Positions 1 through 64,000 of a stretch of 64,000 nt of DNA are shown piece after piece; within the stretch, counting starts at the first letter, position 1, and each line of letters begins with the position of its first letter. The notes under the pieces are model-generated. The model made no database searches. It had not been told where the DNA came from and worked only from the letters and a program-made list of their open reading frames with translations. The position numbers were made by a program, and so were the translations under genes. This DNA is from Microcella alkaliphila (GTDB lineage: Bacteria > Actinomycetota > Actinomycetes > Actinomycetales > Microbacteriaceae), in assembly GCF_004216855.1 (NCBI RefSeq), contig NZ_SGXT01000013.1:124001-188000 (forward strand), written 5' to 3'.

Positions 1-625
1 GGGCCCGCAGCTCGACGTCACCCACGAGCAGGGGTAGCGCCTTCGCCTCGGTGAGCACGTGCTCCTCGACGCCCTCGAGCACGGCCTTGTGCTCGGGCAA
101 CAGGTTCACGGTCACGACGCGGGCGGCGGGCACGGCGGCCAGCAGGCTGGGCAGGTGGCGGCGCACCCGGGCGAGGCCGCCGGCGGTGCGCGTGATGAAC
201 CGCAGCATGAGCGAATCCTCGGCGCCGAGGGTGATGATCACGTTCTTCAGCTCACCGCGGCGGGCCGGCACGTCGTACGGGGTGAGCTGCGCGGTCGTGA
301 CGAATGTCGCGATGGCGGGCAGTGCATCCAGAATCGGGGGTGCGATCACGCCGCAGTGACGCAGGTCGACTCCGCGGCGTTGCTCGTCGAGAATTCCGAG
401 CGTGGGGGAGCCGACCGTGCCGCCGACAACCATCTTCGCCTTCGCGCGAAAGCCACTCTCGACGCTCGCCACCGGCGGGCCCCACACCGATGCGGTCGGC
501 CCGGCGAGGTGGGGCGCGAGCAGCGACTCGACGCGGGCCTGCTTCTCGGCCACCTGCGCGGCGTACGGCACACCCATGAGCGTGCACGAGCGGCAGACCC
601 CCGCGTCGAAGTAGTCGCACTGCAC
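1..625 (-). CDS. rlmC: 23S rRNA (uracil-C5)-methyltransferase RlmC, N-terminal part
   Basis: The first 208 codons of an RlmC/RumB-type SAM-dependent enzyme that methylates C5 of a uracil in 23S rRNA; the gene runs off the left edge, so the SAM-binding domain and catalytic cysteine are not visible. The start is a GTG. Four cysteines fit the RlmC iron-sulfur pattern: C3, C11 and C14 at the very N-terminus, then C91 in the sequence LRHCGV. The Cys spacing and the absence of an N-terminal TRAM domain favour RlmC over RlmD or TrmA. It is divergent from the DUF4287 gene, with a 46-bp gap. Family assignment is confident; the exact target uracil is inferred from the family. Confidence 0.87.
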   Translation of the reverse strand, partial: MQCDYFDAGVCRSCTLMGVPYAAQVAEKQARVESLLAPHLAGPTASVWGPPVASVESGFRAKAKMVVGGTVGSPTLGILDEQRRGVDLRHCGVIAPPILDALPAIATFVTTAQLTPYDVPARRGELKNVIITLGAEDSLMLRFITRTAGGLARVRRHLPSLLAAVPAARVVTVNLLPEHKAVLEGVEEHVLTEAKALPLLVGDVELRA

Positions 626-671
626 GGCCTCGAGGCTACCGGCGCGCGGCCGACTGTGTTTCGATGCTCGT

Positions 672-1229
672 ATGGGCGACGAGACACCGGTCAGGGCCGC
701 CGCGGGTGGCGCGAGCGACGAGGCGGCGAGGAAGGCCACCGGGCGGCTGCCCGCCGACTGGTTCGGGATGCTCGATGCGGCCGGCGCGCGCGACTGGCCG
801 CACAAGAAGATCGCCGATCACCTGGTCGCCGACCACGGGGTGGATGCCTGGTGGGCACAGTCGATCACGGTGGGCTTTGAGCAGGCGACGGGCCGGCGTC
901 GCCCCGGCCAGCAGCAAGACGGAACATTCACTGCCTCCGTGAGCAGGCGCATCCCGGGCGACGGTCCGAGCGTGTACTCGCGCCTCATGCCCCACCTCGA
1001 AGCGGCGCTGGGCGAGCCGATGAGTGCGCGCCCCGACGCCGCCAACCCCGGCGCGACCTGGGTGCCCGACCCGGTGACGGAAGGCGCGCGCGAGCGGCTG
1101 CTGCTGAGCGTGCGGCCGGTCGCGGGGAAGCCCGCCACCGTCAGCCTCACGTGGTCGGGAATGGCCGACGACGACGCCCTGTCTACCGTCAAGGGACGGC
1201 TCGCAAAGTTGCTCGACACCCTGCCCTAG
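672..1229 (+). CDS. DUF4287 domain protein
   Basis: A 185-residue soluble protein. Residues about 22-76 match the DUF4287 helical domain: a TGR.P.DWF opening, then a conserved HKKIADHLVADHGVD.WWAQ segment. The remaining ~110 residues look like a small alpha/beta fold that ends in a long helix (TVKGRLAKLLDTL), compatible with the START/SRPBCC-like tail often found beside DUF4287; that part is a weak call. No signal peptide or membrane segment. The function is unknown. It lies 9 bp upstream of ispE on the same strand and may be co-transcribed with it, but nothing else links it to isoprenoid synthesis. Confidence 0.8.
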   Translation: MGDETPVRAAAGGASDEAARKATGRLPADWFGMLDAAGARDWPHKKIADHLVADHGVDAWWAQSITVGFEQATGRRRPGQQQDGTFTASVSRRIPGDGPSVYSRLMPHLEAALGEPMSARPDAANPGATWVPDPVTEGARERLLLSVRPVAGKPATVSLTWSGMADDDALSTVKGRLAKLLDTLP

Positions 1230-1238
1230 GGTGGAGGC

Positions 1239-2174
1239 ATGAGCGTTGCCGCAGGCCCCCGCGTCGTGCACGCGAAGGCGCCCGGCAAGATCAACGTCTT
1301 CATGCGCGTAGGTGCTCTGCACGACGACGGCTACCACGATGTCGCCACCGCGTACCAGGCCGTGTCGCTCTACGAAGAGGTGTGGGCGACCGACGCTGAC
1401 GACTTCTCGGTGCGCTTCACCGGCCCCATCGACACGAGCGCCTTGCCGACCGACGGATCGAACCTCGCAATTCGCGCCGCGCGGCTGCTGGCCCGCACCA
1501 CCGACTACCGCGGGGGAGTGCACCTCGAGATCGCGAAGCACGTGCCCATCGCCGGAGGCATGGGCGGCGGCTCGGCCGACGCGGCCGCCACGCTCGTCGC
1601 CTGCGACCACCTCTGGGGTACGGGGCTCGGCCGCGACGAGCTCGGCGAGTTGGCCGCCGAACTGGGCGCGGATGTGCCCTTCGCCCTGATGGGCGGCACC
1701 GCGGTGGGCACTGGCCGCGGCGACCGACTGTCGCCCGCACTCGCGCAGGGCACGTTCCACTGGGTGCTCGTGCTCGCCGACGGCGGGCTATCGACCCCCG
1801 AGGTGTACGCCGAGCTCGACCGGCACCGCGAACGGCACGTCACCGACATCGCCCCCGCGCCCGAGCAGCCGACCGTCGACATCGAGGTGCTCCAGGCCTT
1901 GCGGGCAGGCGACGCGCACCAGCTGGCCGAGTACCTCTACAACGACCTGCAGGCTCCCGCGCTGCACCTGCAGCCCGAACTCGCGGCGACGCTCGAGGCG
2001 GGCGAGGTCGAGGGGGCGCTCGCCGCCCTCGTGTCGGGCTCAGGCCCGACGGTGGCGTTTCTTGTCGCCGACGCCGATGCGGCCCTCGAACTGCAGGTGA
2101 GCCTCAGCGCTGGGGGTCACCGGGTGCTGCGGGCGACGGGTCCGGTGCACGGCGCTCGGGTCGTCGCGGGCTGA
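1239..2174 (+). CDS. ispE: 4-diphosphocytidyl-2-C-methyl-D-erythritol kinase
   Basis: A GHMP-superfamily kinase of 311 residues that phosphorylates CDP-methylerythritol at the 2-hydroxyl, the fourth step of the methylerythritol phosphate pathway to IPP/DMAPP. Visible motifs: the N-terminal [12 protein letters not shown] substrate/Lys region (residues 14-25), the glycine-rich ATP loop [17 protein letters not shown] (103-119), the Asp of GADVPF (143-148) and the C-terminal GSGPTVAFL motif. ATG start with a GGAGG-like site just upstream. The last 71 bp overlap the 3' end of lspA on the other strand. ispH, the last enzyme of the same pathway, starts at 63796 in this window. Confidence 0.96.
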
Positions 2175-2745
2175 CGCCGATCAGGCTCAAGAGGATCATC
2201 CCGCCGGCTCCGACCACGAGTGCGATGTCGGCGATGTTGCCGACAAAGAAGCCGAAATAGTCGATGAAGTCGACGATTTCGCCGCGACCGAACGACGGGG
2301 GTCGGAACAGCCGGTCACCGAGGTGGCTGATCGCCCCACCAAACATGGCGCCGACGGCAACAGCCCAGCGTGCGCTCGAAATACGGGCGACAAAGATGGC
2401 GAGGCCGATGACCGCGAGCGCGGCGACGATCGCAAGGATCCACGTGTACTCGCGCCCGATGCCGAAGGCTGCACCCGGGTTGTACACGAGGCGCCACTGA
2501 ATCCACTCGCCGATGACGGGCACGCCCTCGCGCAGCGTGAGCGTTGTCTCGGCCCAGAACTTCGTGGCCTGGTCGAGCAGGATGATGCCGGCCGCCCACA
2601 CGAGCGTCCACGGCAAGACGCGGCGGATTCGCGCGGTCTCGCCCGGCGTCAGCGGGCCGGTGAGTTCTGTGGGGGCAGTGGCGTTCTCGGTGGCGTCGGG
2701 CGCTGCGCCCTCGGGGGCGGCGGGCGCGTGCTCGGCGTCAGACAT
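2104..2745 (-). CDS. lspA: Lipoprotein signal peptidase (signal peptidase II)
   Basis: An aspartyl peptidase of the inner membrane that cleaves the signal peptide of diacylglyceryl-modified prolipoproteins. About 213 residues, with an Ala/Pro/Thr-rich N-terminal extension of ~45 residues before the first helix. Four membrane segments are visible. The family motifs are present: NPGAAFG after TM1, then [12 protein letters not shown] and [12 protein letters not shown], which carry the two catalytic Asp residues. The usual GN of the third motif reads SH here, a mild divergence. An ATG nine bases further out (2754) is also possible. It overlaps the end of ispE by 71 bp in convergent orientation. 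Confidence 0.94.
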
Positions 2746-2787
2746 GCCTCCCATTCTGCCGTGACGCGGCGATCGCCCGCTGCACGC

Positions 2788-3243
2788 TCACCCCTCGGGG
2801 TAGCGACTCTTCAGCACCTTCATCGAAAACCGTGACGACATGCGCGTGAGACCGGGAAGGGTGCGCAGCTTCTCGGTCGCGAAGCGCTCGTAGCCCTCGA
2901 TGTCGGCGACGCGGATCGTCGCCACCACGTCGGGGCTGCCGAACATGCGATGCGCTTCGATGACCTCGGGGAATTCGATGAGCGCCGACTCGAATCGCTC
3001 GATCGTCTCCTGACGCTGATTGTCGAGCTCGAACTGCGCGAACACCTCGAAGCCCTGACCGATTGCCTTCGGGGCGATGCGCGCGTGGTAACCGAGAATC
3101 ACGCCGTCCTGTTCGAGGCGGCGCACCCGCCGCAGGCACGGCGACGGCGACAAGCCCACTCGCTCGGCCAATTCCGTGTTCGAGATCTGCGCGTTGCGCG
3201 TCAGTTGGCTGACTATTGCGCGATCGATCGCATCCATGGTCAT
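2788..3243 (-). CDS. Lrp/AsnC family transcriptional regulator
   Basis: A 151-residue feast/famine regulator. Residues ~3-60 form the AsnC winged HTH (DAIDRAIVSQLTRNAQISNT, then SPSPCLRRVRRLEQDGVI). Residues ~65-145 form the ligand-binding RAM domain with the typical FEVFAQFELD and DVVATIRV strands. An open frame extends further upstream, but the domain begins at the ATG chosen; a second ATG two codons in is equally possible. It is divergent from a LysE-type exporter with a 106-bp shared gap, so it most likely controls that exporter in response to an amino acid. That job is inferred from context. Confidence 0.92.
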   Translation of the reverse strand: MTMDAIDRAIVSQLTRNAQISNTELAERVGLSPSPCLRRVRRLEQDGVILGYHARIAPKAIGQGFEVFAQFELDNQRQETIERFESALIEFPEVIEAHRMFGSPDVVATIRVADIEGYERFATEKLRTLPGLTRMSSRFSMKVLKSRYPEG

Positions 3244-3349
3244 AGTGTGCTCTAGATCACCCGCCGGCGGCGCATATTGGCAATCGAAAACTCCTCCCTC
3301 CGCACTAGCGTTGCCTCGAACACGTGCCGAGAGGAGGGGCGGGCAGTCG

Positions 3350-4048
3350 ATGGATCTTGCACTGTATGCGGCGTTTGCCGCCGCGATCTCGCTGCTGTGG
3401 TTCCTGCCGGGGCCCGACTGGGCGTTCGTCATCGGGCAGGCCTCCGCGAAGCACCCCTGGCAGGCGGGTGTGCTCGGAATCGCCCTCGGCTACGTCGTCA
3501 TGTCGGGCGTCGTCGCGGGCGGACTCGGCATCCTCATCGCCGCCTCCCCGCTTGCGCTGTCGGTCATCACGATCGTCGGAGCCTCGTACCTGATCGCGCT
3601 CGGCACGCTTGCGGTGCGACGCATGGTCGTCGACCGGCGCCTCGCCGCGCAGCCGGTCACGAGCCCTCTCGAGGTCGTCACCGGTGCTCACCCGGTGACC
3701 GGCCCCATCGCCGTGGTCGGGCAGCCGCGTAGCGCGCGAGCGTCTCTCGTGGCCGGCTTCGCCGTCAGCGCGCTCAACCCGAAGGCGCTCATCTTCTTCG
3801 TCGCCCTGTTCCCGCAGTTCGTCTCACCCGGGGCCGTGTGGCCGCCCGCCGTGCAGTTGGCGGTGCTGGGCCTGACATGGGTCGCCGTCAGCTCGATGCT
3901 CTACATCGCCCTGTCGCTCGCCACCCGTCGCGTGTTCGAGCGTGCGCCGGGAGCGGCCGGGTGGGTCGCCACGGTCGCGGCGACCTCGATGGTGGTCATG
4001 GGTGTCGTCCTCATCGTCGAGCAGGTCATTCACGCGGTGACTGCCTGA
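3350..4048 (+). CDS. LysE/RhtB family amino acid exporter
   Basis: A 232-residue integral membrane protein with about six hydrophobic segments and the LysE/RhtB signature near the N-terminus (FLPGPDWAFVIGQAS, residues 20-34) followed by GVLGIALGYVVMSGVV. A second conserved block, AGFAVSALNPKALIFFVALFP, sits at the start of TM4. The central loop (~residues 85-120) is hydrophilic and variable, as in the family. The family exports amino acids or related small molecules; the substrate cannot be told from sequence. The start is fixed by GAGGAGGGG at 3331-3339. It is divergent from the Lrp-type gene, a usual regulator/exporter pairing. Confidence 0.91.
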   Translation: MDLALYAAFAAAISLLWFLPGPDWAFVIGQASAKHPWQAGVLGIALGYVVMSGVVAGGLGILIAASPLALSVITIVGASYLIALGTLAVRRMVVDRRLAAQPVTSPLEVVTGAHPVTGPIAVVGQPRSARASLVAGFAVSALNPKALIFFVALFPQFVSPGAVWPPAVQLAVLGLTWVAVSSMLYIALSLATRRVFERAPGAAGWVATVAATSMVVMGVVLIVEQVIHAVTA

Positions 4049-4115
4049 GCGCGGGGCGCGGGCTGTCCTCGCCGACGGTCAGCGAGCATCCGGTGCCCGC
4101 CGTAGGCTCGACGTA

Positions 4116-5960
4116 ATGGCCCACCTGCTGGGAGCCGAGCAGCTCCGCGTCGAATACCCCACCCGCGTCGTCCTCGACGGGGTGACCGTCGGCATCGGCG
4201 ACGGCGACCGCATCGGCGTCGTCGGCCGCAACGGCGACGGCAAGTCGACCCTCCTGCGCATCCTCGCCGGCAAGCAAGAGCCCGACGCCGGCCGCGTCAC
4301 CCGCCGTCGCGGCGTGACCCTCGGCATGCTCGACCAGGCCGACGCGCTCGCCACCGGCCAGAGCGTGCTCACCACGATCGTCGGCGACCGCGCCGAACAC
4401 GAATGGGCGGGGGATGCTCGGGTGCGCGACGTTCTCGCCGGTCTCGTCCCCGACATCCCCGGCGACACCCTCGTCGACGATCTGTCGGGCGGGCAGCGGC
4501 GGCGCGTGGCGCTCGCCGCGCTGCTGAGTCGCGACTGGGACATCGTCATTCTCGATGAGCCCACCAACCACCTCGACATCGGCGGGGTCGCCTGGCTCGC
4601 CGAGCACCTGAAGCGTCGCTGGCCGCGCGGCCAGGGCGCCCTCGTCGTCGTCACCCACGACCGGTGGTTCCTCGACGAGGTCAGCGAGAACACGTGGGAG
4701 GTGCACGACCGCATCGTCGAGCCCTTCGAGGGTGGGTATGCGGCCTACGTGCTGCAGCGCATGGAGCGCGACCGGCAGGCCGCGACCATCGAGGCGAAGC
4801 GCCAGAACCTCATGAAGAAAGAGTTGGCGTGGCTGCGCCGCGGAGCTCCCGCCCGCACGGCGAAGCCGAAGTTCCGAATCGAGGCGGCCAACGCGCTCAT
4901 CGCCGACGTGCCCGAAATGCGCAACCCGGTCGAGCTGACGCAGCTGGCGACGACGCGCCTCGGCAAAGACGTGATCGACCTGCTCGACGTGAGTGTCGCG
5001 TACGGCGAGACCACGATCATCCGCGATGTCGAGTGGCGCATCGCGCCGGGGGAGCGCACCGGCGTCCTCGGCGTCAACGGGGCCGGCAAGTCGACGCTGC
5101 TGAAACTCATCGACGGGTCGCTCGCGCCGACCACCGGGCGCGTCAAGCGCGGCAAGACGGTCGTCGTGGCAACCCTCGACCAGCAGCTCGCCGACCTGAG
5201 CGCCGTCGCCGACGAGCGGGTGTCGGCTGTCATCGCGTCGAAGCGCACGACCTACGTCGCCGGCGGCAAAGAGCTCACGCCCGGCCAGCTGCTCGAGCGG
5301 CTCGGCTTCACCTCGGCGCAGCTGTCGACGCCGGTGCGCGACCTGTCGGGCGGGCAGAAGCGGCGCCTGCAGCTGCTGCTGATCCTGCTCGACGAGCCGA
5401 ACGTGCTCATCATGGATGAGCCCACGAACGACCTCGACACTGACATGCTCGCCGCCATCGAAGACCTGCTCGACACGTGGCCCGGCACCCTCATCGTCGT
5501 GTCGCACGACCGCTACCTGCTCGAGCGGGTGACCGACCAGCAGTACGCGATCCTGCCCGGGCCCGACGGCGCGGGGCGGCTGCGGCACCTGCCCGGAGGG
5601 GTCGACGAGTACCTGCGGCTGGCCGCGCGACTCGCGGCGCCGAGCGGCGGGCAGGATGCGGGGCGCGCGACCGTCGCGTCGGTGTCTGGCGCGCAGTCTG
5701 GCGCCGGCGCTGCAGGCGCAGCATCCGTCCCCGCGCTGAGCGGAGCCGAGCGCCGCGCCGCCGAGAAGGAGCTCGCGGCGATTGACCGCAAGCTCGCCAA
5801 ACTGCAGGGCCGCGTCGACGAGTTGCACGTCGAGCTCGCCGAGCACGACGTCGCCGACTACGAGGGCCTGGGGCGGCTACACGAGTCGTTGCGCGCGGTC
5901 GAGTCCGAGCGCGATGCCCTCGAGACGCGCTGGCTCGAACTCGGCGAGCTCCTCGCCTGA
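4116..5960 (+). CDS. ABC-F family ATP-binding protein
   Basis: A soluble protein of 614 residues with two ABC ATPase domains in one chain and no membrane segments, the ABC-F layout. Domain 1 has Walker A GRNGDGKSTLL, signature LSGGQRRRVALAALL and Walker B ILDEPTNHLD; domain 2 has GVNGAGKSTLL, LSGGQKRRLQLLLIL and IMDEPTNDLD. A charged interdomain linker follows domain 1 and a C-terminal coiled coil covers about residues 545-612, preceded by an Ala/Ser/Gly-rich stretch. ABC-F proteins bind the ribosomal E site and act in translation or antibiotic resistance; this one looks closest to the Uup-like group. The exact role is not determined. Confidence 0.93.
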   Translation: MAHLLGAEQLRVEYPTRVVLDGVTVGIGDGDRIGVVGRNGDGKSTLLRILAGKQEPDAGRVTRRRGVTLGMLDQADALATGQSVLTTIVGDRAEHEWAGDARVRDVLAGLVPDIPGDTLVDDLSGGQRRRVALAALLSRDWDIVILDEPTNHLDIGGVAWLAEHLKRRWPRGQGALVVVTHDRWFLDEVSENTWEVHDRIVEPFEGGYAAYVLQRMERDRQAATIEAKRQNLMKKELAWLRRGAPARTAKPKFRIEAANALIADVPEMRNPVELTQLATTRLGKDVIDLLDVSVAYGETTIIRDVEWRIAPGERTGVLGVNGAGKSTLLKLIDGSLAPTTGRVKRGKTVVVATLDQQLADLSAVADERVSAVIASKRTTYVAGGKELTPGQLLERLGFTSAQLSTPVRDLSGGQKRRLQLLLILLDEPNVLIMDEPTNDLDTDMLAAIEDLLDTWPGTLIVVSHDRYLLERVTDQQYAILPGPDGAGRLRHLPGGVDEYLRLAARLAAPSGGQDAGRATVASVSGAQSGAGAAGAASVPALSGAERRAAEKELAAIDRKLAKLQGRVDELHVELAEHDVADYEGLGRLHESLRAVESERDALETRWLELGELLA

Positions 5961-5973
5961 GCCGCGCGGCTCT

Positions 5974-6015
5974 CTGGGCGCCGTGCGCCGGTTCGTTCTG
6001 CCGCTTTGCGCCCAG
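5974..6015. terminator. Inverted repeat between convergent genes
   Basis: The 8-bp arms CTGGGCGC (5974-5981) and GCGCCCAG (6008-6015) are perfect inverse complements across a 26-bp loop. They lie in the 95-bp gap between the ends of the ABC-F gene and the minus-strand gene at 6056. There is no T-tract, so bidirectional termination is only a possibility. Confidence 0.35.
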
Positions 6016-6055
6016 ACCGCCGCATCTGCTCGGCGGGGCTCTCGCGGAGACCGTC

Positions 6056-6496
6056 CTACCGGGTCAGCCCGATGAGCAGGTTCACGCGGAACCCTGCCTT
6101 GGTGCGCACAAGCCCTGCGGGGATGCGCGGTTTGTCGCCACGATCATCCAGTCGGCGCACCGCGTCGTCGTAGACGCCTTCGAAGCCGCGCGGCACGCGC
6201 CCGACGACGCCGGTCACGCTGCGGCCCGAGAACAGGCGCACCTCGATCGGCGCGTCGACCCGCTCGAGGTCGAGGGTGCGCGCGGGCGTCGCGGTGACGA
6301 GCGAGTCAAGGTCGTCGCCGACCTCCGACCAGAGCGTCGAGAGCAGTTCCTGGTGCGGGTCGCTCGCTGCCAGCCGCATCGTCACATCACGCTTACGCGG
6401 GACCAGGTCGTAGTCATAGTCATCGAACTTCGCGGCGCCGCGATCGTTCTTCGGCAGCTCGCCGTCAGGGTGGGATGCTCGCCGCCAGAACGCCAT
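6056..6496 (-). CDS. Hypothetical protein, 146 aa
   Basis: A small soluble protein that I do not recognise. The N-terminal half is charged and disordered-looking (residues 1-38, rich in Asp, Lys, Arg). Residues ~80-146 look like a compact beta-rich domain: an IEVRLFSGRSVTGVVGRVPRG segment and a closing strand GFRVNLLIGL. There is no signal peptide and no membrane helix. ATG start. It lies 9 bp downstream of the aquaporin gene on the same strand, so it may be read with the ars transcript; nothing in it resembles an arsenic protein (no cysteine at all). Confidence 0.7.
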   Translation of the reverse strand: MAFWRRASHPDGELPKNDRGAAKFDDYDYDLVPRKRDVTMRLAASDPHQELLSTLWSEVGDDLDSLVTATPARTLDLERVDAPIEVRLFSGRSVTGVVGRVPRGFEGVYDDAVRRLDDRGDKPRIPAGLVRTKAGFRVNLLIGLTR

Positions 6497-6505
6497 CCCC
6501 TGATG

Positions 6506-7291
6506 CTAACGAGGCGGTGCCGCCCCCACGCCGGGCTCGACTACCGCCGGGGTGCTGGCCGACCCCGTGTTGCTTCCGGCCCCAGCTTCCGAGCGCGATT
6601 CTTCGACGATGTCGACCCGCCGGGGATACAGCAGCACGGCCAAGGTAAGCCCCAACGCTGCCCCCACGAGTTGCGCGATGACGAAGCCGGGGACGCTGGT
6701 GGGGGCGATTCCTGCGAAGGTGTCCGACAGCATCCGGCCGATCGTGATGGCGGGGTTCGCGAAGCTGGTGGATGCGGTGAAGAAGTAGGCCGAGCCGATG
6801 TAGGCGCCGACGGCGGGGGCGACGAGCGCGAGGCGCTGCGAGCGCACGAGGGCGAGGATGACGAGCACTAGGCCCGCGGCAGCGACGACTTCGGCGACGA
6901 GGGTGTTGGGGGCGACCCGGTCGGTGGTGCTGACGCTGATCGCGGGCTCGGCGAACATGAGGTTGGCGAGGACGGCTCCGGCTGAGCATCCCGCGATCTG
7001 GACGGTGATGTACGCGGGCGCATCACGCCAGGCGAGCCCGCGGGTCGCCGCGATGGCGAGGGTCACGGCGGGGTTGAAGTGTGCCCCGCCGACCGGTCCG
7101 AACACGAGGATCAGCACGGTGAGCCCGAATGCCGTGGCGACGGCGTTGATCAGCAGCTGCACGCCGACGTCGGGCGTGAGGGAGGTCGCCATGATTCCCG
7201 AGCCGACAACGATCGCGGCGAGGAGGGCGCTGCCGGTGAACTCGGCGACGAGGCGGCGGGGCAGGGGAGGTGCGGCCGTGGTGGCAGACAC
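6506..7291 (-). CDS. MIP-family channel of an arsenic operon (AqpS-like)
   Basis: A 261-residue major intrinsic protein with six membrane helices and both pore motifs: NPAVT at residues 73-77 and NPAIT at 179-183. The second motif lacks the arginine that follows NPA in ordinary aquaporins and glycerol channels (NPAR), and the flanking TIGRM.SDTFAGI block is of the kind found in MIP channels of ars operons, which pass arsenite out of the cell. The C-terminal 40 residues are a disordered Ser/Gly/Ala tail. It is 34 bp downstream of arsR on the same strand, with arsC divergent. Taken together, ArsC would reduce arsenate and this channel would let arsenite leave. No ArsB or Acr3 pump is present. 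Confidence 0.88.
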   Translation of the reverse strand: MSATTAAPPLPRRLVAEFTGSALLAAIVVGSGIMATSLTPDVGVQLLINAVATAFGLTVLILVFGPVGGAHFNPAVTLAIAATRGLAWRDAPAYITVQIAGCSAGAVLANLMFAEPAISVSTTDRVAPNTLVAEVVAAAGLVLVILALVRSQRLALVAPAVGAYIGSAYFFTASTSFANPAITIGRMLSDTFAGIAPTSVPGFVIAQLVGAALGLTLAVLLYPRRVDIVEESRSEAGAGSNTGSASTPAVVEPGVGAAPPR

Positions 7292-7325
7292 GTCGGAGCT
7301 CGGTGTGGTGGCGTGGAGTGGCCGG

Positions 7326-7676
7326 CTACACGGTCGCCAGCAGCGACGACACGGCGTCGAGCGAGCCCGGGGTCAGGCGGTAGTACGCCCAGGTGCCGCG
7401 CTTTTCGCGCTCGAGGTAGCCGGCGTCGACGAGCACCTTCAGGTGGTGTGACACGGTGGGCTGCGAGAGTCCGAGCGGCTCGGTCAGGTCGCACACGCAC
7501 GCCTCGGCGCCTTCGCTCGCGGCCACGATCGAGATGAGCCGCAGGCGCGCCGGGTCGGCGAGCGCCTTGAGCGAGCGGGCGAGCAGTTCGGCGTTCTCGG
7601 CGCTGATGGTCTCGCGGGTGACGTTCGTGCAGCATGCCGAGACGTCGGTGATGGGAAGCATCGTGGCGCTCGGCAT
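7326..7676 (-). CDS. arsR: ArsR/SmtB family metalloregulator
   Basis: A 116-residue winged-HTH repressor. HTH residues: LLARSLKALADPARLRLISI, then LGLSQPTVSHHLKVLVDAGYL and the wing REKRGTWAYYRL. Candidate As(III) ligands are the vicinal CC at residues 13-14 (SACCTNV) and the CVC pair in ACVCDL at the start of the recognition region, the CadC/ArsR-type arrangement. The start is placed at the ATG preceded by AGGAGA; an open frame continues upstream without a better site. It heads a unit with the MIP channel gene and is divergent from arsC. It probably represses both transcripts. Confidence 0.92.
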   Translation of the reverse strand: MPSATMLPITDVSACCTNVTRETISAENAELLARSLKALADPARLRLISIVAASEGAEACVCDLTEPLGLSQPTVSHHLKVLVDAGYLEREKRGTWAYYRLTPGSLDAVSSLLATV

Positions 7677-7750
7677 GGCGGGTCTCCTCTGATGGCGGTC
7701 GTGATCCGGTGCGGCGCTGTTCACTCGCCGTTCACCCTGACCGGCTGAGA

Positions 7751-7779
7751 TTGACAGCGGTCGATGTTTCGACTGTACT
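7751..7779 (+). promoter_or_regulatory. Promoter of arsC
   Basis: A perfect -35 TTGACA (7751-7756), a 17-bp spacer and a -10 TGTACT (7774-7779, 4/6 to consensus) point toward arsC, leaving a leader of about 50 nt with AGGAG at 7824-7828 before the ATG. Confidence 0.6.
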
Positions 7780-7790
7780 CGACGTATCGA
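7761..7790. promoter_or_regulatory. Candidate ArsR operator
   Basis: Four TCGA tetramers sit symmetrically around the point 7775/7776: 7761-7764 pairs with 7787-7790, and 7769-7772 with 7779-7782. The result is an imperfect 30-bp palindrome covering the arsC spacer and -10, in the arsR/arsC divergent gap. This is a natural place for ArsR to block both directions. Binding is inferred. Confidence 0.5.
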
Positions 7791-7835
7791 TCCGCGTCGA
7801 TGTTAACCCGGCAACGAACATCCAGGAGCCACCCC

Positions 7836-8258
7836 ATGACCGAGACCGCCGCCCCCGACAAGCCCACCGTCCTCTTCGTGTGCGTGCACAACGCGGGCCG
7901 CTCGCAGATGGCCGCCGGCTACCTGAAGCACCTGGCGGGCGACCGCGTCGAGGTGCTGTCGGCCGGCTCCGAGCCGAAGGACCAGATCAACCCGGTCGCC
8001 GTCGAGGCGATGGCCGAAGAGGGCATCGACATCGCCAACAACACCCCGAAGGTGCTGACGACCGAGGCGGTCAAGGCCTCCGACGTCGTCATCACGATGG
8101 GCTGCGGCGACACGTGCCCGATCTTCCCGGGCAAGCGCTACGAAGACTGGGAGCTCGACGACCCGGCCGGGCAGGGCATCGAGTCGGTGCGGCCGATCCG
8201 CGATGACATCAGGCGCCGCGTCCAGACGCTCGTCGGCGAGCTGCTGCCGACGGCGTAG
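7836..8258 (+). CDS. arsC: Arsenate reductase, low-molecular-weight phosphatase fold
   Basis: A 140-residue LMW-PTP-like arsenate reductase that converts As(V) to As(III). The catalytic loop is C16-V-H-N-A-G-R22-S, the CX5R signature. Two further cysteines, C90 and C94 (MGCGDTCPIFPG), are in the redox-relay position. The short CX3C spacing and the GKRYEDWELDDP block that follows resemble actinobacterial enzymes that work with mycothiol or thioredoxin, rather than the plasmid pI258 type. ATG with AGGAG at 7824-7828. It is transcribed away from arsR and the MIP channel, with an operator-like palindrome between. Confidence 0.93.
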   Translation: MTETAAPDKPTVLFVCVHNAGRSQMAAGYLKHLAGDRVEVLSAGSEPKDQINPVAVEAMAEEGIDIANNTPKVLTTEAVKASDVVITMGCGDTCPIFPGKRYEDWELDDPAGQGIESVRPIRDDIRRRVQTLVGELLPTA

Positions 8259-8297
8259 CGCACTCCGCGCATCCCGGCCGCCCCCTATCCTGAAGGC

Positions 8298-8702
8298 GTG
8301 ACCGACCCGCTCGACGCCGCCAGCCTCATCGCCGAAGTGTTCGCGTGGGTGGCGCTGCCCACAGGCGTGCTGTTTCTCGCGATCGGCATCGCCCGGCGTG
8401 TGTGGGCGTCGCGCTACGAGCAGCAGAAGGCCGTCATCACGACGGTGCACGAGAGTGATGCCCGGCTGCGCTGGTTCGGCGAGGGGCGCGAGGTCATCGA
8501 GGCGATCGCGCCGCTCACCGGCTCGATCCCCGCCGTCGGGGATGCCCGCACCGTCTGGGTTCACCCGCTGCGGCCCGATTCGCCGCGCCTCGACGACCCC
8601 GCATCCGACGGCCGCGCGATGCTGATTGTCGGCGGCATCGCCTTAGCGGTCGGGATGCTCGGCCTCGTCGCCGGAATCGTCATCCCGTTCATCCAGGGCT
8701 GA
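8298..8702 (+). CDS. Small membrane protein, 134 aa
   Basis: An unrecognised protein with two membrane helices, at residues ~13-32 and ~108-131, joined by a hydrophilic domain of ~70 residues that starts with a basic stretch (RRVWASRYEQQK). The topology suggests a hairpin with both ends outside and the middle inside, by the positive-inside rule. GTG start. Codon 116 (8643-8645) is TTA, rare in this GC-rich genome. It follows arsC by 39 bp, but there is no sign of a link with arsenic. Confidence 0.75.
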   Translation: MTDPLDAASLIAEVFAWVALPTGVLFLAIGIARRVWASRYEQQKAVITTVHESDARLRWFGEGREVIEAIAPLTGSIPAVGDARTVWVHPLRPDSPRLDDPASDGRAMLIVGGIALAVGMLGLVAGIVIPFIQG

Positions 8703-8756
8703 TTTTTCGAAACGGGCGGCGCGCTGCCGGCCCGGCCCCGTGCATCCCGTTCGCGC

Positions 8757-9257
8757 CTATGCCCCGCCCTGCATGCCGACGCCGAGGCGGCGCAGCAGTT
8801 CGGCGAGCCGCTCCTGGTCGGCCGGACTGAGCCCCGTGAGTAGAGCGCGCTCGCGTTCGACGAGTTCGCCGATGGCGCGGTCGACGCGGGCCTGCCCGAG
8901 GCGGGTCATGCGCACGATGATGCCGCGCCCGTCGTTCGGGTCGGTGCGGCGTTCGACGAGTCCGCGGGTGGTGAGCCGGTCGATGCGGTTCGTCATCGTG
9001 CCCGACGACACCATGGTCTGCTGCAGTAGCTGCTTGGGGCTCTGCTCGTAGGGGTCGCCACTGCGGCGCAGCGCGGCGAGTACGTCGAACTCCCACGGTT
9101 CTAGGTCGGAGGCCGCGAAGGCGTCTTTCCGCGCGCGGTCGAGTTGCCGGCCGATGCGGGTCAGCCGTGAGAGCACGTGCAGGGGAGTGAAGTCGAGGTC
9201 GGGCCGCTCGCGGCTCCACGCGTCGACGATGCGGTCGACGTCATCCGGGGCGGTCAT
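8757..9257 (-). CDS. MarR family transcriptional regulator
   Basis: A 166-residue winged-HTH regulator. The MarR core is clear: LEPWEFDVLAALRRSG, then the recognition helix region SSGTMTNRIDRLTTRGLVER and the wing RTDPNDGRGIIVRMT. The N-terminal ~55 residues and the C-terminal helix (SPADQERLAELLRRLGVG) make the dimer interface. The start is set at the ATG at 9255-9257; upstream in-frame sequence gives no better start. No obvious target lies beside it: the next plus-strand item is a tRNA. Ligand and targets are unknown. Confidence 0.92.
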   Translation of the reverse strand: MTAPDDVDRIVDAWSRERPDLDFTPLHVLSRLTRIGRQLDRARKDAFAASDLEPWEFDVLAALRRSGDPYEQSPKQLLQQTMVSSGTMTNRIDRLTTRGLVERRTDPNDGRGIIVRMTRLGQARVDRAIGELVERERALLTGLSPADQERLAELLRRLGVGMQGGA

Positions 9258-9393
9258 GGGTTCATTATCGCGGGCGGGCGATGGGCGGATGCTCGGGCGC
9301 GCGTAGGGCGCGCGGGTCACGCTGGTACGAGCGCTGCGCCGGATGCTCGCCCCGCCTCTGGCAGACTGGTCACCGCGCGTTTTCGGCGCGCGT

Positions 9394-9465
9394 TCCGCCT
9401 TGGTGTAACGGCAGCACGACAGCCTTTGGAGCTGTTAGGTCCAGGTTCGAATCCTGGGGGCGGAG
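9394..9465 (+). tRNA. tRNA-Gln (anticodon UUG)
   Basis: A 72-nt cloverleaf. The acceptor strands TCCGCCT and GGGCGGA pair with one G-U. The D arm contains TAACGGCAGC, the anticodon arm reads ACAGC-CTTTGGA-GCTGT with the UUG anticodon, and the T arm carries GGTTCGAAT. The discriminator base is G and CCA is not encoded. The next genes downstream are a toxin-antitoxin island, a usual neighbourhood for a tRNA integration target, but I find no repeated copy of this tRNA's 3' end downstream. Confidence 0.95.
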
Positions 9466-9724
9466 CTTCGAGGGTTCGGCGTCTCTCGCGGGGCGACGCG
9501 ATCCCGGCTCTGCCCATGGCGCACGCGCTGCGCGCATCGCCGGCCTACGCTGCCCCGACACACGCCGAACGTTGCGGTACACCTGCAACGTTGCACGGGT
9601 GCTGCACCCATTGGCGTGTGTTGCGCACACGATGCTGACGCTGCGACCCTGTATGGGTGCCGCGCCCGTACGCCGCGACCAGGCAACGGACGCTGATCTC
9701 ACCCGTTCGCCAGTCGGCCGATGT
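9466..9724. other. Non-coding stretch with palindromes between tRNA-Gln and the TA genes
   Basis: No convincing gene. Three symmetric elements lie close together: TGCAACGTTGCA (9584-9595), a perfect 12-bp palindrome whose left half also pairs with AACGTTGC at 9568-9575; GGGTG-CTG-CACCC (9597-9609); and CGTGTG-TTGCG-CACACG (9615-9631). They could be operator sites or remnants of a mobile element. No transcript start or coding signal is visible. Confidence 0.5.
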
Positions 9725-9741
9725 TGCTAGCATTGCTAGCA
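9725..9741. promoter_or_regulatory. Candidate TA autorepression operator
   Basis: Two copies of the self-complementary octamer TGCTAGCA (9725-9732 and 9734-9741), one base apart. The second copy runs into the AGGAGGT ribosome site (9741-9747) of the antitoxin gene. Paired palindromes at the antitoxin start are typical of FitAB/VapBC self-repression; binding itself is inferred. Confidence 0.6.
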
Positions 9742-9750
9742 GGAGGTGTC

Positions 9751-9978
9751 ATGGCCACTCTCACCATTCGTAACCTTCCCGAGCCGGTTCGGCGCGGCCT
9801 CAAGCAGCGTGCTGCCGCGCACAATCGATCGATGGAGGCCGAGGTGCGCGCGATCCTCGAGGAGGCAACCGTGCAGCGCCCCGATTTCGTCAACCAGTGG
9901 GTCGCCGCGACGGAAAGTCTGAGGGGCGAGTTCTCAGTGCCCGAGCGCACTGCTCCACGGCCGGTTGAGTTGCCGTGA
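9751..9978 (+). CDS. FitA-like ribbon-helix-helix antitoxin
   Basis: A 75-residue antitoxin. The N-terminal ~40 residues form the ribbon-helix-helix DNA-binding fold: MATLTIRNLPEPVRRGLKQR followed by SMEAEVRAILEEA, a close match to the FitA/StbC group. The C-terminal ~35 residues would wrap the toxin. The start is decided by AGGAGGT four bases upstream. The stop overlaps the toxin's GTG start (GTGA), so the two are translationally coupled. The base composition is a little lower in GC than in the flanking housekeeping genes, consistent with an acquired module. Confidence 0.9.
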   Translation: MATLTIRNLPEPVRRGLKQRAAAHNRSMEAEVRAILEEATVQRPDFVNQWVAATESLRGEFSVPERTAPRPVELP

Positions 9979-10397
9979 TCGTTGTTGACACGAACGTTTT
10001 CTCTGAGACGCTGAAGCCGTCCCCCGACGAGGGAGTGATGCGCTGGTTGGCGAGTCACGCCGATGAGGTTGCCACCACAGCAATCACGGTGGCCGAACTC
10101 AGGTTTGGCGCTTTTCGTCTGCCAGAGGGTCAACGCAGGTCGGCGATTCTCGGTGCTGTTGACGCATTGGTTGACGCAGCTGGCGAGCGGGTTCTGGCAT
10201 TCGACGTCACGGCGGCACACCACTTCGCGGTGCTCCGAGCACAGCGAGAGGCTGCCGGTCGGGTCGTCAGTGTCGAGGACACGATGATCGCCGCGATCTG
10301 CCGGGCAGGTTCTCACCGCCTAGCGACCCGGAACGTGAGGGACTTCGACGATGCGGGGGTCGATTTCGTCAATCCGTGGGAGGCATCCACCCCGTGA
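9975..10397 (+). CDS. PIN-domain toxin (VapC/FitB type)
   Basis: A 140-residue PIN ribonuclease, the toxin partner of the RHH protein. The acidic metal-binding set is intact: D5 (VVDTN), E41 (TVAELRFG), D102 (SVEDTMIAA) and D123 (NVRDFDDAG). The toxin therefore looks functional. Family members cleave tRNA or rRNA; the target here is not known. It overlaps the antitoxin by 4 bp at its start, and its own stop overlaps the GTG of the downstream GNAT gene in the same GTGA fashion, so all three genes are coupled. Confidence 0.9.
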   Translation: MIVVDTNVFSETLKPSPDEGVMRWLASHADEVATTAITVAELRFGAFRLPEGQRRSAILGAVDALVDAAGERVLAFDVTAAHHFAVLRAQREAAGRVVSVEDTMIAAICRAGSHRLATRNVRDFDDAGVDFVNPWEASTP

Positions 10398-11336
10398 TTC
10401 TCCGCTCGCTTACGACGGACGACATGTCGCTCGCGCCGGACTGGCTGCGTGGGCGCCGCATGCTGCCCGACCGCTGGCGTGATGAGCACACCCGCACTCT
10501 CATCGCACAAGACGGGGCGGGGGAGCCGATCGGTGCGGGGACTATGTGGACGTCTCCGGTGCATCCCGATCGGTACAGTGTCGACCTCGTCGTCGCGCCC
10601 GACCATCGGCGTGCAGGCATCGCAACCGCGCTACTCAAGGCGCTCGCCGACTTGGAGCCCGCGGCCAAATCCTTCATTTGGGGGGGCCGCCGAGACTGAT
10701 CCCGCGCACGGCTTCGCCGCGACCGTTGGCGCACGCACGATCAAGCGCGCCCCGCTCGACACGTTTCACACCTCGCGCGCTGTGCGTCTGCGATCCCACG
10801 ACGACGTGGCACCGGCGGCCGCGGTACCGCGAGACGCTCTCGAGCAGGCGTGGGCCGACATGTACGAGTGGACCCACGCTGACTGGCGCCCGGTCGGGCC
10901 CGATGCACGGGGAGCATTAGTCGAGGACCTTTGGAGCGAGATCGACCCCCACCTCTCGTCGATCGCTCTTCCGGCAACCGGCGCAATCGATGCCGTACTG
11001 CTCGTCTTCATCGATGGCGGTCGGCCGGTCGTCGCGGGCGAGACGGTCTCGCGTGACACCTCGGCCGGCAAGCGTCTGCTCGAGGGTTGCCTGCGTCGAA
11101 CGTTCGACCTGTTGGCCAGCGCGGGGTTCGCCGAAACCCTGCTCGACGCCCACGAGACCGATCCCCACTTTGCGTCACTGTTCGATGCTCTGGGGCCGGT
11201 CACCCATTGGCACCGCATCGTCGAGTTCCGCCCCGGACGTCGCTCACCCCCGAATCGTGCGCCCACGAACGACCTACGGCAGAATGACTCCAGCGGTTCG
11301 ACGGCGCCCGCACAACGGGGCCGCGCGCACCGCTGA
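10394..11336 (+). pseudogene. GNAT-type acetyltransferase gene, frameshifted at a G7 run
   Basis: Two overlapping frames together encode one protein of about 313 residues. The first frame (10394-10699) gives a GNAT N-terminal half with the acetyl-CoA loop DHRRAGIATALL and ends in a stop soon after SFIWG. The second frame (usable from about 10681 to 11336) continues the protein with ETDPAHGFAATVGARTIKR and then a second, degenerate GNAT-like half. The switch falls on seven consecutive G at 10680-10686; six G would join the halves. The GTG start overlaps the PIN toxin stop. It may be a pseudogene, a phase-variable gene or an assembly error. TTA occurs at 10917. Confidence 0.75.
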
Positions 11337-11399
11337 GCCCGTCCGGGCCCTGCGCGCCCCACCCGTGGCGCCGCATCCCGGCTAGCCCCAGGAGCCGCC

Positions 11400-12818
11400 G
11401 TGAGCATCCCCGTCGCCCTCGCCACCCCGCTGGCTGAGCGCACCTATATCTCGGTCCTCGACCTGTTTCGGGTCGGCATCGGACCCTCCAGCTCGCACAC
11501 GGTCGGCCCGCTGCGCGCCGCCCGCGCCTTCGTCGACGAACTCGCCGCCAGCGGCCAACTCGACACTGTCGCCCGCGTCGCGTGCGTGCTGTTCGGCTCG
11601 CTCGGCTCGACAGGCGTCGGCCACGGAACCCCCGGAGCCGTGCTCGCCGGCCTCGCCGGCTGCGACGTCGAGACGGTCACCCGCGACGACGTCGCGCGCG
11701 TGACCGCCGACGCCGACAGCGGGATGCTCGCCCTGCGCGCCACCCACCCCGTCGCCTTCTCAGACGGCTGGCTCCGCTTCGCGCCACGCGAGCTGAAGCC
11801 GCGCCACCCCAACGCCTTGACCCTCACCGCGTTCGATGCGGATGGCGTTCCCCTCCGCGTCGACACCTACTACTCGGTGGGCGGCGGCTTCGTCGAGCAC
11901 GACGGGGATGACCCGGCCGCGCTCGCGCGCGCCGCAAGCCCGCGCGTTCCCTACCCGTTCGCGACGATGGTCGAACTGCTCGCGCTCTGCCGCCAGCACG
12001 CGCTGAGCATTGCTGGGCTGGCGCGCGCCAACGAGGCGGCGATCCGTGGGGAGGCCGAGACGAGCATCCGGTTGGCGGCGATCTCGGAGGCGATGAACGC
12101 CTGCATCGACGCCGGCCTCACCGAGTCGGGCACGCTGCCCGGCAGCCTCCACGTGACGCGTCGAGCCGCCGCCATGGCGGCGCGGCTGCGCGAGCTTGAT
12201 GCCGCGCCGACCCGCGACACGAGCCTCGAGTGGCTCCAGGCGTACGCGATCGCGGTCAACGAAGAGAACGCCGCCGGCGGCCGAGTCGTGACGGCGCCGA
12301 CGAACGGGGCGGCGGGCATCATCCCGGCGGTGATGCGGCACGCGCTTGACGTGATTGACACGGCCGCCGCCGGCCCGGCCCGGGCCCAGGAGGAGTTCCT
12401 GCTCGTCGCCGGCGCGATCGGCGCGCTCATCAAATCGAACGCCTCCATTTCGGGCGCCGAAGCGGGCTGCCAGGGCGAGGTGGGATCGGCCGCGTCGATG
12501 GCCGCCGCTGGCTTCGCGCACCTGCTCGGGGGCAGCAACGAGCAGGTCGAGAACGCCGCCGAGATCGCCATGGAACACTCGCTCGGCCTGACCTGCGACC
12601 CCGTGGCGGGCCTCGTGCAGCTGCCCTGCATCGAGCGCAACGCGATCGGCGCGGGCAAAGCGGTCGCCGCCGCGCGCCTCGCGATGAACGGCGACGGCAC
12701 GCACCTGATTAGCTTCGACACGGTCGTCGAGACGATGCGGCAGACCGGCCTCGACATGTCGAGCAAGTACAAGGAGACGAGCGAGGGCGGGCTCGCCGTC
12801 AACGTCGTCGAGTGCTGA
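11400..12818 (+). CDS. sdaA: L-serine ammonia-lyase, iron-sulfur type
   Basis: A single-chain 472-residue L-serine dehydratase (serine to pyruvate and ammonia). The N-terminal beta domain begins with SVLDLFRVGIGPSSSHTVGP, and the alpha domain covers about residues 180-470. The three cysteines that bind the 4Fe-4S cluster are at C357 (GCQGEVGSA), C399 (LTCDPV) and C410 (LPCIERNA); their spacing of 42 and 11 residues equals that known for the E. coli enzyme. The C-terminal block KYKETSEGGLAVNVVEC ends in the conserved Cys that can occupy the active site. GTG start after CAGGAG. It stands alone. Confidence 0.96.
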   Translation: MSIPVALATPLAERTYISVLDLFRVGIGPSSSHTVGPLRAARAFVDELAASGQLDTVARVACVLFGSLGSTGVGHGTPGAVLAGLAGCDVETVTRDDVARVTADADSGMLALRATHPVAFSDGWLRFAPRELKPRHPNALTLTAFDADGVPLRVDTYYSVGGGFVEHDGDDPAALARAASPRVPYPFATMVELLALCRQHALSIAGLARANEAAIRGEAETSIRLAAISEAMNACIDAGLTESGTLPGSLHVTRRAAAMAARLRELDAAPTRDTSLEWLQAYAIAVNEENAAGGRVVTAPTNGAAGIIPAVMRHALDVIDTAAAGPARAQEEFLLVAGAIGALIKSNASISGAEAGCQGEVGSAASMAAAGFAHLLGGSNEQVENAAEIAMEHSLGLTCDPVAGLVQLPCIERNAIGAGKAVAAARLAMNGDGTHLISFDTVVETMRQTGLDMSSKYKETSEGGLAVNVVEC

Positions 12819-13018
12819 GCGCCCGCAGGCTGCGAGGGTTCGCGACCCGCGGTCAGCACGCCCGGCGGCCGATTCTGGGCGTGATTCTGAGCCATCACAT
12901 CTTTCCTGCGAAAACGGATGCTCTTCGCATTTTTCCCTGATCAGGGGCAAGAAAGGTGCGCCACGGTCTGGCTATGGTGGGCAAACACGCCAGCTGACGA
13001 AGGGACGCGTGAATCGCC

Positions 13019-13144
13019 ATGTCAGGAAAATCGCCCCGATCATCCTCCGCCAAAAAAGAGCCCAAGCTCACGATCAAGGAAAAGCGTGAGCTTAAGCGAG
13101 AAAAGGCGCGGGCCACGGTCGTGAAGCCGCGCAAGTCTCGCTAG
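13019..13144 (+). CDS. Very small basic protein, 41 aa
   Basis: A short frame of 41 codons. The product is extremely basic: 17 Lys/Arg residues, with a helical core KLTIKEKRELKREKARA flanked by Ser/Lys- and Pro/Arg-rich ends. An AAGGGA site lies upstream at a longish spacing of ~14 nt. A strong terminator hairpin follows 52 bp after the stop, and the upstream 100 bp are AT-richer than the surroundings, as expected of a promoter. A nucleic-acid-binding or ribosome-associated role is possible but only a guess from charge. Confidence 0.6.
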   Translation: MSGKSPRSSSAKKEPKLTIKEKRELKREKARATVVKPRKSR

Positions 13145-13195
13145 CCCGGCATCGCCGTCTGGGCGTCACCGTCCGGGCCGTAGTGTCCGCGCAGA

Positions 13196-13233
13196 ACGCA
13201 GCCCCCTCCGCCACGCGGCGCAGGGGGCTGCGT
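13196..13233. terminator. Bidirectional terminator hairpin
   Basis: A perfect 12-bp stem: ACGCAGCCCCCT at 13196-13207 pairs with AGGGGGCTGCGT at 13222-13233, with a 14-nt loop. It lies between the end of the small basic gene and the end of the convergent Gre-like gene, so it can serve both. No long T run is present. Confidence 0.75.
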
Positions 13234-13240
13234 CATGTCA

Positions 13241-13648
13241 TCACCCGAACGGCTTGGTGGCGACGATGCTGATGCGCTGCTCGCCGGAGGGCGCGACGAA
13301 GGTGACGGCGTCGCCCACGTAGTGGCCGTTGATGGCGGTACCGAGCGGCGACGTCGGCGAATACACGTCGATGTCGAGACTCGAGTCGAGTTCGCTCAGG
13401 GTGCGGCTGCCGAGGAGGAATGTCGTCTCGCTTCCGTCCGAGTCGAAGCGGATCGTCACGATCATGCCCGGCTCGACGAGCCCGTCGTCGGGCATCTGGC
13501 CGACGACGGCGTTGCGCAGTAGCTCGCGAAGCTCGCGCGCCCGCACCACTGCGGCGTTGCTCGGCTGGCTGGCGGCCTCAAGCTGAACCAATTCAGCCTC
13601 GAGTCGCTGACGCGCAGCCAGCGTCAACCAGATCTTTTCCGACGTCAT
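13241..13648 (-). CDS. GreA/GreB-fold transcription factor, short paralogue
   Basis: A 135-residue protein with the Gre C-terminal FKBP-like domain: PGMIVTIRFDSDGSETTFLLGSR, then SPTSPLGTAINGHYVGDAVTF and a closing strand. The N-terminal coiled coil is only about 45 residues (ARQRLEAELVQLEAA...ARELRELLRNAVV), shorter than in true GreA, and lacks the acidic tip seen in cleavage factors. A full GreA is encoded at 47152-47646, so this is a divergent paralogue that probably binds the RNA polymerase secondary channel with a different outcome. The role is inferred from fold only. Confidence 0.82.
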   Translation of the reverse strand: MTSEKIWLTLAARQRLEAELVQLEAASQPSNAAVVRARELRELLRNAVVGQMPDDGLVEPGMIVTIRFDSDGSETTFLLGSRTLSELDSSLDIDVYSPTSPLGTAINGHYVGDAVTFVAPSGEQRISIVATKPFG

Positions 13649-13775
13649 GCCGTCACTTCTCCTTGCACGGACCCACCCTCATCACCGTGGATGAGGCAAA
13701 ATGGTCATGATATCCCGAAGGGTGACGCAGCAACGAATCCGGGGAGGACGAGCGCGCGCTGACAGAATGGTCGGC

Positions 13776-15224
13776 ATGACCGACCAGCGCCTCGCCGTCA
13801 TCGTGCTCGCCGCGGGAGCCGGAACCCGCATGAAGTCGCGCACCCCGAAGGTGCTGCACCGCATCGCCGGAACCCCGCTCATCGGCCACGTTCTTGCCAC
13901 CGCCCAGTCGCTCGAGCCTGCGCACATCATCGCCGTCGTGCGGCACGAGCGCGAGCAGGTGGCCGCCGCAATCACCGAGCTGGCGCCCGAGGCGCACATC
14001 GTCGACCAAGACGAGATTCCGGGCACGGGGCGCGCCGCCGAGGTCGCCCTCGACGCGCTTCCCGACGGGTTCGACGGCGACGTGCTCATCGTGTCGGGCG
14101 ACGTTCCGCTGCTCGACGCCGACACCCTCGCCGAGCTGCTCGCCGCCCACCGCGCGGCCGACGCCGCCGCGACCGTCTTGAGCGCGCACCTCGACGACGC
14201 GACGGGGTACGGGCGCGTGATCCGTGCATCCGACGGCGCCCTCGACCGCATTGTCGAGCACAAAGACGCGACCGACGCAGAACGCGCCGTCACCGAAATC
14301 AACTCGGGCACGTACGTGGTGAACGCGGATGCTCTGCGCCGCTCGCTCGCGCACGTCACCACCGACAACGCACAGGCCGAGAAGTACCTCACCGACGTCA
14401 TCGGCGTGCTGCGCGGTGAGGACGCGACGGTCGCGGCGATTCCCGTCGCGGAGGCGTGGCTCGTCGGCGGCGTCAACGACCGTGTGCAGCTGGCGGAAGC
14501 CGCCGCCCGCCTCAACGCGCTCATCGTGCGCGGCTGGCAGATGGCCGGCGTCACCATTCACGACCCTGCCACCACCTGGATCGAGCGGGGCGTCACCATT
14601 GAGGCAGACAGCGAGGTGCTGCCCAACGTGCAGCTGCGCGGCGCGACCCTCGTGCGGTCCGGCGCCGTCGTCGGACCCGACTCGACCCTCACCGACGTCG
14701 AGGTCGGGGCGGATGCGAAGGTCGTGCGCACCGACGCAACCAGCGCGGTGATCGGAGCGCGCGCATCCATTGGGCCATTCTCGTATCTACGACCGGGCAC
14801 GGTCGTCGGCGAGGACGGCAAGATTGGCACCTTCGTCGAGACGAAGAACGCCGTGCTCGGGGCGGGCTCGAAAGTGCCGCACCTGTCGTACATCGGCGAC
14901 ACCACGGTCGGCGAGGGCTCGAACATCGGCGCCGGCACGATCACCGCCAACTACGACGGGGTCAACAAGCACAAAACGGTCGTCGGCTCACACGTGCGCA
15001 CCGGCTCGCACAACGTGTTCGTGGCCCCCGTTAGGATTGGCGACGGAGCGTACACGGGCGCCGGAACGGTCGTTCGCAAAGACGTGCCGGCCGGGGCGCT
15101 CGCCGTGACGGCCGCCTCGCAGCGGATCGTCGAACGGTGGGTCGCGGCCAACCGGCCCGGCACGGCGGCGGCCGACGCCGCGGCAGCGGCGCAGGCCACG
15201 GCCGAGCAGAACGACAACAGCTAA
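13776..15224 (+). CDS. glmU: Bifunctional UDP-GlcNAc pyrophosphorylase / GlcN-1-P acetyltransferase
   Basis: A 482-residue two-domain enzyme making UDP-N-acetylglucosamine for peptidoglycan and other glycans. The N-terminal uridylyltransferase carries LAAGAGTRMKS.TPKVLH (residues ~8-25) and GTGRAAEVAL; the C-terminal left-handed beta-helix acetyltransferase carries repeats such as IGPFSYLRPGTVVG, VETKNAVLG and IGAGTITANYDG. A frame extends upstream, but MTDQRLAVIVLA at 13776 matches the family start. The Ala-rich tail of ~25 residues is likely disordered. prs follows after 71 bp; the glmU-prs order is common in actinobacteria. Confidence 0.97.
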   Translation: MTDQRLAVIVLAAGAGTRMKSRTPKVLHRIAGTPLIGHVLATAQSLEPAHIIAVVRHEREQVAAAITELAPEAHIVDQDEIPGTGRAAEVALDALPDGFDGDVLIVSGDVPLLDADTLAELLAAHRAADAAATVLSAHLDDATGYGRVIRASDGALDRIVEHKDATDAERAVTEINSGTYVVNADALRRSLAHVTTDNAQAEKYLTDVIGVLRGEDATVAAIPVAEAWLVGGVNDRVQLAEAAARLNALIVRGWQMAGVTIHDPATTWIERGVTIEADSEVLPNVQLRGATLVRSGAVVGPDSTLTDVEVGADAKVVRTDATSAVIGARASIGPFSYLRPGTVVGEDGKIGTFVETKNAVLGAGSKVPHLSYIGDTTVGEGSNIGAGTITANYDGVNKHKTVVGSHVRTGSHNVFVAPVRIGDGAYTGAGTVVRKDVPAGALAVTAASQRIVERWVAANRPGTAAADAAAAAQATAEQNDNS

Positions 15225-15295
15225 GCCACCCGAGTAACGCACCAAGACCGGCGAGAAGTACCAATGCCGCAGCGGCGGCAGAAGGCGAGCACGAC

Positions 15296-16273
15296 GTGGC
15301 CAGCATCAAGATCACCGGTCAGAAGCGGCTTGTCCTCGTGACCGGTCGCGCGCATCCGCAGCTCGCGCACGACATCGCCGAGTACCTGCAGACCGACGTC
15401 GTGCCAACCGACGCGCGCACCTTCGCCAACGGCGAGATCTACGCCCGCTACGACGAGAGCGTGCGCGGCTGTGACGCCTTCGTCATTCAGTCGCACGCCA
15501 ACCCCATCAACGAGGCGCTCATGGAGCAGCTCATCATGGTGGATGCGCTCAAGCGCGCGTCAGCGAAGCGCATCACCGTCGTCGCCCCCTTCTACCCGTA
15601 CTCGCGGCAAGACAAGAAGGGCCGCGGTCGCGAGCCCATCTCGGCCCGCCTCGTCGCCGACCTGTTCAAGGCCGCCGGCGCCGACCGCATCATGAGCGTC
15701 GACCTGCACGCCGCCCAGATTCAGGGCTTCTTCGACGGGCCCGTCGACCACCTGTTCGCGATCCCCGTGCTGCTCGGGCACTTCCGCGAGCAGCTCGACG
15801 CCTCGACCCTCACCGTCGTATCGCCTGACATGGGGCGCGTGCGCGTCGCCGACATCTGGAGCGACAAGCTCGGGGCGCCGCTCGCGATCATCCACAAGCG
15901 CCGCGACCCGCTCGTGCCGAACCAGGTCTCCGTGCACGAGATCGTCGGTGACGTCGAGGGGCGGGTCTGCCTGCTCGTCGACGACATGATCGACACGGGG
16001 CGCACCATCGTGAAGGCGGCGGAGGCTCTGAAGAAGAACGGCGCCATCGGCGTCGTCGTCGCCGCCACGCACGCGATCTTCTCGCCGCCCGCCTTCGACA
16101 TCCTCCAGAGCGAGTTCATCGACAGCGTCGTCGTCACCGACACCCTGCCGGTGCCGGAAGACAAGCGCTGGGACCGCCTCACCGTGCTGCCGATCGCACC
16201 GCTCATCGCGCGGGCGATCCACGAGGTGTTCGACGACGGCTCGGTTACCTCGATGTTCGACGGCGCTGCGTAG
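15296..16273 (+). CDS. prs: Ribose-phosphate pyrophosphokinase
   Basis: PRPP synthase of 325 residues, converting ribose-5-phosphate and ATP to PRPP for nucleotide, His and Trp synthesis. Motifs: FANGEIYARYDESVRGCD near the N-terminus, the flexible loop YSRQDKKGRGREPISA, SVDLHAAQIQGFF and the PRPP-binding loop LLVDDMIDTGRT. The GTG chosen gives the usual length; an in-frame extension upstream overlaps glmU and is not supported. It follows glmU at 71 bp on the same strand and is probably co-transcribed. Confidence 0.97.
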   Translation: MASIKITGQKRLVLVTGRAHPQLAHDIAEYLQTDVVPTDARTFANGEIYARYDESVRGCDAFVIQSHANPINEALMEQLIMVDALKRASAKRITVVAPFYPYSRQDKKGRGREPISARLVADLFKAAGADRIMSVDLHAAQIQGFFDGPVDHLFAIPVLLGHFREQLDASTLTVVSPDMGRVRVADIWSDKLGAPLAIIHKRRDPLVPNQVSVHEIVGDVEGRVCLLVDDMIDTGRTIVKAAEALKKNGAIGVVVAATHAIFSPPAFDILQSEFIDSVVVTDTLPVPEDKRWDRLTVLPIAPLIARAIHEVFDDGSVTSMFDGAA

Positions 16274-16319
16274 GCGCGGCGAGGCGACCGCCCGGGTCGA
16301 CGAACGACGACCGCCCCGG

Positions 16320-17165
16320 TCAGGGGTTACAGGCGTCGCAATATTGCGGGTCTGCCGTCGTTCTGCCCGGGATGTCGTGCACCTCGCGGTGCTCGCAGCG
16401 CGGGCAGCCGTGCACGTGAGCGCGTGCCATGGCAGTGGGCAGCCAGCACACCGCGCACGGGAGCCCGCGCACGGTCTCGACCCGCCCGAATCCCGGGCAT
16501 CCACACACCGGACAGAGCACTGCTGCGCGCTGCGCTAGGTCGCGAGCGGCCTCGGCGATGCGCTCCATCCGTCGAGGGTTGGCGTGGGCGCGCAGGTCGG
16601 ATTCGACGGCGACCGCCCCGTCGTCAGAGAGCTCGCGCGCCCAGTCGAAAGCGAGCCGCAACTCGTCACGGTCGCGAACGCCCTTCCAGAAGCGCGGGTC
16701 ATCGAGCGCGTTCGGGCGAACCACGAGCCAGTGGGTGGGAAACCCGGCGCGCTCGGCGATGCCGTCCAGCTCTTCCCCCGTGCGGGCGACCCCGTGGACG
16801 TGCGGTGAGGGCCCATCGGCGATCCCGACGATTTCAATGTCGCGATCGCGATCGACCAGCATGATGAGCTCGCGGTTGTGGCTGACGAACCCGAGCAGCG
16901 GGTGGCGGTCAAATGAACCTTCGCTGCCGAGCCCGATCGGATGCCCCGACAGCTCAATGGCCGTCAAGGCCTTGGTCCGCGCTGCCTCCCATTGGGTTCC
17001 TGCGCGATCGACGTCGCGGGTGAATGTGCCCAGTTGATCGGTGTCGAAGCCCTGGACACGGGCGACGGTGCAACCGAGTTCCGCCTCGAGTGCCGCGGCG
17101 ACGACCGTTTCTTTCCCGTGCTGCGTGAGGAAGCCGACTGTCAACCGGTGGTAGGGGTGAGGCAT
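16320..17165 (-). CDS. DUF6671-like protein with a C-terminal zinc ribbon
   Basis: A soluble 281-residue protein. Residues ~1-215 look like the DUF6671 domain (VGFLTQHGKETVVAAALEAE at the start; a HWLVVRPNALDDPRFWKGV block in the middle). The last ~65 residues hold four CX2C-type knuckles (CPVCGCPG, LPCAVC, CPRC, CDAC), which should bind two zinc ions. The function is unknown. It is convergent with prs (46 bp apart) and ends a two-gene minus-strand unit with the small membrane protein at 17174. The start follows GGCCTCCCATG; longer in-frame extensions upstream overlap that gene and are unlikely. Confidence 0.78.
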   Translation of the reverse strand: MPHPYHRLTVGFLTQHGKETVVAAALEAELGCTVARVQGFDTDQLGTFTRDVDRAGTQWEAARTKALTAIELSGHPIGLGSEGSFDRHPLLGFVSHNRELIMLVDRDRDIEIVGIADGPSPHVHGVARTGEELDGIAERAGFPTHWLVVRPNALDDPRFWKGVRDRDELRLAFDWARELSDDGAVAVESDLRAHANPRRMERIAEAARDLAQRAAVLCPVCGCPGFGRVETVRGLPCAVCWLPTAMARAHVHGCPRCEHREVHDIPGRTTADPQYCDACNP

Positions 17166-17173
17166 GGGAGGCC

Positions 17174-17545
17174 TTAGGTTCCGGTGCGAGGTTCCAGGCT
17201 GGGGCGGCCCGGTATAAGCCCGAGCACAGCGATGCGCACTTCGCCGGCGGGCGACAGGGCGTAACAGTTCCAGCCGAGTAGCCGCGGGTCGGTGAGATCG
17301 AAGGCGATGCGAGAGGGCACTCCGGGTGCTGCATAGAAGTCGACCGCCATTCGGCAGGCCTGCGCGGCGGTGTTTCGCGCGACCGACCACGTACCGAGCG
17401 CTCCCGGAATCACGAGCGCCAGCATCGCCACAATGCTCACCCAGCGGAGGACACGTCGGCGCCGCTCCCACGGTGACAGGCCCGCGCTGGAGTCGCGGTC
17501 GGGGTCGTCGGGCCACTCGCGCAGCTCGATCGGGTCGTCGTTCAT
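17174..17545 (-). CDS. Hypothetical single-pass membrane protein, 123 aa
   Basis: The N-terminal ~30 residues are acidic and then basic (ERRRRVLRW), followed by one membrane helix at ~34-57 (VSIVAMLALVIPGALGTWSV) and a C-terminal domain of ~65 residues outside with two Cys (ACRMAV and NCYALS) that could form a disulfide. I do not recognise the family. The frame stays open far upstream across the permease gene, but that part is antisense to it; the ATG at 17543-17545 is the sensible start. It lies 8 bp from the DUF6671-like gene. Confidence 0.72.
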   Translation of the reverse strand: MNDDPIELREWPDDPDRDSSAGLSPWERRRRVLRWVSIVAMLALVIPGALGTWSVARNTAAQACRMAVDFYAAPGVPSRIAFDLTDPRLLGWNCYALSPAGEVRIAVLGLIPGRPSLEPRTGT

Positions 17546-17602
17546 CGCGCCCAGTCTGGCACGCGCTCCCTGCTCGCCCCTGCGCCGGGTAGGGTTCAGC
17601 CC

Positions 17603-18922
17603 ATGCCCGCGGAACCCGAAACCGCAGACGAGAGTACGCCACACCCCACCGCCGTACCCGCGGCCCACGGTGCCCTGGCGCGCCGTGTTCGCCTGCCCGG
17701 CGCGATCGGCATCGGCCTGGCCTCCATGATCGGTGCAGGCGTGTTCGCCGTGTGGGGTCCGGCGACCGACGCCGCGCGGGGCGGACTGATCATCGCGCTC
17801 GTGCTGGCGGCGCTCATCGCCACCCTCAACGCGTTCAGTTCCGCGCAGCTGGCAATGGCGCACCCCGTCGCGGGCGGAGCCTACGCATTCGGCCGCCGCT
17901 ACGTGGGGCCCTGGACGGGCTTCAGCGCCGGCTGGTTGTTCGTCACCGGCAAGACAGCTTCGGCCGCCGCGATCGCGTCGATCGCCGCCGCCTACCTGTA
18001 CCCGACGGAGCCGACTCCCGTCGCGGTGGGCCTCATTGTTCTGTTTGCCGCGCTCAACATGGCCGGCGTGCGCACGACGGCGCGGGTGGCGATGGTGATC
18101 GTGGCGACGGTGCTGACCGGCCTCGCCGTCGTGCTCATCGCGACGGTGTCGGGCGGCGCCGCAACCGACCTCGAACCCGTGACGAGCATCCTGCATTCCA
18201 CGAGCCCCTACGGGGTGCTGCAGGGGGCAGCCCTGCTCTTCTTCGCGTTCGCCGGCTACGCGCGCATGGCGACCCTGGGTGAGGAGGTGGTCGAGCCGCG
18301 CCGCACTCTGCCGCGCGCCATCTTTATCGCCCTCGGTATCGTCCTCGTTCTGTACGCGAGCGTCGCCGTGCTTCTCATCTCGACGCTGGGGGTGAACCGG
18401 CTCGCCCTCAGCACCACCCCGCTCGCCGACGTGCTCGCGCCCGCGTGGACCCCGCTCGTCGTCATCATCGCCGGTATCGCCTGTCTCGGCTCTCTGGTCG
18501 GAATCCTCGCCGGCCTCAGCCGCACGAGCCTCGCCATGGCGCGCGAGCGCGACCTGCCGGGTCTTCTCGCGCGCGTCTCGCCGCGCACGTCCGCTCCGAT
18601 CGTTGCCGAGGGCCTCATCGCCACGCTCGCGGTCGTCATCGTCGTGCTGCTGGAACCGGCGCACCTGGTCGCCGCCTCCAGCGCGGCGGTGCTGCTCTAC
18701 TACGCCGTCGCCCACTTGTCGGCCCTGCGTCAGCCCCCGGCTGAGCGGTGGCAACCACGTGCCGTCGCGATCGCGGGGCTGGTCGGCTGTGTCGTGCTGG
18801 TTGCCGCGCTCCCGCCCCTGTCGATCCTCGGCACCGCGTGCCTGCTCGCCGTCGGCCTCGTGCTGCGGATGCTCGCGGTGCGCCTCCGCGCCCGCTCCGC
18901 CCCCGAGGCGGTCGCCCGGTGA
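17603..18922 (+). CDS. APC family amino acid permease
   Basis: A 439-residue amino acid-polyamine-organocation transporter with about 12 membrane helices. The N-terminal consensus of the family is clear: LPGAIGIGLASMIGAGVFAVWGP (helix 1 unwound region) and HPVAGGAYAFGRRYVGPWTGF; FFAFAGYARMATLGEEVVEPRRTLPRAI is the conserved loop after TM6. The substrate is unknown. The stop codon overlaps the GTG start of a CoA-transferase fusion gene (GTGA), so the two are translationally coupled and probably act on the same compound, a transported acid activated to a CoA thioester being one reading. Confidence 0.92.
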   Translation: MPAEPETADESTPHPTAVPAAHGALARRVRLPGAIGIGLASMIGAGVFAVWGPATDAARGGLIIALVLAALIATLNAFSSAQLAMAHPVAGGAYAFGRRYVGPWTGFSAGWLFVTGKTASAAAIASIAAAYLYPTEPTPVAVGLIVLFAALNMAGVRTTARVAMVIVATVLTGLAVVLIATVSGGAATDLEPVTSILHSTSPYGVLQGAALLFFAFAGYARMATLGEEVVEPRRTLPRAIFIALGIVLVLYASVAVLLISTLGVNRLALSTTPLADVLAPAWTPLVVIIAGIACLGSLVGILAGLSRTSLAMARERDLPGLLARVSPRTSAPIVAEGLIATLAVVIVVLLEPAHLVAASSAAVLLYYAVAHLSALRQPPAERWQPRAVAIAGLVGCVVLVAALPPLSILGTACLLAVGLVLRMLAVRLRARSAPEAVAR

Positions 18923-20880
18923 CGGCCGGAGCGGTGCGTCCGGATGCCGCGCCCGCTGCGGTCGCGCCGGCGATGCCGACCGACCTGTGCGAGCCGCACG
19001 GCGCCGCGATCATCGGCCACGGACCCTACGATGCGCGCTTCCCCGTGTCGGCGTTCGCGTCCGCGTCGGTGGCGACCTTCGCGACGGCGGTGGCCGAGCT
19101 GGTGGGCGGCGAAGCGACCCCGCTCGTCGACGCGCGCCTCGCCTCCGCCTGGTTCGACCGGGCGGTGCGGCCGCGCGAGGCGCAGCCGTCGCCCTGGCAC
19201 CCGCTGAGCGGCGACTATCGCGCCGCCGACCGGTGGGTGCGCCTGCACATGAACGTGCCGGCTCATCGGGCGGCGGCGTTGGAGGCCCTCGGCGTGTCTC
19301 GCGTCGTCCCCGAGGGGGAACCCCCGCACGAGCCCGACCGCAACGAGGTCGCCGCAGCGGTCGAGGGCTGGTCGGCGCTCGAGCTGGAGGAGGCCGTCGT
19401 GGCGGCGGGCGGGTGCGCGGCGGCGTTGCGGTCCGCGAACGAGTGGGCCGAGCATCCGCAGGGCCGCGCGGTCGCCGAGCAGCCGCTCGTCACCGTGGAG
19501 CGCGGGGAGCGCAGTGAGCGTGAATGGCCGGCGGGGTCACCCGAGCGGCCGCTGGCGGGCGTGCGCGTGCTCGACCTGACTCGCGTGATTGCCGGCCCCG
19601 TCGCAACGCGTGCGCTTGCGCTGCTCGGCGCCGACGTGCTGCGCCTCGACCCGCCCGACTGGGAGGAGCCGGCGCTCGAACCCGACATAACTCTCGGCAA
19701 GCGCTGCGCCCGGCTCGACGCTCACGAGGTGGAGGGCGCCGCGACGCTGGCCGCGCTCATCGCCGAGAGTCACGTGCTCGTGCACGGCCTCCGCCCGGGA
19801 GCGCTCGACGCGCTCGGCCTCGACGCCGCTACTCGTGCCAGCCTGCGCCCCGGGCTTGTCGAGGTTCAGGTCAGCGCGTACGGCCCCACCGGCCCGTGGG
19901 CCGAGCGTCGGGGCTTCGACAGCCTGGTGCAACTGGTCACGGGCATCGCGGACGCGCGTGGCGAAACCGCCCCCGACGCCGCGCCGGTTGCCCTGCCCGT
20001 GCAGGCGCTCGATCACGCGACCGGCTGGCTGGCCGCGACCGCCGTCGTGCGGGGTATCTCGCACGCGCGCGCGACGGGGGAGGGCAGTGCCAGCCACGTG
20101 TCGCTCGCGCGCACCGCGCACGAATTGCAGCGCATGGCGGGGGAGCGTGCCGACAGCGAGACCGCGCCCCCGCCCGCGCCCGTGTCCGCGCGTGACGCTG
20201 ACGACGCGGAGTTTCCCGCGCATCCCGTCGACACCGCCTGGGGCGTTGTTGACGTGCTGGCCGCGCCCTTCTCGATCGCCGGCGTGCGCGTCGAGGCGCT
20301 GCAGCCGCCGCGTCCGCTCGGCAGCGACGACCCCGACTGGGCGCCGCTCGACGCGCCCGCCCGACGCGAGCGCACGGCCAGTGCCGTGTCCGTGCCGCGG
20401 CGCCGCGTTCCCGTCTGGGCGGCGCTCAGCGGCCTGCTCGTGTGGGCCGGGCAGGGCGTGCCGCTGACGCTGGGAGGCGCGATGCTCGGCACCGCCGTGC
20501 CGAACCCCGGCTGGTGGACGTCGCCCGTGTGGGCGGCCGGCGCCGCCGCTCAGGCCGTTGCTCTGCTGCTGACCTGGTTCGCCCTCTCACGCGTCACGAA
20601 CGTGGTGGGCGTGCTCGCCGCGACCATTCCTCTCGGGATGCTCGCGCACGTCTCCGCCGCGACCGCCGTCGCGCTCGCTACCGGCGCCGCATCCCCGCCC
20701 GCGCTCGACGCGGGGCTGAACCTGCTCGCGCTGCACTGGGCGAGCGGGGCGGCGCTGATCGCGGCGAGCATCCCGATTCTGTTGATGCTCACGCCTCTGG
20801 GCGCGGGGGCCGGCGCGCTGAATCGCCGCGCGTTCGCGCCGCGGTACGCGCGCCGGGGCCGCGGCCGGCGCGCCGCCTGA
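18919..20880 (+). CDS. CaiB/BaiF CoA-transferase fused to a membrane domain
   Basis: A 653-residue protein with two parts. Residues ~1-490 are a family III CoA transferase: a divergent N-terminal half, then PLAGVRVLDLTRVIAGPVATRALALLGADVLRLD-type core (text shortened here: GVRVLDLTRVIAGP), VEVQVSAYGPTGPWAERRGFDSLVQ and ALDHATGWLAA. Residues ~495-640 contain four hydrophobic helices (about 500-522, 541-563, 568-592, 612-633) and a basic tail. No stop or frameshift separates them; in-frame GTG codons at 20386 and 20392 could allow a separate start for the tail. CoA transferases are normally soluble, so the fusion is unusual. Coupled to the upstream permease. Confidence 0.82.
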   Translation: MTAGAVRPDAAPAAVAPAMPTDLCEPHGAAIIGHGPYDARFPVSAFASASVATFATAVAELVGGEATPLVDARLASAWFDRAVRPREAQPSPWHPLSGDYRAADRWVRLHMNVPAHRAAALEALGVSRVVPEGEPPHEPDRNEVAAAVEGWSALELEEAVVAAGGCAAALRSANEWAEHPQGRAVAEQPLVTVERGERSEREWPAGSPERPLAGVRVLDLTRVIAGPVATRALALLGADVLRLDPPDWEEPALEPDITLGKRCARLDAHEVEGAATLAALIAESHVLVHGLRPGALDALGLDAATRASLRPGLVEVQVSAYGPTGPWAERRGFDSLVQLVTGIADARGETAPDAAPVALPVQALDHATGWLAATAVVRGISHARATGEGSASHVSLARTAHELQRMAGERADSETAPPPAPVSARDADDAEFPAHPVDTAWGVVDVLAAPFSIAGVRVEALQPPRPLGSDDPDWAPLDAPARRERTASAVSVPRRRVPVWAALSGLLVWAGQGVPLTLGGAMLGTAVPNPGWWTSPVWAAGAAAQAVALLLTWFALSRVTNVVGVLAATIPLGMLAHVSAATAVALATGAASPPALDAGLNLLALHWASGAALIAASIPILLMLTPLGAGAGALNRRAFAPRYARRGRGRRAA

Positions 20881-20897
20881 GCGACGCCGCGCGTCGC
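20881..20897. terminator. Short hairpin between convergent genes
   Basis: GCGACGC-CGC-GCGTCGC, a perfect 7-bp stem immediately after the stop of the CoA-transferase fusion and 17 bp before the end of gnd. A candidate terminator for either strand without a T-tract. Confidence 0.45.
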
Positions 20898-20913
20898 GGC
20901 CGGCGCGTCCTGC

Positions 20914-22362
20914 CTAGTGCAGGTCGTCCGCTTCGATCTCGGTGCGGTCGCCCGACCACAGGGTGTGGAAGGTGCCGTCCTTGTCGACTCGCTTATAGGT
21001 GTGCGCGCCGAAGAAGTCGCGCTGGCCCTGCACGAGCGCGGCGGGCAGGCGCTCGGCGCGCAGGCCGTCGTAGTACGACAGCGACGAGGCGAACGCGGGC
21101 GTCGGGATACCCGCAAGCGCGGCGCCGGCGACGATGCGACGCCACGACGGCAGCGCGGTCGACACGGCGTCGGCGAAGTAGGGGGCGGTGACGAGGGCGA
21201 CGAGGCCCGGGTCGTCGGCGTAGGCCTCGGTGATGCGGTTCAGGAATTGGGCGCGGATGATGCAGCCGGCGCGCCAGATCTTCGCGATCTCGCCCTTTTT
21301 GATGTTCCAGTCGTACTCGGCGGCGCCGGCGACGATCGCGTCGAAGCCCTGGCTGTAGGCGATGATCTTCGACGCGTAGAGCGCCCGGCGGACGTCCTCG
21401 ACGAATGCGGCACGATCATCCACCGACCAGGTTTCGGTGGCCGAGGGAAGCGACTGTGCGGCGGCGCGCTGGGCGGGCGCCGACGAGAGCGAGCGGGCGA
21501 ACACGGCCTCGGCGATGCCGGAGACCGGAACCCCGAGGTCGAGTGCGGTCTGCACGGTCCAGGCGCCGGTGCCCTTCGCGCCGGCCTGGTCGAGGATCAC
21601 GTCGACGAGCGGCTTTCCCGTCGCGGCGTCGACCTGGCGCAGTACCTCGGCGGTGATCTCGATCAGGTAGCTCTCGAGCTCTCCGGTGTTCCACTCCGCG
21701 AAGATGTCGGCGATCTCGGCCGGCTCGAGCCCGCCCACGCGGCGCAGCAGGTCGTAGGCCTCGGCGATCAGCTGCATGTCGGCATACTCGATGCCGTTGT
21801 GGATCATCTTGACGAAATGGCCGGCGCCGTCAGTGCCCACGTGCGTCACGCAGGGCTCGCCGTCGGCGACCGCCGCGATTGACGTCAAGATGGGGCCGAG
21901 CGTCTGCCACGCCTCCTCCGAGCCGCCGGGCATGATCGAGGGGCCGTTCAGGGCACCCTCTTCGCCGCCCGAGATGCCGGCGCCAACGAAGTTGATGCCC
22001 GTCTCGCGCACGGCCTTCTCGCGCCGCACCGTGTCGGTGAACAGGGCGTTGCCGCCGTCGACGATGATGTCGCCCGGCTCGAAGACCTGCACGAGCTCGT
22101 CGATGACCGCATCCGTGGGGCGGCCCGCCTTCACCATGATGATCGCGGTGCGCGGCTTCGTCAGCGCCGCGGCGAACTCGGTGTAGTCCTTCGCGGCGAC
22201 GAAGCCTGCCTCGGGGTGCTCGGTGACGAGCGTCTCGGTCTTCTCCCACGAGCGGTTGTAGACGGCGACCGTGTTGCCCTCGCGGCTCGCAAGGTTGCGG
22301 GCCAGATTCGACCCCATGACGGCGAGTCCGACGACTCCGATGTTGGCGGTGGGCTGGGTCAC
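20914..22362 (-). CDS. gnd: 6-phosphogluconate dehydrogenase (decarboxylating)
   Basis: The full-length 482-residue pentose phosphate enzyme that makes ribulose-5-phosphate, CO2 and a reduced pyridine nucleotide. The Rossmann start is GVVGLAVMGSNLARNLASRE with NRSWEKTE after strand 2, a serine-free NR pattern usual for NADP use. The catalytic region has GISGGEEGALNGPSIMPGG and KMIHNGIEYADMQ, and the C-terminal substrate tail YYDGLRAERLPAALVQGQRDFFGAHTY is shortened here to FFGAHTYKRVD, which includes the conserved His and Arg. ATG start after AGGAGT. It is divergent from gluconate kinase, the enzyme that feeds it. Confidence 0.97.
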   Translation of the reverse strand: MTQPTANIGVVGLAVMGSNLARNLASREGNTVAVYNRSWEKTETLVTEHPEAGFVAAKDYTEFAAALTKPRTAIIMVKAGRPTDAVIDELVQVFEPGDIIVDGGNALFTDTVRREKAVRETGINFVGAGISGGEEGALNGPSIMPGGSEEAWQTLGPILTSIAAVADGEPCVTHVGTDGAGHFVKMIHNGIEYADMQLIAEAYDLLRRVGGLEPAEIADIFAEWNTGELESYLIEITAEVLRQVDAATGKPLVDVILDQAGAKGTGAWTVQTALDLGVPVSGIAEAVFARSLSSAPAQRAAAQSLPSATETWSVDDRAAFVEDVRRALYASKIIAYSQGFDAIVAGAAEYDWNIKKGEIAKIWRAGCIIRAQFLNRITEAYADDPGLVALVTAPYFADAVSTALPSWRRIVAGAALAGIPTPAFASSLSYYDGLRAERLPAALVQGQRDFFGAHTYKRVDKDGTFHTLWSGDRTEIEADDLH

Positions 22363-22457
22363 GGGCGACTCCTCTAGGGGGTGTGGTGGCGAGGCCGTAT
22401 TCCAGCCTAGAGCCTCGGGTGCGTGCCATCCTCCGCGTCCCGGCTAGCGTGGAGCAC

Positions 22458-22961
22458 ATGCCCGCCCCCATTAGCGTGATCGTCGCCGGGGTCTCTGGCT
22501 CGGGCAAGTCAACGGTGGGGCGTGCGGCCGCGGCGCTCGCCGGCGTGCCGTTCATCGACGGTGACGACCTGCACCCCGACGAGAACATCGCCCTCATGTT
22601 CGCGGGCACCGCCCTCACCGACGCCGACCGCGAACCCTGGCTGGATGCTGTGGCCGCCGCCGCGCGCGACCACGCTCCCTGCGTGGTCGCCTGCTCGGCG
22701 CTTGCGCGTCGCTATCGCGACCGGCTTCGCGATGGGGGTCCGAGCATCCAGATTGTGATTCTGGATGTGCGGGCAGAGGAACTGCGTCGACGGCTCGAGT
22801 CGCGCACCGGGCATTTCATGCGCGCGACGATGCTCGACTCGCAACTGCTCGCTCGCGAGCATCCGGAGGACGAGCCCGGTGTCACCGTCGTCGATGGCAC
22901 GCAGAGCGTCGAGACGCTCGCGCGCACGGTCGCGGCGCTCCTGGGCCGTGCCGTAGACTGA
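22458..22961 (+). CDS. gntK: Gluconokinase
   Basis: A 167-residue P-loop kinase of the GntK family that phosphorylates gluconate to 6-phosphogluconate. Walker A is GVSGSGKST (residues 11-19); FIDGDDLHPDENIALMFAGTALTD is the family's substrate block; CSALARRYRDRLR and the lid region LESRTGHFM follow. The start is set by GGAG at 22451-22454. It is divergent from gnd, whose substrate it makes, so the 95-bp gap probably carries joint regulation. Confidence 0.94.
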   Translation: MPAPISVIVAGVSGSGKSTVGRAAAALAGVPFIDGDDLHPDENIALMFAGTALTDADREPWLDAVAAAARDHAPCVVACSALARRYRDRLRDGGPSIQIVILDVRAEELRRRLESRTGHFMRATMLDSQLLAREHPEDEPGVTVVDGTQSVETLARTVAALLGRAVD

Positions 22962-23110
22962 CCCACTGAACTTCGGCGAGGGCGCGCCCGCAAGGGTGTG
23001 CCGTGATCGACGCGGTGGGTGCGGCATGCGGTCGTTCCTCACGCGCACACGCGTTCGAGTTGACACAGACGATCGGGCCCAGGCCCCCCAATCATGAAAT
23101 GAGTACAGCC

Positions 23111-23725
23111 ATGGCTGACCAGAACAAGCTGAGCGCCGACGAGCGCACGTCCTTCGGCAAGGGCGCGGCGCGCAAGTTGCGCGCCACCCACAAGATCCCC
23201 GCCGTGCTGTACGGCCACGGAACCGACCCCCGCCACATCACGCTGCCCGGCCACGAGACGTCGCTGCTGCTGCGTAAGTCGAACGTGCTCGTCACGCTCG
23301 ACATCGCTGGCGATGAGCAGCTCGCCCTCGTGAAGGACGTGCAGAAGGACCCGGTGCGTCAGCTGATCGAGCACATTGACCTCATCGTCGTCCGCAAGGG
23401 CGAGAAGGTCACCGTCGATGTGCCCGTGCACGTCGAGGGCGAGTCGGCCCCCGGCACGATCCACGTCGTTGACCACAACACGCTGACCGTTGAAACCGAG
23501 GCGACCCACATCCCCGAGGCGTTCACCGTCTCGATCGAGGGCCTCGAAGAGGGCACCCAGATCCTCGCCGGCCAGGTCGAGCTGCCGAAGGGCACCACGC
23601 TCGTCACCGACGCCGAGGCGCTCGTCGTCAACGTCACCGTTCCGGCCGCGCCGAAGGATGAGGACGAGTCGGCCGAGGCCGAGACCGAGAGTGGCGACGC
23701 CTCCGAGTCGGGCGACTCCGAGTAA
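23111..23725 (+). CDS. rplY: 50S ribosomal protein bL25 (general stress protein Ctc type)
   Basis: A 204-residue two-domain L25/Ctc protein that binds 5S rRNA. The N-terminal L25 domain (~1-95) has RTSFGKGAARKLRATHKIPAVLYGHG in its usual place (shortened here to GKGAARKLRA..KIPAVLYG); the TL5-like C-terminal beta domain (~100-185) has VPVHVEGESAPG and VEVEATHIPE-type strands, ending in an acidic Glu/Ser tail. Two in-frame ATGs (23099 and 23111) are possible; the second gives the typical MADQ start. Neither has a good ribosome site. It opens the rplY-pth-mfd cluster, the usual actinobacterial order. Confidence 0.94.
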   Translation: MADQNKLSADERTSFGKGAARKLRATHKIPAVLYGHGTDPRHITLPGHETSLLLRKSNVLVTLDIAGDEQLALVKDVQKDPVRQLIEHIDLIVVRKGEKVTVDVPVHVEGESAPGTIHVVDHNTLTVETEATHIPEAFTVSIEGLEEGTQILAGQVELPKGTTLVTDAEALVVNVTVPAAPKDEDESAEAETESGDASESGDSE

Positions 23726-23749
23726 TCGGCACCCCCGCGATCACGCCGC

Positions 23750-24373
23750 ATGTTTGGACTCGGAAGGCAGAAGCCTCCGGCCGCCGCTGATCGCGACACC
23801 TGGCTGGTAGTCGGGCTCGGGAACCCCGGGCCCGGCTATGCCGGGAACCGTCACAACGTCGGGCAGATGGTGCTCGACACTCTCGCGGAGCGCGTCGAGG
23901 CGAGACTGTCGCGCCACCGCTCAACGACCATGCTCGCCGAGGCGCGCCTTCGCCCCGGCGGGCCGAAGCTGATTCTGGCGAAGCCGCTCAGCTACATGAA
24001 CACCTCCGGCGGCCCCGTTTCCGCCGCCGCGAAGTACTTCGGCATCCAGCCCGACCGCGTGATCGTGGTGCACGACGACCTCGACCTGCCCTTCGAGACG
24101 CTGCGCCTGAAGTCGGGCGGCGGGCACGGTGGCCAAAACGGTGTGCGCGACATCATCAAGGCCCTCGGCACCCCCGACTTCCTGCGCGTGCGGGTGGGCA
24201 TTGGCCGCCCGCCCGGTCAGCAGAGCGCGGCCGACTACGTACTGCGCGACTTCCCCTCCTCCGAGCGCGCACAGTTGCCGTTCCTTCTCGACGAGGCGGC
24301 TGACGCGATCGAGCGCATCATCGACGACGGCCTCGTCGCCGCGCAGCAGCGCCACCACGCGCCCAAGGCGTAG
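23750..24373 (+). CDS. pth: Peptidyl-tRNA hydrolase
   Basis: A 207-residue Pth enzyme that releases the peptide from peptidyl-tRNA dropped by ribosomes. Motifs: LVVGLGNPGPGYAGNRHNVG near residue 20 with the catalytic His of RHN, KPLSYMNTSGGPV, the VHDDLDLPFE loop with the conserved Asp, and GGHGGQNGVRDI for tRNA contact. A ~18-residue extension precedes the domain. It is 24 bp after rplY, and its TAG stop directly abuts the GTG proposed for mfd. Confidence 0.96.
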   Translation: MFGLGRQKPPAAADRDTWLVVGLGNPGPGYAGNRHNVGQMVLDTLAERVEARLSRHRSTTMLAEARLRPGGPKLILAKPLSYMNTSGGPVSAAAKYFGIQPDRVIVVHDDLDLPFETLRLKSGGGHGGQNGVRDIIKALGTPDFLRVRVGIGRPPGQQSAADYVLRDFPSSERAQLPFLLDEAADAIERIIDDGLVAAQQRHHAPKA

Positions 24374-27300
24374 GTGCAGGAGTCGCGCGTACACTTGCGC
24401 GACGTGACTCTCGAGCGGTTAATTCCGGCGCTTCAGCGCGCCCAGACATTTTCTGACGCCCTCGAGTACGCGGGGCGTTCGGCCGAGTTCTCCACCGTCG
24501 AGGGGCTTCGCCTTCCGCTCATCGCGGGGCTGCTCGAGCGGCGCGACGGCCCGCAGTGCCTCCTCGCCATCACCGCGACCGGCCGCGAGGCGGAGGCGGT
24601 GCGCGAGGCGTGGGAGTGCCTCGACCCCGACGCCACCGTGCTCGACCTGCCCGCGTGGGAGACCCTGCCGCACGAGCGCCTCAGCCCCAGCGCCGAGACC
24701 GTCGGCCGACGCATCCGCACGCTGCGCGCGCTCGCCGACTGGGCGGATGCTCCCACCGGCACAATCGTGGTCGTCGCCTCTGTGCGCGCCGCTCTGCAGC
24801 CCCTTCCCGCGGGTCTCACCGACATCGAGCCGGTGCTGCTCGAGCTGAACGGCAGGGGTTCGGAGCTCTCCGACGTCACCCGCCGACTCATCGACCTCGC
24901 GTATTCCCGCGTCGACATGGTGACGCGCCGCGGCGAGTTCGCGGTGCGCGGCGGAATCCTGGACGTATTTCCGGCCGTCGCCGAGCATCCCGTTCGCGTC
25001 GAGTTCTTCGGCGACGAGGTTGATCAGATTCGCGAATTCTCGGTCGCCGACCAGCGGTCGCTGCCCGACACGGGCATCACGCGCGTCGAGTTGCCGCCGA
25101 CCCGCGAGCTGCTGCTCACCGACGGCGTTCGGCAACGCGCGCGCGAGATGCTGCACGAGTTTCCGAGCCTGTCGTCGATCCTCGAGAAGGTGGCCGAAGG
25201 CATTCCGGTCGAGGGCATGGAGAGCCTCGCGCCGGCGCTCGTCGACCGGCTCGTGCCGCTGACGACCTACCTGCCCGAGAACGCGGCCGTTGTGGTGCTC
25301 GGCCCCGAACGTGTGGCGACCCGCGCCGCGAATCTGGTCGAAACGAACCGCGAGTTTCTGAGCGCCGCGTGGCATGCCGCCACGGCCGGTGCCGAGTCGC
25401 CGATCGACCTCGACGCCGGCGACTTCCTGACCGTGCAGGCCCTGCGCGAGTCGGCCGGGGATCGCGCCTGGTGGACGGTCAGCCAGTTCGACGCCGACGA
25501 GCCCGGTGTCGTGCGCGTCGCCGCCGACCCGCCGCCGTCGTTCGCGGGCAAGAGCGGGGGAGCGGTCGACCACGTCGTCGACCGCCTGGCTGACGGCTGG
25601 AGCATGATCGTCGCGGCGGTCGGCCCCGGACTCGTCGAACGCGCCCGCGACGTGCTCTCGGACGCGGGCGCCGCCGCGCGTCCCGTCGACGCGCTGCCCG
25701 AGACGCTCGAGCCGGGCGTCGCGTACCTCGTGCGCGGCAGCGTCGAGCAGGGCTTCGAGCTACCCGACGTGAAGCTCGGGCTCTTCGGCGAGACCGAGTT
25801 CTATGGCCGCAGCGTCGGCTACGACTCGCGCCAGCCGAAGAAGCTCGCGAGCCGCCGCAAGAACGTCGTCGACCCGCTGCAACTGAAGGCGGGCGACTTC
25901 GTCGTGCACAACACCCACGGCATCGGCAAGTTCATCGAACTGGTGCAGCGCGAGGTGTCCACTGGCGGCGGCCGCAACGCCCAGAAGTCGACCCGCGAGT
26001 TCCTCGTCATCGAGTACGCGCCGTCGAAGCGCGGCTACCCCGGCGACAAGCTGTACGTACCCACCGACCAGCTCGACCTGCTCACCCGCTATGTCGGCGG
26101 CGAGGCACCGGCGCTCAGCAAGATGGGCGGCAGCGACTGGGCGGCCGCGAAGGGTCGCGCGCGCAAGGCCGTGCGCGACATCGCCGTCGAACTCGTGAAG
26201 CTGTACTCGGCGCGCATGTCGAGCAAGGGATTCGCGTTCCCTCCCGACACCCCGTGGCAGCGTGAGCTGGAGGAGGCGTTCCCGTACGCCGAGACACCCG
26301 ACCAGTTGACGACGATCGACGAGGTCAAGCGCGACATGGAGTCGCCGATCCCCATGGACCGCCTGCTCGCCGGCGACGTCGGCTACGGCAAGACCGAGGT
26401 CGCCGTGCGCGCCGCATTCAAGGCGGTGCAGGGCGGAAAGCAGGTCGCCGTGATCGTGCCGACCACACTGCTCGTCAAGCAGCACATGGAGACGTTCGCC
26501 GACCGCTTCGCCGGCTTCCCCGTTCACCTGCGCGCGCTCAGTCGATTCCAGTCCGACCGGGAGGCGAAGGAAACGATCGACGGGCTCGCGCGCGGCACGG
26601 TCGACGTCGTGATCGGAACCCACCGCATTCTCAGCCAGGGCATCGCCTTCAAGGATCTGGGCCTCGTCATCATCGACGAGGAGCAGCGTTTCGGCGTCGA
26701 GCACAAGGACGCGCTCAAGAAGCTGAAGACGAACGTCGACGTGCTTGCGATGTCGGCCACGCCCATCCCGCGCACCCTCGAGATGGCGGTGACGGGCATC
26801 CGCGAAATGTCGACGCTCGCGACCCCGCCGGAGGATCGGCACCCGATCCTCACCTTCGTGGGGCCCTACAGCGACAAGCAGGTGGCGGCGGCGATCCACC
26901 GCGAGCTCTTGCGCGAGGGCCAGATCTTTTACGTGCACAACCGCGTGTCGAGCATCAACCGGGTCGCCGCGAACCTCGCCGAGCTGGTCCCGGATGCACG
27001 CATCGCGATCGCGCACGGACAGATGAGCGAGAGCGCCCTCGAGCAGGTCATGGTGGACTTCTGGGAGCGCAAGTTCGACGTGCTCGTCTCGACGACCATC
27101 ATCGAAACCGGCCTGGACGTTGCCAACGCGAACACGCTCATCATCGACCGCGCCGACAAGTACGGGCTGTCGCAGCTGCACCAGCTGCGCGGACGCGTCG
27201 GCCGCGGGCGCGAGCGGGCCTACGCCTACTTCCTCTACGACGAGACGAAGCCGCTGACCGAGACCGCCCACGACCGGCTGCAGACTCTGGCGGCGAACAG

Positions 27301-27982
27301 CGACCTCGGCGGCGGCATGGCGATCGCGATGAAGGATCTCGAGATCCGCGGCGCGGGCAATCTGCTGGGTGCCGAGCAGGCGGGACACATCGCCGGCGTC
27401 GGCTTCGACCTGTACCTGCGCATGATCGGCGAAGCGGTCAGCGTCTTCCGCGGCGACGCGGCGGAAGAACAAACCGAGCTGCGCCTCGAATTGCCGGTGG
27501 ATGCGCGCATCCCCGAAGAATTCATCGAGTCAGAGCGGCTGCGCCTCGAGGCGTACCAGAAGCTGTCGACGGCGGCGGCTCCGGCGAGCGACGACGAGGC
27601 GCTCGGCCAGGTGCGCGAGGAGCTCGCCGACCGCTACGGCGACCTGCCTGAGCCAGTGCTCGCCCTGCTACGGGTGTCGCAGTTGCGCCGCACCGCGCAG
27701 AAGGTGGGGCTGTCTGACGTCGTCGTGATGGGCTCGAACCTGCGCCTCGTTGGGCGCGAGCTTCCCGACTCAAAGCAGCTGCGCCTGCAGCGCATGTACC
27801 CGGGGTCGAAGTGGTGGGGTCAGACGCGGACCGCGCAGGTTCCGCTGCCGAAGGACGCCTCAGACGACGACCTGATCACGTGGGTCGGGTCGGTGCTCGA
27901 GAACCTTTACGACGCGGGGGCGTCGTCGGATGCTCGTGGTGCGTCGGACGCGTCGGCGTCGGCGTCGCCGTCGGCGGGCTGA
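24374..27982 (+). CDS. mfd: Transcription-repair coupling factor
   Basis: A 1202-residue Mfd translocase that removes stalled RNA polymerase and recruits UvrA. Domains in order: UvrB-like N-terminal modules (~1-340), the CarD-like RNAP-interacting domain (LKAGDFVVHNTHGIGKF, ~510-580), the RecG-like helicase with Walker A GDVGYGKTEVA (~670) and DEEQRFGVEHK (~770), and the TRCF domain (~1020-1130). The GTG at 24374 has AAGG five bases upstream; a GTG ten codons on (24404) matches the usual protein start and cannot be excluded. Codon 16 (24419-24421) is the rare TTA. The 3' end overlaps the CPBP protease gene by 76 bp. Confidence 0.97.
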   Translation: MQESRVHLRDVTLERLIPALQRAQTFSDALEYAGRSAEFSTVEGLRLPLIAGLLERRDGPQCLLAITATGREAEAVREAWECLDPDATVLDLPAWETLPHERLSPSAETVGRRIRTLRALADWADAPTGTIVVVASVRAALQPLPAGLTDIEPVLLELNGRGSELSDVTRRLIDLAYSRVDMVTRRGEFAVRGGILDVFPAVAEHPVRVEFFGDEVDQIREFSVADQRSLPDTGITRVELPPTRELLLTDGVRQRAREMLHEFPSLSSILEKVAEGIPVEGMESLAPALVDRLVPLTTYLPENAAVVVLGPERVATRAANLVETNREFLSAAWHAATAGAESPIDLDAGDFLTVQALRESAGDRAWWTVSQFDADEPGVVRVAADPPPSFAGKSGGAVDHVVDRLADGWSMIVAAVGPGLVERARDVLSDAGAAARPVDALPETLEPGVAYLVRGSVEQGFELPDVKLGLFGETEFYGRSVGYDSRQPKKLASRRKNVVDPLQLKAGDFVVHNTHGIGKFIELVQREVSTGGGRNAQKSTREFLVIEYAPSKRGYPGDKLYVPTDQLDLLTRYVGGEAPALSKMGGSDWAAAKGRARKAVRDIAVELVKLYSARMSSKGFAFPPDTPWQRELEEAFPYAETPDQLTTIDEVKRDMESPIPMDRLLAGDVGYGKTEVAVRAAFKAVQGGKQVAVIVPTTLLVKQHMETFADRFAGFPVHLRALSRFQSDREAKETIDGLARGTVDVVIGTHRILSQGIAFKDLGLVIIDEEQRFGVEHKDALKKLKTNVDVLAMSATPIPRTLEMAVTGIREMSTLATPPEDRHPILTFVGPYSDKQVAAAIHRELLREGQIFYVHNRVSSINRVAANLAELVPDARIAIAHGQMSESALEQVMVDFWERKFDVLVSTTIIETGLDVANANTLIIDRADKYGLSQLHQLRGRVGRGRERAYAYFLYDETKPLTETAHDRLQTLAANSDLGGGMAIAMKDLEIRGAGNLLGAEQAGHIAGVGFDLYLRMIGEAVSVFRGDAAEEQTELRLELPVDARIPEEFIESERLRLEAYQKLSTAAAPASDDEALGQVREELADRYGDLPEPVLALLRVSQLRRTAQKVGLSDVVVMGSNLRLVGRELPDSKQLRLQRMYPGSKWWGQTRTAQVPLPKDASDDDLITWVGSVLENLYDAGASSDARGASDASASASPSAG

Positions 27983-28806
27983 GCGCCGTCGGTGGGCTCG
28001 TCGATCGCGCGCGGCGCGAGCGGCAGGGGCTTCGGAAACCGCACCGAGCCGGGCACCGTGTGCACGCGGTATACGGCGGCGGGAATGATGACGAGCGTGC
28101 GCAGGTCGAAGAGGGCGTGTAGCGCCATGACGAGCAGGATGCTGCCGCTCAGCACGTAGACGACGGTGAAAGCGAGCCCGATGAGTGTCGTGACGGCGAC
28201 ACCGACGGGCCCCTGGTACGCGTGCAGCAAACCAAAGACGAGGGCGGCGAGCCCGAAGGCGCTGAGCGGTTCGCCGGTGACGATGACGAGAAGGGCCGGC
28301 AGGGCGAGGCGGAACAGCAGTTCTTCGCTGACGCCGGCGTTGACCGACAGGGCGGCGCCCCAGCCGAGTTCGGGCCGGTTGCGGGGGAGGAGTGCGGCGA
28401 TGTCGCCGACGACGATGACGCCTCCCTCTTTGCGGGCGGAGCGGACGCCGACGACGGTGAGGATCGCGATGGCCGTCAGGGTGGCGATGATGAGCGCGAT
28501 GCCGATTCCGCCGCTGAGCCAGCCGCGCGCCGCGGCGATGGGGGCGAGCTGCTGGGTGGCGACGAGCAGTGGCTCCACGTAGTCGCGCGTGGCGATGAGG
28601 ATCGCGGCGCCCGTCAGGCCGAAGAGGACGAGTGACTCGATGAGCCAGCGCCGCATCATCTGCTGGCGTTTGGCGGTGGAGCGGTAGCGGCGGAAGCGCC
28701 GAAACTGCCGTCGGTCTTTCTGTCGGGCGCGCACGATGAACGCCGCGATGAGCGCCGCCGCCGCGACGGCGGCGATAACGCGGGTGAGCGGTTCTGCCTC
28801 GAGCAC
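27907..28806 (-). CDS. CPBP family intramembrane metalloprotease
   Basis: A 299-residue membrane protein of the CAAX-protease/bacteriocin-processing (Abi) group. The three metal motifs are in order: EELLFR (Glu-Glu and Arg), FGLLHAYQG and the late HALFD. About seven hydrophobic helices are visible; the stretch after TM1 is highly basic (KDRRQFRRFRRYR), which places it inside. The acidic Asp/Ala C-terminal tail (~40 residues) overlaps the end of mfd by 76 bp in the convergent direction. The substrate is unknown. Confidence 0.88.
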   Translation of the reverse strand: MLEAEPLTRVIAAVAAAALIAAFIVRARQKDRRQFRRFRRYRSTAKRQQMMRRWLIESLVLFGLTGAAILIATRDYVEPLLVATQQLAPIAAARGWLSGGIGIALIIATLTAIAILTVVGVRSARKEGGVIVVGDIAALLPRNRPELGWGAALSVNAGVSEELLFRLALPALLVIVTGEPLSAFGLAALVFGLLHAYQGPVGVAVTTLIGLAFTVVYVLSGSILLVMALHALFDLRTLVIIPAAVYRVHTVPGSVRFPKPLPLAPRAIDEPTDGAQPADGDADADASDAPRASDDAPAS

Positions 28807-29188
28807 GCCCCCACCCTGCCACGCCCGCCCTGCCGCCCGGTGTGTGCGCCCGCCGCTCGTCGCGCCCGCCTAGCCCTGCCGCGCCCCCTCGCCCGCCCGC
28901 CTAGTGCGCCCTGGCCTGCCCCTCGCCCGCGGACACACATCGCCCCCAAAACTCCTTCCACAACAGCGGAAGGCTGAATCTCGTTCGCCCGTTCCGCTGT
29001 TCTGGAAGGCGTCGCGGAATAGGTTGCTTCACTTCTCCGCTGTTCTGGAAGGCGTCAGACCAAAGGGCTTTCACTTTTCCGCTGTTCTGGAAGTCGCGGG
29101 GAGGGGTGAGGGCGTTCCGCGGCGGGCCGGTTGTCGGGGCAGCGACGGCAGGGGAGGGTGATCGCGCCCCTCCTGGCAGGATGGCCGC
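28807..29188. other. Divergent gap of 382 bp between the CPBP gene and mazG
   Basis: No credible gene; the one short plus-strand frame here is made mostly of repeat sequence. The left 120 bp are simple C-rich sequence. The right part carries four copies of a TTCC-N8-GGAA element (see the separate entry). The promoter of mazG must lie at 29093-29188, but I see no clear -35/-10 pair. Confidence 0.6.
28956..29092. repeat. Four copies of a 16-bp TTCC-N8-GGAA element, three in tandem
   Basis: TTCCGCTGTTCTGGAA occurs at 28992-29007, 29035-29050 (first base C) and 29077-29092, with periods of 43 and 42 bp; the intervening 26 bp also share a CACTT ending and a GGCGTC start. A fourth copy, with one change, lies inverted at 28956-28971. 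Each copy is itself a gapped palindrome (TTCC...GGAA), so it could bind a dimeric protein. It lies upstream of mazG. Confidence 0.75.
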
Positions 29189-29947
29189 ATGGCGATGTCC
29201 GACCCGGCCCCTGAGTCGAGCCCCCACCCCAGCCCCCATCCGAGCCCTGACCGGCGCGCACAACTCACTCCTGAGCCCCATCCCGAACTCGACCGTCTCA
29301 TCGCCGTGATGGCCCACCTTCGGGCGCCGGGTGGATGCGCGTGGGACGCCGAGCAGACCCACACCAGCCTCGCGAAATACCTCATCGAGGAGAGCCATGA
29401 GCTGGTGGAGGCGATCGAGCACGGCACCCGCGACGACATCCTCGAAGAACTCGGAGACGTGCTCTACCAGGTGCTCTTCCACGCCGACATCGCGGCCGCC
29501 GACCCGGATGCGCCCTTCACGATCGACGACGTCGCCCGCGTCAGCGCCGAGAAGATGATCGGCCGCCACCCGCACGTGTTCGGCGACGTCACCGCCGATA
29601 CCGCCGAGGAAGTTTCCGCGAACTGGGAGCAGTGGAAGCGGCAGGAGAAGCCCGCCCGAACCTCCTCGCTTGACGGCCTGCCCGTCGCGCTCCCGACTCT
29701 GGTCCGCGCCGAGAAGGTGCTGGGCCGCGCTGAGCGCATCGGTATCACCCCCACTGACGCCCCCACGACGGGATCCCCCGAAACGCTCGCCGACGAGACG
29801 GCGCTCGGCCACTACCTCCTCGCCCTCGTCGCGGACGCTCGTGCCCGCGGCCTCGACGCCGACCGCGCTCTCCGCGCCGCCGTGCGCGAGGTGGAAGACC
29901 GCATCCGCGCGTCGGAAACACAAAGTGCCCCCGCGCATCCTGAATGA
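29189..29947 (+). CDS. mazG: Nucleoside triphosphate pyrophosphohydrolase
   Basis: A 252-residue MazG that hydrolyses (d)NTPs to monophosphate and pyrophosphate, a housecleaning enzyme. Domain 1 has LRAPGGCAWDAEQTH and the metal-binding helices EESHELVEAIEHG and EELGDVLYQVLFHA (EEXXE...EXXD). The C-terminal portion is reduced relative to the two-domain E. coli protein. The N-terminal ~30 residues are Pro/Ser/His-rich; later in-frame starts are possible, since the first domain begins at about residue 35 (ELDRLIAVMAHLR). The repeat array upstream may hold its control region. Confidence 0.91.
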   Translation: MAMSDPAPESSPHPSPHPSPDRRAQLTPEPHPELDRLIAVMAHLRAPGGCAWDAEQTHTSLAKYLIEESHELVEAIEHGTRDDILEELGDVLYQVLFHADIAAADPDAPFTIDDVARVSAEKMIGRHPHVFGDVTADTAEEVSANWEQWKRQEKPARTSSLDGLPVALPTLVRAEKVLGRAERIGITPTDAPTTGSPETLADETALGHYLLALVADARARGLDADRALRAAVREVEDRIRASETQSAPAHPE

Positions 29948-29963
29948 TGCTTGACTGTGCGGC

Positions 29964-30887
29964 ATGACCATCGCTCCCGCGATCAGTGCCGCCGGTGTCG
30001 CCCGCTCATTCGGCGACGTGCACGCGGTTCGTGACGCCAGCTTCACGGCCCACTTCGGCCAGGTGACCGCGCTCATCGGGCCGAACGGCAGCGGCAAGAC
30101 CACGCTGCTTCTCATGCTTGCCACCCTGCTCAAGCCGGACGCTGGCGAGATCCGCATCGACGGCCACGACCCCGTCACTGACGCGCGCGCCGTGCGGCAG
30201 GTCACCGGGTGGATGCCCGACGTGCTCGGCTCGTGGGGAAGCCTCACCGTGCGGCAGTCCATCGAGACGACGGCGCGGCTCTACGAGCTCAGCCCCGCCG
30301 ACGCCCGCGCCCGCGCCACCGAGCTGATCGACCGCATCGGCCTCGGCCCGCTCGCCGACCAGCCAAGCCGCGTGCTCAGCCGCGGCCAAAAGCAGAAGCT
30401 CAGTCTCGCCCGCGCGCTCGTGCACCGCCCGCGGGTGCTGCTGCTCGACGAGCCAGCGTCCGGCCTCGACCCGGCCGCCCGCGTCGAACTGCGAGTCCTC
30501 GTGCGTGAGCTCGCCGCCGATGGTGCCGCCGTGCTGCTCTCGAGCCACGTGCTCGCTGAACTCGACGAGATGAGCGACGCGGCCGTCTACCTCGACCGGG
30601 GCGCGACCGCGAGCGCCGAAAGCGTCGACCGGGCACGAGCATCCGCCCGCCGCTGGCGCATCCGCGCCCTCGACGCGGCCGCCCTGACCGCGGCGCTCGC
30701 CGACGCCGGCCGCCCGGCCGTCGGCGCCGACCATCTCGGCGCCCTCGTCGAGGTGACCGGCGAGGCCGACGCCGCCGCTCTGCTCACCCACCTGGTGAGC
30801 GCCGGTGTCGGCATCGCCGCCTACGGCCCCGCCGTCGGCGACCTCGAACAGACCTTCCTCGACCTCGCGAAGGGAGGCGAGCGATGA
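29964..30887 (+). CDS. ABC transporter ATP-binding protein
   Basis: A 307-residue CcmA/NatA-type ABC ATPase. Walker A IGPNGSGKTTLL (residues ~36-47), Q-loop region TGWMPDVLGSWGSLTVRQS, a signature with arginine in place of the second glycine (LSRGQKQKLSLARAL), Walker B VLLLDEPASGLDP and the H-loop SSHVLAELDEM. The C-terminal ~85 residues are the regulatory domain of such exporters. It overlaps the permease gene by 4 bp (ATGA). The substrate is unknown. Confidence 0.92.
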   Translation: MTIAPAISAAGVARSFGDVHAVRDASFTAHFGQVTALIGPNGSGKTTLLLMLATLLKPDAGEIRIDGHDPVTDARAVRQVTGWMPDVLGSWGSLTVRQSIETTARLYELSPADARARATELIDRIGLGPLADQPSRVLSRGQKQKLSLARALVHRPRVLLLDEPASGLDPAARVELRVLVRELAADGAAVLLSSHVLAELDEMSDAAVYLDRGATASAESVDRARASARRWRIRALDAAALTAALADAGRPAVGADHLGALVEVTGEADAAALLTHLVSAGVGIAAYGPAVGDLEQTFLDLAKGGER

Positions 30888-31975
30888 GCCCGCGCCTCGC
30901 CGTTCTCGGCACCATCGTTCAGCTCGAACTGCGCCAGCGCATCCGCTCCGTGTCGTGGCTCGTGCTCGTCAGCGTCGTCTTCGTGCTCGTCGGCATCGTC
31001 ACCGTGTTGCTGTGGTTCGCCCTGCCCGCCTTCGGCAGTGATGACCTCGCGAGCGCCGGCATCTACTCGACCCTGATCTTCTTCGTGCTGCTCATCGGCT
31101 CGCTCGTCACTCCCGCCACGAGCGGCGCGGCCATCAACGGCGACCGGGATGCCGGAACCCTCGCCACCACGCAGGTCACCCTCGTGACGACGACGCAGCT
31201 CGTGCTCGGCAAGTTTCTCGCCGCGTGGACGGTGGCGCTGACGTTCCTCGCCGCATCCGTGCCGGCGATGCTGTTCACGGTCATCGTGGGGGAGGTGCGC
31301 CCCGACACGCTCGTCGCCTCGCTCGGGGTGCTCGTACTGCTGCTTGGTGTCGTCGCGGCTGTCGGCGTCGGGGCATCGGCGCTCATCACGCGCCCGCTGT
31401 TCTCGGTCGTCACGACCTACCTTGTCGTCGCGGCGCTGAGCGTCGGAACCCTCATCGCCTTTGGGCTCGGATCGTTGGCGGCCCAAACCACGGTCAGTTC
31501 GACGTACACGCCCCTGAACTACGACGAGAGCGTTTTCGACGGAGAGGAGGGTCGCTGGACGACCATCGTCTGCGGCGAGCCGCAGCTCAACAGCTACGAG
31601 GTGCCGCGCACGGACACAGTGTGGGGTTTCCTGGCGGCGAACCCCTACGTCGTCCTCGCCGACGCGTCGCCCCCCGTGTGGGATGAATGGGGCAACCCGC
31701 GCGATCTGTTCGGCGGCATCGCCTTCGCCGTTCGCGCCGCGCAGCAGCCACCCGAGCCTCCGCTCGACTACGACGAGTGCGCTGACGCGCGTGGCGAGGG
31801 TGGCCAGCAGTGGCAGCAGGGCCCCACACCCCGCGAGATTTACGACGCGAGCGTGCCGAGCTGGTTCGTGGGCCTCGCGATACACCTCGCCCTCGGCGGC
31901 GGGATGCTCGCGGCGGCGATCGCGCGCACGCGCACGCCGGCCGCATCCCTGCCCCGCGGCAGCCGGGTCGCGTAG
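30884..31975 (+). CDS. ABC transporter permease (ABC-2 type)
   Basis: A 363-residue membrane partner of the preceding ATPase. Five hydrophobic helices lie in the first ~200 residues (about 23-48, 58-80, 107-128, 136-158, 168-195), then a hydrophilic region of ~115 residues rich in Trp, Pro and acidic residues, and a last helix at ~327-347 (FVGLAIHLALGGGMLAAAIA). The block GAAINGDRDAGTLATTQVTLV is typical of ABC-2 permeases. The large external loop is uncommon for NatB-like proteins and may bind the exported substrate. Confidence 0.85.
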   Translation: MSPRLAVLGTIVQLELRQRIRSVSWLVLVSVVFVLVGIVTVLLWFALPAFGSDDLASAGIYSTLIFFVLLIGSLVTPATSGAAINGDRDAGTLATTQVTLVTTTQLVLGKFLAAWTVALTFLAASVPAMLFTVIVGEVRPDTLVASLGVLVLLLGVVAAVGVGASALITRPLFSVVTTYLVVAALSVGTLIAFGLGSLAAQTTVSSTYTPLNYDESVFDGEEGRWTTIVCGEPQLNSYEVPRTDTVWGFLAANPYVVLADASPPVWDEWGNPRDLFGGIAFAVRAAQQPPEPPLDYDECADARGEGGQQWQQGPTPREIYDASVPSWFVGLAIHLALGGGMLAAAIARTRTPAASLPRGSRVA

Positions 31976-32050
31976 CGCTGACCAGCTCGCGGTCGTGAGG
32001 TTCGCGCATGCGCGCGCCGAGCATCCACTAACGGGTGCGTCAACGAAAAT

Positions 32051-32216
32051 GGCGCCCCGTCAACCCGAATGACGAGGCGCCTTCGGCGCGCGGAGACCGG
32101 TGTCTCACTCTCGCGCCGCCGGTGGCGCGTCCCCCGACGCGACCACCTGGTGGTGATCCCGCGTCAGTGCGGGCGTGAATCAGCAGCAGCTGAGCACGCT
32201 CTCACCCTCCCCAGGG
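32051..32216. ncRNA. Candidate structured RNA or DNA element: eight consecutive hairpins
   Basis: Stems in order: 32051-32081 (11 bp, one mismatch, 9-nt loop); 32077-32089 (GCGCC-TTC-GGCGC, exclusive with the first); 32093-32106 (GAGAC-CGGT-GTCTC); 32112-32129 (CGCGCC-GCCGGT-GGCGCG); 32126-32141 (CGCGTC-CCCC-GACGCG, overlapping the previous arm); 32158-32173 (CCCGC-GTCAGT-GCGGG); 32173-32199 (GCGTG and TCAGC stems around AGCA); 32205-32216 (CCCT-CCCC-AGGG). ACCACC-T-GGTGGT is at 32142-32154. The first may simply terminate the ABC operon. The density suggests a folded RNA with alternative pairings, but no known family is recognised. Confidence 0.4.
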
Positions 32217-32254
32217 CGGTCTTTGCTGTGCTCGTGACCGATTATACATAACAG

Positions 32255-32283
32255 TTGTAATCATAACAACCGTTTGTTATTCT
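32255..32283 (+). promoter_or_regulatory. tetR promoter giving a leaderless transcript
   Basis: -35 TTGTAA (32255-32260), spacer of exactly 17 bp, -10 TATTCT (32278-32283). The -10 occupies -12 to -7 relative to the A of the ATG at 32290, so transcription would begin at the start codon itself. No ribosome-binding site precedes the ATG (only a T run), in agreement. Confidence 0.65.
32263..32280. promoter_or_regulatory. Candidate TetR operator within the tetR promoter
   Basis: ATAACAACCGTTTGTTAT is a perfect palindrome with 7-bp arms (ATAACAA / TTGTTAT) around CCGT. It fills the spacer and touches the -10, so a bound repressor would block the promoter. A weaker related site, matching at 10 of 14 symmetric positions, lies at 32248-32261 over the -35. 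Confidence 0.65.
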
Positions 32284-32289
32284 TTTTTT

Positions 32290-32892
32290 ATGGCGCGACG
32301 CTCCGACCCCACCCGCAAGCCCGAACTGCTCGCGCAGATCATCGAGTACTTGCGCGACCAACCGCTCAGCGCGGTCACCTTTCGCACGCTTGCCGACGCC
32401 CTCGGGGTGAGTCCGTTCACGCTCGTATACCACTTCGGCACGCGCGCCGAACTCATCGCCGACATCATTCGTGCGGTGGGGCAACGCCAGCAGTCCGTCA
32501 TCGACGCCGAGCTCGCGCTCGAGCCGTCGCTTGACGTGCACATCCAGGCGATCCGTGACTCGTGGGGAGGATTCCTGCACCCCGCGACTCGTGCGCTCTT
32601 GCGACTTGAGTTCGAGGCGGCCCTGCTGCAGGTCACCGACAGCGACCTCGAGGTCGGGGGCCGCGACGTGCACGATCGCTGGGTCGAGTGGGGTGCCGAG
32701 GCGCTCGAGCGCCTGGGCGTTCAGCGCGAGGCCGCCCTCGTCGAGTCTCGCGCCCTCGTCGACCAGCTGTACGGCGTGCAGTTCGACCTGGTCGTCACTG
32801 GCGATGAAGAGGCCGCGACCGCCGCCTGCGACGTCATGATCGACAGCTACCGCCGCCGCATCGAAGCGCTGCTGCCTGCCGCTGTCGCGTAG
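32290..32892 (+). CDS. TetR family transcriptional regulator
   Basis: A 200-residue repressor. The N-terminal HTH is clear: LLAQIIEYLRDQPLSAVTFR, then LADALGVSPFTLVYHFGTRAELIADII (shortened here to LGVSPFTLVYHFGTR). Residues ~60-195 form the helical ligand domain, with no recognisable ligand signature. There is no Shine-Dalgarno sequence and the promoter geometry predicts a leaderless mRNA. It probably represses itself through the palindrome at 32263-32280; whether it also controls the ABC transporter upstream is not shown. The hisS gene follows 47 bp downstream. Confidence 0.91.
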   Translation: MARRSDPTRKPELLAQIIEYLRDQPLSAVTFRTLADALGVSPFTLVYHFGTRAELIADIIRAVGQRQQSVIDAELALEPSLDVHIQAIRDSWGGFLHPATRALLRLEFEAALLQVTDSDLEVGGRDVHDRWVEWGAEALERLGVQREAALVESRALVDQLYGVQFDLVVTGDEEAATAACDVMIDSYRRRIEALLPAAVA

Positions 32893-32939
32893 CGGTTGCG
32901 GGGCCATCTCGCGCGCGACGCCGTGAGAGAATCGCCCTC

Positions 32940-35566
<2,627 letters not shown>

Positions 35567-35580
35567 CCGAGAAACGCAGG

Positions 35581-35604
35581 CCCGGGGCCATTTCTGGCCC
35601 CGGG
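35581..35604 (+). terminator. Hairpin after eno
   Basis: CCCGGGGCCA-TTTC-TGGCCCCGGG, a perfect 10-bp stem with a 4-nt loop starting 14 bp after the eno stop. It is strong but lacks a T-tract, a common form in high-GC actinobacteria. Confidence 0.7.
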
Positions 35605-35681
35605 GCACCCGCGCCGGCGGCCGTCTCGGTCGCCGGGTGTCGGCCCCGGCTGCTCCTGGGGGTGCGTCGTAAGCTGGCTTC

Positions 35682-36182
35682 ATGGCGCGACGTACCCCGA
35701 GCATCCCCGTCGTCCTGCCCGACGATGCGCCCGCGCAGACCCCGTGGTTTCGCAACCTTCACGTCTCGGGCCTCACCGTCACGGTGCTGATCCTCATCAT
35801 CGGAGCACTCGTCGTGCTCGCCCCGAGCCTGCGCGTGCTCGTCGAACAGAGGCAAGAGCTCGCAGCGCTCGAACAGCGGGTGGCCGAACAGCAGGCTCTC
35901 GTCGACGGCCTCGCGACCGAGATCGACCGCTGGCAAGACCCGGCCTTCATCGAAGCGCAGGCGCGAGATCGCCTGCTCTACGTGTACCCGGGCGACATCA
36001 GCTATCTGGTCATCGATGACGGGCAGACCATCGAAATCGATCCGCTGCAGCCGATCAGCGACGAAATTCAGACCACCAGGGTCGACTGGAGTCGGGCAGT
36101 GCTGCTCAGCGTCATGACCGCTGCCCTCACCGACCGCGAGGCCGACGACCTCGTCGCCCCCATCGTGCAAGGAACCCCGTGA
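35682..36182 (+). CDS. FtsB/DivIC-type septum formation protein
   Basis: A 166-residue bitopic division protein. A ~25-residue cytoplasmic tail precedes one membrane helix (~30-50, LTVTVLILIIGALVVLAP), followed by a coiled coil (LVEQRQELAALEQRVAEQQ, ~53-85) and the DivIC-type domain with WQDPAFIEAQARDRLLYVYPGD. FtsB/DivIC binds FtsL and FtsQ in the divisome. The C-terminal extension of ~45 residues may be soluble or loosely membrane-linked (AVLLSVMTAALT). It overlaps the DUF501 gene by 4 bp (GTGA). Confidence 0.92.
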   Translation: MARRTPSIPVVLPDDAPAQTPWFRNLHVSGLTVTVLILIIGALVVLAPSLRVLVEQRQELAALEQRVAEQQALVDGLATEIDRWQDPAFIEAQARDRLLYVYPGDISYLVIDDGQTIEIDPLQPISDEIQTTRVDWSRAVLLSVMTAALTDREADDLVAPIVQGTP

Positions 36183-36697
36183 GCCGACCCCCGTTCGAGC
36201 CCTTCACCGAGCGCGACGTCGAGCTGGTTTCGGCGCAGCTCGGCCGACCGGCGCGCGACGTCATTGGCATCCCGGCGCGCTGCGCATGTGGGGCGCCGAC
36301 CGTGGTGGCGACCCGTCCGCGGCTCGGCAACGGCACGCCGTTTCCGACGCTCTACTACCTGACGCACCCGGCCGCGACGGCGGCCGCCTCGACGCTCGAG
36401 GCAAGCGGCATCATGGCCGAATATTCACAGCGCCTCATCGACGAGCCCGACTTGGCCGATGCCTACCGCGCCGCGCACGAGCAGTACCTCGCCGATCGCG
36501 AGAGCCTGCTTCACGTCGAGGAGGTCGACGGCTACTCGGCGGGCGGCATGCCCACGCGCGTCAAGTGCCTGCACGCCCTCATCGGGCATTCCCTCGCGGT
36601 CGGCCCTGGCGTCAACCCCATCGGCGATCTCGCCCTCGCCGCCTGCACGTGGAGCCCCGAGGTGTGTCAGTGCGCGCCCGATCAGCGCGGCGCGTAG
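36179..36697 (+). CDS. DUF501 family protein
   Basis: A 172-residue soluble protein of an actinobacteria-wide family of unknown function, nearly always located between divIC and ppx or a protease gene. Visible hallmarks: LGRPARDVIGIPARCACGAP at the N-terminus, TPFPTLYYLTHPAA (shown as FPTLYYLTHP), SAGGMPTRVKCLHALIGHSLAVGPGVNPIGD (shown as GGMPTRVKCLHALIGH) and a final CTWSPEVCQC. Conserved Cys and His residues hint at metal binding. GTG start overlapping the divIC stop. Confidence 0.93.
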   Translation: MSRPPFEPFTERDVELVSAQLGRPARDVIGIPARCACGAPTVVATRPRLGNGTPFPTLYYLTHPAATAAASTLEASGIMAEYSQRLIDEPDLADAYRAAHEQYLADRESLLHVEEVDGYSAGGMPTRVKCLHALIGHSLAVGPGVNPIGDLALAACTWSPEVCQCAPDQRGA

Positions 36698-37938
36698 CCG
36701 CCACCGCCGCCCTCGCCCTCCTGGGCGGGGCGCTCAGTGCGGGCGCCGGCGCAATCGCGACCGACGAGCCGGTCGCGGCCACGAGCATCCGTGACCGTGA
36801 GTATTGGCTCGACGAGTACGGCATCCGGGGTGCGTGGGCCGCGACCCGGGGCGCCGGTGTGACGATCGCCATCATCGACTCGGGCGTTGACGCCTCGCAC
36901 CCCGACCTCGCGGGCGTCGTGGTCGGCGGCACCGACGTCAGCGGCATCGGCTCGCCTGATGGCACCCAGCCGGTCGGCATCGGCAGCGACCACGGAACGC
37001 GCGTCGCGAGCCTCGCCGCTGGTCGAGGCCTCGGCCCCGGCGGGGGAGTGCTGGGTGCCGCGCCGGACGCGAGAATCCTCACCGTGTCGCTCGCGTTCGG
37101 CGTGGAGGCCGCCCGCAGCGGCGACGATCAGATCGCCGAGGCCGTGCGGTGGAGCGTCGATCAGGGCGCCGACATCATCTCGCTGTCCCTCACCCGCAAC
37201 ACCGTCGAATGGCCGGAAAGCTGGGACGACGCCTTCGGTTACGCGGAGGCCAACGACGTCGTCGTGATCGCCGCCGCCGGCAACCGCGGTAGCGGGACCG
37301 AGCAGGTCGGGGCGCCCGCCACCATGCCCGGAGTGCTCGTCGTCGGCGGGGTCAACAGGCAGGGCGTCGCCAGCGACCGAGCCTCGTCACAGGGCATCAC
37401 GATCGGCGTCATGGCACCCAGCGAGCAACTCGTCGGAGCCGTGCCGGGCGGCGGCTACGTCATCTGGCAGGGCACGAGCGGCGCGACCCCGATCGTCGCC
37501 GGCATCGCGGCGCTTGTGCGCGCCGCCTACCCCGAGCTCGACGCACCCAACGTGATCCAGCGCATCCTCGCCACGGCACGCCCCGTCACCGACCGCGTTC
37601 CCGACCCCATTTACGGATTCGGGCTCGTGGATGCGCGGGGTGCCGTCTTCGCGGATGTCCCGCGTGTCGACGCGAACCCCCTCGGAACGATCGCCGAGTG
37701 GGTCGTCGTCAACCGTCGCGCCGACGGCTCGCTGCCGAGCCTCACCGGCCGGGATGCTCGTGCCCCGATTGCACGCACGGTGCCCGTCGACGTCACGGTC
37801 GCCGCCCTCGAAGGGGCGTGGCGGCTGAGTGCGCCGCGCCTCCCGGTGCTGCTGCTCGCCGGTATCGTCGGCCTCACCGGCATCGCCGCGCTCGCCCTGC
37901 TGACCGCCGGGTTCGTCAGTCGCGCGCGAAGGCAGTAG
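36664..37938 (+). CDS. S8 family (subtilisin-like) serine protease, membrane-anchored
   Basis: A 424-residue protease. An N-terminal signal peptide (RRVAATAALALLGGALSAGA) precedes the catalytic domain with the triad D72 (IIDSGVDASHPD), H110 (DHGTRVASLAAG) and S272 (GTSGATPIVAG); the oxyanion Asn is in AAAGNRGSG. A C-terminal helix (~392-416, VLLLAGIVGLTGIAALALL) and a basic end anchor it, so the domain faces outside. This layout resembles mycosins of type VII secretion, but no ESX gene is nearby. The GTG start lies 34 bp inside the DUF501 gene. The substrate is unknown. Confidence 0.88.
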   Translation: MSVRARSARRVAATAALALLGGALSAGAGAIATDEPVAATSIRDREYWLDEYGIRGAWAATRGAGVTIAIIDSGVDASHPDLAGVVVGGTDVSGIGSPDGTQPVGIGSDHGTRVASLAAGRGLGPGGGVLGAAPDARILTVSLAFGVEAARSGDDQIAEAVRWSVDQGADIISLSLTRNTVEWPESWDDAFGYAEANDVVVIAAAGNRGSGTEQVGAPATMPGVLVVGGVNRQGVASDRASSQGITIGVMAPSEQLVGAVPGGGYVIWQGTSGATPIVAGIAALVRAAYPELDAPNVIQRILATARPVTDRVPDPIYGFGLVDARGAVFADVPRVDANPLGTIAEWVVVNRRADGSLPSLTGRDARAPIARTVPVDVTVAALEGAWRLSAPRLPVLLLAGIVGLTGIAALALLTAGFVSRARRQ

Positions 37939-37977
37939 ATTAGGCGGGTTCCCTCACCATCCAAGGAGACGTCAGTC

Positions 37978-39300
37978 GTGCCCAGAATCGTGATCGTCGG
38001 TGGAGGCTACGCCGGTTTCTACACCGCCCTGAAGCTTGAGAAGCACCTCAGCAAGGGCGAGGCAGAAGTCGTCGTCATCGACCCGCTTCCCTACATGACG
38101 TATCAGCCGTTCCTGCCCGAGGTTGCTGCTGGCCAGATTGAGCCGCGCCACTCGGTCGTGTCGCACCGTCGTCACCTGAAGAAGACCCGCGTCATCACCG
38201 CGTCGGTGACCGCCGTCAACCACGCGTCGCGCACCGTCACGGTCGAGCCCGAGGTGGGCGACTCGTACGAGCTCGAGTACGACCAGGTGGTCGTCACCGC
38301 GGGCTCCGTTTCGCGTACCTTCCCGATTCCGGGCGTCGCCGACGTTGCGATCGGCATGAAGTCGATCGAAGAAGCCGTCGCCGTGCGCGACCGCCTGATC
38401 GACAACTTCCACCGCGCCGCGAACCTCCCCGCTGGGCCCGAACGCGAGCGCCTGCTCACCGTCGTCGTGGTTGGCGGTGGCTTCGCCGGAATCGAGACGT
38501 TCGCCGAGCTGCGTGCACTCGCGAGCGCACTGCTCAAGGATTACCCGCAGCTCACCATCGACGACACCCGTTTCCACCTCATCGAGGCGATGGGTCGCAT
38601 CATGCCCGAGGTGTCGCTCGAGACCAGCAAGTGGGTTCTGAAGAACCTCGCCCAGCGCGCCGCGACCGTGCACCTCGACACGCAGCTCACGAGCGCGGTC
38701 GACGGCGTCGTCGAGCTGTCGACCGGCGAAAGCTTCGAAAGCGACCTCATCATCTGGACGGCCGGCGTCATGGCGAACCCGGTCGTGCGCGGCACCGACC
38801 TGCCGCTCGAAGAGCGCGGCCGCATCCGCGCCCAGGCTGACCTGCGCGTGATCGATGAGAACGGCGAGGTCGTCGAGGGTGCCTGGACGGCCGGCGACGT
38901 GTCGGCCGTGCCCGACCTCACCGGCGGCGGCGTCGGCGGCTATTGCGTGCCGAACGCCCAGCACGCTGTGCGCCAGGGCAAGCGCCTGGCGAAGAACCTC
39001 GTCGCCGTCCTGCGCGGCGAAGAGCCGAAAAACTACGTGCACAAGAACCTCGGCGCGGTCGCCGGCCTCGGCCTCGGCTACGGCGTCTTCCAGTCGGGCA
39101 AGATCGCGATCAAAGGCTTCCCAGCATGGGTCGCACACCGCGGCTACCACGGCCTCGCGATCCCCATGTGGGAGCGCAAGATCCGCGTCGTCAACGGCTG
39201 GCTCTGGAACCTCTTGCTCGGCCGCGACAACGTCACGCTTGCCGCGCGCGAAGAACCGCAGAAGTACTTCCAGGCCTTCGCTTCGCGACCGAAGGTCTAA
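37978..39300 (+). CDS. ndh: Type II NADH dehydrogenase
   Basis: A 440-residue FAD-dependent NDH-2 that passes electrons from NADH to menaquinone without pumping protons. The FAD-binding motif is VIVGGGYAGFYTALKLEK (residues 4-21); the NADH-binding motif is VVVVGGGFAGIETFAEL (~162-178); PYMTYQPFLPEVAAG and the quinone-site region GGYCVPNAQHAVRQGK are also clear. The C-terminal ~70 residues are amphipathic and hold the membrane anchor. GTG start behind AAGGAGA. It ends 24 bp before the tRNA gene at 39325. Confidence 0.94.
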   Translation: MPRIVIVGGGYAGFYTALKLEKHLSKGEAEVVVIDPLPYMTYQPFLPEVAAGQIEPRHSVVSHRRHLKKTRVITASVTAVNHASRTVTVEPEVGDSYELEYDQVVVTAGSVSRTFPIPGVADVAIGMKSIEEAVAVRDRLIDNFHRAANLPAGPERERLLTVVVVGGGFAGIETFAELRALASALLKDYPQLTIDDTRFHLIEAMGRIMPEVSLETSKWVLKNLAQRAATVHLDTQLTSAVDGVVELSTGESFESDLIIWTAGVMANPVVRGTDLPLEERGRIRAQADLRVIDENGEVVEGAWTAGDVSAVPDLTGGGVGGYCVPNAQHAVRQGKRLAKNLVAVLRGEEPKNYVHKNLGAVAGLGLGYGVFQSGKIAIKGFPAWVAHRGYHGLAIPMWERKIRVVNGWLWNLLLGRDNVTLAAREEPQKYFQAFASRPKV

Positions 39301-39324
39301 GGCGCCTCTCTATGCTGGGGGGAT

Positions 39325-39397
39325 GCCCCGGTAGCCCAATGGCAGAGGCAGGCGACTTAAAATCGCCACAGTGTGGGTTCGACCCCCACCCGGGGTA
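39325..39397 (+). tRNA. tRNA with UAA anticodon and a short variable loop (class I shape)
   Basis: A 73-nt cloverleaf. Acceptor strands GCCCCGG and CCGGGGT pair (G1-U72 wobble); D stem GCC/GGC; anticodon arm GGCGA-CTTAAAA-TCGCC, anticodon UAA (Leu); variable loop of only 5 nt (39368-39372); T arm GTGGG-TTCGACC-CCCAC; discriminator A; CCA not encoded. Bacterial tRNA-Leu normally has a long variable arm, which is missing. Its identity is therefore uncertain. Its 3' 23 nt are repeated downstream at 57-bp intervals. Confidence 0.75.
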
Positions 39398-39513
39398 CTT
39401 TCTGCACGGCGCGGGCCTGGTTCGGCCCGCGGGGTTCGACCCCCACCCGGGGTACTCTCTGCACGGCGCGGCGCTCCGTCGCGCCGCGGGGTTCGACCCC
39501 CACCCTGGGTACT
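39375..39513. repeat. Three copies of the tRNA 3' end, exact 57-bp period, separated by hairpins
   Basis: A 25-bp segment (T-loop side, acceptor 3' strand and the next two bases) occurs at 39375-39399, 39432-39456 and 39489-39513; the first two are identical and the third has one change. The two 32-bp spacers each contain a perfect hairpin with 8-bp stem and 6-nt loop: CGCGGGCC-TGGTTC-GGCCCGCG (39410-39431) and CGCGGCGC-TCCGTC-GCGCCGCG (39467-39488). The array ends at the stop codon of the convergent gene. Confidence 0.9.
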
Positions 39514-41632
39514 AGCGCAGACTCGGCTCGACCCAGCGCGTCCACGCCACCACCGCGAGGCATACAGCGCCGAACGCGGCGGCGACGCCCGCGAGCGGCA
39601 CGATCGGGAAGCTCGGCCCCGACACGGCAACCGCTGCTCCGACCGCAGCCGTAATGATCGTGACGACCGCCCAGCCGAGCCGCGAGATCGTGTACAGCGT
39701 GCGCCCGGGGAATGGCCCCACCGGCAGCAGCAGCAAGACGATCGACCCGAAGCCGCCGAGCGCGAGCGCGGCCGCGCCTTCAGCCGCGAGGTTGGCCCAG
39801 AACCCCACCGCGGGCGTGAGCACGTCGTGGATGGCCCAGCCGGCGAGAGCCACGACGGCGACCCCGGTTGTTTGCGCGATCGCGACGCCCGCGCGTGCCG
39901 ACCTCGGCACGACGCCGACGATGGTCGTCGCGACCAGTACCCCCACGAGGATGGGCGGCTGCAGATCCCAGAGGCGCGACAGCAGCGCCGTGATGGTGGC
40001 CGCGATGAGCATCGAGGGAAGCAGTCGCTCGGTCACCGCGGACGAGGTGAGTCGCCCCGCCACTCGCGCGGGGATGACGACGGCCACCAGGTTGAGGACG
40101 AGCAGCGCCGCCCCGATCGCGGCCATGAGGCGTAGGTACCGCACCTCCAGATCGATGCCGCCCGAGAGCGCGGCGACGAGCGTCGCACCGCCGAGCACTC
40201 CGGCGGCGACAAACCAGCCGGGGAGGACGGGGTTGTCGTCATCGGCGACGGCGCGGTTACGTCCGGTCAGCCGGAAGCCCGGGGGCAGCAGCCGCGGCAG
40301 TGACCCCTGTGTCACCAGCCGCATTGGCCAGGCCACGAGCACCAGGTACCCGATCCCGACGAGCAGACCGATGAGCCAGCCACCGCGCTCCCACACCTGT
40401 GCCGCGGTGGGCAGCGACGCCCCGAACGTCGTCGGCGTTCCCCAGTTGGTGTCGGTGACGTTCGGCGCGGGCCCGTCCGGACGCACCGGAGCTGGCGGCG
40501 CCGAGCCGTTCGGGCCGGGCGGAGGAGACGGCGTCGCGCTGCCATCGTTCGAGTCAGGGTCGCCTCCCGCCTCACCATTGCCGTCCGTCGCATCGGGCTC
40601 GTCGGGCGTGCCCGGCGCGGAGGGGGTCGTCGGTCCCGGTGCTGCGGACGGAGAGCTTGGCGACGGCGTGGGTGTTTCGCTTTCCTGGCCGACAACGGTG
40701 ACCTGGATCCGTTGTGTCGGCGCACTGAAATTCCCGGCTGCGTCACGTTGAAGCGCTTGGATATGTCGATTGCCGGTCCCGGTTATGCGAATGATGCAGT
40801 CCCACTCGCCTGAGTCAGTCGCATCAACGATGCGACGTTGTTCGGCATTGACGAAGACCTGAACGTTGGCGTTCGCTTCCGCGGTGCCGCGGACGCGAAT
40901 GTCGGAGCCACTTACCGACGTTCCATTGCTCGGCTCGAAGATGCGGGGCGGCTCCGGCGGTTCGCGGTCGATGGTGAAGGGAACGGCCGTGCCGAAGATC
41001 GAGAACTCGGTCGACGGTGCGGGCGGCCCTTGCCGTGCACTCACCGAATACTCGCCGCTGGGTGCGTTGGAACGTGACAGGGCGCAAGACCAGAATCCGT
41101 CGGGCAGCACATCTGGGCACGCGTGGACGACCGCGCCGTTGTCTCCGACTGTCTGAACCTGCAGGCGTGCGCCGGGTTGCCCCTGGCCGACGACGCGACC
41201 AGCAGAGATGGGGGATCCGGAGCCAGCCGAGACGGTGGGAGGACCTAGTACTCGGAGGCGAAGCGGCGTAAGGGTGGTCGTCGACCCGTCACCGAACTCC
41301 ACCACCCCGCCAAAATCGTTGATCCCATTCGGCACGCTGAGCGGCCCGCACGTGAATGTTTCGGTGCCGGCTTCGATGACGCAGACCACGTCGCCGGAGC
41401 CGTCAGCTCCCCGGGTGATGCGCAGCTCGCTGCCCTCGTCCTTCGTGCCCGAGAGTTCGACGACGTTCTGTCCGATGAACGCGTTGTTCGAGAGGTCCCA
41501 CGCCGCCGCGGCCTGGGCGGGCGCGGCGGGTACGGCGGCCAGCAGCGCCGCGAGCGCGACCGTCGCGACAAGAACGGCGAGTATCCGCGACCGTCGCCGG
41601 GGCGCGCCACGTAGGTGCCGGGCAGGCCGCAT
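39512..41632 (-). CDS. Secreted/membrane protein: Ig-like repeats, Pro-rich linker, multi-helix membrane domain
   Basis: A 706-residue protein of unknown function. A signal peptide (residues ~13-42, ILAVLVATVALAALLAAVPA) is followed by ~290 residues of beta-rich, Ig-like extracellular modules; one (~222-310) has the repeat pattern of bacterial Ig/surface proteins (PPRIFEPSNGTSVSGSDIRV...AVQRDAAGNFS type). A Pro/Ser/Thr/Gly linker covers ~315-410. About eight membrane helices fill the C-terminal ~280 residues. The ATG at 41632 is supported by GAGGGGGG upstream. It could be a surface adhesin or sensor; the membrane part resembles no transporter I know. Confidence 0.78.
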   Translation of the reverse strand: MRPARHLRGAPRRRSRILAVLVATVALAALLAAVPAAPAQAAAAWDLSNNAFIGQNVVELSGTKDEGSELRITRGADGSGDVVCVIEAGTETFTCGPLSVPNGINDFGGVVEFGDGSTTTLTPLRLRVLGPPTVSAGSGSPISAGRVVGQGQPGARLQVQTVGDNGAVVHACPDVLPDGFWSCALSRSNAPSGEYSVSARQGPPAPSTEFSIFGTAVPFTIDREPPEPPRIFEPSNGTSVSGSDIRVRGTAEANANVQVFVNAEQRRIVDATDSGEWDCIIRITGTGNRHIQALQRDAAGNFSAPTQRIQVTVVGQESETPTPSPSSPSAAPGPTTPSAPGTPDEPDATDGNGEAGGDPDSNDGSATPSPPPGPNGSAPPAPVRPDGPAPNVTDTNWGTPTTFGASLPTAAQVWERGGWLIGLLVGIGYLVLVAWPMRLVTQGSLPRLLPPGFRLTGRNRAVADDDNPVLPGWFVAAGVLGGATLVAALSGGIDLEVRYLRLMAAIGAALLVLNLVAVVIPARVAGRLTSSAVTERLLPSMLIAATITALLSRLWDLQPPILVGVLVATTIVGVVPRSARAGVAIAQTTGVAVVALAGWAIHDVLTPAVGFWANLAAEGAAALALGGFGSIVLLLLPVGPFPGRTLYTISRLGWAVVTIITAAVGAAVAVSGPSFPIVPLAGVAAAFGAVCLAVVAWTRWVEPSLR

Positions 41633-41775
41633 GAATATCCCCCCTCTCGCCTCAACTCGGGAGACTGTCAATTCTTCCAGCATCGCCGGGTCTCCCGGGC
41701 ATGCGGCGCGCTGTGCACAGCCCGCGTATAGCGGTCACCCTGTCGCCGCGCGGCACCGCGGCCTATGCTGAGACC

Positions 41776-42342
41776 ATGGAATTCCTCATCGTCGTTGGCG
41801 TGATCCTCGTTCTCGCGATCATCGCGGGCATTTACCTCTGGGCGACGTACAACGCTCTCGTGACGCTGAACGTGCGCGTTGATGAGGCCTGGAGCGACAT
41901 CACGGTGCAGTTGAAGCGCCGCGCCGACCTTCTGCCGAACCTGATTGAGGCAGTCAAGGGCTATGCCGCGCACGAGAAGCAGGTCTTCGAGAACGTGACG
42001 AAGGCGCGTGCCGAAACGCTGAGCGCTCAGGGCCCCGCCGAGGCGAGCGCGGCCGAGAACCACATGCAGCAGGCACTCAAGAGCATCTTCGCCGTCGCCG
42101 AGGCGTACCCGCAGCTGCAGGCGAGCCAGAACTTCCTTCAGCTGCAGGGCGAGCTCGTCGATACGGAAGACAAGATTCAGGCGTCGCGCCGCTTCTACAA
42201 CGGCGGGGTGCGCGAGCTCAACGTCAAGATCAAGCAGTTTCCAAATACGCTCTTCGTGCGCAGCCTCGGCTTCACCGAGCGCGACTTCTTCGAGGTCGCC
42301 GACGCGGCCGCCATCGCCGAGCCGCCCCGGGTCCAGTTCTGA
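41776..42342 (+). CDS. LemA family protein
   Basis: A 188-residue LemA protein: one N-terminal membrane helix (residues 3-24, LIVVGVILVLAIIAGIYLW) with the rest a long four-helix bundle, on the cytoplasmic or external side by family model. Signature blocks YNALVTLNVRVDEAWSDI, QLKRRADLLPNLIEAVKGYA and YPQLQASQNFLQLQGEL are all present. ATG start. It precedes the HtpX-like protease by 44 bp; lemA-htpX pairs are common and the two are thought to work together in membrane protein quality control. Confidence 0.94.
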   Translation: MEFLIVVGVILVLAIIAGIYLWATYNALVTLNVRVDEAWSDITVQLKRRADLLPNLIEAVKGYAAHEKQVFENVTKARAETLSAQGPAEASAAENHMQQALKSIFAVAEAYPQLQASQNFLQLQGELVDTEDKIQASRRFYNGGVRELNVKIKQFPNTLFVRSLGFTERDFFEVADAAAIAEPPRVQF

Positions 42343-42386
42343 CCAGCCTGATCGACTCTCTTCCGGCCTTCCAGGAGGGCTGACAC

Positions 42387-43265
42387 GTGTATCGCGCCAT
42401 TGCGGCGAACAAGCGCAAGACGGTGGTCATCATCGTGCTGTTCGTTATCTTCATCGGGCTCATCGCCCTCGTGTTCGACTACGCCTACGGCAGCGGGCTG
42501 ACAATTACGATCGGCACGCTGATCGGCGCGACCATCTACGTACTGATTCAGTATTTCTCGGCCGGATCGCAGGCGCTGGCCATGGCGGGTGCACGCCAGA
42601 TCCAAAAGGCCGACAACCCGCGCCTGTACCGCATCGTCGAAAACCTGGCGATCACCGAGGGCATGCCGATGCCCAAGGTCTACATCGTTGACGACCCGGC
42701 GCCCAACGCCTTCGCGACCGGCCGCGACCCGCAGCACGCGTCGGTCGCCGCGACGACCGGCCTGCTCGAGATCATGACCGACCGCGAACTGAACGGGGTG
42801 ATGGCGCACGAGATCGGGCACGTGAAGAACTACGACATTCGCGTTTCCACGATCGTGTTCGGCCTCGTCGTCTTCGTCGGGTTCCTCACCGACATTCTCT
42901 TGCGCATGGCGTTCTTCGGGGGCAGTCGCAACAACGGCGGAAACCCCATCGTCTTGGTGCTGGGGCTCGCCGCGATGATCATCGCCCCGCTCACGGCCGC
43001 CGCCATCCAAGCCGCGGTGTCGCGCCAGCGCGAGTACCTCGCCGACGCGACGGGGGCGCTCGCCACGCGCGACCCCGAGGCCCTGGCAAGTGCGCTGCAG
43101 AAGCTCGGCGACTACGCCCGGCCGATGAAGCGTCAGAACTCGACGATGGCGCACCTGTGGATCAGCGACCCGATGAAGCCGGGCGTCATCGACCGCATGT
43201 TCGCCAGCCACCCGCCGATCCCCGATCGCGTGAAGCGCCTCATCGAGAACTCGACGCGCTTCTAG
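42387..43265 (+). CDS. htpX: M48 family zinc metalloprotease HtpX
   Basis: A 292-residue membrane protease that degrades damaged membrane proteins. Two N-terminal helices (~12-33, 40-60), the zinc motif HEIGH at residues 141-145 followed by the third ligand Glu in SRQREYLADATGA, and two helices between (~155-175, 190-215). The GTG start is set by CAGGAGGG at 42371-42378. It is second in the lemA-htpX pair. The stop shares CTAG with the stop of the convergent YcaQ-like gene. Confidence 0.94.
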   Translation: MYRAIAANKRKTVVIIVLFVIFIGLIALVFDYAYGSGLTITIGTLIGATIYVLIQYFSAGSQALAMAGARQIQKADNPRLYRIVENLAITEGMPMPKVYIVDDPAPNAFATGRDPQHASVAATTGLLEIMTDRELNGVMAHEIGHVKNYDIRVSTIVFGLVVFVGFLTDILLRMAFFGGSRNNGGNPIVLVLGLAAMIIAPLTAAAIQAAVSRQREYLADATGALATRDPEALASALQKLGDYARPMKRQNSTMAHLWISDPMKPGVIDRMFASHPPIPDRVKRLIENSTRF

Positions 43266-44473
43266 CCCTCTCGGGCGACGGATGCGCGAATCGCCTCGAT
43301 CGCGTTTCCCCAGTCGGCGACTACCACACCATTCAGGCCCTGCCACTGCGCGGCCCGCGCGAGCACGGGCGCAACCCGCTCGGCCATTGAGTCGGGGTCG
43401 ACCCCCTCCTCGGCCCAGGCCGACTGGACGCGGAGCACCCCGGCCTGACGGTCGCTCTTCAGATCGATGCGGCCGACGAGCGTCTCGTCAATGAGCACGG
43501 GCAGCGAGTAGTAGCCGAACTGCCGCTTCGGCGCGGGCGTGTAGATCTCGATGCGGTAGTGAAAGTCGAAGAGTCGCTCGGTGCGCGGCCGGAACCACAC
43601 CACGGGGTCGAAGGGCGATAGCAGCGCGGCCGTCTCGATCCGGCGGGGCACGCGCGTGCTCGCCCAGCGGTAGGCGGGTTCGGGACGCGAGCCGCGCATC
43701 CAGCCGTCGACCGTGACGGGCTCGACGAGACCGTCGTCGACGAGCGAACGCAGCGCGGCCTGCGTGGGCGCGATCTTCAGGCGGTGGTAGTCGGCGATGT
43801 CGGCCACCGTGCCGACGCCGAGGGCGCGCACGCTGCGGGCGACGAGCTCGCGCTCGGCCTCGGCACGTGGAACCGCGAGCTCGTGCAGCTCGGTGAGGCC
43901 GATATGCTCGGGCAGCGCGTACACCCGTGAGAAGCCGCGCCGACCGGCGCTCACCACGTCGCCGAAGGCGAAGAGGTACTCGAGGCCGAGCTTCACGTCG
44001 CTCCAACCCCACCACGGGCCGCGGCGCACCGCGGTGTCGTGCTCGACGTCACTGACCGTCATCGGCCCGTTCGCCGCGAGCTCGTCGAGCAGCCAGCGCA
44101 TCATCCGAGGGTTCTTGCTCACCCACCCGTCCCGCGCGTGGTACTTCTGGCGGAGCGCCTCGCGCTTCCACTGCCACAGCGGCCAGTCGTCGCGGCGAAT
44201 GAGCGCCGCTTCGTGCGCCCAGTACTCGAGGTAGCGGCCGCGGCGTGAGAACACCAGACGATCGAGCGCGCTCGTGTCGTAGGCGCCGAGGCGGGCGAAC
44301 AACGGGAGGTAGTGCGAGCGCGCGAAGACGTTCACGCTGTCGAGCTGCAGCACCTGCACACGGTCGACGGCGGAATTCAGCGTGCGCGCCGACACGGCCG
44401 ACGGCTGGGCTCGATCGAACCCCTGGGCTGCGAGCGCGAGGCGGCGCGCCTCGGCGCGGCTGAGCTGGTCCAC
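43262..44473 (-). CDS. YcaQ-like winged-helix DNA glycosylase family protein
   Basis: A 403-residue protein of the HTH_42/YcaQ (AlkX) family, which in E. coli unhooks DNA interstrand crosslinks. The N-terminal region shows ARRLALAAQGFDRAQP and VLQLDSVNVFARSHYLPLFARLG, followed by the conserved YWAHEAALI motif and YHARDGWVSKNPRMMRWLLDEL; winged-helix modules fill the middle, and the C-terminal SPFDPVVWFRPRTERLFDF block is typical. No signal peptide. It is divergent from the AI-2E family transporter gene. The glycosylase role is inferred from family. Confidence 0.88.
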   Translation of the reverse strand: MDQLSRAEARRLALAAQGFDRAQPSAVSARTLNSAVDRVQVLQLDSVNVFARSHYLPLFARLGAYDTSALDRLVFSRRGRYLEYWAHEAALIRRDDWPLWQWKREALRQKYHARDGWVSKNPRMMRWLLDELAANGPMTVSDVEHDTAVRRGPWWGWSDVKLGLEYLFAFGDVVSAGRRGFSRVYALPEHIGLTELHELAVPRAEAERELVARSVRALGVGTVADIADYHRLKIAPTQAALRSLVDDGLVEPVTVDGWMRGSRPEPAYRWASTRVPRRIETAALLSPFDPVVWFRPRTERLFDFHYRIEIYTPAPKRQFGYYSLPVLIDETLVGRIDLKSDRQAGVLRVQSAWAEEGVDPDSMAERVAPVLARAAQWQGLNGVVVADWGNAIEAIRASVAREG

Positions 44474-44568
44474 ACGGCAACGCTAGTGCCGACCCCGGAC
44501 GAGCGCGCATGCCCGGCAGGGCATGTGCGCGGCCACGAGCATCCCGAGCCTGCTCGTAGACTGGCCGA

Positions 44569-45750
44569 ATGTTCCGTCGGTTGCGAAGCCCTGAGACACC
44601 GGCGTTCAGCGCCGAGTCCACGGTCTCGCCGGGCATGCGCGTTGCGGCCGCGTGGTCGTGGCGCTTCCTCGTGGTCGCGGGTGCGATTGCGATCCTGATC
44701 TTCTTGGTGATCCAGCTGCGCCTGCTCATCATCCCGTTGCTGATCGGTGTGCTGCTCGCCGCGCTGCTGCAGCCATTCTCGAGCCTGTTGCAGCGCCGGC
44801 TGCGCTTTCCCAAGTGGCTCGCGGTCATCACCGCCATGCTCACGCTGCTCGGCACGGTCACCGGGTTGGTGTGGCTCGTCGTGTCCGAGATTCGAGCAGG
44901 GTATGCCTCGATCGAGGCGCGCGCGATCGAGCGCTACGACGAACTCATCGTGTGGGCAACCGACACCTTCGGCCTCAGCGAAAACACCATCAGCGACTGG
45001 ATCGCGAACGCGATCGACGAACTCGAGATCGACCCCGACTTCCTGCTCTCCGGCGCCCTGTCGGTCGGATCGACCGCCGCCGAGGTGGCGACCGGCGCGA
45101 TCCTCGCGCTCTTCGCCCTGCTGTTCTTCCTCATCGATGGCCCCCGCATTTGGCGGTTCATCGTGCGACTATTCCCGAAGCCGGCGCGGGTGCCGGTCGA
45201 CGGTGCCGGTAAGGCGGGCTGGCTGACGCTCAGCAACTTCGCGAAGGTGCAGATCTTCGTCGCCTTCGTGGACGCGGTCGGTATCGGCCTCGGCGCCCTG
45301 ATTCTGCAGTTGCCGCTTGCCCTGCCGATCGCGGTCGCCGTCTTCCTCGGAAGCTTTGTGCCGATCGTCGGCGCCGTCGTCACCGGGGCGCTCGCGGTCT
45401 TCATCGCGCTCGTCTACTACGACATCGTGATCGCCCTCATCATGCTCGCCATCGTGCTCCTCGTGCAGCAGGTCGAGTCGAATGTCCTGCAGCCGCTCGT
45501 GATGGGTCAGGCGGTCAAGGTTCACCCCCTCGCCGTCGTGCTCGCGGTCGCCGCCGGCGGCTTCCTCGCGGGAATACCGGGCATCCTGTTCGCGGTGCCC
45601 ATCGCGGCCGTGCTGAACGTGGTGGTCCGCTACCTGGCGAGCGGCGCCTGGCGCGAGCACCCTGACCCCGAACTGGCAGACATCTTGCCGCCTGAACCAG
45701 AGTCGCCTGCCAGTGATTCTGAACCCGCCGATAGGAAGGCCGACGAATGA
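44569..45750 (+). CDS. AI-2E family transporter
   Basis: A 393-residue membrane protein of the AI-2 exporter superfamily, some of whose members export small molecules or act in ion homeostasis. About seven to eight helices; hallmarks include LLIIPLLIGVLLAALLQPF near residue 60, a long hydrophilic region with amphipathic helices (~110-175), and GSFVPIVGAVVTGALAVFIAL with VQQVESNVLQPLVMGQAVKVHPLAV in the C-terminal half. The tail is acidic. Its stop overlaps the ilvA start by 4 bp (ATGA), so it may be linked with amino acid metabolism; the substrate is unknown. Confidence 0.91.
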   Translation: MFRRLRSPETPAFSAESTVSPGMRVAAAWSWRFLVVAGAIAILIFLVIQLRLLIIPLLIGVLLAALLQPFSSLLQRRLRFPKWLAVITAMLTLLGTVTGLVWLVVSEIRAGYASIEARAIERYDELIVWATDTFGLSENTISDWIANAIDELEIDPDFLLSGALSVGSTAAEVATGAILALFALLFFLIDGPRIWRFIVRLFPKPARVPVDGAGKAGWLTLSNFAKVQIFVAFVDAVGIGLGALILQLPLALPIAVAVFLGSFVPIVGAVVTGALAVFIALVYYDIVIALIMLAIVLLVQQVESNVLQPLVMGQAVKVHPLAVVLAVAAGGFLAGIPGILFAVPIAAVLNVVVRYLASGAWREHPDPELADILPPEPESPASDSEPADRKADE

Positions 45751-46988
45751 CGCACGAGCTCACGATCGCCGGCCCCACGCTCGAGGAGGTCGAGCGGGCG
45801 CGCACCACTCTGAATGGCGTGGTCGACGTGACGCCGATGGAGTCATCGCACTATCTGAGCCGCGTGCTCGGGCAGCCAGTCTTCATGAAGTGCGAGAACC
45901 TGCAGCGCACCGGCTCGTACAAGATCCGTGGCGCGTACAACCGCATCTCGTCGCTGAGCGACGACGAGAAGGCGCGTGGCGTGGTCGCCGCGTCGGCCGG
46001 TAACCACGCCCAAGGCGTGGCGTTCGCCGCGCGCGAGCTTGGCATCCCAGCCACCATCTTCATGCCCATCGGCGTCGCCCTGCCGAAGCTCGCCGCCACG
46101 CGCGACTACGGCGCCGACGTCGTGTTGCGCGGGCACACCGTTGCGGAACCGCTCAAGGCCGCCGCTGAGCACGCGGAGCGCACCGGTGCCGTCTACATCC
46201 CGCCGTTCGATCATCCCGATGTCGTCGCCGGTCAGGGCACGCTCGGGCTCGAGGTGCTCGATCAGGTGCCCGACCTCGCGACCGTGGTTGTTCCCATTGG
46301 CGGGGGAGGGCTCATCTCGGGCATGGCTTCGGTCCTGAAGCAGCGGGCCGCCGCGCTCGGCCGAGAGATTCGCGTCATCGGAGTGCAGGCGGTCAACGCC
46401 GCCGCATACCCCGTCTCGCTCGCCGCGGGCGCTCCGACCGAAATCACGATCAGCCCGACCATCGCCGACGGGATCGCGGTCTCGAAGCCCGGCAAGCTGA
46501 ACTTCGCGATCATCAAGGACACCGTCGACGATGTCGTCACCGTCGATGATGACGACATCGCGCGCGCCATGCTCGTGCTGCTCGAGCGCGCCAAGCTCGT
46601 CGTCGAGCCGGCCGGTGCCGTCGGTGTCGCGGCGATCCTCACTGGCAAGGTTCGGGCGACCGGGCCCACCGTCGTGATGCTGTCCGGCGGCAACATCGAC
46701 CCACTCATCATGGAGCGCGTGATTAGCCACGGACTGGCGGCCAGCGAGCGTTACCTGAAGTTGCGCATCCCGCTGCCCGACCGGCCAGGGCAGCTCGCGC
46801 GCACGAGCGAAATCGTCGCGGCGCAGAACGCCAACGTCGTCGAGGTGCTGCACACCCGCCACGGCACCGGGCTCGCGATCAGCCAGGTCGAACTTGAACT
46901 GCACATCGAAACCCGCGGCCCCGAGCACGCCGAACAGGTGCTGGGCGCGCTCAGGGCCGAGGGTTATGAACCGCGCGTCGACTTTTAA
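45747..46988 (+). CDS. ilvA: Threonine ammonia-lyase
   Basis: A 413-residue PLP enzyme that deaminates threonine to 2-oxobutanoate, the first step of isoleucine synthesis. The PLP lysine is in RTGSYKIRGAYNR (~residues 53-65); the phosphate-binding loop is PIGGGGLISG; SAGNHAQGVAFAARELG and MPIGVALPK follow the lysine. The C-terminal ~85 residues (LKLRIPLPDRPGQLARTSEI) are a single ACT-like domain, the short, TdcB/catabolic-like length. Its last ~27 bp and terminator hairpin are repeated downstream, in the gap to greA. Confidence 0.94.
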   Translation: MTHELTIAGPTLEEVERARTTLNGVVDVTPMESSHYLSRVLGQPVFMKCENLQRTGSYKIRGAYNRISSLSDDEKARGVVAASAGNHAQGVAFAARELGIPATIFMPIGVALPKLAATRDYGADVVLRGHTVAEPLKAAAEHAERTGAVYIPPFDHPDVVAGQGTLGLEVLDQVPDLATVVVPIGGGGLISGMASVLKQRAAALGREIRVIGVQAVNAAAYPVSLAAGAPTEITISPTIADGIAVSKPGKLNFAIIKDTVDDVVTVDDDDIARAMLVLLERAKLVVEPAGAVGVAAILTGKVRATGPTVVMLSGGNIDPLIMERVISHGLAASERYLKLRIPLPDRPGQLARTSEIVAAQNANVVEVLHTRHGTGLAISQVELELHIETRGPEHAEQVLGALRAEGYEPRVDF

Positions 46989-47155
46989 CGCACGCGCGAA
47001 ACGCTGATTCGCGTTTGGGTAGCGATGCGGGGTGAGTTTCTCGCACACGCGAAACGCTGATTCGCGTTTCGGGATATGAACCGCGCGTCGACTTTTAGCG
47101 CACACGCGAAACGCTGATTCGCGTTTCGGGTTATGAACCGCGCGTCGACTTTTAG
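46961..47155. repeat. Repeated ilvA 3' end plus hairpin, 57-bp period
   Basis: The last 27 bp of ilvA (from 46961 with stop TAA) reappear at 47071 and 47128, exactly 57 bp apart, nearly unchanged. A hairpin CGAAACGC-TGATTC-GCGTTTCG (8-bp stem, 6-nt loop) follows or precedes each: 46997-47018 (last pair broken), 47050-47071 and 47107-47128. The final copy supplies the greA stop codon (47152-47154). Each hairpin may act as a bidirectional terminator between the convergent genes. Confidence 0.9.
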
Positions 47156-47646
47156 GGCGCGTAGGTCTCGACCTCGACGATCGTGACCTCGATGCTCTTT
47201 CCGTTCGGCGCCTCGTAGCTCACCGTGTCGCCGACTTTGGCGCCGTTGATCGCCTGGCCCAACGGGCTCGCCTCACTGAACACATCGAGGTCGCTGCCGT
47301 CGGCGAGAATCTCGCGGCTGCCGAGCAGGAACTTTTCGTCGTCGCCGAGAATCGTCGCCGTGATCACCGTGCCGGGACGGACGACACCGTCTGCTTCGGG
47401 GGCGTCGCCGACGGATGCGTTCTTGAGCAGTTCGGTCAGCGTGCGGATGCGCGCCTCGATCTTGCCCTGCTCGTCTTTCGCAGCGTGGTAGCCGCCGTTC
47501 TCCTTGAGGTCGCCCTCGTCGCGCGCCGCCTCGATGCGCTTGGCGATCTCGGCGCGGCCCGTCGTCGACAGGTGCTCGAGCTCGGACTGCAGCCGGTCGT
47601 ACGCGTCCTGGGTGAGCCACTGGGTGGTGCCACTGGTGTCGCTCAT
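47152..47646 (-). CDS. greA: Transcription elongation factor GreA
   Basis: A 164-residue cleavage factor that rescues backtracked RNA polymerase. The N-terminal coiled coil (TQDAYDRLQSELEHLSTTGR...) carries the acidic tip, and the C-terminal FKBP-like domain has VRPGTVITATILGDDEKFLLGSRE (shown here as GTVITATILGDDEKFLLGS) and ASPLGQAINGAKVGDTV. ATG start behind AGGAGG. The 135-residue protein at 13241 is a divergent paralogue. The stop codon lies in the last copy of the ilvA 3'-end repeat. Confidence 0.95.
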   Translation of the reverse strand: MSDTSGTTQWLTQDAYDRLQSELEHLSTTGRAEIAKRIEAARDEGDLKENGGYHAAKDEQGKIEARIRTLTELLKNASVGDAPEADGVVRPGTVITATILGDDEKFLLGSREILADGSDLDVFSEASPLGQAINGAKVGDTVSYEAPNGKSIEVTIVEVETYAP

Positions 47647-47669
47647 GAAGTGCCTCCTGATGCAAAACA

Positions 47670-47695
47670 GAACCGGCCGCTGACGCGGCCGGTTC
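47670..47695 (-). terminator. Intrinsic terminator of the DUF4307 gene
   Basis: GAACCGGCCGC (47670-47680) pairs with GCGGCCGGTTC (47685-47695), an 11-bp perfect stem with a TGAC loop. On the minus strand it is followed by TGTTTTG, a short U-tract, so it should end the DUF4307 transcript before greA. Confidence 0.8.
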
Positions 47696-47715
47696 CGAGA
47701 TCGATTCGGGAAAGA

Positions 47716-48117
47716 CTACGGGAGCCAGCAACCGTACGGCAAACCCGTCACAGCCTGCTCCGAGGTGCGCAGCGTTTCGGTGAAAGTGCGGGTGCGCTGG
47801 TCGGAGGCGCCAAGGTCGAGCACCCGCCACCCCACGATGCCGAAGTTCTCATTGAGGGCTTGGACGGCGCAGGAGACGTCGGTGCCCGGGTCGACCGAGA
47901 CTTCCCACGCAACCGTGATGCTCGTCTCCGTCACCTCGGCGAAGCCGAGTTCGCGCACCTCGAGGGTGGCGTTCGTGCCCGAGAGGCCGCCCCAGACAAC
48001 CCACGACCCGAAGACGAGCGTGAAGATGATGCCGCCGATGATCAGGATGCGCCGGGTGCGTCGGTCCTCGTTGGGGCTGCGGCCGTAGCGCTCATCGAGG
48101 CGCTGCTGCACGGTCAT
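47716..48117 (-). CDS. DUF4307 family membrane protein
   Basis: A 133-residue actinobacterial protein. The N-terminal motif MTVQQRLDERYGRSPNEDRR is characteristic of the family; one membrane helix (~24-46, ILIIGGIIFTLVFGSWVVW) then an external domain with a pair of Cys (SCAVQAL and YGCWLP) probably joined by a disulfide. The function is unknown. The ATG selected matches the family start; the frame extends upstream without support. In actinobacteria this gene often neighbours greA and ilvA, as here. Confidence 0.87.
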   Translation of the reverse strand: MTVQQRLDERYGRSPNEDRRTRRILIIGGIIFTLVFGSWVVWGGLSGTNATLEVRELGFAEVTETSITVAWEVSVDPGTDVSCAVQALNENFGIVGWRVLDLGASDQRTRTFTETLRTSEQAVTGLPYGCWLP

Positions 48118-48263
48118 GGGGTTCGCTGTGCCCTCTCGGTGTTCGCTCTGGCGCGGGGGATACGCTGGGTGTTCCCAGGGTAGGGGCCGATCCTGTGCGG
48201 CCCCTCCCGGCCGGCGCGCGATCGACGCGCCGATCCCGTTGTCTGTCAAGGAGCGCATCCGCC

Positions 48264-48593
48264 GTGTTCTGGTCCGTTATCTCCCGACTGCCTGAGGGCC
48301 TCGGGCCGAACCCCATCGACGACCCGCTCATCCCGCCGTTCCAGGGTGACCCGAACACGGTCACACCCGGGGTTGCCGGGTTCTTTGCGATCTTCTTCGT
48401 CGCCGTCGCGTCGATCTTCATCATCGTCGACATGTCGCGGCGCATCCGCCGGGTGCGTTACCGCGGCGAGGTGCGCGAGCGGCTCGAGGCCGAGCGGCTC
48501 GCCGCTGAGCAGGCAGAGGCAGGCGAGCTCGCGCCCGATGTGACCCCCGCCGACTCAGCCGGCGTTGAACGGCGGGTTGATCGCGACGAGTAG
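48264..48593 (+). CDS. Hypothetical single-pass membrane protein, 109 aa
   Basis: A short N-terminal segment (FWSVISRLPEGLGPNPIDDP), a membrane helix at ~39-58 (AGFFAIFFVAVASIFIIVDM), a strongly basic stop-transfer (SRRIRRVRYRGEVRERLEAE) and a Glu/Ala/Asp-rich tail. GTG start with AAGGAG at 48248-48253. The family is not recognised. It is divergent from the DUF4307 gene, and its last 39 bp overlap the 3' end of trhA. No functional clue beyond membrane location with the C-terminus inside. Confidence 0.75.
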   Translation: MFWSVISRLPEGLGPNPIDDPLIPPFQGDPNTVTPGVAGFFAIFFVAVASIFIIVDMSRRIRRVRYRGEVRERLEAERLAAEQAEAGELAPDVTPADSAGVERRVDRDE

Positions 48594-49328
48594 CGTCGCG
48601 GTCCAGTGGCAGAGGAACGCCACGACGGTGAGCGCGTGGAAGATCTCGTGGAAGCCGAACACGCCCGGAATCGGGTTGGGCTTCTTCATTCCGTAGATGA
48701 TCGCGCCGGCGGTGTATGCGAGGCCACCGGCGACGATCAGCACCATCATCGCCACGTTCGCGGCGACGAGGTCGCCGATGTAAAGCACAGCGGCCCAGCC
48801 GAGCAGCAGGTACAGCGGAACGTAGACCCAGCGCGGAGCGGTGATCCAGAACACGCGGAATCCGATTCCGAGCAGCGCCCCCGACCAGACGAGTACGAGC
48901 AGAATGAGCCCCTTGTCGAGGGGGAGCGCGAGCAGCGAGAGGGGCGTGTACGTTCCGGCGATCAGCAGGAAGATGTTCGCGTGGTCGAGCCGCTTCAGCA
49001 GCACCCGCATGCGGTCGCTCCAGGTGAAGCGGTGGTACGTCGCCGAGATACCGAACAGCAGCAGTGAGCTCAAGACGAAGACCGCGCTCGACCAGCGGGC
49101 CATCGGGCCGTCACCGAGAGCCACGAGCACGAGCCCGAGGACGACGGCGAGCGGAAAAGTGCCGGCGTGGATCCAGCCCCGCCAGGTCGGCTTCTTCTCG
49201 CCCGCGCGATAGTCGATCGAGTCGTCCAGGAGGGGAATATTCGGGATGTTCGCTCCCGGCTCGCGCTCGACGGATTCGGGCGTGGAGTTGTCGCGGTCCG
49301 TGGACGGACCCTGCGGGGTGGCGGTCAT
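48555..49328 (-). CDS. PAQR-family membrane protein TrhA (hemolysin III type)
   Basis: A 257-residue seven-helix membrane protein of the hemolysin III/TrhA group, linked to membrane energetics and homeostasis. Conserved metal-site motifs: ISATYHRFTWSD in TM2, and the late GFHEIFHALTVVAFLCHW block with the two His residues; FLLIAGTYTPLSLLAL is the family signature in TM3. The N-terminal ~50 residues are hydrophilic. It overlaps the small membrane protein gene by 39 bp and is divergent from uppS. Confidence 0.92.
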   Translation of the reverse strand: MTATPQGPSTDRDNSTPESVEREPGANIPNIPLLDDSIDYRAGEKKPTWRGWIHAGTFPLAVVLGLVLVALGDGPMARWSSAVFVLSSLLLFGISATYHRFTWSDRMRVLLKRLDHANIFLLIAGTYTPLSLLALPLDKGLILLVLVWSGALLGIGFRVFWITAPRWVYVPLYLLLGWAAVLYIGDLVAANVAMMVLIVAGGLAYTAGAIIYGMKKPNPIPGVFGFHEIFHALTVVAFLCHWTATLLVAINPPFNAG

Positions 49329-49414
49329 ACGTTGATGCTACGTCGCGCGGATGTGTGCCCCCGGTCCGCTTGGACGACCGCCACAACGCGTGCGCCGTGG
49401 ACTACCGTAGTGCT

Positions 49415-50197
49415 GTGCGTTCGACGCGAACTCTCGCGGGGCGCGGGCCCCTCTACCGCCTCTACATGGGTCGGCTGCGCCGTCAGCTGGCGGGTACGAC
49501 GCACCCGCATCACGTGGCGATGATCATCGACGGTAACCGCCGCTGGGCGCGCCAGTGGGGCGGCAGCACCGAGCACGGCCATCGAGCGGGCGCCGTCAAG
49601 GTGCGCGAGTTTCTCGAGTGGTGCGACGACGCGGACATCAAGGTCGTCACCCTCTATCTGCTCTCGGCCGACAACCTGTCGGGCCGCGACAGCGACGAGC
49701 TGGCCGCGTTGACCCAGATCATCGCCGAACTGGCCGACGAGCTGTCGGGCGTGCGCGACTGGCGGGTTCACCACGTGGGCAGCCGCGACGGCTTGCCGGC
49801 GGAGCTGTGCGCGGCGCTCGAGCGCGCCTCGAAGGCGACGGAACAGCATCCCGGTCTGCATGTGAACCTCGCGGTCGGGTACGGCGGTCGCCGCGAGATC
49901 GTCGAGGCGGTGCGGCGCATCATTCAGGGGCACTCAGCGGGCGGGGGGTCCCTCGACGACCTGGCGGAGAAGGTCACCCCCGACCACATCGCCGAGCACC
50001 TGTACACGGGCGGGCAACCGGACCCCGACCTCGTGATCCGCACCTCCGGTGAACAGCGCCTCAGCGACTTCATGCTGTGGCAGAGCGCGCACAGCGAGTT
50101 CTACTTCGTCGAGGCCCTCGGGCCCGATCTGCGCGAGGTCGACTTCCTGCGAGCGCTGCGCGACTTTTCGAGGCGCCAGCGGCGCTTCGGGCAGTGA
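49415..50197 (+). CDS. uppS: Isoprenyl transferase (undecaprenyl/decaprenyl diphosphate synthase type)
   Basis: A 260-residue cis-prenyltransferase making the polyprenyl carrier for cell-wall synthesis. The catalytic loop is VAMIIDGNRRWARQWG (residues ~29-44) with the Asp of IDGN, then GHRAGAVKVREFLEWC, TLYLLSADNLSGR (Ser/Asn), and the C-terminal DLVIRTSGEQRLSDFMLWQSAHSEFYF block (shown here as RTSGEQRLSDFMLWQ). GTG chosen at the start of VRSTRTLAGRGPLYRLY. In a window with ispE and ispH, it uses the isoprenoids they make. Confidence 0.95.
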   Translation: MRSTRTLAGRGPLYRLYMGRLRRQLAGTTHPHHVAMIIDGNRRWARQWGGSTEHGHRAGAVKVREFLEWCDDADIKVVTLYLLSADNLSGRDSDELAALTQIIAELADELSGVRDWRVHHVGSRDGLPAELCAALERASKATEQHPGLHVNLAVGYGGRREIVEAVRRIIQGHSAGGGSLDDLAEKVTPDHIAEHLYTGGQPDPDLVIRTSGEQRLSDFMLWQSAHSEFYFVEALGPDLREVDFLRALRDFSRRQRRFGQ

Positions 50198-50244
50198 CGA
50201 GCACACGAGACGTCTGACCGCACACCCCAACGAAAGGCGACACG

Positions 50245-51375
50245 ATGCCGACGCTCGACGAGTACGCTGCCGAGTTCACCGACGAACCCGGCTACCTCGA
50301 CTTCGCCACGGTGGCTCCGATCGGCGAGGCAGCCATGGGGGAGGAGCGGGCGCAGTCCCTGCTGTTGTCGAACGCCCGCTTCGGCTCGCTGACGGCGATC
50401 GTCGACCAGGAAGACCGGGTGGATGCGGCCATCGCCGCCCTGCTCGACATCGAACCCGAACAGGTTGTCTTCCAGCCGTCGACCTCCCAGGCGCTCATGC
50501 ACGTCGCGTTCGGGCTCACCGGTGGCATCGCCCTGTCGACGAGCGAGCACCCGGCGACCTCGTACGCGGTCGCTCGGGCCTCCGACGCGCTGGGTGTGCT
50601 GCAGGCCACCCGCTTCACCCCCGACCACGAGCGGGTGACCCCTGCATCGATCGCGGATGCCCTCACCGGCTCCATCGCGGCGGTCGCGGTCAGCGCCGTC
50701 GACGACCGAACGGGGCACCTCGTTGACCTCGACGGCATCCGCCAGGTCATTGGCGACCGGCTTCTCATCGTCGATGCGAGCCAGGCGCTCGGTGTCGTCG
50801 ATGCGCCGTGGCAGGTGGCAGACGTTGTCGTCGGCACAGGGCGCACGTGGCTCCGGGCCGGCTATGGTACCGGCTTTCTCGCGCTCAGCGACCGAGCTGC
50901 CGAACAGCTCGTGCCGGTGTGGTCTGGCTGGCTGGCGGCGGCGGGCGGCCACGGCGAAGACCGCACCGATCAGGTCTCGCCCCCGGTGAGCGGGGCGCGC
51001 GCGTACCGGGTCGGATACGCCGACCCCACGGCCCAGGCGCGTTTGGCGGGCGCTGCGGAGGAGGTCGCCCTGGTCGGCGTCGGGGCGATCCGCGAGCGGG
51101 TGCTTGCGACGTGTGCTCAGATCATCGAGTTGGCCGACTTTGCCGGCCTTGGCGTGCTGTCGCCGCGCGACGACGCCGAGCGTGCGGGCATCGTCGTCAT
51201 CCAGCCTCCGCGCGGCGCGATCACGGCGCTCACCGCGGCCCTGCATAACCACGGCATCACCGCCGCGACGATCGGTGGGGCGGTGCGCCTGTCAGCCCAC
51301 GTGTCGACGCGCGATGACACGCTCGACCTCCTGCGCCTCGCCTGTGCCGAGTTTCAGAACATGACGGTCGCGTGA
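50245..51375 (+). CDS. Class V aminotransferase-fold protein lacking the PLP lysine
   Basis: A 376-residue protein with the class V fold: ARFGSLTAIVDQEDRVDAAIAALL, FQPSTSQALMHVAFG, LIVDASQALGVVDAPWQVADVVVGTG and RAGYGTGFLALSDR. At the site where relatives have the PLP-binding lysine (G-Y-K-W-L), this protein reads G-R-T-W-L with T201, and the whole sequence contains no lysine. It therefore cannot form an internal aldimine and is probably a pseudoenzyme or a non-PLP protein. It is 47 bp downstream of uppS. Starts with ATG after GAAAGGCGA. Confidence 0.83.
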   Translation: MPTLDEYAAEFTDEPGYLDFATVAPIGEAAMGEERAQSLLLSNARFGSLTAIVDQEDRVDAAIAALLDIEPEQVVFQPSTSQALMHVAFGLTGGIALSTSEHPATSYAVARASDALGVLQATRFTPDHERVTPASIADALTGSIAAVAVSAVDDRTGHLVDLDGIRQVIGDRLLIVDASQALGVVDAPWQVADVVVGTGRTWLRAGYGTGFLALSDRAAEQLVPVWSGWLAAAGGHGEDRTDQVSPPVSGARAYRVGYADPTAQARLAGAAEEVALVGVGAIRERVLATCAQIIELADFAGLGVLSPRDDAERAGIVVIQPPRGAITALTAALHNHGITAATIGGAVRLSAHVSTRDDTLDLLRLACAEFQNMTVA

Positions 51376-51548
51376 ACGCGCGGGTGTTCTCGCGTGTCGT
51401 TCCCGCGCATCCCTCGCGTCGGGCGTAGCGTCAGCGGCATCGGGCACCGCGCCCGATCGAGACGGCCGGACGCTCGTCTCGCGAGCCCCCGGCCGACCTC
51501 GTAGAACTGGTTCCGGGTGCGCCGGAGGTGCCCCGGGGATGGAGCACC

Positions 51549-52901
51549 GTGGCCGCGACTCGCACCTCTCGTTCCTCGTCCAACGCGACCGAGCAGAAGG
51601 CGGAGGTGGCGCAGCGGACGTACGTGCTCGACACCTCGGTTCTGCTGAGCGACCCGAAGGCGATGTTCCGCTTCGCGGAACACGCCGTCGTGTTGCCGGT
51701 CGTCGTCATCGGCGAGCTGGAAGCCAAACGCCACGACCCCGAGATCGGCTACTTCGCCCGTCAGGCGCTGCGTAACCTCGACGAGCTGCGCATCAAGCAC
51801 GAACGACTCGACTTCCCGGTCGCCGTGGGCGACGAGGGCGGCAGCCTGCGCGTCGAGCTGAACCACTCGAACCAGTCGGTGCTGCCGAGCGGGTTGCAGC
51901 TCGGCGACAACGACTCGCGCATCCTCGCCGTGGCGATGAACCTCGCCGCAGAGGGGATGCACGTGACAGTCGTCTCGAAGGACCTCCCGATGCGCGTCAA
52001 AGCGTCATCGATCGGCCTCGCGGCCGAGGAGTACCGGCACGAGCTCGCCGTCGACTCCGGCTACACCGGAATGGCCGATGTCACCCTGTCGGCCGAGCAG
52101 ATGGCCGACCTCTACGACCGCGAGGTGGTGCGCTCGAACACGGTGCGCGAGCTGCCCGTCAACACCTCGCTCGTGATCCACTCCGACCGCGGCTCGGCGC
52201 TCGGCCGGGTCGTCGGCGATGACGAGATCCAGCTTGTCCGCGGCGACCGCGACGTCTTCGGCCTCCACGGCCGCTCGGCCGAGCAGCGACTCGCGATCGA
52301 CCTGCTGATGGACCCCCAGGTCGGCATCGTCTCGCTCGGCGGTCGCGCGGGCACCGGCAAATCGGCGCTCGCGATGTGCGCAGGCCTCGAGGCGGTGCTC
52401 GAGCGCAACCAGCAGCGCAAGATCATGGTCTTTCGCCCGCTGTACGCGGTCGGCGGACAAGAGCTCGGCTACCTTCCGGGGGATGCCAGCGAGAAGATGA
52501 ACCCGTGGGCGCAGGCCACGTTCGACACCCTGTCGAGTGTCGTGTCGCAGAACGTGCTTGACGAGGTCGTCGACCGGGGCCTGCTCGAGGTGCTGCCGCT
52601 GACGCACATCCGCGGACGCTCGCTGCACGACGCCTTCGTCATCGTCGATGAGGCGCAGTCACTCGAGCGCAACGTTCTCTTGACCGTGCTGTCCCGCATC
52701 GGCCAGAACTCCAAGGTTGTGCTCACCCACGACGTCGCGCAGCGCGACAACCTCCGTGTGGGCCGCCACGACGGCGTCGCGAGCGTCATCGAAACGCTGA
52801 AGGGGCACGCGCTGTTCGGCCACATCACGCTCACCCGCAGCGAGCGCAGCGCCATCGCCGCGCTCGTCACCGACCTGCTGGAGGGCAACGAGCTCGCGTA
52901 G
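51549..52901 (+). CDS. PIN-PhoH fusion ATPase
   Basis: A 450-residue two-domain protein. The N-terminal PIN ribonuclease domain (~20-150) starts with [16 protein letters not shown] and has [11 protein letters not shown] and [10 protein letters not shown] acidic sites; the C-terminal PhoH ATPase has Walker [14 protein letters not shown] (~268) and Walker [19 protein letters not shown]-PhoH proteins act as RNA helicases/ribonucleases; some are toxins with a small antitoxin upstream (PhoAT), but no such gene precedes this one (the 173-bp gap has no credible frame). The GTG at 51549 has GGAG four bases before it. Confidence 0.91.
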
Positions 52902-53091
52902 AGGCGCCAAGTCTGGGTGCCGCATCCCGATCCCGTTGGGGGCTCATCACGAGCGGTAGGGTGAGGGCGCGGGCCGGGGTGCGGACCGCGTGCGCTTCAG
53001 AACCGGTGGTGCGGATCGGAGAGCTGCTCGGCATCCCGGCCCGCTTTTCGCGTCCGTAGCGCCGCGTCGACGGTGCCCGTTTCCGTGGCGT

Positions 53092-53394
53092 TTAGCCCGC
53101 GACCGAGTTGAGCAGGTCGCCCACCGTGTGAGCGCTTTCGAGGGGATGCCGCAGCGGCTGATCGCGCAGGATGCGGTACGTGTTCCGCCGTCCGTCGCGG
53201 AACTTTTCGAGGTAGCCGGCGTCGACCAGCTCGCCGAGTATGCGCACGACCGCCCGCTCGGTGATGCCGACCTGCTCGGCGATGTCGCGCACGCGCAGCG
53301 ACTCGTCATCGGAGAGGCACACGAGCACGTGTGCGTGGTTGGTGAGAAACGTCCACTCCGACACCCCTCCACTGTAGGCGCGGGATGCACGCAT
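53092..53394 (-). CDS. Small winged-HTH regulator divergent from dabB
   Basis: A 100-residue DNA-binding protein: SEWTFLTNHAHVLVCLSDDE, then RVRDIAEQVGITERAVVRIL and the wing-like EKFRDGRRNTYRI; the C-terminal ~25 residues may dimerise. The MarR/ArsR-like fold is clear but the family is uncertain. The ATG at 53394 lacks a ribosome site; a TAAAGA -10 element lies nine bases upstream, so the mRNA may be leaderless. It is 76 bp from dabB, with operator-like palindromes between; regulation of the inorganic-carbon operon is the likely job. No gene lies between 52902 and 53091. Confidence 0.82.
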   Translation of the reverse strand: MRASRAYSGGVSEWTFLTNHAHVLVCLSDDESLRVRDIAEQVGITERAVVRILGELVDAGYLEKFRDGRRNTYRILRDQPLRHPLESAHTVGDLLNSVAG

Positions 53395-53419
53395 CGCGGT
53401 AATTCTTTACGCGTCAGTC

Positions 53420-53447
53420 TTTACATGTAACAAATTACCTGTATTGT
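53420..53447 (+). promoter_or_regulatory. dabB promoter and paired operators
   Basis: -35 TTTACA (53420-53425), 16-bp spacer, -10 TATTGT (53442-53447), followed by ATAGGAGG before the ATG at 53471. The perfect palindrome TTACATGTAA (53421-53430) and a related site TTACCTGTAT (53435-53444), 14 bp apart, cover the -35 and -10. These are the probable binding sites of the divergent HTH protein. Confidence 0.6.
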
Positions 53448-53470
53448 GTGACGCGATAGGAGGTTCATGC

Positions 53471-54808
53471 ATGGTTCCCGATCTCAGCCTCACCGAGCTG
53501 CTGCGGCTCGACGCCGCCACCCTGCTGCTTCTCGCGCTCGTTCTGCTCGTCGCCCTCGCCGTGCTGCCCTACGCGCACCGCAGCCTGCGCGGAGACCGGC
53601 ACGGCGCATCCGTCACGGCCGCCCTCGCGCTGGTCTTCGTCGCGTCCGCCGCACTCGTCGTGCTCGCCCCACTGCCCGCCCAGGCGATCGCGTGGAGCAC
53701 GGCGACCCTCGGCGTGATCGTCGCGCTCCGCCTCGGCGGGGGAACGTCGGCTGCCCGGCGCCCCGCTACCTGGCTGGTCGCCTCCGACGTGCTCGTCTGG
53801 GCCGCCGTCATCGTGGGGCCCGGCACTGCCGCCGCCATCCTCCTGGTGGGAGCGGCCATCATCCGCGCCGCCGGGGTTCCCGCACACGGCTGGCTGCTCG
53901 ATGCTCTGCGCGCGCCGACGCCCGTCAGTGCAGCCCTGCACGGCGGTGTCGTGAACGGCGGCGCGATCCTCCTGATCCTGCAGCTGCCGGCCATGAACGC
54001 CGGCGCCGCGCCGCTCATCGTCGCCGCCGCCTTCGGGGCGCTCGCCATCGTCGTCGGGGGTGCCGGCCTTGCCGCCCGCCCCGACATCAAGGGCAAGCTC
54101 GTGCTGTCGACGGTGGCGCAGCTCGGCTTCACCCTGCTCTGCATCGGGCTGGGCTTGACGGTCGCGGCGCTGCTGCACCTCGTCGCACACGGCTGGTACA
54201 AGTCCTCCCGCTTCCTGTCCTCGGGTGACGGCGTCGACCGGCGTGCCCGCGAGCGCCGCTCTCCTGCCGCCCACCGCCGCGTCCTGCCGCGCGCGGGCAC
54301 CCCACTCGGCGCAACCGTCGCCGCGGCCGCCGTTGTCGCCGGCGTGCTGGTCGCCTACCCCGGCGCGGTGTCGCTCGGCGGCGCGGTCATCACCCTCATG
54401 ATCGGCCTCGCGCTCGCCGCCGCGGCCGGCCGGCTCGTCGCCCACGCGGTCACGACCGGTGAGGCGCTCACGCGACTCACCGCCTCCGCCACCCTGTCGT
54501 TCGCCGCGGCTCTCGCCCTCGGCTCACTCACCCGGATGCTCGGCCCCGCCCTCGGCGCGCCCCTCGCCACCCCGGCGGCATCCGTCGCGCTCGCCCTCGC
54601 CGCCGCCCTTGCGGTTCTTCTGCTGGCCGTCCTCCGACGGACGGCGGCGGGGGCGTCGTACGAGCGCGCCGCTCTCGCGGCGGCGCTCGCCCTGGGTGCG
54701 GCACCGAGGACGCCGGCCGCGCGCACCCGCGCCCGCGCCGCAGCGTTGCCCGCCGCCGCATCGTCCACAACCCAGCCCACCACCCACCGCCAGGAGGTCG
54801 CCGCGTGA
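53471..54808 (+). CDS. dabB: DAB complex subunit B (NuoL-like membrane protein)
   Basis: A 445-residue membrane subunit of the proton-coupled inorganic carbon accumulator. It belongs to the NuoL/Mrp antiporter family: the conserved core is PAHGWLLDALRAPTPVSAALHGGVVNGG (shown as PAHGWLLDALRAPTPVSA) in the middle helices, and HGWYKSSRFL is the conserved His/Lys region of TM8. About 11-12 helices. The C-terminal 40 residues are a Thr/Ala/Arg tail. ATG at 53471 is set by ATAGGAGG. It overlaps dabA by 4 bp (GTGA). In DAB, DabB passes protons that drive CO2 hydration by DabA. Confidence 0.9.
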   Translation: MVPDLSLTELLRLDAATLLLLALVLLVALAVLPYAHRSLRGDRHGASVTAALALVFVASAALVVLAPLPAQAIAWSTATLGVIVALRLGGGTSAARRPATWLVASDVLVWAAVIVGPGTAAAILLVGAAIIRAAGVPAHGWLLDALRAPTPVSAALHGGVVNGGAILLILQLPAMNAGAAPLIVAAAFGALAIVVGGAGLAARPDIKGKLVLSTVAQLGFTLLCIGLGLTVAALLHLVAHGWYKSSRFLSSGDGVDRRARERRSPAAHRRVLPRAGTPLGATVAAAAVVAGVLVAYPGAVSLGGAVITLMIGLALAAAAGRLVAHAVTTGEALTRLTASATLSFAAALALGSLTRMLGPALGAPLATPAASVALALAAALAVLLLAVLRRTAAGASYERAALAAALALGAAPRTPAARTRARAAALPAAASSTTQPTTHRQEVAA

Positions 54809-57261
54809 CCACGTCCCTTCCCGCACCGCGTGACGGCGCCGTGCTCAGCACTCCGGCCGCCGTGACCGGACCCAGCACCGCCGACCTGCAGCGCGTGCGC
54901 GCCTTCGCCGACGTCGCCCTCGACGTGATCGGCGACTACTACGGCCTCGACGCCGCCGTCGCCGTCAACCCGCTGCTGCCCCGGCTCGCCGCCGGCTTCG
55001 GGGTCGCGGCGACGGAGGGGGCTGCCGCGGTCGGTGCCGCCGGGTCGATCGGCGAGGCCGGCTACCACAAGCTGCTCCGCTCCGGACGGGTCCGCCGCGC
55101 CGATCTGGCGGCGGCTCTGCGCAGGCGGGGCACATCCTCCGACGCGGGGGCGGGTGCGGACAGCGACGACGAGATCGTGGAGGCGTTCCTTGCCGCTGCC
55201 CCGAGCATCCCGGCCGCGCCGGAGCTCGACCGGCTAACGGAGCGTGTCGACGACCGACTCGGCCGTTTCGCGCGCAGCTGGTTCGCCGATGGTGAGGCGG
55301 CGTGGTCGGTGCGGGGCGGTGCTGGCTTCTACGGCGACTGGCGGGCGCTCGCCCTCGTCGACCCGACGCTGCGTCCCCGCGCCCGTCGCTTGCTGCGCGA
55401 GCTGCCGGAGCGCGCCGATGGCGTCATCGCCCGCCACCTCGCCGGCCGACGCCTCGACGACACGGACGCACTCGAGCTGCTTGGCCAGCACCTCGCCCGC
55501 ACGCCCGGATGGACGTCGGCGCTGCGCCGCCGCTCGAGCGTCGAGCGCGACATCGACGCCGTCGAATTCCTCGCCGTGCGCCTCGCGCTGACGACGATCC
55601 TCGGGGCCCCCGACCCGGCCGCGCCCGTCGCGCCCGAATTGTCGGCCGAGCGCCTGCTCGTCTGGCAGGAGGCCGCCGAAGCCGCCACGCACGACGCCCT
55701 GCTGCGCGCCCTGCGGGTGCCCGCCCGGGGCGATGCGGCCGGTACCGGTGAGGACAGACGCACCCCCGAGGCCGCTCACATCGTCTGCTGCATCGACGTG
55801 CGCAGCGAGGGCCTCCGCCGTCACATCGAGGCGGTCGGCCCCTACGGAACCAGCGGATTCGCCGGCTTCTTCGGCGTGGCCGCCCGCGTCACCCCGCTCG
55901 GTGCGGGCGCCGGACTCGACTCGTGCCCGGTGCTGCTGTCGCCGCGGCACGCGATCGACGAGCGCCCACGCCCGGGCGCAGCGCCGCGCGCGCGAACCGC
56001 CCTCGACCGCTTCCGCTCGAGTCTCGCCTGGCGCGGATCGCTGCGCGCCCCCGAACGCTCCGTCGGTTCCGCACTCGGCTGGGCAGAACTCAGCGGCTGG
56101 ATGCTCGGCCCACTCGCCGCGCTCCGCTCGGTCTCGCCCGGCGCGCTCGGCGAGGCCACGCGCCCCGACGAGTTGCGGTCGGCGCCTCCGACGCTGTTCG
56201 ACCTCGACTCGGCGATGTCGGTCGACGAGCAGGTGCTGACGGCCGAGACCATCCTCACCACGATGGGCATGACCCGCCACTTCGCGCCCGTCGTGCTGCT
56301 GCTCGGCCATGGTGCGACGACGACGAACTCGCCGTTCCGCACGGCGCTCGACTGTGGCGCGTGCGGCGGGCATCGCGGCGCCAGCAATGCCCGCATCGCC
56401 GCCGCGCTGCTCAACGCGCCCGCCGTGCGTGAGGGGCTCGCTGCCCGCGGCATCACGATCGACGACACGACGATCTTCCTCGGCGGCGAGCACGACACGG
56501 TCACCGACCGCGTCACCATTCACGACACGCACGCCCTCAGCGGTCGGCACCAGGTCGTCGTGAGCGCGCTGCGCGCCGACCTCGCCGTGGCGGGAAAGCG
56601 CCTGCGCCGCGAGCGACTCGCCGATCTGCCGGGCGGGCGCCGGGCGGGTGCCGAGGCCGAGGTCGCGCGCCGCGCGGCCGACTGGGCCCAGGTCTTCCCC
56701 GAGTGGGGCCTCGCCCGCAACGCTGCGATCATCATCGGCCCGCGTGACCTCACCCGCGGTGTCGACCTCGGTCGTCGCACGTTCCTGCACAGCTACGACC
56801 CGGAGGCCGACACTGAGGGCGTCGCGCTGACGACGATTCTCACCGCGCCGCTCGTCGTTGCCCACTGGATCAACGCCCAGTACTACTTCTCGACCGTCGA
56901 CCCCGAGGTCTTCGGCGCGGGCAGCAAGACCGTACACAATCTCGTTGGCGGCCTCGGCGTGCTCACTGGCCCCGACGGCGACCTGCGCATCGGGCTTCCC
57001 CAGCAGTCGGTGATGACCCGTGAGGGCCACCACCACGAGCCGGTGCGCCTGCTCGCGATCGTGGATGCGCCGCTCGGCCGCATCGACCGCATCATCGAGC
57101 GCCACGACATCGTTCGCGACCTGGTTCTCGGCGAGTGGGTGCGCCTTGTCGCCCCCGCGGCAGACGGCCACGGCTGGGTCGAGCGCCGCGCCGACGGCTG
57201 GCATCCGCGCATCCCGACCGACAACACTGATCAGACGACCGACACGAAGGAGGCGGCATGA
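54805..57261 (+). CDS. dabA: DAB complex subunit A (DUF2309, carbonic anhydrase-like)
   Basis: A large peripheral 818-residue DUF2309/UPF0753 protein that converts CO2 to bicarbonate on the cytoplasmic side when coupled to DabB. The zinc site is complete: C329 and D331 in CCIDVRSEG, H502 in LLGHGATT, C517 in ALDCGACGGHRG; the spacings of 2 and 15 residues equal those of the characterised Halothiobacillus DabA. It begins with a GTG overlapping dabB, and its end overlaps the PII-like gene by 4 bp (ATGA). The three genes form one operon. With the beta-carbonic anhydrase at 59065 it forms a carbon-capture neighbourhood. Confidence 0.93.
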   Translation: MTTSLPAPRDGAVLSTPAAVTGPSTADLQRVRAFADVALDVIGDYYGLDAAVAVNPLLPRLAAGFGVAATEGAAAVGAAGSIGEAGYHKLLRSGRVRRADLAAALRRRGTSSDAGAGADSDDEIVEAFLAAAPSIPAAPELDRLTERVDDRLGRFARSWFADGEAAWSVRGGAGFYGDWRALALVDPTLRPRARRLLRELPERADGVIARHLAGRRLDDTDALELLGQHLARTPGWTSALRRRSSVERDIDAVEFLAVRLALTTILGAPDPAAPVAPELSAERLLVWQEAAEAATHDALLRALRVPARGDAAGTGEDRRTPEAAHIVCCIDVRSEGLRRHIEAVGPYGTSGFAGFFGVAARVTPLGAGAGLDSCPVLLSPRHAIDERPRPGAAPRARTALDRFRSSLAWRGSLRAPERSVGSALGWAELSGWMLGPLAALRSVSPGALGEATRPDELRSAPPTLFDLDSAMSVDEQVLTAETILTTMGMTRHFAPVVLLLGHGATTTNSPFRTALDCGACGGHRGASNARIAAALLNAPAVREGLAARGITIDDTTIFLGGEHDTVTDRVTIHDTHALSGRHQVVVSALRADLAVAGKRLRRERLADLPGGRRAGAEAEVARRAADWAQVFPEWGLARNAAIIIGPRDLTRGVDLGRRTFLHSYDPEADTEGVALTTILTAPLVVAHWINAQYYFSTVDPEVFGAGSKTVHNLVGGLGVLTGPDGDLRIGLPQQSVMTREGHHHEPVRLLAIVDAPLGRIDRIIERHDIVRDLVLGEWVRLVAPAADGHGWVERRADGWHPRIPTDNTDQTTDTKEAA

Positions 57262-57581
57262 CCGTCGAAGGACTCTCTCCCATGACCAAGGTCGAGGTGG
57301 TGGTTCGCTCGTCCGACGCTGATGCCGTCTCGCGCCAGATCGTCAGCGCGGGCGCAACCGGCTACACGAGCCTGCCCGGCGTGACCGGGCTCGGGCACCA
57401 CGGGGCTCACGACGGCCGCGCCCTCTTCAACGACCAGGATGCTCTGACCCTCACGATCACGGTCGTTCCGGACGACCGCGCCCCCGCCCTGATCGCGGGC
57501 CTGCGCGAACTGCTCGAGCGGCGGCCCGGCGTGATGTTCGTCTCGACCGTGTCGGTGAGCCGCCCCCACTACTTCCAGTAG
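57258..57581 (+). CDS. PII-like signalling protein of the dab operon
   Basis: A 107-residue ferredoxin-like protein of the PII (GlnB) superfamily: KVEVVVRSSDADAVSRQIVSAGATGYTS (shown as KVEVVVRSSDADAVSRQ), GVTGLGHHGAHDGRALFND in place of the T-loop, and a C-terminal ALIAGLRELLERRPGVMFVSTV. The typical uridylylated Tyr51 of GlnB is not present, so it is not a classical nitrogen PII. PII-like proteins encoded with bicarbonate transporters sense nucleotides or bicarbonate; that role here is inferred from the operon. It overlaps dabA by 4 bp and is followed by fumC on the other strand. Confidence 0.88.
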   Translation: MTVEGLSPMTKVEVVVRSSDADAVSRQIVSAGATGYTSLPGVTGLGHHGAHDGRALFNDQDALTLTITVVPDDRAPALIAGLRELLERRPGVMFVSTVSVSRPHYFQ

Positions 57582-57599
57582 GGGCGGCGGCGCCGCAGG

Positions 57600-59006
57600 C
57601 TAGAGGCCGGGGGAGGTCATCGAGAGCACGTCGAGCAGCTCGTCGAGCTGCTGCTCGGTGACCTCGCCGCGCTCGACGAAGCCGAGGTCGATGACGGCCT
57701 CGCGCACGGTGAGCCCCTTGGCGACCGAGTGCTTGGCGACCTTCGCGGCGGCCTCGTAGCCGATGACGCGGTTCAACGGAGTCACGATCGAGGGCGACGA
57801 CTCGGCGAGCGCACGGGCCCGGTCGAGGTTCGCCTCAAGCCCGCGAACGGTCTTGTCGGCGAGCACGCGGGTCGAGTTCGCGAGCAGACGGATCGACTCG
57901 AGCAGGGACGTGCCCATAACGGGGATCGCGACGTTCAGCTCGAACGAGCCCGATGCGCCGGCCCAGGCGATGGTCGCGTCGTTGCCGACGACCTTCGCGC
58001 ACACCATGAGCACGGCCTCGGGCACGACGGGGTTCACCTTGCCCGGCATGATCGACGAGCCCGGCTGCAGGTCGGGAATGTGCAGTTCGGCAAGGCCGGT
58101 GTTGGGGCCAGAGCCCATCCAGCGCAGGTCGTTGCAGATCTTCGTCAGCGACACGGCGATGACGCGCAGAGCGCCGCTCGCCTCGACCAACCCATCGCGG
58201 GCGCCCTGCGCCTCGAAGTGGTCCTCGGCCTCCGTGATGGGCAGGCCGGTCGACGAGGCGAGCTCGGCGATGACCTTCTGCGAGAAGCCGAGCGGAGTGT
58301 TGATGCCGGTGCCCGTGGCGGTGCCGCCGAGCGGAACCTCCGCAACGCGCTCGATCGTTGCCCGCACGCGGGCGATGCCGAGTCGCACCTGGCGGGCGTA
58401 CCCGGCGAACTCCTGGCCGAGGGTGACCGGGGTGGCGTCCATGAGGTGTGTGCGGCCGGCCTTGACCGCGGTCTTCCACAGTTCGGCCTTTTCCTCGAGC
58501 GCCTCGGCGAGGTACTCGAGCGCCGGAATCAGATCGGCGAGGAGCGCCTCGGTGACGGCGAGGTGCACCGAGGTCGGGAACACGTCGTTCGACGATTGCG
58601 AGGCGTTCACGTGGTCGTTCGGGTGCACGGCGGTGCCGGCGTGCTGCGTGGCGAGCGTGGCAAGCACCTCGTTCATGTTCATGTTCGACGACGTGCCCGA
58701 GCCCGTCTGGTACGTGTCGACGGGGAAGTGCTCGAGGTGCGCGCCCCCGATGATCTCGTCCGCGGCGGCGACGATGCCGCGCGCGAGGGTCTCATCGAGG
58801 ATTCCGAGTTCGGCGTTCACGAGGGCCGCGGCGCGCTTGATCTGCGCGAGCGCCTTGATCTGCCCGGCCTCCAGGCGTGTGCCGGAGATGGGGAAGTTTT
58901 CGACGGCGCGCTGCGTCTGCGCGCGGTACAGCGCGCTCTTCGGCACGCGAACCTCGCCCATCGTGTCGTGCTCGATGCGGTACTCGGTCTCGGTGTTCTC
59001 GCTCAT
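57600..59006 (-). CDS. fumC: Fumarate hydratase, class II
   Basis: A 468-residue fumarase of the TCA cycle. The N-terminal [27 protein letters not shown] block, [16 protein letters not shown] (substrate contact), [18 protein letters not shown] and the signature loop [12 protein letters not shown] (SS, catalytic Ser) are all present; the final C-terminal domain is typical. The ATG at 59006 matches family length; the upstream extension is not supported. The carbonic anhydrase gene ends 58 bp upstream on the same strand, so they may be co-transcribed. It is convergent with the dab operon, 18 bp apart. Confidence 0.96.
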
Positions 59007-59064
59007 CGCGATGGTTCCGTTTCTGTAGAGGGGGAGGGGAGGTGGTGGTAGGTCTGGATGCTCG

Positions 59065-59703
59065 TCACACGGCACCGACGACGGCGTCGGCATTCACGCG
59101 GCCGTCATGCAGCTGGTAGTTGGCGCCGACGATCGCAAGACGCCCGGCGGCGACGGCTTCGCTGATGAGCTCGCTCGCGCTGAGGAGCGCCCCGACCGTG
59201 TCGCGCAGGTGCTGGCGGCCCACCTCGAACGCGTCGATGGTGTCGACGCCGGGCGAGCCCGCAGCGATGCGCACCCGCTGGACGGCCGGCATGATCTGCG
59301 TGACGAGTGAGCGGATGTGCGCGGGTAGGGTCGGAGCGTTCGGCCCCGCCTGATCGAGTGCGGCGCGGACGGCGCCGCACTCGTCGTGGGCCAGCACAAC
59401 GATGAGCGGCACCTCGAGCACCGCCACGGCGTATTCGAGCGAACCGACGACGCTGTCGCTGACGATCTGGCCGGCATTTCGCACGACAAACAGATCACCG
59501 AGGCCCTTGTCGAAGATGATCTCGGCGGCGAGGCGACTGTCGCTGCACCCGAACAGCGCGGCGTCGGGGCGCTGGTAGCCGCTCAACTCGGTGCGACGTT
59601 CGGCGTCCTGGTGGGGGTGGCGGGGTTCGCCAGCGACGAAGCGGGCGTTACCCTCTTCCATTTCACGCCACACTGCGGCGGGGGTGCGCTCGGCGGTCGT
59701 CAT
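59065..59703 (-). CDS. Beta-class carbonic anhydrase
   Basis: A 212-residue beta-carbonic anhydrase interconverting CO2 and bicarbonate. Zinc ligands and dyad: C53, D55 and R57 in [12 protein letters not shown], then H106 and C109 in [14 protein letters not shown]; the intermediate [15 protein letters not shown] block is typical. All active-site residues are present. It is 58 bp upstream of fumC and close to the dabAB operon. In the presence of DAB it would use accumulated bicarbonate, for example to supply CO2 to carboxylases. Confidence 0.94.
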
Positions 59704-59733
59704 GATCCTCCTCGTCGTGTCGCGACGCGACAG

Positions 59734-60381
59734 TCAGGGGGCGGTCAGCTCGCCGGCGATCGAGGTGGCGAGCAGAGTGAAGTCGGCTTCCTCCGCCGTG
59801 CCAAACAGCACGATTGTGCTGCTCTCGGTCTCGGTCACCAGTGCGTATTGGCGGTTCTCGAGCTGGCTGTTCCCTCGTCGATCGTAGAGCGTCCACGTGA
59901 CGCCGCCGATCTCGACCTCGTCTCCGGCGGTGCGTGGCTGACGCAACTGCTCAGCGAGCCACGTGGGGTTGGCGTCGAAGCCCTGCAGAAGCGCGACGAA
60001 GCCGGCACGGGTGGGCTCGGGGTCGGTGACGAATCCGACGTACCACTCGGTCACGCCGCCTGAGGCGGTGAGACCCGCGCGATTGACCCACCAGCTGGGG
60101 GGAACAACGGGGGCGACGATGTCGAAATCGGTTCCCGCGACGAGTTCGTCCGCGGTGGCGCGGTAGTCGATTGGCGGGGGCGTGGGGGCCTCACGGACGA
60201 CCACGACGATGAGGAAGAGCACAACGAGAAGCGATGCGGCGACCGAGAGAATCAGATTGATTGTGGTCTGGTTGGCCCGGCGTTTCGCTCGGTTCGCGGC
60301 CACGCGCGCCGCCTTCTCGTCGGCAGTCTCGGGGCGACCGAGCTCCGCGACGATGGGGCGTCCGGTTGCGGGGTCGGTCAT
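59734..60381 (-). CDS. DUF4245 domain membrane protein
   Basis: A 215-residue actinobacterial protein. A charged cytoplasmic region (~1-40) with an [14 protein letters not shown] motif, one membrane helix (~44-66, [16 protein letters not shown]), then an external DUF4245 domain with [26 protein letters not shown] (shown as [10 protein letters not shown] and EWYVGFV). The function is unknown. The ATG at 60381 overlaps the xseB stop by 4 bp; longer in-frame forms lie inside xseB. It is read with xseA-xseB. Confidence 0.9.
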
Positions 60382-60605
60382 GATGAATCGGCGGCGGCGC
60401 GCGCGGCGTCGAGCCGCTCTTTCGCGCCGATCAGCCAGGTTTCGCAGCGTCGGGCTAGGGCCTCGCCGCGCTCCCACAGGGCGATGGACTGCTCGAGCGT
60501 GGCGCCGCCCTGCTCGAGTGCGGAGACCACGCGAACGAGCTCGTCGCGAGCCTCCTCGTAGCTGAGGGTCTCGATGTCGGCCGGGGTCTCGCTCACGCTT
60601 GTCAT
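60378..60605 (-). CDS. xseB: Exodeoxyribonuclease VII small subunit
   Basis: A 75-residue helical subunit: [20 protein letters not shown], then [20 protein letters not shown] and the C-terminal LDAARA helix. XseB pairs as coiled coils along XseA to form the exonuclease that cuts single-stranded DNA from both ends. The ATG at 60605 lies 1 bp after the xseA stop; its own stop overlaps the DUF4245 start (ATGA). The usual order xseA-xseB-DUF4245 is kept. Confidence 0.95.
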
Positions 60606-60606
60606 G

Positions 60607-61857
60607 CTATTCGTCGCCTTCTGTGTCGGTGCCGGGAATGCGGGCGTCGGCGGCGATCGCGCCGTCGGCGAGGGTCACGCGCAACCGTGCACCGTCGACG
60701 ACATCGGACGCGGCGCGCAGCACCGCGCCGTCAGCCGCCTGCACGATGGCGTACCCCCGGTCGAGGGTCGACTGCGGCGAGAGCGAGCGCAGGCGAGCGC
60801 GCCGTTCGGCCAATTCGTCGCCAGCGCGCTCGATGCGGCGCTCGGTGAGCTCGGCGCCGCGGGCGACCAGCCGGGTGAGCTCGTCGGCGCGCGCATCGAT
60901 GATCCAATCGGCGCCGACGAGCACCGGGCGCGATCGCAGCTGGGCCAGGCGGTCGACCTCGGTGCGCACCTGCAGGGTGATGCGGGAGCGCAGCCGCGTG
61001 CGGGCCTGGTCGACGCGCGAGAGCTCGTCGCCGACATCGGGAACGACGCGCTTCGCGGCGTCGGTCGGCGTGGATGCACGCAGGTCGGCGACATCGTCGA
61101 GCAGGGGGCGGTCATTTTCGTGGCCGATCGCACTCACGACGGGCGTGGAGCAGGCGGCGACGGCGCGCACGACCCGCTCATCGCTGAACGGAAGCAGATT
61201 CTGAAAGTCGCCGCCTCCGCGCGCCACGATGATGACGTCGACCTCGGGGTCGGCATCGAGCGCCTCGATGGCGGCGACGAGTTCGCCGACCGCGCGGTCA
61301 CCCTGCACGGCCGAGTGCTGCACGCGGAACGCGACGGATGGCCAGCGCAGGGCCGCGTTGCGCAGCACATCCTTTTCAGCATCACTGTCTTTGCCCGTCA
61401 CGAGTCCGATGAGGCTCGGCAAGAAGGGAAGCGGCTTCTTGCGCGCTATGTCGAACAGTCCTTCGGCGCGCAGACTCTGCCGCAGCCGCTCCAGGCGTTC
61501 GAGCAGGTCGCCGAGGCCGACGCGCCGCACGTCGAAGACCTGCATCGTCAAGCTGCCGCCCTTGACCCACCAGTTGGCCTTGACGTGCATGACGACGCGA
61601 TCGCCCTGCGTGACCCCGTCGGGGATGCGCGAGCGCACCGACGACCAGATCACGAACGACACAGTCGCGTCGGCGCTCAGGTCTTTGAGCTTGCCGTAGA
61701 CGTTGCCGCCCGAGATGCCCCACTGCGTGATCTCCCCCTCGATCCAGACCGCGCCGAGCCGGTCAATCCATCCCTTGAGCTTCTGGGACAGCTCAGCGAC
61801 GGGCCACGGCGCGTCGGCACTGGTTGGCGCGGGCGTCGACGGAGCGGCGTCGGTCAT
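60607..61857 (-). CDS. xseA: Exodeoxyribonuclease VII large subunit
   Basis: A 416-residue catalytic subunit of ExoVII. The N-terminal OB fold has [26 protein letters not shown] (shown as [16 protein letters not shown]) and the core has [42 protein letters not shown] and [19 protein letters not shown], the last with the conserved GHE-D active-site group. The C-terminal half forms the coiled coil for XseB. The ATG at 61857 is preferred; the longer open frame upstream is non-homologous. Confidence 0.96.
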
Positions 61858-61969
61858 GGCTCTCCGATTTCTTCGAAGGGGGCGTCGCACTTGCGGCCAG
61901 GGTGGGCGCTCGCCAGGGTAGTAGATGGCCCCGACACCGCCGGTGTTCGCGTGAGCCGATGGGGGATGA

Positions 61970-62911
61970 ATGCCGACCGGAACACCGATCACGATCGACC
62001 ACCTCACGAAGCGCTACGGCGCCGTCGCTGCCGTCGATGACGTCTCCTTCACCGCCCACCCCGGCCGGGTCACGGGGTTCCTCGGCCCGAACGGCGCGGG
62101 AAAGACCACAACGCTGCGCGTGCTGCTGGGGCTTGCGCGTGCCACATCCGGCACGGCCACGTTCGGCGGCACCGCCTACGCGGCGCTTGATGATCCCGCC
62201 CGCCGGGTCGGAGCATCCCTGTCGTCGGATGTCTTTCATCCCGGGCGAAGCGGACGCGACCACCTGCGCGTCCTGCAGCTAGCCGCCGGCCTCGAACGCG
62301 ACCGCATCGACGCGGTGCTGCAGCGCGTCGGCATGACCGATGCCGCCGACCGCCGGGTGGGCGGCTACTCCCTCGGCATGCGCCAGCGCCTCGGCCTCGC
62401 CGCCGCCCTGCTCGGCGACCCGGGAACACTCGTGCTCGATGAGCCCATCAACGGCCTCGACCCTGCCGGCATCACGTGGATTCGCGTATTCCTGCGCGAG
62501 CTCGCCGCAGAGGGGCGCACGATCCTGCTGTCGTCGCACGTGTTGAGCGAGGTGTCGCAGACGGTGGATGACGTTGTCGTGATCGCGCGCGGACGCATTG
62601 TCATGGCGGGGGCACTCGCCGAGCTCTCGGCCGGTGCCGTCGCCCGCGTGCGTGTGGACGCTGCCGACCGCAGCGCCCTCGCCTCGGCGATCGCCGCCGC
62701 CGGCGGCGTCGTCGAGACGCCCACCGCGGGCCCCCTGGTCGTCACCGGCCTCGACGCCGACGGTGTCGGCCGCGCGGCGTTGGCGGCCGCCATTCCCCTC
62801 ACGCTGCTCACCCCGCTCTCCGACGACCTCGAATCGGTCTTCCTGCGCCTCACGTCGGAACACCCCGATCCGGATGCTCGACCCGCCTCAAGCGCGGAGG
62901 TCGCGGCGTGA
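61970..62911 (+). CDS. ABC transporter ATP-binding protein
   Basis: A 313-residue exporter ATPase of the BcrA/CcmA type. Walker A GPNGAGKTTTLR, Q-loop region GASLSSDVFHPGRSG, signature YSLGMRQRLGLAAALLG (LSGGQ-like variant, as in many ABC-2 ATPases), Walker B LVLDEPINGLDP with Ile in place of the usual Thr/Val, and SSHVLSEVSQTVDDVVV. The C-terminal ~80 residues are the extra domain of these proteins. Overlaps the permease by 4 bp. It sits between xseA and ispH, which are neighbours in many actinobacteria. Substrate unknown. Confidence 0.92.
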   Translation: MPTGTPITIDHLTKRYGAVAAVDDVSFTAHPGRVTGFLGPNGAGKTTTLRVLLGLARATSGTATFGGTAYAALDDPARRVGASLSSDVFHPGRSGRDHLRVLQLAAGLERDRIDAVLQRVGMTDAADRRVGGYSLGMRQRLGLAAALLGDPGTLVLDEPINGLDPAGITWIRVFLRELAAEGRTILLSSHVLSEVSQTVDDVVVIARGRIVMAGALAELSAGAVARVRVDAADRSALASAIAAAGGVVETPTAGPLVVTGLDADGVGRAALAAAIPLTLLTPLSDDLESVFLRLTSEHPDPDARPASSAEVAA

Positions 62912-63732
62912 GCGCCCTCACGCGCGCCGTCGCCGCGGAACTGGTTCGCGTCTTCTCGCTGCGCACCTGGTGGGTGCTCGCCGTGGTGCTCGTGCTCTAC
63001 GTCGGGGTCACCGCGGGCGGATTCGCCTTCTTCGTGACCGCCGAGACGGAGGGCGGCCCCGGTCCGCTTCCCGCCGAGGTGGCCACGCAGCTGGTCTACA
63101 GCTCGACCACGAGCGTCGCCCTCGTCATTCCGCTGCTGTTCGGGGCGCTCGCCGCGACGAGCGAGTACCGCTGGCGCACTCTCACCCCCACGTTCCTGGC
63201 CCAGCCGCGTCGCCCGGTCGTTCTGGTCGGGCGCCTTGTCGTGGCACTGCTCGTCGGCGCACTCTACGGCGTGATTGGCGCGCTCACGTCGGTTGCCGCA
63301 GGTGCCGCCGTGCTTGCGGCAAACGGCGTCGACACCCTGCTCGGCGATCCTGACGTGCTCGGCTTGCTCGCTCGCACCGTGCTCGCCTGCGCACTGTGGT
63401 CGCTTCTCGGCCTCGGTTTGGGGGCTCTCTTGACCAGCCAGATCGCGGCCATCGTCATTGTGCTGGTCTTCACGCAGTTCGTGGAGCCGATCCTGCGCAT
63501 CGTTGCCGGCGCCTGGGAGTGGTCGGCAGAGCTCGCCCGCTACCTCCCGGGTGCGGCCACCGACTCGCTCGTCGGGGCCGGCATTATCGCCTCCATCGGC
63601 CAACTTGATCCCACCGTGCCGGGCGTGATCGAGCCGCTCACCCGACTCGAGGGGGGCCTTGTGCTGACCGCCCTGAGCGTGCTGCTCGTCGCTGTCGCGG
63701 CCGTGACCACCCTCCGACGCGACGTTGAGTAG
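62908..63732 (+). CDS. ABC-2 type transporter permease
   Basis: A 274-residue membrane partner with six helices (about 22-44, 64-82, 104-130, 148-170, 180-200, 245-268) and the LFGALAATSEYRWRTLTPTFLAQPRR element (shown as SEYRWRTLTPTFLAQP), typical of permeases in BcrAB-like lantibiotic or drug export pairs. Overlaps the ATPase gene (ATGA). A third component is not present, so the pair should act alone. Confidence 0.88.
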   Translation: MSALTRAVAAELVRVFSLRTWWVLAVVLVLYVGVTAGGFAFFVTAETEGGPGPLPAEVATQLVYSSTTSVALVIPLLFGALAATSEYRWRTLTPTFLAQPRRPVVLVGRLVVALLVGALYGVIGALTSVAAGAAVLAANGVDTLLGDPDVLGLLARTVLACALWSLLGLGLGALLTSQIAAIVIVLVFTQFVEPILRIVAGAWEWSAELARYLPGAATDSLVGAGIIASIGQLDPTVPGVIEPLTRLEGGLVLTALSVLLVAVAAVTTLRRDVE

Positions 63733-63795
63733 GGCCGCGCGCACGCGCATCCCCTATCAGGGGCGAATTCAGGGCCGACCCGTAGACTCGACCCG

Positions 63796-64000
63796 ATGTC
63801 CACGATCACGAACGGCGCCCTCGGCCAGACGCTGACCGCGCCCGTCATTCCTGAGCGTCGCGAGCGGCTCACCCCGGTCGAGATCGACCGCCCCAAGCGC
63901 GTGCTGTTGGCCGCGCCGCGCGGCTACTGTGCCGGCGTCGACCGCGCCGTCATCGCCGTTGAGAAAGCGCTCGAGCAGTACGGTGCGCCGGTCTACGTGC
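63796..64000 (+). CDS. ispH: 4-hydroxy-3-methylbut-2-enyl diphosphate reductase, N-terminal part
   Basis: The first 68 codons of IspH (LytB), the last enzyme of the methylerythritol phosphate pathway; the gene leaves the window at the right edge. The cluster-binding cysteine C45 is in [16 protein letters not shown], a family hallmark, followed by [14 protein letters not shown]. The ~32-residue N-terminal extension (SALTN... to PVEIDRPKR) is variable. The ATG gives the standard length. ispE, an earlier pathway step, is at 1239. Confidence 0.94.

What the first reader, a model, noticed from the sequence alone, without database searches (positions are those of the whole stretch)
39375..47155. 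Two unrelated loci share one architecture: 57-bp unit, gene end of ~25 nt, 8-6-8 hairpin, convergent neighbours
The tRNA and ilvA arrays have unrelated sequences, yet share the period (57), hairpin geometry (8-bp stem, 6-nt loop), the duplicated part (the 3' end of the upstream gene) and the site (a gap between convergent genes, array ending at the opposite stop codon). Independent chance duplication giving the same period twice in 8 kb is unlikely. A specific mechanism may duplicate terminators, or multiplied terminators may be selected to stop transcription collisions. This is the best candidate here for an undescribed system.
Basis: partly seen in the sequence, partly recalled or inferred. 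Interest (0 to 1): 0.8.

Follow-up and report, generated by a model that had tools for sequence, protein, structure and literature searches.

The report
Hairpin-linked duplications of tRNA gene ends
In bacteria of the family Microbacteriaceae the last third of tRNA genes (and the end of one protein gene) is found copied just downstream, usually with a perfect hairpin in between, most likely through copying errors at DNA hairpins, which makes these spots natural records of an error that is hard to catch in the act.

Summary
Both arrays are real and of one kind, but 57 bp, convergent neighbours and termination are not what unites them. In Microcella and at least 11 other genera of Microbacteriaceae, tRNA genes (Leu, Thr, Gly, Met, Glu, Ala, Lys, Ser) are followed by copies of their own 3' end that start at the T-arm (GGGTTCGA, nt ~51), usually directly behind a palindrome; the ilvA end mimics a T-arm. 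Periods of 96 tRNA-linked copies span 36-152 bp; 57 occurs only at the window's Leu locus and its closest relative. Neighbours point both ways. The native downstream spacer reappears after the last copy at 16 of 62 loci (through the whole 5' hairpin arm at 6), and a species pair (G020/G017) shows the site without and with a unit. Stems change on both sides together, never through G-U. This fits replication template switching at hairpins, then repeat expansion and loss; fold-back and the T-arm return point are inferred. Transposase, reverse transcriptase and Cas1 are rare or absent; integrases do not track units. Unexplained: 6-nt loops in one clade (12 of 14 units), none elsewhere in the genus (0 of 43), across unrelated loci, hinting at a trans-acting factor.

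The parts
39325..39398 (+). tRNA-Leu(TAA) gene; its 3' end 39375-39398 is E1
   Evidence: ARAGORN; Rfam
39399..39409 (+). spacer of unit 1
39410..39431 (+). palindrome 1: CGCGGGCC-TGGTTC-GGCCCGCG
39432..39455 (+). E2, copy of the tRNA 3' end from the T-arm
   Evidence: 24 of 24 identical to the gene
39456..39466 (+). spacer of unit 2
39467..39488 (+). palindrome 2: CGCGGCGC-TCCGTC-GCGCCGCG; two compensated pairs differ from palindrome 1 while E+spacer differ at 1 of 35
39489..39512 (+). E3, last copy of the tRNA end; runs into the opposite gene's stop (CTA 39512-39514)
   Evidence: 23 of 24 identical
39512..41683 (-). convergent 723-aa ORF; only a weak, below-cut-off match to a membrane-protein domain
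45747..46988 (+). ilvA (threonine ammonia-lyase, 413 aa); E1 = 46961-46988, T-arm look-alike GGGTTATGAACC
   Evidence: synteny in 26 of 26 genomes
46997..47018 (+). palindrome 1 (one mismatch): CGAAACGC-TGATTC-GCGTTTGG
47050..47071 (+). palindrome 2: CGAAACGC-TGATTC-GCGTTTCG
47071..47098 (+). E2, copy of the ilvA end
47107..47128 (+). palindrome 3: CGAAACGC-TGATTC-GCGTTTCG
47128..47155 (+). E3, last copy of the ilvA end; contains the greA stop (TTA 47152-47154)
47152..47646 (-). greA, convergent with ilvA

Best explanation
[not shown]
Confidence: 0.52

Rival explanations
1. Site-specific insertion at T-arm-like sites: a small gene-less cassette (E + spacer + palindrome) is inserted at GGGTTCGA by a recombinase that acts on folded hairpins and restores the gene's 3' end, as tRNA-targeting elements do; the palindrome is the recognition site.
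For: Edge at the T-loop and block reaching the gene end; the ilvA end mimics the T-arm; alternating tRNA-end alleles in arrays (G012 A-B-A; G007 and G013 gene B, copy A); loop length is clade-wide across loci.
Against: No enzyme found that goes with it: Phage_integrase matches in unit-bearing G016, G018 and G020 number 2 each (G016 is 81% complete); Y1 transposase in 0 of 26, reverse transcriptase in 3 of 26, Cas1 in 1 of 26. The unit's 5' half is native downstream sequence at several loci. One exact form of the site was sought in viral contigs: 4 matches, none with a tRNA. Serine recombinases were not searched.
Confidence: 0.18
2. Selected terminators: the hairpins plus the T-arm hairpins stop transcription, above all between convergent genes; duplication is ordinary slippage and is kept by selection.
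For: Stems stay paired; the 4 unit-bearing tRNA loci of G000 show no ordinary U-run terminator, whereas many other tRNAs there do (my reading).
Against: No U-run after the hairpin; co-directional neighbours at about 12 of 40 loci; L095 repeats an existing terminator; whole units are missing in relatives; no homology upstream of the edge.
Confidence: 0.17
3. Scars of tRNA-integrating islands: deletion of nearly all of an island leaves attL-scrap-attR.
For: tRNA-Thr(TGT) of G006 and tRNA-Leu(TAA) of G016 are followed, kilobases away, by displaced tRNA 3' halves, in G006 with integrase genes between.
Against: Those repeats start near the anticodon loop, not at the T-arm, and in G006 the unit lies outside the island; I saw no clear island ending in palindrome-GGGTTCGA among the hits that I inspected.
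Confidence: 0.06

Closest known systems
Template-switch mutations / quasi-palindrome correction (PMC8794818; abstract and start of introduction read)
   Same: Perfect stems made by copying the reverse complement of neighbouring sequence; stem pairs change on both sides at once.
   Different: Here synthesis also returns upstream at one fixed place, the T-arm, and so duplicates a gene end, at many genes of one bacterial family.
E. coli tyrT 178-bp repeats holding tRNA-Tyr 3' ends (recalled; the searches did not find a paper on it)
   Same: Tandem repeats downstream of a tRNA gene, each with the tRNA's 3' end.
   Different: As I recall, one locus, a longer unit, and no palindrome set against the T-arm.
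Partial tRNA copies at genomic islands (PMC9897764, passages read)
   Same: Displaced tRNA 3' parts near the full gene.
   Different: There one copy kilobases away (44 bp, about 21.4 kb in the quoted case); here short units in tandem without genes.
CRISPR arrays and casposons (PMC4046053, passages read)
   Same: A stretch of about 25 nt is duplicated around an inserted stretch; five casposons overlap tRNA 3' ends.
   Different: The stretch between is a local palindrome; Cas1 in 1 of 26 genomes.
REP palindromes with RAYT transposases (recalled)
   Same: Small intergenic palindromes.
   Different: No Y1 transposase in 26 genomes; tied to a copy of the local gene end.

Membership tests
Template-switch mutation product | One arm native, the other its reverse complement | tested here: inconclusive
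   Supported at 6 of 62 loci with the whole 5' arm after the last copy and by unit-free relatives; not preserved elsewhere
Template-switch mutation product | Two-sided stem changes without G-U intermediates | tested here: met
   20 two-sided cells, 0 one-sided, 4 of 176 unpaired; 37, 0, 6 of 419 (alignment fitted); against it 3 one-sided differences among 17 neighbour comparisons
Template-switch mutation product | Return to the template close by or at microhomology (feature recalled) | tested here: inconclusive
   Return is upstream at the T-arm; no identity upstream of the edge, shared Gs at the edge
tRNA-targeting integrative element | Integrase gene within or linked | tested here: not met
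   Units are tens of bp long and Phage_integrase counts do not track them by eye
tRNA-targeting integrative element | Identity block from crossover to gene end | tested here: met
Intrinsic terminator | G+C-rich hairpin followed by a U-run | tested here: not met
   Hairpin is followed by GGG(G)TT
REP/RAYT | Y1 (RAYT) transposase in the genome | tested here: not met
   PF01797 in 0 of 26 genomes; control found it in 5 of 14
Cas1-type adaptation or casposon | Cas1 | tested here: not met
   PF01867 in 1 of 26 (G001); control 9 of 14
Retroelement | Reverse transcriptase | tested here: not met
   PF00078 in 3 of 26 (G001, G011, G014); control 3 of 14
E. coli tyrT-type tRNA-tail repeats | Tandem repeats that hold the tRNA 3' end (family recalled) | tested here: met
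   likeness only

The most novel reading that the evidence does not exclude
A trans-acting factor of Microbacteriaceae (a repair polymerase, hairpin nuclease or unknown recombinase) handles palindrome + T-arm junctions as a specific substrate and keeps duplicating gene 3' ends there. Its change in one Microcella clade reset the hairpin loop from 3-5 to 6 nt at Leu, Met, Thr(TGT), Ala and ilvA loci alike. The T-arm, or a T-arm mimic in a protein gene, would be the recognised site of a new kind of gene-end duplication.
Probability: 0.2. Interest if true: 0.85.

Novelty: new variant of a known kind. Interest (0 to 1): 0.6.

Why it matters
Template switching is usually inferred from single events; here many parallel cases in one family, with a shared breakpoint at the T-arm, make the rules of switching and return testable. 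The arrays may let tRNA 3' ends be swapped by recombination (alternating end alleles in G012, G007, G013) and are a hazard for tRNA and island annotation. The clade-wide loop length across unrelated loci points at a definable trans factor.

Tried and rejected
A 57-bp system: rejected on the period spread. Terminators or collision control: orientation and missing U-run speak against it. Y1 transposase, reverse transcriptase, Cas1: absent or rare in 26 genomes; Phage_integrase counts do not track the units by eye. Phage att site: one viral scan with one exact form of the site, 4 contigs, no tRNA. Plasmid records: 4, matching the tRNA part only. The arrays' sequences are not dispersed in the own genome (only weak further matches, most of them short). 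Family search with R2: of the 27 loci fetched outside the genus I count 14 as tRNA units by inspection, 2 as doubtful (L152, L159), 11 as weak matches without a tRNA unit. In the world scan 21 of 47 stretches are Microbacteriaceae tRNA units (9 Cryobacterium, 9 Microcella, 2 Curtobacterium, 1 Leucobacter); the other 26 are adjacent tRNAs, coding repeats, or single T-arm copies in other groups (e.g. L172, L195, L205), so T-arm-edged copies are not confined to the family. By my finder the Cryobacterium copies have no perfect hairpin right before the T-arm. Row dropped before the loop count: L021:1400-1429, a doubtful model match.

Literature: searches showed no description of such arrays in listings and abstracts; most subscription papers are not held.

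Full report
What is in the window. Two tandem arrays stand out: 39375-39513 after tRNA-Leu(TAA) and 46961-47155 after ilvA. In both, a copy of the gene's last 24-28 nt (E) alternates with a spacer and an 8-bp palindrome with a 6-nt loop. The last copies run into the stop codons of the convergent genes (a 723-aa ORF, 39512-41683 minus; greA, 47152-47646 minus; names). The ilvA array is partly decayed: hairpin spacings 53 and 57, one gene-end copy missing, one hairpin imperfect. Rfam knows only the tRNA here.

Where else. The genus is Microcella: contigs of G010 and G021 have the lengths of named Microcella records (530,249 and 3,949 bases). In 26 of 26 genomes held for the genus ilvA converges with greA. 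By my reading the gap holds complete units in 12 (G000, G006, G008, G009, G012, G013, G014, G016, G018, G019, G022, G023), stops overlapping by 4 nt in 3 (G007, G017, G020), a short gap of 12-15 nt in 2 (G002, G010) and other sequence in 9. On a tree of ilvA+greA the overlapping-stop states lie next to unit-bearing genomes, so units come and go. After tRNA-Leu(TAA) the architecture occurs in 10 (G000, G002, G007, G010, G012, G013, G017, G018, G022, G023) of the 24 genomes with a match. A covariance model of 23 units found units in the genus after tRNA-Leu(CAA), Thr(TGT), Thr(CGT), Gly(CCC), Glu(CTC), Met, Ala(TGC), Ala(CGC) and Lys(TTT); only 150 candidates a genome were scored. A second model gave matches in 27 of 149 family genomes; of the 27 loci fetched outside the genus 14 are tRNA units by inspection, in 13 genomes of 11 further genera (the filters lose weak ones). 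A scan of 84,980 species genomes for two T-arm copies 45-75 bp apart gave 47 stretches, 21 of them Microbacteriaceae tRNA units (Cryobacterium tRNA-Ser(GGA) with up to 8 extra copies); the others are adjacent tRNAs, coding repeats or single copies in other groups.

What is constant. The copy starts at the T-arm. Over 96 copies at 63 loci identity to the own gene goes from 0.02-0.40 at positions -5 to -1 (0.67 at -6) to 0.97-1.00 from GGG on; these copies were found by a T-arm motif. A scan without the motif, of 41 tRNA predictions in the window's genome with 300 nt on either side, found 5 exact repeats of 12 nt or more at 4 loci, all downstream and all starting at tRNA nt 50-52. ilvA has a T-arm look-alike, GGGTTAYGACC, at the same place. 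The period is not constant (36-152), and neighbours are convergent or co-directional.

How it arose. The unit's first half looks native. At 16 of 62 loci the stretch after the gene is found again after the last copy, against stretches of other tRNA kinds as control; at 6 of these the match covers the whole 5' arm, at 5 it stops in or before the arm, and at 5 my finder sees no close palindrome. The 46 other loci, the window's Leu array among them, do not show it. Unit-free relatives carry similar sequence right after tRNA-Leu: above every control in 8 of 9 readable genomes, clearly in 4. In G020, without a unit, the tRNA is followed by TCAGCACGGCGCTAACGCAGCACCGG; in G017, of the same subclade, that stretch comes twice, before the 3' arm (imperfect there) and E copy and after them, and the DNA beyond is collinear. 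Fold-back template switching with return at the T-arm would leave this order. The stems fit: two-sided changes only, apart from a few unpaired cells, and neighbouring units with nearly identical E and spacer but compensated stems in 3 of 17 comparisons. That template switching makes and mends stems in single events is published (PMC8794818; abstract and start of the introduction read). Why the return point is the T-arm is inferred: on the strand copied towards the tRNA body the nascent T-arm can fold at the growing end just as nt 51 has been copied.

What does not fit. Hairpins at unrelated loci share a tip (CGC-T..C-GCG), and the loop is 6 nt in 12 of 14 units of the clade G000/G002/G010 but in 0 of 43 units elsewhere in the genus, although spacers go with the locus. 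Gene conversion between loci or a trans-acting factor is needed. Part of the likeness is ascertainment, since the models were built from such hairpins. Native perfect hairpins exist in some unit-free relatives, so a hairpin may precede the duplication. Alleles of the tRNA-Leu end alternate within arrays (G012: A-B-A; G007, G013: gene B, copy A), which needs recombination.

Enzymes. Y1 transposase in 0 of 26 genomes, reverse transcriptase in 3, Cas1 in 1; Phage_integrase counts do not track the units by eye. Displaced tRNA halves of islands do occur (G006 Thr, G016 Leu), but they begin near the anticodon.

Verdict. A real and regular phenomenon, best read as recurrent hairpin-driven template switching that duplicates tRNA (and tRNA-like) gene ends; not a 57-bp system and not shown to be terminators. 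My literature searches showed no description of it.

Noticed in passing
L107, L122, L123 (tRNA-Gly CCC); L099, L244 (tRNA-Ala TGC, Ile GAT): A second, multi-hairpin G+C-rich stretch (GCCGCTCCTGCGGCGCAGCGCGCTCC and variants) recurs downstream of several different tRNA genes in Microcella.
   Followed up: no
window 28992-29093: Imperfect 43-bp tandem repeat (2.4 copies, TTCCGCTGTTCTGGAAGGCGTC core); whether it is intergenic was not tested.
   Followed up: no
L252 (G006:C1:1981000-1990000): About 7.7 kb with integrase matches between tRNA-Thr(TGT) and a displaced tRNA 3' half that still carries the hairpin unit.
   Followed up: partly
L046/L062 (G016:C140): Partial tRNA-Leu (nt 29-74) about 3.6 kb from the full gene: probable small island at the same tRNA.
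   Followed up: partly
L152 (G057:C2): tRNA-Arg(CCT) followed by an inverted and a partial direct copy of its 3' end.
   Followed up: no
L218-L220 (viral contigs): Three viral contigs share GCGTCGCGGGGTTCAAGTCC in one common context without a tRNA.
   Followed up: no
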